A stretch of 33,522 bases of DNA from Lachnospiraceae bacterium. Lineage in GTDB: Bacteria; Bacillota; Clostridia; Lachnospirales; Lachnospiraceae. The position numbers and the translations under genes were made by a program. The stretch's first letter is position 1. Each line of letters opens with the position of its first letter. The DNA is taken from positions 1 to 33,522 of the forward strand of contig JALFTO010000146.1 in assembly GCA_022779165.1 (NCBI GenBank), in the 5' to 3' direction. Positions 1 to 33,522 of this stretch are shown here, one piece after another. Below the pieces are notes generated by a model that was not told the DNA's origin, did not search any database, and worked only from the letters and a program-made list of their open reading frames with translations.

Positions 1-767
1 GGCCGGATATCCTTCCACAGATCCTGCAAAAGTCCCTTACACAGGGTGATCACCCTTTTCAGATCTTCGCGCTGTAAAAATTCTTTATAATATGTGATTC
101 TATCCCGAAAATGTCGGATCTTGTCTGCAAGATTTTTAGGAAAAACAATGATTTTTTGCCAAAGTCTTTTTAAAAACGCCCAAAATTCTTTGATCTTCCG
201 CCAGAGTTTCCGGAATGGATTTCTGCTTTCCCGTTCCTGTGCGATCTGTTGATCCGACATTTCCTGTCCGGCATGATCCTGCTTCATCGGTTCGGGCGGA
301 ACGTTCCCTTCATTTTCCGTCGGATTCGGTTCTCTCTTACCGTCATCTGTTAAACCCGATGCCTCCGCGTCCTCGCGGGGGTTCTCCCACTTTCCGACAA
401 GTCTCGGTTCCTCCACGGTTTTGTGCGTCTGCACAGTCTTCCGTGTTGCTTTTTGCTTTTTTACGGTCTTCTTCTTCGGTCCCTTTTTCTTCTTCGGCTC
501 TCTTGCACTGTCATAAACAGGGATTCCGAACAGCCTCACCCGATATCTGAGCGTCTCTTTAAACTGTGCCGACGCGCTTAAAATGTGAAACAGCCAGGAA
601 AGCTTCGCCTCTGCCACGGGAAGATTCTCCTCCGGCTTCTTCTCTCCGGATATCACATACCGGACAGGAAGGAATAATACCGACAGAAGAAGCACCACAA
701 CCAGTATGAGAATACAGAGTAATGTGATTCCTATTCCCTTCCCAATCATCTCCAGTATATGTAACAT
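1..767 (-). CDS. DUF2953-like membrane-anchored protein, C-terminus truncated by window edge
   Basis: Reverse-strand reading frame is open from ATG at 765-767 to the window edge: MLHILEMIGKGIGITLLCILILVVVLLLSVLFLPVRYVISGEKK...AKLSWLFHILSASAQFKETLRYRVRLFGIPVYD..., an N-terminal TM segment followed by a DUF2953-like start and a Lys/Glu-rich linker. Not in the ORF track because it is open at the edge. Overlaps the preceding stop (TGATG). Confidence 0.75.
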   Translation of the reverse strand, partial: MLHILEMIGKGIGITLLCILILVVVLLLSVLFLPVRYVISGEKKPEENLPVAEAKLSWLFHILSASAQFKETLRYRVRLFGIPVYDSAREPKKKKGPKKKTVKKQKATRKTVQTHKTVEEPRLVGKWENPREDAEASGLTDDGKREPNPTENEGNVPPEPMKQDHAGQEMSDQQIAQERESRNPFRKLWRKIKEFWAFLKRLWQKIIVFPKNLADKIRHFRDRITYYKEFLQREDLKRVITLCKGLLQDLWKDIR

Positions 768-1093
768 CAATCTATTTTACCTCCGGTCAGGAAATAGTCC
801 TTCAGTCTGCAATCACCTGTCTCAGCCAGGACATCTTCCACCATGCGCTGTACCAGCTGCACAGCCTCATCATATCCGGCAGCAACCCCGACAACATGAG
901 GCGGATTCATTTTGTAGTACCTCTGCTGCAGGAAAGCACAATGATAAATTTCCAGCTGATCCGATCCTTCCGCCAGCGTGATCACAAAGACCCGAATCTG
1001 CCCGGCATGATGTCTTAATTTCCATTTCACCTTTCTGATATTGCGGATGTTATCACCCACATACAGCCTGTCATCAAATTTTATGGATTTCAT
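767..1093 (-). CDS. Conserved-looking hypothetical protein, 108 aa
   Basis: Uninterrupted ORF between the NUDIX gene and the DUF2953 gene, translationally coupled to the next gene (stop/start overlap). Confidence 0.65.
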   Translation of the reverse strand: MKSIKFDDRLYVGDNIRNIRKVKWKLRHHAGQIRVFVITLAEGSDQLEIYHCAFLQQRYYKMNPPHVVGVAAGYDEAVQLVQRMVEDVLAETGDCRLKDYFLTGGKID

Positions 1094-1111
1094 TCCTTGA
1101 TACCTGTATCC

Positions 1112-1564
1112 TCAATAGTATTTCCGGCTGCCCCATAAATTATTTCTTTTCAGTTCCAGATACTCATCATACGCTTTCTCCAGAATCTGTTTTTCGTTTG
1201 CAAATTTCAAAAGATGATACGCCTCATGAAATTTGTAATATCCGGAATCCACAAAGAACTCCTCGCGTTGTGGTTTGCTGTAATAGCTGTCTGCCATCAT
1301 CAGATACCAATGCACCTCTTTTTCCACCGTATCTTCCGGTACATTAAAGGTATAATCACTTTTTCCTACGTATTTGATGATGGAAGCCTTTGCCCCAGTT
1401 TCCTCAAGCACCTCTCTCAAAGCCGTGTCCTGATATTCCTCACCCTGCTCTACAGTGCCCTTCGGCAAAACCCAGCCCTCATACTTATTGTGATAATTCT
1501 TGTACAAAAGCAGAATTTTCCCTCGAAAAATAACCACACCGCCACAGCTTGTTGCTTCTATCAT
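1112..1564 (-). CDS. NUDIX hydrolase
   Basis: NUDIX box-like GWVLPKGTVEQGEEYQDTALREVLEETGAKA; RBS AGGAGG just upstream of the ATG. Confidence 0.9.
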   Translation of the reverse strand: MIEATSCGGVVIFRGKILLLYKNYHNKYEGWVLPKGTVEQGEEYQDTALREVLEETGAKASIIKYVGKSDYTFNVPEDTVEKEVHWYLMMADSYYSKPQREEFFVDSGYYKFHEAYHLLKFANEKQILEKAYDEYLELKRNNLWGSRKYY

Positions 1565-1609
1565 TGCAAAACCTCCTGTCTATGGTGTGTTGTGAACATA
1601 TTGAAAAGT

Positions 1610-1638
1610 ATTATACCACATTATTCTTACGATTGAAA
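1610..1638 (-). promoter_or_regulatory. Putative sigma-A promoter for NUDIX-108aa-DUF2953 operon
   Basis: Reverse strand TTTCAA (1633-1638), 17-nt spacer, TATAAT (1610-1615), upstream of the NUDIX start. Confidence 0.5.
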
Positions 1639-1647
1639 GTGGTACTG

Positions 1648-3108
1648 TCAAGAGAAGTATGCATCAAACACCCTCTTGGCCATCGGCACCGCATAATCCC
1701 CACCGGAACCGGCACCCTCTATGATGACTGTCACGACCAGTCTGGGATCCTCCACCGGAGCAAATCCGGTAAACCAGGCATGGCTTTCCAGCTTATTCAG
1801 ACCGAACTCCGCAGAGCCTGTCTTACCTGCCGCTGTGTAGGAAAGACCTGACAGCTTGGTGCCTGTTCCACTCTCCACAACCTCCTCCATATATTCCTTC
1901 AGAATTGCAGCCTCCTCTTCCGTCATCAGCCGACCGTATTTTGCCGGCGAAAAATGTTTCACCTTATTGCCGGAGACAGTTTCCACCCTGTCAATCATAT
2001 ACGGCTTCATGAGTTCCCCATTATTGGCGATTGCAGCTGTGATCATGGCAAGCTGGATTGGTGTGATCTGTGTTTTTCCCTGGCCGATCGCATTCTGCAT
2101 CATCTGATCCGGTGCCGTATCCTCATCCAAAACAATCTTACTCTGATTATATTTGCAGTCCAGCGGAAGCTCTTTGTTAAACAAAAGAGAATCCATTGTC
2201 CTTACAAATTTTGTCCGGTCAAGTCCGATTCCGATATTGGCAAAAGAAGAGTTACACGATTTGGCAAACGATTTTTTCAGATCTACTTTCCCGTGTTTGC
2301 TGCCATGATAACAGTTGATCCGATCCCCTTCATACTCAAAGTGGCCGGTACAGTTGTAACTGTAATTCTGATAGGTGTCCGGATTTTCCCGGATATATTC
2401 CAGAGTTGTCACAATTTTAAATGTAGATCCGGGTGGATACAATCCCTGTGTTGTTCGGTTTAATAGCGTTCCGCTCTCCTCATCCGCAATCAGATCATCC
2501 CATAGCGTAGCGATTTTATTCGGATCAAAATCAGGTTTTGACACCATCGCCACAATTCTGCCTGTGGAAGGCTCAATTGCAATAATCGCCCCCTTGTAGA
2601 TTCCCATTGCTTTGGAAGCTGCCTCCTGCACCGTAACATCAAGTGTCGTATAGACATTGTCCCCGGGATTTTTCTCCCCGATAAGTTCATTCCGGACCTT
2701 CTCCGTTGCCGGAATTCCGGACTGGACCAGATCATAATTCATCTGTTCCTCGACACCGGATTTCCCCTTTCCGGTATAGCCGACCGCATGGGCAAACAGA
2801 TTGTCATAAGGATAGACGCGCTGTTCTTTCCCTTCCTCATCCACGACCGTCTGTGCAAGGATCTCCCCACCGGCAGCATAAATGCTTCCCCTGCGGTTCT
2901 GTGCATTGACAATCTGCTGCCTGTTATTATAGCTATTATTAAATAACTCTTCTTTATGTGAAACGGAATAAAAAACAAGATACCCCATCATCACCAGAAA
3001 AAGCGCCGTAAATCCGACTGTTATTCCGATGATTTCAGGATTCTTCTTCCTCGTATTCTTCCGCTTTTTCTCTTCTGTCTGCAATTTTTTTCTTTCGCAT
3101 TCCGCCAT
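1648..3108 (-). CDS. Penicillin-binding protein (transpeptidase), class B-like
   Basis: TM segment, RGSIYAAGGEILAQT, active-site STFK (YPPGSTFKIVTTLEY), SCNSSFANIG (SxN) and KTGSAEFG (KTG). Start chosen at MAECERKK (3108) because GGAGGAAAG precedes it; the track ORF begins at 3123. Confidence 0.92.
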   Translation of the reverse strand: MAECERKKLQTEEKKRKNTRKKNPEIIGITVGFTALFLVMMGYLVFYSVSHKEELFNNSYNNRQQIVNAQNRRGSIYAAGGEILAQTVVDEEGKEQRVYPYDNLFAHAVGYTGKGKSGVEEQMNYDLVQSGIPATEKVRNELIGEKNPGDNVYTTLDVTVQEAASKAMGIYKGAIIAIEPSTGRIVAMVSKPDFDPNKIATLWDDLIADEESGTLLNRTTQGLYPPGSTFKIVTTLEYIRENPDTYQNYSYNCTGHFEYEGDRINCYHGSKHGKVDLKKSFAKSCNSSFANIGIGLDRTKFVRTMDSLLFNKELPLDCKYNQSKIVLDEDTAPDQMMQNAIGQGKTQITPIQLAMITAAIANNGELMKPYMIDRVETVSGNKVKHFSPAKYGRLMTEEEAAILKEYMEEVVESGTGTKLSGLSYTAAGKTGSAEFGLNKLESHAWFTGFAPVEDPRLVVTVIIEGAGSGGDYAVPMAKRVFDAYFS

Positions 3109-4414
3109 TTTTCTTTCCTCCAAGCAGATACAATCCCTGAATCACCGAAAAAAGTAGCAGCGTACTAAGCACACTGCTTCCGCCATAACTGATGAGCGGC
3201 AGAGTCACTCCCGTAAGGGGAATGAATTTGATTCCTCCCCCAATCGTTAGAAAGACCTGAAAAATATACGTAATCCCGAGACCGACAGCTGTCAGTCTGT
3301 AAAAGCCCGGTTTCATGGACAGTGCAGTTTCCATAAACATCACAAAACAACTGAGATAAATGAGAAGCAGACACAACCCGAACAAAAGTCCGAGTTCCTC
3401 AATGATTGCAGAAAAGATAAAATCCGTTTCCACATAGGGAATGGATTTCGGGCTGCCCTGATACAGTCCGAGTCCAAACATTCCGCCGCAGCCGATCGCA
3501 AACAACGACTGTGTGATCTGATAACCCGCTCCGTCAATCACACTCCAAGGATCACGCCACGCCTGCACCCTGACCTGTACATGTGTAAAGAAACGCCATG
3601 CAAAATAGGATGCAAAGCCGCCGCCAAAGATTCCGGCTGCCAGATATCTCTTTTTTCCGGATGCAGCATAGACCATGATGATGTAAGTCACAAAGAAGAT
3701 CAACGCACTGCCCAGATCCCTGGATGCGACAAGGATCAACACATGCATACCGGCAAACAGCGCAGACAGCACTATATTCCAGAAAGAGCACGATCTGTCC
3801 AGCAAAGCTGCCATAAAGAACACAAACACAATCTTGACAAATTCCGAGGGCTGAAACGCAATTCCAAAAACAGACCATGTAAGTCGGGAACCGTTTGTCA
3901 CCGCCCCGGAGACAAGCACGATTCCAAGTGCGATGATTCCGATCACGCCATAGATCCAGACAAAATCCTTCCACCGTTTCACCCTTGTGATCAGCTCCGG
4001 AACAGTCAGTGCAATGCCAAGCGATACCACTGCGATGATAAACTGTCTGACCGCCTTATCGTACGAAAGTCGTGTCAGCATTACAAACCCGACCGAAAGC
4101 AGGAAACACATATTATTTACCACCAGACGGTTTGCTTTCGGATAGATCATATGATACAGTACGATCGTTGAATATAGTGCAATCTGCTGAAACAAAAAGA
4201 AAAAGAGGAGTTCCAGCTTTCCCGTTCTTGCATAAATTGCCGCGAAACAGGTAAAATGTACCAGAAACATAAAAATATTCTGGCGGATATAGATGCCCTT
4301 TCTCTCCTCCTCCGTACGGAAGCGGAAAACCGCAAAACACTCATACGTATAAAAGGAAACAAACAGCACAATGATATATTTTGAAAATTCACCGATATAT
4401 TGTTGCATAGCCAA
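3035..4414 (-). CDS. FtsW/RodA/SpoVE family peptidoglycan polymerase
   Basis: Multi-TM protein with SEDS motifs (FAIGCGGMFGLGLYQGSPKSIPYVETDFIFSAIIEELGLL; LPLISYGGSS); paired with the PBP gene. Confidence 0.93.
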   Translation of the reverse strand: MAMQQYIGEFSKYIIVLFVSFYTYECFAVFRFRTEEERKGIYIRQNIFMFLVHFTCFAAIYARTGKLELLFFFLFQQIALYSTIVLYHMIYPKANRLVVNNMCFLLSVGFVMLTRLSYDKAVRQFIIAVVSLGIALTVPELITRVKRWKDFVWIYGVIGIIALGIVLVSGAVTNGSRLTWSVFGIAFQPSEFVKIVFVFFMAALLDRSCSFWNIVLSALFAGMHVLILVASRDLGSALIFFVTYIIMVYAASGKKRYLAAGIFGGGFASYFAWRFFTHVQVRVQAWRDPWSVIDGAGYQITQSLFAIGCGGMFGLGLYQGSPKSIPYVETDFIFSAIIEELGLLFGLCLLLIYLSCFVMFMETALSMKPGFYRLTAVGLGITYIFQVFLTIGGGIKFIPLTGVTLPLISYGGSSVLSTLLLFSVIQGLYLLGGKKNGGMRKKKIADRREKAEEYEEEES

Positions 4415-4429
4415 ATCTCAATCCGATCT

Positions 4430-6742
4430 CTATTCTGCTCCTCTTTTATAGTGTCCTTTTGTAAACACATATTCCGCATGATCATCCGGGCGTATTTCTT
4501 TCCCGGTTGAAAACTCACTGTCAACTTCCCGGAAAAATCCGGAAAATCTACAAAATACCTGACGTATTTCCTCAGGCGTTTCCGTCGTGAATGATAATCT
4601 GATGCCGGACGGATTCTCTAAACATATGGATTTTCCATATCCATGCAGGGAAAGCGGCACACTGTTATACAGTACATTATAGCAATGCTCACAAACAGTA
4701 TGCACTGGAAACCGCACCTGATACCGGTCCGTAAGCCACAACGGCCCATGCCCTTGCAATCTTTCTCCACTCTCATGTCTGCCAAAGGATACGTTCTGTC
4801 CCGGATTACCCTGAGCAAGGCATTCTCCCGCTGTCTTTCTCACACAATTTGCCGTAACCATAAGCGGCGTTCTGCCATACACTTCAACCTCTGTGCCGCG
4901 AATTCCCATGGCATGCCAGTCCCCGCGATTCAATTCACCCGGTGCCGTCTGAGACACACCGAGTTCCGTCAGAAATTTCTTTGCACGTGAATTCCATATA
5001 TAAAGGCTGCTGTCTGCCTGGGTCATCCCATCATATTTTTGCTCTTTCAGATAAAAAAGACTCTCCAGATTACGGATCAGTACACCGTCATAGACTGAAG
5101 ATTTCAGAACATGCTCGTTGAACTTTGCAAGCCATTCTTTATCACGGCTGCGCAGAATACGCGGCATGGCAGCAAATAACAGACGGCCTTTTTTTGCCTG
5201 TTTCCAGTCTGATAGTTTTGACATCTCAATCATGCATTCCGACTCGAGATACAGCCGGTCTGTTTGCTCTTCCTTCTCCACTGCGCCAAACTGACTATCA
5301 TGGTCAATCATTACCGCAATGTATGTTTTCTCATATTCCGGGGTGCTTTCCACATTTCCCACAGATATCAGTTCCCGATTCAGCTGTTCCAGTCTGTCCT
5401 GATAATCCGCAGGCACCTTCCGACAACTTTTTGATAAAAGCTTATCCTCAAGCGCTCTCAGCGCATCTCTGCGCAGATCGTTCAACGCCTTTACCGGCAA
5501 GAAACAATCAGGCTCTAATTCACATATGAGTTCTTCAAACACAAATGCGGTTCCGCCTGTCTTTCTGATCTGCTTCTCTACAGTTTCCGCAGTAAGAGGC
5601 TGCTTCACCGCCTGCAGAACCGGTATGCCCTCTGTCCGGACAAGCGGATCCCCTTTTCTTTCTGTGCATAGTTCAAGCATGACCGGCCGGTTTTTGCAGA
5701 GGATCACTCTGCCATAAACAGGAAGTGTCAAAGACTGTTCCAGCCAGGCATTCCTGATTTCCTGCAGATACCGCTCATCCGCTTTGCAGTAACTCGGCTT
5801 ATCCGGCGTGATCATTTCCCTGCCGTTGTATCTGTGATAATAGCCTTCCTGAATCTCACTGCGGATATACAGATGCTTCAGTCTTTCCATATCGTCAGGC
5901 TCTACCTTCCACGGCTGATCGGGTGCGGCAAGATATCGGTCGATATATTTCCGGTAAAGCGCCGTAACGCCCGCCGCATACTCCGAACTCTTCATTCTTC
6001 CCTCTATCTTGAAGGAGTCGATTCCGGCCTCAATCAGTTCGGGCAAAATGCTAAGTGTACACATATCCTTTAAGCTTAACGGATAACTCTCTTTGCCTGT
6101 CCGCTGACACTCTCTACCGATGCCTGTGACGGTATAAGGCAGCCTGCACGGTTGGGCACATCTGCCCCGGTTGCCGCTGCGTCCTCCCAGCATACTGCTG
6201 AACAGGCATTGCCCGGAATAGCAGTAGCACATAGCGCCATGAATAAATGCTTCCACCTGAATATCCGCTTCCTGCCTGATCGCCCTGATTTCCTCCAGTG
6301 ACAATTCTCTCGCCGGAACCACTCTGGCTGCTCCCTGCTCCTTCAACAGTTTCGCCCCGTACACTCCTGTGACCGTCATCTGCGTGCTCACATGCAGTTC
6401 AAGCTCCGGAAACAGTTCCCTCACCACATGGAAAACGCCAAAATCCTGCACAATGATACCGTCCAGCCCCTCTTCATAAAACGGGCGCAAGTACTCGGGA
6501 AGGTCTGCAAGTTCCTCCTGTCGCACAAGGGTATTGACAGTCAGATATATCTTCCGTCCGAGCAAATGGGCATAACGAATAGCCAGGCATACTTCCTCAT
6601 CCGAGAAATTATCCGCGTATGCTCTGGCTCCGTATTTTTTCCCACCTATATAAACAGCATCGGCACCTGCATGAATTGCTCCGAGAAAGCTCTCATAATT
6701 TCCTGCAGGTGCCAATAATTCTACTTGATACGTTCTGCTCAT
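4430..6742 (-). CDS. U32 family peptidase (collagenase-like)
   Basis: MSRTYQVELLAPAGNYESFLGAIHAGADAVYIGG...; EAFIHGAMCYCYSGQCLFSSMLGGRSGNRGRCAQPCRLPY is the U32 signature. Confidence 0.94.
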   Translation of the reverse strand: MSRTYQVELLAPAGNYESFLGAIHAGADAVYIGGKKYGARAYADNFSDEEVCLAIRYAHLLGRKIYLTVNTLVRQEELADLPEYLRPFYEEGLDGIIVQDFGVFHVVRELFPELELHVSTQMTVTGVYGAKLLKEQGAARVVPARELSLEEIRAIRQEADIQVEAFIHGAMCYCYSGQCLFSSMLGGRSGNRGRCAQPCRLPYTVTGIGRECQRTGKESYPLSLKDMCTLSILPELIEAGIDSFKIEGRMKSSEYAAGVTALYRKYIDRYLAAPDQPWKVEPDDMERLKHLYIRSEIQEGYYHRYNGREMITPDKPSYCKADERYLQEIRNAWLEQSLTLPVYGRVILCKNRPVMLELCTERKGDPLVRTEGIPVLQAVKQPLTAETVEKQIRKTGGTAFVFEELICELEPDCFLPVKALNDLRRDALRALEDKLLSKSCRKVPADYQDRLEQLNRELISVGNVESTPEYEKTYIAVMIDHDSQFGAVEKEEQTDRLYLESECMIEMSKLSDWKQAKKGRLLFAAMPRILRSRDKEWLAKFNEHVLKSSVYDGVLIRNLESLFYLKEQKYDGMTQADSSLYIWNSRAKKFLTELGVSQTAPGELNRGDWHAMGIRGTEVEVYGRTPLMVTANCVRKTAGECLAQGNPGQNVSFGRHESGERLQGHGPLWLTDRYQVRFPVHTVCEHCYNVLYNSVPLSLHGYGKSICLENPSGIRLSFTTETPEEIRQVFCRFSGFFREVDSEFSTGKEIRPDDHAEYVFTKGHYKRGAE

Positions 6743-7149
6743 GCTTTTTTATGCTCTTTCAGTTCAGTCTCCATACGGACAATCTTTTTAGCATTTTCGT
6801 TGAGTTCCTGCTGAAGTCTCTTCACACTCTTTTCCGTAGTCTCCAGCTTCATCTGTGCTGCGATCAGTTCATGCTTCAGATCGTAGATCTCTTTTTCCTT
6901 GTTGGTGATATCCTCTTCCAGAATATCGATCTGTTTCTTTGCCTTGAAGTAGTCATCCGCGATATTCAATTGCAGGAGAACATTCTGCATATCAACAGGC
7001 TGCCTTCTGAAACTGTCAACCTTGCTATATTCTGCCACCTTATTATTGATGTAAGAGGCTACACGCTGAAGATATTCTTCACTTTCATAGCCACTCAGCG
7101 TAAACACCTTTCCACCAATAATTACTTCCGTATCCGTTCTGGCTGCCAT
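6739..7149 (-). CDS. zapA: Cell division protein ZapA family
   Basis: MAARTDTEVIIGGKVFTLSGYESEEYLQRVASYINNKV...plus coiled coil. Start at 7149 supported by GGGGAGGAAT RBS; the longer ORF track start (7269) runs into the hairpin-rich region. Confidence 0.88.
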   Translation of the reverse strand: MAARTDTEVIIGGKVFTLSGYESEEYLQRVASYINNKVAEYSKVDSFRRQPVDMQNVLLQLNIADDYFKAKKQIDILEEDITNKEKEIYDLKHELIAAQMKLETTEKSVKRLQQELNENAKKIVRMETELKEHKKA

Positions 7150-7209
7150 ATGATTCCTCCCCACATATAAACATCCGACAGTTGATTGATTGTCTGTCAC
7201 TCGCAAGCA

Positions 7210-7340
7210 CGCGCTGGCGCGCTCTGCTCCGCAGTGCTCATTCGGAAGCCTTACGGCTTCCTCATTCACGGGCTTCGCCCTATGTCCGCAGACACAGGCA
7301 AATCCGCCTGCAAGCAGTCAGTTTGCCTGTGTCTGCGGAC
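7210..7340. repeat. Cluster of short inverted repeats (five hairpins)
   Basis: CGCGC-TG-GCGCG (7210-7221), CTGC-TCC-GCAG (7224-7234), GGAAGCC-TTAC-GGCTTCC (7244-7261), GGGC-TTC-GCCC (7270-7280), GTCCGCAGACACAGGCAAA-19nt-TTTGCCTGTGTCTGCGGAC (7284-7340, 19-bp perfect stem). CTCATT recurs between modules. Confidence 0.85.
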
Positions 7341-7375
7341 GCACTGCTCATTGCTTTCGCGTACATTATATCACA

Positions 7376-8056
7376 TTATGTCGGATTTTCAAGGGTTTCG
7401 AGGATAGTGAGGATTTCTTCCATGGTCTTGCCACCCAGGAAAGTGTGTGTCTCATTGACGATCAAAACGGGGACTCTCTCGATCTGATACTTCTTTACCA
7501 GCTCGGGATACAGTCTGGCGTCGATCATCTGCGCGCTCATATCGGGATTCAGTGATGCGATCCTCTGGCAGGCTGTCACAACGTCCGCGCAGTGATGGCA
7601 GGCAAGCGAAACACAGACCTGCATATGTTTTTTCCCTCTAAGCAAGGTAATACGCGACTTCACTGTGTCTTCCAGAGGCTGTCCGGGTCCTGCCACATTG
7701 TAGAGTGCCAGCACGAACGAATTGATTTCCTTGCCGCCAGGAATGCCCGCAAAAGAAATTCCCGTATAGGTACCTCCTTCCCCATATAAGCCAAAAGAAG
7801 GAAGCAATCCCTCGCAGCACTGTTCCACAATTAGAGAAGGACTATCCTCTTTCCCGTAAAGTTCCAGATTTATCCTGTCACATAATCCCGCAACAGCTTT
7901 CAGAAAGCTTCCGAGTTCTGTTCCTTTCTCATCGTCCTCCAGAACCGCTTTGATTACAACATCTCGTTCAAGCTTGCCGAGTATGCCCTTTAACTGTTCC
8001 TGCAATGCGCTGTCTATGAGTGATGACTGCGCAGGTATCTTAGAAAAGTCTGTCAT
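7376..8056 (-). CDS. Thioredoxin-fold protein resembling the isolated N-terminal domain of AhpF
   Basis: Start at 8056 supported by GGAGGATAAG RBS. CHHC redox motif in VCVSLACHHCADVVTACQRIASLNPDMSAQMIDARLYPELVKKYQIERVPVLIVNE, as in AhpF N-terminal domains; no FAD/NAD domains follow; located directly downstream of ahpC. Confidence 0.82.
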   Translation of the reverse strand: MTDFSKIPAQSSLIDSALQEQLKGILGKLERDVVIKAVLEDDEKGTELGSFLKAVAGLCDRINLELYGKEDSPSLIVEQCCEGLLPSFGLYGEGGTYTGISFAGIPGGKEINSFVLALYNVAGPGQPLEDTVKSRITLLRGKKHMQVCVSLACHHCADVVTACQRIASLNPDMSAQMIDARLYPELVKKYQIERVPVLIVNETHTFLGGKTMEEILTILETLENPT

Positions 8057-8087
8057 TTTCTTATCCTCCTCGTACAGCAATCCTACA

Positions 8088-8654
8088 TCACAGCATTCCA
8101 ACCAGATCAAGACTCGGTGTCAGTGTTTCCTCTCCCGGTTTCCACTTGGCCGGACATACCTGATCGCCGTGTTCCTCAACGAACTGTGCAGCCTGCAGCT
8201 TCCGAAGGAGTTCTTCGGCATTGCGCCCGATCCCGAGATCGTGTACCTCATAAGCCTTGATCTCACCTCTCGGATTCACGATAAAAGTAGCGCGCAGAGC
8301 CTGTCCTGCCTCTTCGATCAATACGCCGAACGCTTTTGACAATTTCCATGCCGTATCCGCTAACATCGGATATTTAATCTTACCGATCGTCTCCGATGCG
8401 TCTGACCATGCCTTGTGTACGAACTCGCTGTCGGTAGAAACAGAATAGATCTCACATCCGAGAGACTGGAATTCCTCGTAATGATCTGCCAGATCTCCCA
8501 ACTCCGTCGGGCATACAAAAGTAAAATCCGCCGGATAAAAGAAGAAGATGCTCCACTGCCCTTCCAGATCTTTTTCCGTTACCTCTAATGTTTTACCCGC
8601 CTGATAAGCCTGCACGCAAAACGGCTCAATTTTTGTCCCAATCAGATGACTCAT
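8088..8654 (-). CDS. ahpC: Alkyl hydroperoxide reductase subunit C (peroxiredoxin)
   Basis: FFYPADFTFVCPTELGDLADHYEEFQSLGCEIYSVSTDSEFVHKAW; C-terminal resolving Cys in EEHGDQVCPAKWKPGEETL. Confidence 0.96.
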   Translation of the reverse strand: MSHLIGTKIEPFCVQAYQAGKTLEVTEKDLEGQWSIFFFYPADFTFVCPTELGDLADHYEEFQSLGCEIYSVSTDSEFVHKAWSDASETIGKIKYPMLADTAWKLSKAFGVLIEEAGQALRATFIVNPRGEIKAYEVHDLGIGRNAEELLRKLQAAQFVEEHGDQVCPAKWKPGEETLTPSLDLVGML

Positions 8655-8743
8655 GATAATACCTCCTTCGATTCAATATAGTTATATTTTAATGTCTTTC
8701 TCATTTTTATACAAGAATTTTTCCAAATTTTCCTCGTTTTCCC

Positions 8744-8773
8744 TTGCTATTTTTGTAAAATATGCTATATAAT
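8744..8773 (+). promoter_or_regulatory. Putative promoter for the 61-aa repeat ORF
   Basis: TTGCTA (8744-8749), 18-nt spacer, TATAAT (8768-8773) with upstream TG-like extended -10 sequence. Confidence 0.5.
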
Positions 8774-8840
8774 ATATTTATACTCATTCATCATTAAAGT
8801 TACTGATAAATATATGTTTTCTCAGAACAAGGAGGATACC

Positions 8841-9026
8841 ATGGCTGATAAATTAGATATTAAAAATATGAACGGCATGACCCAAAATGATGACAAATCC
8901 TGTGGTCTCAATAACATGAACTGCGGCGGAGACGCAACTCCCGCAGCAGGTCTCAATAATATGAACGGCATGACCCAGAATGATGACAAATCCTGCGGTC
9001 TCAATGATATGAATTGCAATCAGTAA
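8841..9026 (+). CDS. Small Asn/Met/Cys-rich two-repeat protein, 61 aa, unknown function
   Basis: MADKLDIKNMNGMTQNDDKSCGLNNMNCGGDATPAAGLNNMNGMTQNDDKSCGLNDMNCNQ. AAGGAGGATACC RBS immediately upstream of 8841, promoter-like sequence upstream, strong terminator downstream; the two DNA repeats differ mainly at synonymous sites. Confidence 0.78.
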   Translation: MADKLDIKNMNGMTQNDDKSCGLNNMNCGGDATPAAGLNNMNGMTQNDDKSCGLNDMNCNQ

Positions 9027-9041
9027 AGATTGATATATCGC

Positions 9042-9075
9042 AAAGGGCTGTTGCGTGATAGCAACAGCCCTTTTT
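9042..9075. terminator. Rho-independent terminator, likely serving both convergent genes
   Basis: AAAGGGCTGTTGC-GTGATA-GCAACAGCCCTTTTT: 13-bp perfect stem, 6-nt loop, T run; A run on the other side would give U run on the minus strand. Confidence 0.9.
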
Positions 9076-9081
9076 GCGCTC

Positions 9082-9858
9082 TTATCCAAGCGTCACATCC
9101 AGTATCATCATCAATACAAATCCAAGTGCAAACAGGATCGTCCCGATATTGGAATGCTCCCCTTCCGACATCTCAGGGATCAGTTCCTCCACAACAACAT
9201 AGATCATGGCTCCCGCCGCAAAACTGAGCAGAAAGGGAAGTGCAGGAACGATCAGACTCGCTCCCAATATTGTGAGGAAAGCACCGACAGGCTCCACTAC
9301 GCCTGAAAGAACACCATACCCGAAGGCACGCTTCTTCGACACGCCCTCTGAGGTGAGCGGCATGGAAATGATCGCCCCTTCCGGGAAATTCTGGATCGCG
9401 ATTCCAAGTGCAAGCGCCAATGCTCCGGCCGCCGTCACCTGTTTCTCTCCCGTCATCCAGCCGGCATACACCACGCCGACAGCCATCCCCTCAGGAATAT
9501 TATGTAATGTCACAGCGAGCACCAGCATCGTCGCACGCTGCAGTCTGCTCTTAGGCCCCTCCGCCTGGTCACTTCCCAGATGAAGATGCGGGATCACATG
9601 ATCCAGAAGCAGCAAAAATGCCATTCCCGCCAGAAAACCGAGCGCCACCGGAGCAAATGCAAAGATCCCCATATGCTCCGTATTTTCAAGAGCCGGAATC
9701 AAAAGGCTCCAGAACGATGCCGCCACCATCACGCCGGCGGCAAATCCCATAAGTGCACGCTGTAGGCTGCGATTCATCTGTCCTTTCATAAAAAACACGC
9801 AGGCCGCTCCCAACGAGGTACCCAAAAACGGAATCAAGATTCCCATCCATATCATCAT
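9082..9858 (-). CDS. ZIP family metal transporter
   Basis: [29 protein letters not shown] and [18 protein letters not shown] are ZIP TM4/TM5 motifs. Confidence 0.92.
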
Positions 9859-10913
9859 GACTCTACCTCCGAAAATGTAAGTCCAAAATGTTTGTATGTG
9901 GTTTCCGTCACAACACGTCCTCTCGGCGTCCTGTTCAGCAACCCGTTTTTGATCAGATACGGCTCATACACATCCTCGATTGTACCGGCATCCTCTCCGA
10001 TTGCCGCCGCCAGTGTATCAAGCCCGACCGGGCCGCCGCCGAACTTCTCGATCATCGTCATCAGGATATTGCGATCCACATGATCCAATCCCAGTTTATC
10101 CACATCGAGCAGATCCAGTGCCGTATTGGCAACCTGTTCCGTGATGACCCCGTCATATTTCACCTGGGCAAAATCACGAACTCTCTTTAAGATACGATTG
10201 GCAAGACGCGGCGTTCCCCTGCTCCGCCTCGCAAGCTCTCTCGCCCCGTTCGGATCGATCTCCACCTCCAGAACCTTTGCCGAATGCATAATGATCTGCT
10301 GCAGTTCTTCCACCGTATAAAATTCCAGTTTGTGAATCACACCAAAACGATCGCGAAGCGGCGCTGTCAGAAGTCCTGCTCTCGTCGTCGCTCCCACCAG
10401 CGTAAACTTCGGAAGCTCCAGTCGAATGGAACGCGCCGAGGCACCTTTCCCGATCATGATATCAATAGCATAGTCCTCCATCGCAGGATACAGGACCTCT
10501 TCCACCTGCCTGTTCAGTCTGTGAATCTCATCCACAAACAACAGGTCACCCTCCTGCAGATTATTTAAGATTGCCGCCATCTCCCCCGGCTTCTCTATCG
10601 CCGGCCCGCTTGTCACCTTCAGATTCACGTCCATCTCATTGGCAATGATTCCCGCAAGCGTCGTCTTGCCCAGACCGGGCGGTCCGTAAAACAGCACATG
10701 ATCCAGAGAATCTCCGCGCTGCTTTGCCGCTTCTATATAGATTTTCAGGGCTTCCTTTGCCTTTTTCTGACCGATATAATCCTTCAGATATTTCGGCCGC
10801 AGGCTCCCCTCTATCTTGATATCTTCCTGCGTCAGATTTGTTTCGATAATCCGCTTTTCCATCTTTACCCCTGTCTTTTCCGTCACCCAAACGCCTGATA
10901 CTGTTTCATTCAA
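9855..10913 (-). CDS. ruvB: Holliday junction branch migration DNA helicase RuvB
   Basis: [66 protein letters not shown]. True start may be 10862 (MEKRIIETN). Confidence 0.97.
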
Positions 10914-10929
10914 AAATCAATTTACTTCC

Positions 10930-11544
10930 TCAAATCATCAGTTTCAAAGCCGCCTTGAGAATTGCCTCGGCGTCATTCTCATCATCCACCTCACAGCGGT
11001 TCACAGCCTTCATCGCATCCGCCGATCCATATCCGAGTGCAACGAGTGCCTCGACCGCTTCCCTTCTTGCGCTGGTTGTAGCTGTTTCACCAGCGGAACG
11101 CTGCCCGGCTGCCGCACTGATCAGACTATCCGGCGTCTCGTCTGCAGACACCTTATCACGCAGATCCAGAATGACACGCTCTGCCGTTTTCTTTCCGATT
11201 CCCGGAGCTTTTGCAATCATCTTGCTGTCCGCGGCCATGATGGCAAAGCGCAGATCCGTGGCACTCATCACAGACAGGATCCCGAGTGCCCCCTTCGGCC
11301 CGACACCGTTCACGGTGATCAGTTTCCGGAACATGGCAAGTTCATCCTTTTCCAGAAAGCCGTACAGTAGGAACGCATCTTCCCGCACGCACGTATAAGT
11401 ATAGATCTTGAGCTCCTGGTGAAGCCCCGGCAAATAATCAAGCGTACTGCCCGGAACCATGATATTATAGCCGATTCCGTTTACTTCAACCACAATACCA
11501 TTTTCCGTCACTTCTTCCAGTGTCCCATTCACATAAGCGATCAT
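10930..11544 (-). CDS. ruvA: Holliday junction branch migration protein RuvA
   Basis: MIAYVNGTLEEVTENGIVVEVNGIGYNIMVP; VNGVGPKGALGILS; APGIGKKTAERVILDLRDK. Confidence 0.97.
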   Translation of the reverse strand: MIAYVNGTLEEVTENGIVVEVNGIGYNIMVPGSTLDYLPGLHQELKIYTYTCVREDAFLLYGFLEKDELAMFRKLITVNGVGPKGALGILSVMSATDLRFAIMAADSKMIAKAPGIGKKTAERVILDLRDKVSADETPDSLISAAAGQRSAGETATTSARREAVEALVALGYGSADAMKAVNRCEVDDENDAEAILKAALKLMI

Positions 11545-12059
11545 ATCGTTCTCCTCTCCACCTGTTCCGCGATCACGCCGATCAGGAAACCTGTCAGTAA
11601 TCCTGCAACCAAAAGCGCCGGGAAATAGTATAAGATGCTCCCGGTCTCCACCACAAGCGCCGCCACCGCAAGCTGGGCTGCATTGTGTGATACGCCTCCT
11701 GCCATGCTTACACCTTTTACACTGAAGGCATTGCTTCGCTTAGACAGCGCCATCACCAGAAAGCTGCCCATTCCTCCCGCCAGACTGTATAAAATACTGT
11801 ATAAATTCCCAAACAAGAAACCTGCCAGCAGGATTCTTGTGAAATCAATCAAAAACGCTTCCTTTGTTCCAAGCAAATAAAGCCCGACCACCACTGCAAG
11901 ATTGGCAAGGCCCAGCTTTATCCCCGGTATTCCGAAAGAAAACGGAATCAATGACTCAACGTATGACAGAATCAACGCAAAAGCCAACAACATCCCCATA
12001 CCGGCTACCGTCGATATGGGGCTATTTTTTCTCTGATGATCCATATGTAATCTGCTCAT
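11541..12059 (-). CDS. Gx transporter family / heptaprenyl diphosphate synthase component I-like membrane protein
   Basis: ALILSYVESLIPFSFGIPGIKLGLANLAVVVGLYLLGTKEAFLIDFTRILLAGFLFGN; 4-nt overlap with ruvA and with the preceding NusG-II gene. Confidence 0.85.
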   Translation of the reverse strand: MSRLHMDHQRKNSPISTVAGMGMLLAFALILSYVESLIPFSFGIPGIKLGLANLAVVVGLYLLGTKEAFLIDFTRILLAGFLFGNLYSILYSLAGGMGSFLVMALSKRSNAFSVKGVSMAGGVSHNAAQLAVAALVVETGSILYYFPALLVAGLLTGFLIGVIAEQVERRTI

Positions 12060-12427
12060 TGCACCACCGCGTCCAGAACCGGCTCCTCACCACCCTGTAC
12101 CGTGACCGTCAGTCTATGGGGAAGACAGATCAACGACTGCCCATCCGCATAGATTTTTCCCTGATTGACACAAAGCCTGTCGGGGCAGTCCGCATCCCGA
12201 ATAAACACCATGCCGTCCCGGATCACAAGAATATTAAAGTGTCCGTCATAAGAAAGAACCTCTTCCCGATTCTCCGTAAGAGAATAAGAAGCAGCCAATG
12301 TCTTATCCCGGTACACCCGCACCATGCCATCGCCATCCCTGTTTAAAATAATCCTCAGACCATAAAATGCACAGGCTGTGAAAAGCACCGCAATAATCAG
12401 GATCAAATCATTTCTTCTCCACTTCAA
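12056..12427 (-). CDS. NusG domain II-containing protein
   Basis: N-terminal TM plus DGHFNILVIRDGMVFIRDADCPDRLCVNQGKIYADGQSLICLPHRLTVTVQG. TTG start directly abutting the upstream stop codon. Confidence 0.85.
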   Translation of the reverse strand: MKWRRNDLILIIAVLFTACAFYGLRIILNRDGDGMVRVYRDKTLAASYSLTENREEVLSYDGHFNILVIRDGMVFIRDADCPDRLCVNQGKIYADGQSLICLPHRLTVTVQGGEEPVLDAVVQ

Positions 12428-13090
12428 TTACAGATAAATCTCCATATATCCCTTCATTTTGGTCATGTCAAAATGATCAATCACTCCAAGATTTGAATCG
12501 TAGCCTTTTCCGTCAAAGAACACCAGATAATGGCTGAAACGTCCCATCTTTTCCATGATGACACAGCACTTCGGCAGTGTGACATCCTCTCTGCCGTTCG
12601 TATAAATGATCTCCTCGGAATGATCAATTCCAAAGTAGTTCAGTGCACTCACGATCTTATCCATCGTAGCCTGCCACTCACCGCAATGCATCGTGTTGAT
12701 AGCATCCTCAAGCGTGATCCCCGCAAGCATCGCCACACACGCCTGACCGCAGAGTCCGTCATGAGGCTGAAGTACCGCCTCCATACTGTCGATCTTCCGA
12801 ATCGGATTGGATGTGGAATACGGACTGTCCTGCGCGCTTGATTTCGTAACACGGAACGTAACGCGATATTCTTTCTCTGTTTCAAACTGCTTTAAAATAC
12901 TGTCCTGCACGGGAATGTTGTAATACCCGTTGCCTTCAGGCTCCAGATTACATACAAAGACGGTCTCTCCGACCTTTACTTTGACGGGAACGTCTCCCTC
13001 CTGCTTACAGATCTCCCAGACATTGAACGGAATCTTGATTCTGCCGCCATTTTCTACATTTTCAATTACTGCATCAAATGTGTATTTCAT
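12428..13090 (-). CDS. DUF1905-like domain fused to C39-like/papain-like cysteine peptidase fold
   Basis: N-term MKYTFDAVIENVENGGRIKIPFNVWEICKQEGDVPVKVKVGETVF; C-term QPHDGLCGQACVAMLAGITLEDAI...FSHYLVFFDGKGYDSNLG. Start at 13090 follows AGGTGAGGGAG. Confidence 0.6.
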   Translation of the reverse strand: MKYTFDAVIENVENGGRIKIPFNVWEICKQEGDVPVKVKVGETVFVCNLEPEGNGYYNIPVQDSILKQFETEKEYRVTFRVTKSSAQDSPYSTSNPIRKIDSMEAVLQPHDGLCGQACVAMLAGITLEDAINTMHCGEWQATMDKIVSALNYFGIDHSEEIIYTNGREDVTLPKCCVIMEKMGRFSHYLVFFDGKGYDSNLGVIDHFDMTKMKGYMEIYL

Positions 13091-13160
13091 GTTCTCCCTC
13101 ACCTTTTGATAATTTACTGTCTATAGTCTACCATATCATCAAAGATAAGGAAAGCATAAA

Positions 13161-13646
13161 TCACTTCTGATTGATATAGTTTACCAGTCCTTCCGCAGCA
13201 ATGATCTTCTGCATAAACTCCGGGAACGCCTGCCCCTGAAAGCTTGCTCCCGTTGTCACATCCTTGATCACGCCGGTATCAAAATTGATCTCCACCTCGT
13301 CTCCCGCCTGAATGGCTTTTGCGGCCTCCGGGCACTCGATGATGGGAAGTCCGATATTGATGGCATTGCGGTAAAAAATACGTGCGAAGGTCTCCGCGAT
13401 GACACAGCTCACTCCCGCCGCCTTGATCGCGATCGGCGCGTGTTCCCTGGAGGAACCGCAGCCGAAATTCTTGTTTGCAACAATAATATCACCCTTTTTT
13501 ACCCTGTGAATAAAATCCTTGTCGATATCCTCCATGCAATGCGTCGCCAGTTCGGCAGGATCGGACGAATTGAGGTATCTTGCCGGAATAATCACATCTG
13601 TATCTACATTATCACCATATTTGAAAACACTGCCTTTTGCGTTCAT
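13161..13646 (-). CDS. leuD: 3-isopropylmalate dehydratase small subunit
   Basis: [64 protein letters not shown]. Confidence 0.96.
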
Positions 13647-13661
13647 GATTCATCCTCCTGA

Positions 13662-14924
13662 TTATAACTGTTCCGGGCTGGAAATCCTGCCGGTAACGGC
13701 GCTTGCAGCTGCCACTGCAGGACTTGCCAAATACACTTCCGATTCCACATGTCCCATACGCCCTACAAAGTTACGGTTTGTCGTGGACACACAACGCTCG
13801 CCGGCAGCCAGAATGCCCATATATCCTCCGAGACACGGTCCGCAGGTGGGTGTGCTGACTACGGCGCCCGCCTCGATAAATGTCTTGAGCAATCCTTCCT
13901 CCATCGCCTGCATATAAATTTTCTGGGTTGCCGGAAGAATGATACATCTCATTCCCTTTGCCACATGTCTTCCGCGAAGAACCTCTGCTGCAATCCTCAT
14001 ATCGTCAAGACGCCCATTGGTACAGGAACCGATCACAACCTGATCAATCTTTACCTCTTCCGTGATCTCGTCGATCGTTTTGGTATTCTCCGGCAGATGT
14101 GGGAACGCGATCGTCGGCTTAAGCGTGCTCAGATCTATGGTATATTCTTCATCATACTCCGCATCCGGATCCGCTTCATATATCGTATATTTCTTAGTCG
14201 AATGCTCATTCATATAGGCGATGGCTTTCTCATCCACAGGGAAAATGCCGTTCTTGCCGCCTGCTTCGATCGCCATATTCGCGATTGTAAAACGGTCATC
14301 CATGGACAGATTGGCAATACCGTCCCCGACAAACTCCATGGATTTGTACAGAGCGCCGTCCACACCGATCATTCCGATGATATGTAAGATCACATCCTTA
14401 CCGCTGACCCATTTGGAAGGCTTTCCCGTCAGGTTGAATTTGATGGCTGACGGCACCTTGAACCATGCTTTTCCGGTCGCCATACCGGCCGCCATATCCG
14501 TGCTGCCGACACCCGTGGAGAAGGCTCCGAGCGCACCGTAGGTACATGTGTGGGAATCCGCACCGATCACCACATCTCCGGCTACTGTCAGTCCTTTTTC
14601 AGGCAAAAGTGCATGCTCGATCCCCATCTCACCGACCTCAAAATAATTGGTGATCTCGTTGCGATAAGCAAATTCTCTCACACACTTGCAATGCTCAGCA
14701 GACTTAATATCTTTGTTGGGTACAAAATGATCAGGCACAAGAGCAATCTTGTCTTTGTCAAATACGCCCTGCGCCTTCATCTTTTCCATCTCTTTGATCG
14801 CAACCGGGCTGGTGATATCATTTCCCAAAACCAGATCAAGATCCGCTTCGATCAGCTGACCGGCCGTCACACTCGCCAGTCCGGCATGGGCTGCCAGGAT
14901 CTTCTGCGTCATTGTCATTCCCAT
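13662..14924 (-). CDS. leuC: 3-isopropylmalate dehydratase large subunit
   Basis: [78 protein letters not shown] supports 14924 rather than the 15029 track start. Confidence 0.96.
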
Positions 14925-15032
14925 ACGTCTTCTCCTCCAATTTTCCACAGCAGATGCGCTGTTATGTTCTGGTATCAGCGTATCACATAGAATGTCTCTT
15001 GAAAAATATCTTTTATTCATATTTACCATAAC

Positions 15033-15059
15033 TAATCATTATGATAAAATAATCATTAT
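15033..15059. promoter_or_regulatory. Candidate LysR-type operator between leuC and the divergent lysR gene
   Basis: Direct repeats TAATCATTAT at 15033-15042 and 15050-15059 (17 bp apart), the first containing the inverted repeat ATCA-TTA-TGAT (15035-15045). Confidence 0.5.
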
Positions 15060-15095
15060 ATAACTCATAGTTTTATAAAGAAAAGGAGACAGACG

Positions 15096-15998
15096 ATGGA
15101 GCAGAACTTCAACCTTTATCATATCTTTTATACCGTAGCCAAATGCAAAAACATATCCGGCGCGGCAAACCAGCTCTACATCAGCCAGCCGGCCATCAGC
15201 AAATCCATCTCCAAACTGGAGCAGAACCTGAACACTACGTTATTCACAAGAAGTTCAAGAGGTGTCGCACTGACCATGGAGGGCGAGATCCTGTTCAAAC
15301 AAGTGGAGGCGGCTTTTAATGCCCTGCGTCAGGGCGAAGAACGTCTGAAACGTGTCAATGAGCTCGGTATCGGTCATCTGTCAATCGGCGTTTCCACCAC
15401 TCTGTGCCGCTATGTACTTCTCCCTTACCTGAAAGATTTTATCCATCAGAATCCGCATGTGAAGTTGTCGATCGCCTGTCAGTCCAGCTATCAGACGATC
15501 CGTGCACTCGAAAACGGAGATATTGACGTCGGATTGATTGGGGAACCGCCCCGCACCTCTAATCTATACTTTTCACCTCTCACGGAGATTCAGGACATCT
15601 TTGTGACCACCAGATGTTATTTGGATAATCTGAAAAAGAGAATGGATATTCAGTCCCCCGGGAATCATTTGTCCATCTACTCGGAGGCAACACTGATTCT
15701 GTTGGATAAAGATAATCTCACCAGACAGTATGTAGACAAATATCTGAGCCGCGATCTGATTGATAATGACCGTGTGGTTGAAGTATCCACCATGGATCTT
15801 TTGATTGAATTTGCGAAGATCGATCTGGGAATCGCCTGTGTCATCTCTGACTTTGTCAAAAAAGAGCTGGAGTCCGGAGAACTGATCCGTTTGAAATCTC
15901 CGGTGTCAATTCCCAAGCGTAAGATCGGCTTTGCATGCCGCCAAAATGATACCGATAATGATATGATCCAGAAATTCCTTGCAATCACCGAAGCATAA
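15096..15998 (+). CDS. LysR family transcriptional regulator
   Basis: N-terminal HTH (LYHIFYTVAKCKNISGAANQLYISQPAISKSISKLEQNLNTTLFTRSSRGVALT) and substrate-binding domain; RBS AAGGAGAC; divergent from leuCD. Confidence 0.95.
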   Translation: MEQNFNLYHIFYTVAKCKNISGAANQLYISQPAISKSISKLEQNLNTTLFTRSSRGVALTMEGEILFKQVEAAFNALRQGEERLKRVNELGIGHLSIGVSTTLCRYVLLPYLKDFIHQNPHVKLSIACQSSYQTIRALENGDIDVGLIGEPPRTSNLYFSPLTEIQDIFVTTRCYLDNLKKRMDIQSPGNHLSIYSEATLILLDKDNLTRQYVDKYLSRDLIDNDRVVEVSTMDLLIEFAKIDLGIACVISDFVKKELESGELIRLKSPVSIPKRKIGFACRQNDTDNDMIQKFLAITEA

Positions 15999-16010
15999 CT
16001 GTGTTTCGGT

Positions 16011-17723
16011 CTACTCTGCAAATACATAACTGCTTCCGGCAATTGCTTTGCTTTTCTTTTTTGCCTTGACCAGCTGCTTCGAAAACTCATCCATGTTTTT
16101 ATACCGTCTGCGCCTATTCGTGACAACTGCCATGGACAGGGATGCAACTGGGAACTTCTCCTGCTCTCCGTGCCGGTTTTTGGACACAATATAGCCTCTC
16201 GCATAATCTTCACTGCTGTACAATGATACAACGCGCCGTTGAAACTCTTCCACAATAGATTTCAACAGACATTGAATGTTCCATTGATCTGTGATGATCA
16301 CAAAATCATCTCCTCCGATATGACCGATAAATTCATTTTGAATGCAGCATTCCTTCATGCTTTCGGCAAGCGCCTTGATCATCAGATCGCCGTTGTTGAA
16401 GCCATACGCATCATTGTACGCCTTAAAATTATCCAGATCCACATAGATGATAGAGAAACTCTTCTTTCCGGGTACCACATGCTCTATCTTTTCATCGATG
16501 ACCATATTGCCCGGAAGCCCGGTTAGCGGGTTGGTATCGACCGCACGGTGAACCTTAATGGCAATGGCCGCCTCGAGCAGATCCTTCACTGTGACCACCC
16601 CACAGTATTTATCATCTTTAGTCACAATCACCGCGTCATACAATGTCCTCTGTGGCCTCATCAGCGCCTTTCGTGACACTTTCTCCACGGAATCTCCCAC
16701 GTCAACCAGCAGTGGCTTCTCATCCATAAACTCTCTGACCTTTTTCTTCCGTGACAGATCATAGCCATACATACCCCCGAACTCTGCAAGAATCCCTGCT
16801 CTCGTCAAAACACCGAGAACCTTCTCATCCGGATCCAGCACCGTGATCTCCGTAACGGCAGGTCTTTCCTTGAAATATTCATAAATCTCTTTTGCCGGTC
16901 GATCCGGTACGGTAACCTCCCTGCGGCTGCAGATCTCACCGACCGTACCGAGCACTGCCGTCTCCGCCCAGTTTGAACAGACTGCGTCATATGCGTTACA
17001 GATATAGTCCCTGAGTTCAGGCGTGATCTCCCGCATTCTCGGCTGGGGACGGAGCAGAAAATACCCCTGACCGTAAGGCACGCCCAGTTTGATCAATGCA
17101 AGCATCTCTTCTCTTGTCTCTATTCCCTCTGCGATCAGATAGATATCGTTCTTTTTGCAGAACTGAATCATGCTTTCCACCAGCGATTTCTTCAGATTGT
17201 CTTTATCGATCCCTCTCACAATCTCCATATCAATTTTGATATATTCCGGCTCCAGTGCACAGATACGGTTCATGCCGGCATAACCGTTGCCGAAATCATC
17301 TATGGCGATCTGAAAAGTCTGATTCTGATAATGTCTGATCACACCGCGGAAAGCCTCCTCATCCTGAATGGAATTGCGCTCCGTGATCTCAAATACAATA
17401 TCTTCCGGCATAAGCTTATAGCGACGCAAAAACTGGCAGGTGACTCCCTCCTTAAACTGCGGATCTTTGATCACATCCGGATCCACATTCAGGAAAAGTT
17501 TTATACCCGCCTTTTTATCAAGCGCATTTTGCAATGATTTTCTCCGGCACAATGCCTCAACCCGCCACAGACTGTCCATCCTCTGCGCCATATGAAAGAA
17601 CTCTTCCGTATTGATCAGACAGTTCTCCATAGAAATCCTGCTGAGGGCCTCATATCCCATAACCTCACCGTCTCTTAAAGACACAATGGGCTGATAGACC
17701 GGGTAAATCAGTTCGTTTTCCAC
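16011..17723 (-). CDS. EAL-CBS-GGDEF domain protein (cyclic di-GMP metabolism)
   Basis: EAL motifs YEALSRI, FLNVDP, FEITERN, IDDFGNGYA, YIKIDM, AEGIET, YGQGYFLLRP; middle CBS pair (KEIYEYFKERPAVTEITVLDPDEKVLGVLTRAGIL..., VTKDDKYCGVVTVKDLLEAA); C-term GGDEF-like GHIGGDDFVII. Annotatable start is GTG at 17723, but the frame continues upstream through a TAG (see finding). Confidence 0.92.
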   Translation of the reverse strand: MENELIYPVYQPIVSLRDGEVMGYEALSRISMENCLINTEEFFHMAQRMDSLWRVEALCRRKSLQNALDKKAGIKLFLNVDPDVIKDPQFKEGVTCQFLRRYKLMPEDIVFEITERNSIQDEEAFRGVIRHYQNQTFQIAIDDFGNGYAGMNRICALEPEYIKIDMEIVRGIDKDNLKKSLVESMIQFCKKNDIYLIAEGIETREEMLALIKLGVPYGQGYFLLRPQPRMREITPELRDYICNAYDAVCSNWAETAVLGTVGEICSRREVTVPDRPAKEIYEYFKERPAVTEITVLDPDEKVLGVLTRAGILAEFGGMYGYDLSRKKKVREFMDEKPLLVDVGDSVEKVSRKALMRPQRTLYDAVIVTKDDKYCGVVTVKDLLEAAIAIKVHRAVDTNPLTGLPGNMVIDEKIEHVVPGKKSFSIIYVDLDNFKAYNDAYGFNNGDLMIKALAESMKECCIQNEFIGHIGGDDFVIITDQWNIQCLLKSIVEEFQRRVVSLYSSEDYARGYIVSKNRHGEQEKFPVASLSMAVVTNRRRRYKNMDEFSKQLVKAKKKSKAIAGSSYVFAE

Positions 17724-17735
17724 GATCTCCCAGAA

Positions 17736-17825
17736 CTACTCTTCCTTTATCAGTCTCAATGCTTTTTCCTGTTCTTTCTTTTTTCCTTTTTCAGTCTTAC
17801 TCTTCTTTTTTACAACTGACTCCAT
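17736..17825 (-). CDS. 29-aa Lys-rich ORF in frame with the downstream EAL protein, ending in TAG
   Basis: MESVVKKKSKTEKGKKKEQEKALRLIKEE*, with GAGGAG upstream of ATG 17823-17825; frame continues after the TAG as FWEI-VENELIYPVYQPIVSL. Confidence 0.45.
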   Translation of the reverse strand: MESVVKKKSKTEKGKKKEQEKALRLIKEE

Positions 17826-17883
17826 TTTCCCAAACTCCTCTAACTATTTTCGGTGCAATTATGGCATAACTATCTTATCTATG

Positions 17884-17896
17884 CTATCTTAGATAG
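17884..17896. promoter_or_regulatory. Palindrome in the EAL/cutC divergent intergenic region
   Basis: CTATCT-T-AGATAG perfect palindrome; a half-site copy CTATCTTA occurs at 17870-17877. Confidence 0.4.
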
Positions 17897-17942
17897 GAAA
17901 AGGGAACGTTAAATCAAAGTAAAAACTGTAAGGAGAACCGGT

Positions 17943-18692
17943 ATGAATTCTGATTATATCCTGGAATGTTGTGTGGACTGCGTTGCCTCGGCCTGTGCGG
18001 CGCAAAAAGGCGGTGCAAATCGTCTGGAATTATGCTCAGGTCTGATCATCGGCGGCACAACACCCACCACAGGTCTGTTATCAAGTGTCAAAGAATATGT
18101 CGATATCCCCGTTTATGTTCTGATGCGTCCCAGATTCGGTGATTTTCTGTACACAGAGGAAGAATTTGATGTGATATGCCGTGATCTTACGCTGTTAAAG
18201 CAGGCAGGAGCCGACGGATTTGTCATCGGCTGTCTGAATCCGGACGGGTCTCTGTGCATGGAACAGACAGAAAAACTCATATCGCTCTGTGGCGGGAAAC
18301 CTGTCACACTGCACCGGGCCTTTGATATGTGCAGTGATCCGTATGGGACTTATGAAGCGGCGGGTGCACTCGGTATTACTACCATCCTGACCTCCGGACA
18401 GCGAAACACCTGTCTGGAAGGACTCGGTCTGCTTAAGAGACTTTCCTCCTGTCAGAACGGTCCCCGCATCATGGCAGGCAGCAGTGTCAATGCAGAAGTG
18501 ATCTCAACACTTCTGGCAGAAACTTCTCTGACAGCATTCCATATGTCCGGCAAAAAAGTGCTGCAAAGTGCCATGACTTTCCGAAATCCAAATGTCTCAA
18601 TGGGAACAGCCGATCTGGATGAGTACAGCATCTGGCAGACCGATACAGCAGAAATCAAAAAGGCGGCAGATGTGCTCCGCCGCCCTAAATAA
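17943..18692 (+). CDS. cutC: Copper homeostasis protein CutC family
   Basis: LECCVDCVASACAAQKGGANRLELCSGLIIGGTTPTTGLL, VYVLMRPRFGDFLYTEEEFDVICRDL, VTLHRAFDMC, ITTILTSGQRNTCLEG. Confidence 0.94.
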   Translation: MNSDYILECCVDCVASACAAQKGGANRLELCSGLIIGGTTPTTGLLSSVKEYVDIPVYVLMRPRFGDFLYTEEEFDVICRDLTLLKQAGADGFVIGCLNPDGSLCMEQTEKLISLCGGKPVTLHRAFDMCSDPYGTYEAAGALGITTILTSGQRNTCLEGLGLLKRLSSCQNGPRIMAGSSVNAEVISTLLAETSLTAFHMSGKKVLQSAMTFRNPNVSMGTADLDEYSIWQTDTAEIKKAADVLRRPK

Positions 18693-18705
18693 CCCATAAA
18701 ACAGT

Positions 18706-19734
<1,029 letters not shown>

Positions 19735-19801
19735 CTACCGATTTTGTTTACATGATTATCTATAAAAGGTATTCCTTTTATGAACTGATATGTACTGCAA
19801 A

Positions 19802-20305
19802 TTACTCTTCAAAATAGACTACATTCTCGGTTCCTCTGCCGAGTCCGGCAATTCCTGTTCTGGCAAGTTCGAGTATCTCATAACCGTCAAGCAGATTCAG
19901 GAATGCTTCGATCTTGGACTGATTGCCTGTGATCTCCACTGTCAGGCTCTCCGAGCCTACATCAATCACCTTGGCACGGAAAATATCCACGATACTGATC
20001 ACGCCTCCGCGCTGGTCAGGCGCCGCTTTCACCTTCACAAGCGCCAGTTCCCTGTACACACTGTTCTCCGGCTTCAGTTCCCTGATATCCCGCACATCGA
20101 TCAGCTTGCTGACCTGCTTCTCAATCTGGTCAAGGATCTCATCATCACCGCTTGCCACGATCGTGATCCGGGTGAATCTCGGGTCAGCCGTCACACCCGC
20201 AGTAATACTCTCAATGTTGTAGCCGCGTCTGGAAAACAGACCGGAAATACGGCTCAAAACACCTGATGTATTATCAACCAACAACTGAAATACTTTCTTA
20301 TGCAT
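19802..20305 (-). CDS. ilvN: Acetolactate synthase small (regulatory) subunit, copy 1
   Basis: MHKKVFQLLVDNTSGVLSRISGLFSRRGYNIESITAGVTADPRFTRITIV (ACT domain); C-terminal ELARTGIAGLGRG. Start at 20305 preferred over the 20344 track start. Confidence 0.93.
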   Translation of the reverse strand: MHKKVFQLLVDNTSGVLSRISGLFSRRGYNIESITAGVTADPRFTRITIVASGDDEILDQIEKQVSKLIDVRDIRELKPENSVYRELALVKVKAAPDQRGGVISIVDIFRAKVIDVGSESLTVEITGNQSKIEAFLNLLDGYEILELARTGIAGLGRGTENVVYFEE

Positions 20306-20376
20306 AGCAAGTCCCTTCTCTGTTTCGCGCACAAATGTCTGCAAAGCAAAGACAGATTTTGCGCTTTCTGTGTTTC

Positions 20377-20405
20377 ATTCTAGCAACAAAAAGATACCTT
20401 GTCAA
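20377..20405 (-). promoter_or_regulatory. Sigma-A promoter for ilvN copy 1 / ilvC
   Basis: Reverse strand TTGACA (20400-20405), 17-nt spacer, TAGAAT (20377-20382). Confidence 0.75.
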
Positions 20406-20459
20406 CGTATGCGTTCCCGGAATGCTTCCTATAACTCAAAGTTATGGATATCCCTTATA

Positions 20460-20951
20460 TCATTCATTTTCGGAACATTTGGGAAGCGCCAGTGTCCCGG
20501 TTCTCGCCACTTCCACAATGCTGACTGACTGCAGCATTGTGATCAATAATGACGTTCTCTCCGGGATATCGCAGATCTGGATCATCATGTGTGTTTTGGA
20601 CATATCAACGATATCCGCCTTCATGATCTCACACGTTTCCATGATATCCCTTCTGTTTCCTTTATTATATTTTACCTTTACAAGCATCAGTTCTCTGCTG
20701 ATACTCTGGGATTCATCAAAGGTCTTGACCTTGATGATATCAAGCTTCTTGTTGAGCTGCTTCTCAATCTGCTCGATCGTACGCTCGTCACCGCTACTCA
20801 CGATCGTCATACAGGACACAGTCGGATCGTCCGTCTCCCCTACTGCAAGACTATCAATATTAAAGCATCTTCTGGAAAAAAGCCCTGCCACCTTACACAA
20901 TACACCGGAACGGTTCTCCACAAGTACCGAATAGATTCTCTTTAACTTCAT
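20460..20951 (-). CDS. Acetolactate synthase small subunit-like ACT protein, copy 2
   Basis: MKLKRIYSVLVENRSGVLCKVAGLFSRRCFNIDSLAVGETDDPTVSCMTIV; EVARTGTLALPK. 12 nt downstream of ilvB. Confidence 0.92.
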   Translation of the reverse strand: MKLKRIYSVLVENRSGVLCKVAGLFSRRCFNIDSLAVGETDDPTVSCMTIVSSGDERTIEQIEKQLNKKLDIIKVKTFDESQSISRELMLVKVKYNKGNRRDIMETCEIMKADIVDMSKTHMMIQICDIPERTSLLITMLQSVSIVEVARTGTLALPKCSENE

Positions 20952-20963
20952 AAGACGTTCCTC

Positions 20964-22580
20964 CTACTTTACCAGATCCATCGGATCAATCAGACATTCC
21001 ATCAACATGGATACATCATCCTTCAGGAATGCATCCAGCGCTTCCTCCGCTCCATCCATATTCTCAAGCCTGAGGAATGGTATTCCATACGCTGCGGAAA
21101 GCTTCTCAAGATCCGGACTTCCCGACAGGTCAACCACAGAATATCTGTCGGAATACGTGTAGTGCTGATATTCTCGGACCATACCGAGATAATTATTCTT
21201 TAACACAATGATCTTGACAGGGATGTTATGCTGGCACATCGTTGCAAGTTCCATCATAGACATCTGGAAAGAACCGTCTCCGCACACAGCCACCACCTGC
21301 TTCTGCGGACTTCCCACCTTGACTCCCATAGCCGCCGGAATGGAATATCCCATGGTTCCCATACCGCCGGAGGTCAGGAAACGACCGTTCTTTACTATAT
21401 GATAGTTGCAGGACCAAATCTGATTCTGTCCGACATCCGCCACATACACGGCGTCATCCTTCATCTTAAGGGAAAGCATTCTGATGAAGGCCTCCGGATC
21501 CACATAATTTGCATTCGGACTGCGCAGACGCTTCATGCTGTCTCTGTAACCGTTAAGCGTCGCGATCCATGCCCTGTGTTGACAGGAAAACTCCTGCTTC
21601 GAGAAATCATGGAAAATATGCTTCACATCACCGACCAGTGGGATATTCGGCCCTGCGTTTTTGCCGATCTCGGCAGGATCCACATCAATATGTACCAGAA
21701 TCTTATTCTCTGTGATCAGATCCGGCTGGCTTACCGCACGGTCTGCTACTCTCGCCCCCACCATGATCAAAAGATCCGACTCATTCATGGCGCGGTTTGC
21801 ATACGGCTTTCCGTTGTTCCCGACCATGCCGAAATACATCGGATGCTCCGTCGGCATCACCCCGATCCCCATCATGGTTGAAACGACCGGAATTTGGTAT
21901 TTTTCCGCAAACTGCCGCAGTTCTTCCTGCGCATCACTGAGCAGCACACCGCCACCCGCACAGATAATGGGTCTTTTGGCTTTCTCCAGTTCCCGGATCA
22001 CCTTTTTGATCTGTACCGCATGTCCTTTTACCGTCGGCTTATAAGTACGCATATTGACTTCTTCCGGATATTTGAATTTTGCGATTTGGGCATTCTGAAT
22101 ATCAATCGGCACATCAATCAGCACAGGTCCTTTTCTGCCAGTGGATGCTACGTGGAACGCCTCCTTGAAGATCCGCGGAATGTCATTCACATCTTTTACA
22201 AGATAGCTGTATTTTACAAAAGATTCCACCGCTCCCGTGATGTCAGCCTCCTGGAATACATCAGAACCAAGGAGTTCACTGTTCACCTGTCCGGTAATGC
22301 ATACGAGCGGAATGCTGTCGGCAAAAGCCGTTGCAATTCCCGTAATCAAATTTGTCGCACCGGGGCCACTGGTCACCGCGCACACACCGACCTTCCCCGT
22401 CGTCCTTGCCAATCCGCTTGCAGCATGTGCCGCATTCTGTTCCGTACGGATCAGTATCGTCCTGATCTCAGAATCCAGAATACTGTCATAAAACGGACAG
22501 ATTGCCACACCCGGATATCCGAATACGGTATCCACGCCCTCTGCTTCAAGACACTTTATCATTGCATCTGCACCATTCAT
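20964..22580 (-). CDS. ilvB: Acetolactate synthase large subunit (ThDP-dependent)
   Basis: MNGADAMIKCLEAEGVDTVFGYPGVAICPFYDSI, TSGPGATNLITGIATAFADSIPLVCITGQV, GDGSFQMSMMELATMCQHNIPVKIIVLKNNYLGMVREYQ. Confidence 0.97.
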   Translation of the reverse strand: MNGADAMIKCLEAEGVDTVFGYPGVAICPFYDSILDSEIRTILIRTEQNAAHAASGLARTTGKVGVCAVTSGPGATNLITGIATAFADSIPLVCITGQVNSELLGSDVFQEADITGAVESFVKYSYLVKDVNDIPRIFKEAFHVASTGRKGPVLIDVPIDIQNAQIAKFKYPEEVNMRTYKPTVKGHAVQIKKVIRELEKAKRPIICAGGGVLLSDAQEELRQFAEKYQIPVVSTMMGIGVMPTEHPMYFGMVGNNGKPYANRAMNESDLLIMVGARVADRAVSQPDLITENKILVHIDVDPAEIGKNAGPNIPLVGDVKHIFHDFSKQEFSCQHRAWIATLNGYRDSMKRLRSPNANYVDPEAFIRMLSLKMKDDAVYVADVGQNQIWSCNYHIVKNGRFLTSGGMGTMGYSIPAAMGVKVGSPQKQVVAVCGDGSFQMSMMELATMCQHNIPVKIIVLKNNYLGMVREYQHYTYSDRYSVVDLSGSPDLEKLSAAYGIPFLRLENMDGAEEALDAFLKDDVSMLMECLIDPMDLVK

Positions 22581-22607
22581 TTCTCATCGCCTCCAAATTA
22601 TGTTAAC

Positions 22608-25088
22608 TTATAGTCCCAAAAGTTTCTGTGTCAGTTTCACAGCCTCTGCTGCATCTCCGGAATAACCGTCCGCACCGATCTCATCCGCATAATCCTGTGT
22701 AATGACCGCGCCGCCGATTATGATTTTTGCGGTACAACCTTTTTCCTTTGCGTACGCAATCACATTACGCATCTCCTGCATGGTCGTCGTCATCAACGCA
22801 GAAAGTGCGATCACGGCTGCCTCCCGCTTTATCGCTTCCTCAACAATGACCTCCTTCGGGACATCCTTGCCCAGATCAATCACCTCAAAGCCATAATTTT
22901 TTAACATCAGTGCAACGAGATTCTTCCCGATATCGTGGATATCTCCTTTCACCGTGGCAATGACGATAGTCGGCAACTTCTCTGTTCCCTGTTCCTCCAT
23001 CATGAGCGGTTCCAGATATTCGATCGACAGTTTCATTGCCTCCGCACCCGCGATCAGTTGAGGCAGGAAATATTTCCCCTGATCATACAGTGAGCCGACC
23101 TCATTAATCCCCGGCAGAAGTGCCTCATCCAGCACCTGTTTCGGATGCAGTCCTGTGTTCAGCGCCTCCTTTGTATATTCCACAATACCTCGCTTATTGC
23201 CCTTCAGAACAGCCTCTCTCACTTTTTGGAGAATTGCCTTTTCCGGCGTCAGATTTGACTGCGAGGCACTATTCTCAACCGCCCCGGAAGTTTTCTCTTT
23301 CCTTTCAGCGGAGCTTAATACCGTCTGTACAGGCTCAGGTCTGGATTCCTTCCATTCATTCATTCTGTTGATATAGCGAATGTCTGACTCCTCTTTGTTT
23401 AAAAGCAGATCGGAAGCCATCGCACAGTTGACCAGCAGATCCTGCGAAGGGTTGGCGATCGCCATCGTTAAGCCTTCATGAATCGCCATTGTCAGAAATG
23501 CTGTATTGACAAAACTCCGCTCCGGCAATCCAAACGAGATATTGGACAGTCCGCAGATCGTGGCAAGTCCTTTTTCCTTACAATAACGAATCGTCTCAAG
23601 CGTCTCAATAGCGGCGCGCTTATTCGCCCCGACAGTAGCAACCAGACCGTCTACCACGATATCTTCTTTGGTCATACCCAGTTCAAAGGCACGTTTTGTA
23701 ATCGTCTCTATAATATGAATCTTTTCTTCTATGCTTTTTGGCAGTCCCTCATCCGACAGGGGCAGCAGGATAAACATCGCGCCGTATTTCTTTGCGATCG
23801 GGAGCAGTTTCTCAAATTTGACACGCTCCAATGAGATCGAATTGATCAGTGCCCTTCCGGGATAACGGCGAAGCGCCGCCTCCAGCACCTCAACATGACT
23901 GGAATCGATTGAGATGGGCAGACTCGTCACTCCCGCCACCTCATCGAGCACCTCCAGCATCATCGACTTCTCATCGATACCGCTCATGCCCATATTGACA
24001 TCAAGGACGCCTGCGCCGCATGCTTCCTGCTCCTCTGCAAAGTTTAGCACCATGCTCAGATCATTTTTCCGAAGCTGCTCCTGCAGTTTCTTCTTTCCGG
24101 TCGGATTGATCCGCTCTCCCACAATGATAAAATTATCATCCAGTCCAAACCGAAGAGTTCTTCGCTCCGACGTCAGATAACGATATGCCTTGTGTTCTCT
24201 CCCCGCAGGAATCCTATGTGATGTATTCTTTACCAGTTCCCTGATATAGTCCGGTGATGTCCCACAGCAGCCGCCCAATATGGAAGCGCCCGCTTCCATA
24301 AGCTGTACCATTTCCTTCCCAAACGTGTCGGCGTCCATATCATAAACCGTGCTTCCGTCCTGCGCAAGCATAGGAATACCCGCATTCGGTTTGGCGATAA
24401 TGGGAATCGTGACCGCCTCCGCCATGGCACGTATCACATCCACCATCTTATCCGGCCCGGTGGAACAATTTGCGCCGACAGCATCCGCTCCGAGACTTGC
24501 CAGCACAACAGCCGCCGTGACGGCATCCGTCCCAAACAGGCTCCTCCCGTCCGCTTCAAAGGAAAGAGTCGTCATGACCGGCAGATCGCACATTTCTTTT
24601 GCCGCAATCACCGCCGCTCTTGTTTCCTGCAGACTCATCATGGTTTCCACCACAATCAGATCAGCACCGCCATCAACACAATAACCGATCTGTTCTTTAT
24701 AGATTTCGATCAAATCTTCAAACTCCAGATTCCCCATCGGCTTCAGCTGCTGTCCGGTCATCGTCAGATCCGCTGCAACCAGCGCCTTATCTCCCGCAGC
24801 CTGTTTAGACAACCCGATCAGGTTTCGGTTCATCTCACCGATCCTGTCTGACAGTCCGTATTCCTGCAATTTAATCCTGTTACAGGTAAAGGTCGGGGCA
24901 TAAAGAATATTCGTCCCGGCTTCCACATACTCCTTCTGCAATTCCAGAATTGCCTCCGGATGATCCAAGATCCACTGCTCCGGGCACACGCCCGCAGGCA
25001 TTCCGCGTTTGATCAGATTGGAACCTGTCGCACCGTCAAGATAAACAACTCTATCTTTACAAAACTCTTTAAATTCCTGCTTTGTCAT
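22608..25088 (-). CDS. metH: B12-dependent methionine synthase-like (homocysteine methyltransferase, pterin-binding, cobalamin-binding domains)
   Basis: YLDGATGSNLIKRGMPAGVCPEQW, GGCCGTSPDYIREL, GERINPTGKKKLQEQL, VLDVNMGMSGIDEKSMM, and the B12 motif DIHDIGKNLVALMLKNYGFEVIDLGKDVP. The protein ends after the cobalamin domain; no AdoMet activation domain. Confidence 0.93.
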   Translation of the reverse strand: MTKQEFKEFCKDRVVYLDGATGSNLIKRGMPAGVCPEQWILDHPEAILELQKEYVEAGTNILYAPTFTCNRIKLQEYGLSDRIGEMNRNLIGLSKQAAGDKALVAADLTMTGQQLKPMGNLEFEDLIEIYKEQIGYCVDGGADLIVVETMMSLQETRAAVIAAKEMCDLPVMTTLSFEADGRSLFGTDAVTAAVVLASLGADAVGANCSTGPDKMVDVIRAMAEAVTIPIIAKPNAGIPMLAQDGSTVYDMDADTFGKEMVQLMEAGASILGGCCGTSPDYIRELVKNTSHRIPAGREHKAYRYLTSERRTLRFGLDDNFIIVGERINPTGKKKLQEQLRKNDLSMVLNFAEEQEACGAGVLDVNMGMSGIDEKSMMLEVLDEVAGVTSLPISIDSSHVEVLEAALRRYPGRALINSISLERVKFEKLLPIAKKYGAMFILLPLSDEGLPKSIEEKIHIIETITKRAFELGMTKEDIVVDGLVATVGANKRAAIETLETIRYCKEKGLATICGLSNISFGLPERSFVNTAFLTMAIHEGLTMAIANPSQDLLVNCAMASDLLLNKEESDIRYINRMNEWKESRPEPVQTVLSSAERKEKTSGAVENSASQSNLTPEKAILQKVREAVLKGNKRGIVEYTKEALNTGLHPKQVLDEALLPGINEVGSLYDQGKYFLPQLIAGAEAMKLSIEYLEPLMMEEQGTEKLPTIVIATVKGDIHDIGKNLVALMLKNYGFEVIDLGKDVPKEVIVEEAIKREAAVIALSALMTTTMQEMRNVIAYAKEKGCTAKIIIGGAVITQDYADEIGADGYSGDAAEAVKLTQKLLGL

Positions 25089-25250
25089 CTTTTTTCCTCT
25101 TTTGGGTTACATTACAAACATAACTGCTTTTGTTCCTTCACAGTTATTACCAAACATACTTTTTTATTTTATCATGTATTGACGGTTTCCTCAATTTCTT
25201 TTTTGTAGATACCGTTTGCTTTCCCTCATGGAATATGGTAAATTTATTGC

Positions 25251-25793
25251 ATGACAGTTAGGAGGCGCAATACTTTGAAATATATGAATCATACAAAACT
25301 AATATCCATTGCCACTGCCTTTACGGTTCTGCTCACCGGCTGTGGGAAAACGGATCCCGAACTCGACACTTACAAAAAAGAAATGACAGCTTTTACCGAA
25401 ACCGTAACAGATCTGGTGGACTCCATCAACGCAATTGATGTGGATTCGGATAACCGGACAGAAGAACTCCTGTCTTATCTTGATGAAATGGACATTGCTT
25501 TTACCGATATGGCAGCTCTGGAGGTCCCGGAAGAATTCAGTAATATCGAAGAACTTGCAGACGAGGCAAGCTCCAATCTCTCCCGGGCTGTCTCTCTTTA
25601 TCACGAAGCCTTTGACGGAACCGGAGAAGATTTTGACAACAATATTCCAAGAGAAGAAATCCTCTCGGCTGCGCATGAATATTACAGCCGTGCTTTCAAG
25701 CGGATTGATTTTATCGGCACGATCCTTCAGGGAGAACTTCCCGATGACGAATCCGTGACGATCATCCACGAGACAGAAACTGAGGAAGAATAA
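25251..25793 (+). CDS. Putative lipoprotein, unknown function
   Basis: Signal sequence with lipobox (TAFTVLLTGCGK), then an acidic helical protein. AGGAGGC suggests a start at TTG near 25275 (LKYMNHTK...) rather than 25251. Confidence 0.7.
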   Translation: MTVRRRNTLKYMNHTKLISIATAFTVLLTGCGKTDPELDTYKKEMTAFTETVTDLVDSINAIDVDSDNRTEELLSYLDEMDIAFTDMAALEVPEEFSNIEELADEASSNLSRAVSLYHEAFDGTGEDFDNNIPREEILSAAHEYYSRAFKRIDFIGTILQGELPDDESVTIIHETETEEE

Positions 25794-25858
25794 AAAGTCA
25801 CTGTTTCGAAAAATACAAACTGCCATCGGCAGCTATCACACATAGACAACCATGAAAA

Positions 25859-25905
25859 GACGCCTCTTTCGAATGATTCTGCTTTTCGAAAGAAGCGTCC
25901 TTTTT
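25859..25905. terminator. Rho-independent terminator between convergent lipoprotein and amt genes
   Basis: GACGCcTCTTTCGAA...TTCGAAAGAaGCGTC followed by CTTTTT; 15-nt arms with one mismatch. Confidence 0.8.
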
Positions 25906-25958
25906 ATTCCTCTTTATTTACTTCCGTGAAAGAAGTATGTTTCTAAAGGATACGCAGA

Positions 25959-27725
25959 TTACTCCACATCCTGAAGTGCGTCATAATCTTCTTCACCGGT
26001 ACGAACCTTGATTACCTTATCCACATTGTATACGAAGATCTTGCCGTCTCCGATATGGCCTGTGTACAGAGCTTTCTTGGCAGCAGCGATCACATTATCT
26101 ACCGGAATCTTGCTTACAACCACTTCTACTTTTACCTTAGGCAGCAATGTCGCATCCATCTCTACTCCACGGTACATCTCGCCGGCACCCTTCTGGACAC
26201 CACAGCCCATGACCTGAGTCACCGTCATACCTGTTACACCGAGATCGTTCATCGCTTTCTTCAAGCCGTCGTATCTGGACAGTTTTGCAATGATAACAAC
26301 CTTGTAAATACCTGTCGGTGCGGAAGGAATCGTTGTCACGCTGACAGCCGCATCTCTCTTGACCTCAGATGCCTCATCATAATCCTCTGTGCCAAGACTT
26401 GTGTTCTCGTTAACCTCCATTGTCATAGTATTGGAAATATCCATGATACTGAAGCCTGCATATGCGGAAGCAAGACCATGCTCCATAGAATCAAGACCGA
26501 CAATCTCTTCTTCCTCTGTCACACGCAGTCCGAAGATCGCTTTGATGATCATGAATGCGATCACAATCGTAACAACTGACCATGCCATGACGGAAAGTAC
26601 ACCTACAAGCTGAATTCCGAGCAATTTGAAACCGCCGCCATAGAACAGACCAAGCATCTCATTTCCGGCCGCATCTGCAATTCCGTACTCGGGTGCAGTG
26701 TTGGTTGCAAAGAGACCTACCGCAATCGTACCCCAGATACCGTTTAAGCAGTGAACTGCAACGGCACCGACAGGATCATCGACTCTCAGCTTGTAATCTA
26801 AAAACCATACACCAAATACAACCAGAACACCGGCTACCGCACCAATCACAATTGCACCGAACGCATCCGTCACATCACAGGGAGCTGTGATGGCAACCAG
26901 ACCTGCGAGGGAAGCATTCAGACACATTGACACATCAGGCTTACCGTATTTCACCCAGGTAAGGATCATACATACCACAGTGGCAATTGCCGGAGCAATC
27001 GTCGTTGTCACAAAGATAGAAGCAAGCTGCGGCAGCGTTGTTGCAGCCGCACCGTTAAATCCATACCAGCCAAGCCAAAGGATAAATACGCCAAGGCATC
27101 CGATCGGAAGATTGTGTCCGGGAAAAGCATTTACCTTTGTAACCTTTCCATCCTTATCCTTCACGAATTTACCGATCCTGGGTCCGAGAATTGCTGCACC
27201 GATCAATGCGCAGACACCGCCGACCATATGGATCGCACAGGAACCTGCAAAATCGTGGAAGCCGATCTGTGAAAGCCAACCGCCACCCCAAATCCAGTGT
27301 GCCTCGATCGGGTAGATCACTGCGGAAATCACTGCGGAATATACACAGTAAGAAATAAATTTTGTTCTCTCAGCCATGGCACCCGATACGATCGTCGCGG
27401 TCGTCGCACAGAAAACCAGGTTGAAAATGAAATTGGACCAGTCAAACTCAGCATAATTGGTGAAAATATCAAATCCCGGCTTACCGATCAGTCCGACCAT
27501 ATCCTCACCCAGCAAAAGGCTGAAACCGATCAGAATGAACATCACGGTACCAATACAAAAATCCATCAGGTTCTTCATCAGAATATTACCTGTGTTTTTT
27601 GCTCTGGTAAAACCGGCCTCCACCATTGCAAAGCCTGCCTGCATCCAGAATACAAGCGCGGCACCGATCAGAAACCAGACACCGAATACTTCGCCGCTAA
27701 TCGTGCTCATAATCTCCTCTGTCAT
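25959..27725 (-). CDS. Ammonium transporter fused to a C-terminal P-II (GlnB/GlnK-like) domain
   Basis: Amt motifs (FWMQAGFAMVEAGFTRAKN, AHWIWGGGWL, DFAGSCAIHMVGG, VHCLNGIWGTIAVGLF); C-terminal PII: YKVVIIAKLSRYDGLKKAMNDLGVTGMTVTQVMGCGVQKGAGEMYRGVEMDATLLPKVKVEVVV...TGHIGDGKIFVYNVDKVIKVRTGEEDYDAL. Start set at MTEEIMST (27725) with GAGGAGG RBS. Confidence 0.95.
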   Translation of the reverse strand: MTEEIMSTISGEVFGVWFLIGAALVFWMQAGFAMVEAGFTRAKNTGNILMKNLMDFCIGTVMFILIGFSLLLGEDMVGLIGKPGFDIFTNYAEFDWSNFIFNLVFCATTATIVSGAMAERTKFISYCVYSAVISAVIYPIEAHWIWGGGWLSQIGFHDFAGSCAIHMVGGVCALIGAAILGPRIGKFVKDKDGKVTKVNAFPGHNLPIGCLGVFILWLGWYGFNGAAATTLPQLASIFVTTTIAPAIATVVCMILTWVKYGKPDVSMCLNASLAGLVAITAPCDVTDAFGAIVIGAVAGVLVVFGVWFLDYKLRVDDPVGAVAVHCLNGIWGTIAVGLFATNTAPEYGIADAAGNEMLGLFYGGGFKLLGIQLVGVLSVMAWSVVTIVIAFMIIKAIFGLRVTEEEEIVGLDSMEHGLASAYAGFSIMDISNTMTMEVNENTSLGTEDYDEASEVKRDAAVSVTTIPSAPTGIYKVVIIAKLSRYDGLKKAMNDLGVTGMTVTQVMGCGVQKGAGEMYRGVEMDATLLPKVKVEVVVSKIPVDNVIAAAKKALYTGHIGDGKIFVYNVDKVIKVRTGEEDYDALQDVE

Positions 27726-27750
27726 AATTTTTTCCTCCTCAACGTAATAG

Positions 27751-27781
27751 AAAAAGCGCCATGGACATCTGTCCATAGCGC
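27751..27781 (-). terminator. Terminator-like hairpin just upstream of the amt-PII start (terminator of upstream gene or attenuator)
   Basis: GCGCTATGGACA-GA-TGTCCATGGCGC then TTTTT on the minus strand; ends about 26 nt before the ATG. Confidence 0.7.
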
Positions 27782-27842
27782 CTTCGCTTTTTTATGGTTA
27801 AGATATTAACACGGTCTCCGACCTCTGTCAACCAAAAAATTT

Positions 27843-28886
27843 TCAAATTTCTGAATCAGTATTTTCTAAATACTCATCGCCAGGCATTTGTGAAAAAAAA
27901 TCTCCGGGAAAAAGGTGGTCGTAAAGATACATTCCCAACAGGAAATGCCCTGTGGCATCCGGATGGAGTCCATCTATCAGACAGTTCTTCCCCCAGATTG
28001 TAAAATCCAGTTCCGGCTCATTATACAGATCAATGACCTGTATGCCATAAATGGCTGCCATCTCACGGATTGCAGCAGCATATTGGTACAGATAATACCC
28101 ACTTTGATTCGTATGCATATCATCTGCGCGCCTCAGCGGAGTACAGAAAACAATCCTGCTATTAGGATACATCTGTTTCAGGCCGCACATCAACAAGTTT
28201 AGTGAACCATAAAAGGAATCCCCAGTCACATCTCCCAGTTGCCCGAGCGGAACGCCGATCTCATCGCATCCGGCATAATCATTTGTTCCTCCGAATACCA
28301 GCACTACATCCGCGCCTCTCTTCATGGACAAATATCTATCCATGAAGCGGCCTACATTATCCGCTCCACCGACACAAGACCCTCTCCAGCCATAGTTGTT
28401 ACACTTCACGTTGTTTCCGAGCATCTCTGCGATCAGATAAGAATATGCCTGTGTAACATCCGGCAGGCTATCACCGTACGTAATACTGTCACCCAGTATA
28501 TTGATCATCATCCCATCTTCGATTACAATCGGATCCGATTGAATTTGTGTCGGCAACCTGTACGCAACGAGCGAATCGCCGGGGACATAACCGATCATCC
28601 CGGTATAATAAATCTGTTTCCAACCATTTTCCGTTATGCCGGTAGCAATGGCAGGCTGCCCTAACCGCAGTGTTCCAAGCCTTCTCCTGTCTGTTCCGGG
28701 TCCCGCATACACTACCGTATCACTCTTAGCCTGATAATACTCCACATGTGGCGTTTCACTCGGATCATTAGGGGCATATATTTCAAAATCTTTTTCTTCC
28801 GCATATACCCTTTGAACATTTCCGAATAAGCATAACAGGCAGAGGAATGCACCGAGCAGCGCTGCCATCTTATATTTCATAAACAC
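27843..28886 (-). CDS. Secreted SGNH/GDSL-type hydrolase with N-terminal SH3-like domain
   Basis: Signal peptide; SH3-like TVVYAGPGTDRRRLGTLRLGQPAIATGITENGWKQIYYTGMIGYVPGDSL; SGNH block I INILGDSITYG, GGTNDYAG, and DGLHPDATGH. Confidence 0.88.
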   Translation of the reverse strand: MFMKYKMAALLGAFLCLLCLFGNVQRVYAEEKDFEIYAPNDPSETPHVEYYQAKSDTVVYAGPGTDRRRLGTLRLGQPAIATGITENGWKQIYYTGMIGYVPGDSLVAYRLPTQIQSDPIVIEDGMMINILGDSITYGDSLPDVTQAYSYLIAEMLGNNVKCNNYGWRGSCVGGADNVGRFMDRYLSMKRGADVVLVFGGTNDYAGCDEIGVPLGQLGDVTGDSFYGSLNLLMCGLKQMYPNSRIVFCTPLRRADDMHTNQSGYYLYQYAAAIREMAAIYGIQVIDLYNEPELDFTIWGKNCLIDGLHPDATGHFLLGMYLYDHLFPGDFFSQMPGDEYLENTDSEI

Positions 28887-28940
28887 ATTTTCCTATTACG
28901 TATTTTATATTTTTATACTACCGTTTTGTACAATTATGTA

Positions 28941-30584
28941 TTATCTTGCGTGAACCACCTGATCAAGGCTGGAGGCTCCCCTGAGCGCAAGTGCCTGCTG
29001 GATATATGCTGCCTGATTCGGGCCATCCAGCTGCTTGTAGCAGTCATACATACTCTTATGACTTCCGTCAGCATTTGACAGACCAACAGCCAGTCCCTGT
29101 GCGATAGAAGCTGCGTTATCCATCTCCTGCGCAATAAAGAATGCATCAATGTGCTGGTTGTTCGCCGCTGCCTGATAGCCGAGTACCATAGCTGCATTTG
29201 CATAATTCTCACCCTGAGTCGAGGTATATCCGCAGCCTGTGATGATAGAACGAACCTGTCCGTTAGGAGCAAGCAGTTCCTGTCTGCAGAAGTAATCTGT
29301 CAGGACTTCGATATTCTCCATGGAAACAAATGCTGTGGACGGGCTGTGTGTTACAAGATTTCTGAAATAAGCTCCACCTGTCCAATAAGCTGCCCATGTA
29401 AGCGGTACCGGATACGGATGAGTCATAAGCCCCCAGTCAATATTACCCGTGGAAACCACATAGTTATTTAACGAATCAACAAAATCTTTTCCGTCAAACT
29501 TTACAGCGCCGTGGCTGGAAACACCCTTCGGGTTACGATCCCACTGATGCTCTGTACAGATATAAACACGCGCGTTTGCATTCGTGCTCTTGATCGCATT
29601 GTAGAATACTCTCAGGCCTTCGCCGTACTCACGGGCATACACATTGATGTCCGGGATATTGCAGTAATTCCATTCATCCTGAATATTAACCTCATTGCCT
29701 ACTACCCAGTTGTCAACTCTGCCGTGCTGACCGTCACTGTATCTCTGTGCAAGGAAGGAGCCAACAGCAGCCATAGCCTCTACACCGGACTGCTCCGCAT
29801 TGTTAAACAGATAGCAAGGGCAGGAAGCGCCGGTACGAGCCATCGGATGATACATAACCGGGGAACGTCCCATCCACTCTCCCTCATTGATGAGACAAGC
29901 GGTAATGGAAGCGCCGCCGCGTGTATACTTACCAAAGATGTTATCGAACTCGGCAACTGCAAGACCATTCATCTGATATGTCTTACCATTGTATGTATAA
30001 TTGATTGTCGGATAAGCACCCATCTGTGTCGGTCCGAGGATACGGCCAACCGGAATATTATACAGAACCTGCTTAACACCAAGATCTACAAACTCACCGG
30101 TGTCCAATTTTTCGGGAGCTGTCAACAATCCCTTCTTGCCGCGCTCGGTACGTCCGAATGTCTTTGTTGCAATCGCTTCCGGATTGGTAATATATGCACC
30201 CGGATTCAGCGGAACGTATGTGCCGCCCTGCTTTGCCGCAACAATAAACTTAGAATAGAGCTTGGATCCTGCAGAATTTGCATCGAGAGAAGTCGTAAAT
30301 GCTGCAGCAGTACCTGCCGGTGCCGAAGCAACCGCTGAGGTTGTGATTGTGTCGGATGACATCGGTTCTGCAAACAGATACAGCATTCCGTCATCACTTG
30401 CAGGAGCACTTGTTGCATTTGCAACAACATTTACATTTCCGCCGCTGATTGTTGCAGAAACGTTCATGTTATTTCCGGCTGCCAGAACTACGCTTGCATC
30501 TGTCTTCACTGCTCCGGTTGCTACAAGAACAACTGCAGTAAGCATACCGGCCGCCAGCATACTAAGGTGTTTCTTCAGTTTCAT
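28941..30584 (-). CDS. Secreted protein resembling the DUF5722 family, possible glycoside hydrolase-like fold
   Basis: Signal peptide (MKLKKHLSMLAAGMLTAVVLVATGAVKTDA); GRVDNWVVGNEVNIQDEWNY, YICTEHQWDRNPKG, MTHPYPVPLTWAAYWTGG, FVSMENIEVLTDYF. DUF5722 label is from memory of the family, not a search. Confidence 0.65.
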   Translation of the reverse strand: MKLKKHLSMLAAGMLTAVVLVATGAVKTDASVVLAAGNNMNVSATISGGNVNVVANATSAPASDDGMLYLFAEPMSSDTITTSAVASAPAGTAAAFTTSLDANSAGSKLYSKFIVAAKQGGTYVPLNPGAYITNPEAIATKTFGRTERGKKGLLTAPEKLDTGEFVDLGVKQVLYNIPVGRILGPTQMGAYPTINYTYNGKTYQMNGLAVAEFDNIFGKYTRGGASITACLINEGEWMGRSPVMYHPMARTGASCPCYLFNNAEQSGVEAMAAVGSFLAQRYSDGQHGRVDNWVVGNEVNIQDEWNYCNIPDINVYAREYGEGLRVFYNAIKSTNANARVYICTEHQWDRNPKGVSSHGAVKFDGKDFVDSLNNYVVSTGNIDWGLMTHPYPVPLTWAAYWTGGAYFRNLVTHSPSTAFVSMENIEVLTDYFCRQELLAPNGQVRSIITGCGYTSTQGENYANAAMVLGYQAAANNQHIDAFFIAQEMDNAASIAQGLAVGLSNADGSHKSMYDCYKQLDGPNQAAYIQQALALRGASSLDQVVHAR

Positions 30585-30692
30585 AGATTAGTTTTCCCCC
30601 TTTATCATGTTGATTTGTAAAAATACCATATTTATTTTATCACCATTCGCTCTTCTGCACAATACTTTCCGACAATCTGTTAACAAGAAATA

Positions 30693-30720
30693 CAGAATGA
30701 CTACCTCGGCAGCCATTCTG
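30693..30720 (-). terminator. Probable terminator downstream of the PepSY gene
   Basis: CAGAATGGCTGC-CGAG-GTAGTCATTCTG stem (about 12 bp with wobble pairs); U tract is weak. Confidence 0.5.
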
Positions 30721-30759
30721 CATCATTTAACATTTATCTTCGACAATCAAATCAGCATA

Positions 30760-31482
30760 TCAGTCGTCATCATCATCATCGTCGTCGCGGTCGTCATCGT
30801 CGTCACGGTCATCATCATCATCGCGGTCGTCATCATCATCACGGTCGTCGTCATCATCGCGGTCATCATCATCATCACGATCGTCGTCATCATCGCGGTC
30901 ATCGTCATCATCATAGCGGTCATCATCATCATCAAGATCAATATCATATGACAAAATGCTGCCGTCCAAAGCATTGATTTCATAACTGTATTCAACGCCG
31001 TTTACAGAAAACTCCACTTCATATTTAAGCATACCGTCATCATAACTGCCTTCCGTTTCGAGTTCCCTGACTTTCTCCGCATCAACTCCGGCATAATGAA
31101 GCGCTAGCTGTACCGCTTTTTCGGGCTGCATAATAGATCCGTCAGTCAGTTCACCTATGTTGACCGGTTTCTTTAATGCAGCCGGCATTTCAAAGGATAT
31201 TCCTTTCACTGCACCGTTTCTGCCGTCAATTTTGTATTCGAACAAATAACTGCCCAGCAGACACTCCACGCTGTATTCCTGATATCCATTCTCAAGTTCC
31301 CTTTCAACCTTAACAACCTGTACCTGCTCCGAAGGCAGTCCGCTGTGCCGGATTGCCGCCTGTACCGCTGCCTGTTCCCCGATATCAGCAGGTGCCGCCG
31401 CCACACTTCCCGCAGGAACCGCAAGACATAGCGCAAGTACAAATGCCAGAGTCTTTCCACATCCGAGAATTCCTCTTCTCAT
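30760..31482 (-). CDS. Exported PepSY-domain protein with Asp5-Arg repeat tail
   Basis: Signal peptide, two PepSY-like segments (AIRHSGLPSEQVQVVKVERELENGYQEYSVECLLGSYLFEYKIDGRNGAVKGIS; ALHYAGVDAEKVRELETEGSYDDGMLKYEVEFSVNGVEYSYEINALDGSILSYDID), then the D/R tail. Confidence 0.88.
   Translation of the reverse strand: MRRGILGCGKTLAFVLALCLAVPAGSVAAAPADIGEQAAVQAAIRHSGLPSEQVQVVKVERELENGYQEYSVECLLGSYLFEYKIDGRNGAVKGISFEMPAALKKPVNIGELTDGSIMQPEKAVQLALHYAGVDAEKVRELETEGSYDDGMLKYEVEFSVNGVEYSYEINALDGSILSYDIDLDDDDDRYDDDDDRDDDDDRDDDDDRDDDDDRDDDDDRDDDDDRDDDDDRDDDDDDDD
30763..30933 (-). repeat. 18-bp-unit coding minisatellite encoding (DDDDDR)8-D8
   Basis: Direct codon reading: eight D5R units (one Y after the first R) and a terminal D8; Arg codons largely alternate CGC/CGT, implying a 36-bp higher-order unit. 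Confidence 0.92.
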
Positions 31483-31587
31483 AATGTCCCTTCCTTTCTG
31501 CCCTTCCTTCTGTCATGACATTTTGCATGACGTTTTTCGTTACTGATCACAGTATAAGCTCTGCAGATTAAAGGAACATTAAAAAAG

Positions 31588-32949
31588 TCAAAAGCTGTCA
31601 TCTTTTAGTTTCAGCGTAAAGGTGCTGCCGCATCCGGGTGTACTCTCAACCGAGATCTCCCCTCCGTGAAGCTTTGCAATCTCATAAACCATGTAAAGAC
31701 CCAGTCCGATGCCTTTACTTCCCGCTATCCCCTTTGCCTCCGGTGCCTGATAAAAACGATCCCATATTCTCTCTTGTTCCTGTGGCTCGATTCCTATTCC
31801 AAAGTCTGTTACCATCAGAATAATGAATCCTTCCTTTCTGCCCATCGACACGCAGACTTTGCCTCCGTCCTTCCCGTATTTGCACGCATTATCCAAAAGA
31901 TTCCCAACAAGCCTCGTCATCATCTCCCGATTTAACGACAGATAGATCTCATCCTGCACACACTCTTCAATCTCCGGAACAACATCCGGCAGGAGACGAT
32001 AGTCCTGACACATATGTCTCACCAACGCACTGAAATCCACCGGCTCCAGCTCTAACTTTTCCATTCCCCGTTCCAGTCTGCCGAACATCAAAAACTGCGC
32101 AATACTCTCGGATATCTTTCTGGCCTGCCTGTCGATCCGCTCAAGGATTTGGCGTTCTTCCTCTGTGATCGTTTTGCTTTCTAATGCAACCTCACACTGG
32201 GACAAGATCACGGTGACCGGCGTGCGCAGTTCATGTGACACGTTTGAAATATACTGTTTCTCCTGTTCAAAATTCCGTTCCAGACGTTCCAGCATGCTGT
32301 TAAATGTTCTGGCAAGTCCGGCGATCTCATCCCGCTCATTGCCGATGGGAATCCTCTTGGACAGATCCTCTCCCGCACTGATCTCATCCGCAGTGCGAAT
32401 CGCTTTCTCCAATGGGAGAAAAGCATGTTTCAATAATATCTGTCCGCCCAGCACAGACAATAAAACGACAAACGGAAGAATCAGCAAAACCGCATGAATA
32501 CAAGCGGTTATCACATGAATGCTTTCTCTGTCATAAATCAGACCACGCAGCCTGATCACACCGCCATCTCCAAACATAACCTGTCTGTCATACAGATAAT
32601 ACGTCCGTTGTCTCGCATAAAACTCCAGAAACTGTCCGTCCACGAAATCATAATCCAAAGAGATATTCGTCGGCAGTTTCCCGGCCAGCAGTGTGCCGTC
32701 CCCGTCGTATGCAAGACAGCACATCCCGTTTTCCCTGTCGATATAACCTTCGTCTATGATATATCTTCCATCCTCATATTGGATCCTTTCAACATTTTCC
32801 TCTACAAACTCTTTCACTCTCTCATAGAGTGAGTTGCGCAGGAAAGTCCTGCCGAGGGCAATCGTCAGCACGAGCAAAAGTCCTGTCAGCAGCAGGATTA
32901 ACATCGTATACCACAATATCACCTTAGTCCTGATCGTCAGCCGCCTCAT
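31588..32949 (-). CDS. Sensor histidine kinase (HAMP-HisKA-HATPase)
   Basis: Two TM segments, HAMP region, H-box ISNVSHELRTPVTVILSQCEVAL, N-box LLDNACKYGKDGG, G-boxes DFGIGIEPQEQERIWDRFYQAPE and GSKGIGLGLYMVYEIAKLHGG. Confidence 0.96.
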   Translation of the reverse strand: MRRLTIRTKVILWYTMLILLLTGLLLVLTIALGRTFLRNSLYERVKEFVEENVERIQYEDGRYIIDEGYIDRENGMCCLAYDGDGTLLAGKLPTNISLDYDFVDGQFLEFYARQRTYYLYDRQVMFGDGGVIRLRGLIYDRESIHVITACIHAVLLILPFVVLLSVLGGQILLKHAFLPLEKAIRTADEISAGEDLSKRIPIGNERDEIAGLARTFNSMLERLERNFEQEKQYISNVSHELRTPVTVILSQCEVALESKTITEEERQILERIDRQARKISESIAQFLMFGRLERGMEKLELEPVDFSALVRHMCQDYRLLPDVVPEIEECVQDEIYLSLNREMMTRLVGNLLDNACKYGKDGGKVCVSMGRKEGFIILMVTDFGIGIEPQEQERIWDRFYQAPEAKGIAGSKGIGLGLYMVYEIAKLHGGEISVESTPGCGSTFTLKLKDDSF

Positions 32950-33522
32950 TCCTCACCTCTCAGCACATAGCCCACACCGCGCACCGTATGAATCAGTTTC
33001 CTGTCAAATCCCTCGTCAATTTTCCTTCGAAGATATCTGATGTATACGTCCACCAGATTGGATTCGCCCTCATAGGCAAAATCAAGGATATGTTCCTCAA
33101 TCTGCTCTCTCGTCAGGACAATCCCCTGATTGCGCATCAGATACTCAAGCACTGCAAATTCTCTGGCGGAAAGCGCGATCTCCCGTCCTGCCCGCACCAC
33201 CCTTCTGGTACGCACATCCATCGTCAAATCCTCTACCCGGTAGGAGTTCGTCGGATTGCCCGCACTCATTCTGATGATCGTGCGCAGCCTTGCCAATAAT
33301 TCCTCCATCGCAAAAGGTTTAACGAGATAGTCTTCCGCTCCGGCATCCAGCCCGGTAACCCGATCCTGCACGGAGTCAAGCGCTGTCAGCAGCAGGATTG
33401 GCGTTCTGTTGCCCTGCCTCCTGATTTCATGCACCACATCAAGGCCCGTCATTTCCGGCATAAGGATGTCCACGACGGCACAGTCGTACGAAACAGTCTG
33501 AAGATACTCAAGTGCAGTCCTG
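32946..33522 (-). CDS. OmpR-family response regulator, N-terminus beyond window edge
   Basis: Frame is open to the edge (RTALEYLQTVSYDCAVVDILMPEMTGLDVVHEIRRQ); receiver Lys in DYLVKPFAMEELLARL; winged-helix REFAVLEYLMRNQGIVLTREQIEEHI...VDVYIRYLRRKID. 4-nt overlap with the kinase gene. Confidence 0.95.
   Translation of the reverse strand, partial: RTALEYLQTVSYDCAVVDILMPEMTGLDVVHEIRRQGNRTPILLLTALDSVQDRVTGLDAGAEDYLVKPFAMEELLARLRTIIRMSAGNPTNSYRVEDLTMDVRTRRVVRAGREIALSAREFAVLEYLMRNQGIVLTREQIEEHILDFAYEGESNLVDVYIRYLRRKIDEGFDRKLIHTVRGVGYVLRGEE

Follow-up and report, generated by a model that had tools for sequence, protein, structure and literature searches.

SMALL, as we named the 61-aa protein of the ORF at 8841-9026 of the window (the whole 33,522-nt stretch of Lachnospiraceae DNA analyzed here), is a real conserved protein whose association with peroxide and glycerol genes is well supported. 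We tentatively propose, at somewhat less than even confidence, that it resides in the cytosol as an acidic, disordered redox protein with several dithiols, acting together with the double-thioredoxin protein Trx2 and with AhpC and guarding glycerol oxidation.

The SMALL gene and its family

The following features of the window bear on SMALL:

8841-9026 (stop included), + strand: SMALL, four-unit Asn/Met/Cys repeat protein, 61 aa (ORF, homologues, dN/dS)
8853-8876, + strand: unit 1, LDIKNMNG, residues 5-12, Cys-free; N-G end in 53/53 proteins
8898-8924, + strand: unit 2, SCGLNNMNC, residues 20-28, CX6C pair
8949-8969, + strand: unit 3, GLNNMNG, residues 37-43, Cys-free in the window and close relatives, CX6C in most others
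8991-9017, + strand: unit 4, SCGLNDMNC, residues 51-59, CX6C pair
8744-8773, + strand: promoter-like TTGCTA-18-TATAAT of SMALL
8830-8835, + strand: ribosome-binding site AGGAGG of SMALL
9042-9075, + strand: terminator-like perfect 13-bp hairpin running into T5, 3' of SMALL
8088-8654, - strand: ahpC, peroxiredoxin, divergent from SMALL (TIGR03137, 293 bits, cut-off 272)
7376-8056, - strand: Trx2, AhpF-type double-thioredoxin protein lacking the flavin half, active site CHHC (TIGR03143, positions 334-554 only)
9082-9858, - strand: ZIP transporter, convergent with SMALL

The protein, MADKLDIKNMNGMTQNDDKSCGLNNMNCGGDATPAAGLNNMNGMTQNDDKSCGLNDMNCNQ, contains 13 Asn, 8 Asp, 7 Met, and 4 Cys residues. 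Its two 60-nt copies (8865-8924 and 8958-9017) are identical at 55/60 positions, and the five differences comprise four synonymous changes and one nonsynonymous change (N/D). This agrees with an earlier sequence-only reading of the window, which gave about five mismatches, nearly all synonymous, and whose checked numbers (ORF, composition, 60-nt copies, and CX6C pairs) were all correct. When the ORF was codon-shuffled 300 times, the copies matched at no more than 34/60 positions (mean 27), so the repeat is not a product of chance; in the DNA it extends to 70 nt (87%). The same reading gave SMALL its own promoter-like sequence, ribosome-binding site, and terminator, and placed it between a divergent ahpC and a convergent ZIP gene; all of these were located, and the 9042-9075 hairpin was absent from the output of a separate terminator scan. 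A TATAAT-type box also lies 5' of many relatives in ahpC context. The start of Trx2 is probably at MTDFSK, its ORF being open to 8110. A motif 5' of many relatives, TGTCAAAA, was first taken for a regulator site and then rejected as such; its complement, TTTTGACA, probably provides the promoter of the divergent ahpC with a -35 box.

The sequence-only reading called SMALL an orphan, a description overturned by relatives in 52 other loci, mostly from Lachnospiraceae and some from Oscillospiraceae. A protein-guided scan of genome contigs yielded 49 of these loci, and searches of family genomes the remaining three (L003, L005, and L006). The distribution is sporadic (5/397 genomes of the bacterial family and 2/392 of the class, the window's genome being counted in both). 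The four-unit plan is present in 51/53 proteins, with a unit spacing of mostly 16 residues and a unit core of [LIW]-x-[ND]-[ML]-N-[GC]. Unit 1 ends in NG throughout and is free of cysteine; most of units 2-4 contain a CX6C pair, and the later units mostly read K/T-T-C-G-L-N-D-M-N-C. The CX6C spacing is invariant wherever pairs occur, and such pairs are kept in 52/53 proteins. Across the family, Cys and Met each account for 8% of residues. Purifying selection is strong (pooled pN/pS = 0.076; dN/dS = 0.01-0.07 for most pairs). Two refuting conditions named by the earlier reading, an absence of homologues and a Ka/Ks near 1 between them, did not hold: homologues were found, and dN/dS lies well under 1.

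We found no match in Pfam or NCBIfam for any of 51 members, no significant match in PHROGs for the two members tested, and an empty result in a PDB profile search. AlphaFold2, given 51 sequences, returned a low-confidence unstructured model (pLDDT 59, pTM 0.17) that was uninformative as to a fold; on this prediction SMALL would be disordered. Set against small redoxins of the thioredoxin/glutaredoxin type, SMALL has no family match, its Cys pairs are CX6C and not CxxC, and structure prediction gives it no confident fold. Scanning DNA for a pattern of two NMN[GC] motifs added few genomes to those already known, mostly as low-complexity matches, and phage and plasmid searches for relatives returned nothing convincing. 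No published description of the family appeared in the literature searched, in which subscription papers were thinly covered. The protein family is new; the system of AhpC and its AhpF-type reductant around it is already known. SMALL represents a conserved small-protein family of gut bacteria, absent from all libraries checked, with an obvious set of partners.

Peroxide and glycerol genes near SMALL

Genes for ahpC/Trx2 or glycerol metabolism lie within 3 kb of SMALL in 51/53 loci (tblastn): glycerol genes only in 26, peroxide genes only in 17, and both in 8. The two loci outside this count are L005 and L027; the latter has 117 bp of contig upstream of SMALL and belongs to a genome with AhpC. 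The fullest locus reads, on one strand, ahpC-Trx2-glpK-glpF-GlpA/GlpO-like-FAD oxidoreductase-DUF1667-SMALL-dhaK-dhaL-dhaM, an arrangement seen in longer stretches around five loci (L101, L102, L103, L105, and L106). The window has the peroxide half, and the glycerol half of the same genome lies on another contig (C154); genome G786 has two SMALL genes, one per half (L031 and L085). Besides the peroxide and glycerol genes, no gene family recurs in more than six SMALL loci, and metal genes, apart from one ars operon, are not among the conserved neighbors. AhpC is present in 28/28 glycerol-context genomes, against 30/149 other genomes of the family (Fisher's exact test, about 1e-16); the corresponding contrast for the FAD oxidoreductase gave about 5e-10, with an approximate background (at least 70% identity, 99 genomes) of 21 full-length matches, or up to 27 with partial ones, 26 being used. 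These Fisher values, and the one given below for the flavin half, are only descriptive because the genomes share ancestry and SMALL itself served in part to sample them.

In mycoplasmas, the GlpF-GlpK-GlpO route of glycerol-3-phosphate oxidation makes H2O2 (PMC4134286). SMALL loci resemble it in having glpF, glpK, and a GlpA-like flavoenzyme whose best NCBIfam match is the type 2 glycerol-3-phosphate oxidase (NF033460). This flavoenzyme differs from mycoplasma GlpO in that it scores below the cut-off of 460 (304 and 328 bits for two proteins), bears a BFD [2Fe-2S] domain, and is accompanied by DUF1667 and another flavoprotein; for these reasons it may be a dehydrogenase and not an oxidase.

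The AhpC of the window passes its family model, as in known AhpF/AhpC systems. Trx2, with 203 bits against a cut-off of 688 for TIGR03143 (AhpF homologue), corresponds to the thioredoxin half of that model, the flavin half being absent. In SMALL-less genomes of the family, ahpC usually lies beside a full-length TIGR03143 AhpF homologue, such as the 809-bit protein at L144:8684-10366, in which the double-thioredoxin half is C-terminal, an order reversed relative to E. coli AhpF. In SMALL genomes, the double-thioredoxin half is encoded as a separate protein, and the AhpF-type reductase, with flavin and double-thioredoxin domains beside AhpC, is absent at SMALL-linked ahpC loci. A probe restricted to the flavin half found it at 0/43 of these loci, in contrast to 24/29 background loci (22 fused and 2 separate; Fisher's exact test, about 1e-14). 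An apparent adjacent FAD reductase in 35-41% of SMALL loci was an artefact of the thioredoxin half in the fused query and was gone when the flavin half alone was used. SMALL itself resembles no part of AhpF.

On the AhpC tree, the proteins from SMALL loci are spread over several clades, and the SMALL label needs four changes, of which well-supported branches make at least two unavoidable. On the Trx2 tree, all Trx2 sequences from SMALL genomes fall in one clade (support 97/96), including a row labeled background (L147) that comes from a SMALL genome (G822, the genome of L053). SMALL therefore tracks Trx2 and not AhpC. The active site in this clade is CxHC in 55/55 rows and CHHC in 51/55, some loci being counted twice among the 55, against mostly CTMC in the background; an extra Cys lies five residues before the active site in 42/55 rows. 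All 17 Cys-type SMALL genomes tested have the Trx2 half, and each also has AhpC, either in the vicinity or at another site. Most SMALL genomes, including that of the window, have genes for TrxB-like proteins at other loci. One genome (G015) has a flavin-less Trx2 (CAFC) without SMALL.

Possible roles of SMALL

In E. coli AhpF, the flavin domain passes electrons from NADH to the N-terminal double-thioredoxin domain, which reduces AhpC. With the flavin domain missing from the SMALL locus and Trx2 (CHHC) alone left, we infer electron transfer between SMALL and Trx2: the CX6C pairs would exchange disulfides with Trx2, in a direction that is also presumed, and SMALL would either relay electrons supplied by a thioredoxin reductase whose gene lies at another site or buffer them, allowing AhpC to remove H2O2. 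The H2O2 would probably arise from oxidation of glycerol-3-phosphate by the flavoenzyme related to type 2 glycerol-3-phosphate oxidase. Given its linkage to the flavin-less peroxide pair or to glycerol genes, SMALL may be an electron carrier for peroxide defence that has so far gone unnoticed. In favor of such a relay are the strong selection, the invariant CX6C, the linkage in 51/53 loci, the contrast in flavin modules (0/43 vs. 24/29), the single CxHC clade of Trx2, AhpC in every glycerol-context genome, the Trx2 half in all 17 Cys-type genomes tested, the lack of both in G271, whose relative has no CX6C pair, and the TrxB-like proteins of most SMALL genomes. Against it, the Cys-less relatives show that the N-M-N core has a function even where dithiols are missing, G015 lacks SMALL and still has a flavin-less Trx2, Trx2 could be a direct substrate of general TrxB/TrxA, which would make a relay unneeded, and the statistics are inflated by the kinship of the genomes and their sampling through SMALL.

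These relatives are two. The protein at L005:1501-1698 (G271), with one Cys and without a CX6C pair, is encoded within an arsenic operon (arsR, acr3-type permease, the SMALL-like gene, arsD, and arsA); neither Trx2 nor AhpC was found in the complete genome of G271. The other, at L072:1462-1656 (G727), is a distant, Cys-less 64-aa protein with three N-[ML]-N-G units, from another family of the class, whose gene stands by itself, flanked by a permease gene and one of HD-GYP type. They show the N-M-N core to be older or more general than the dithiols, and a core kept without dithiols is the main ground for retaining a scaffold among the explanations. The N-[DN]-M-N-[GC] units would then be short linear motifs that bind to a folded protein, be it Trx2, AhpC, or the flavoenzymes, with four units tethering the peroxidase near the source of H2O2 and the Cys residues adding redox control. 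The core is more constant than the Cys, unit number and spacing are nearly constant, and no confident fold is predicted, all as expected of a scaffold; a pure scaffold, however, leaves unexplained why CX6C is kept in 52/53 proteins and missing in the Trx2-less genome, and we regard this explanation as unlikely, though worth keeping in view.

The Cys and Met contents would also suit a sacrificial buffer, in which these residues are oxidized or adducted by oxidants or electrophiles and then regenerated by Trx2 and by methionine sulfoxide reductases, and the genomic contexts (peroxide, dihydroxyacetone metabolism, and once arsenite) fit it; the strict conservation of spacing and motif and the tracking of one Trx2 clade exceed the needs of a sink, which makes the buffer improbable. 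We hold in equally low regard a metal binder, with Cys, Asp, Asn, and Met as ligands for Fe, Zn, or Cu, that would limit Fenton chemistry either by chelation or as a metallothionein-like store. The sequence is rich in Cys and Asp, a ZIP transporter adjoins SMALL in the window, and one relative lies in an arsenic operon. Outside the window, however, a ZIP gene adjoins SMALL only at L013, the window's near twin, the arsenic-operon relative has lost its Cys pairs, and CX6C is not known as a usual spacing of metallothioneins. Of the metal- or thiol-active protein suggested by the sequence-only reading, the thiol part is thus borne out by the conserved CX6C and the linkage to AhpC and flavin-less Trx2, and the metal part finds no support in the context. 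That reading also rated a RiPP precursor as weak, rightly so in view of the loci. A conserved unit 1 without Cys, ahead of repeated Cys-bearing units separated by acidic spacers, would match a leader (unit 1) and repeated cores (units 2-4); among linked genes, however, only the peroxide and glycerol families recur in more than six loci, so no linked maturase was seen, nor were a protease and an exporter, and a RiPP precursor is very improbable.

The redox relay has a partial precedent in the Clostridium pasteurianum Cp34/Cp9/Cp20 system (Reynolds 2002, as cited in PMC3720550), a split AhpC chain with a separate small carrier between reductase and peroxiredoxin; Cp9 is of the thioredoxin/glutaredoxin type, about 75-80 aa long, and its gene adjoins that of its reductase. 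The likeness lies in a clostridial AhpC system with a small separate protein, and SMALL differs from Cp9 in being a repeat peptide with no predicted fold and no adjacent flavin reductase. If SMALL carries electrons to Trx2, it would show that a disordered repeat peptide can replace a thioredoxin or flavoprotein arm, and would also suggest why gut anaerobes encode glycerol catabolism and peroxide removal together. It is doubtful, if conceivable, that SMALL is a new class of electron carrier, that is, a disordered tandem-dithiol peptide, unrelated to thioredoxins, replacing the flavin arm of AhpF for Trx2/AhpC in glycerol-oxidizing gut anaerobes.

Variants of the locus and further neighbors

Four loci are rearranged (L139, L140, L205, and L206, two of them from Mediterraneibacter): between ahpC and Trx2 they carry dhaKLM in inverted orientation, and SMALL stays at the glycerol-gene end. 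At L032:1-2985, a 619-aa ORF lies between ahpC and SMALL, which are 2.6 kb apart, and Trx2 was not detected there; an insertion is possible. In L106, Trx2, glpK, the GlpA-like gene, and the FAD oxidoreductase match in broken pieces that look like assembly frameshifts. About 3 kb 3' of SMALL, the window has a gene (11541-12427) for what we take to be a NusG-II-like protein; cluster c9, to which it belongs, is also found close to SMALL at five loci of glycerol context (L018, L019, L021, L024, and L042), four of which also have a neighbor (c14) that is presumably FMN-binding-like.
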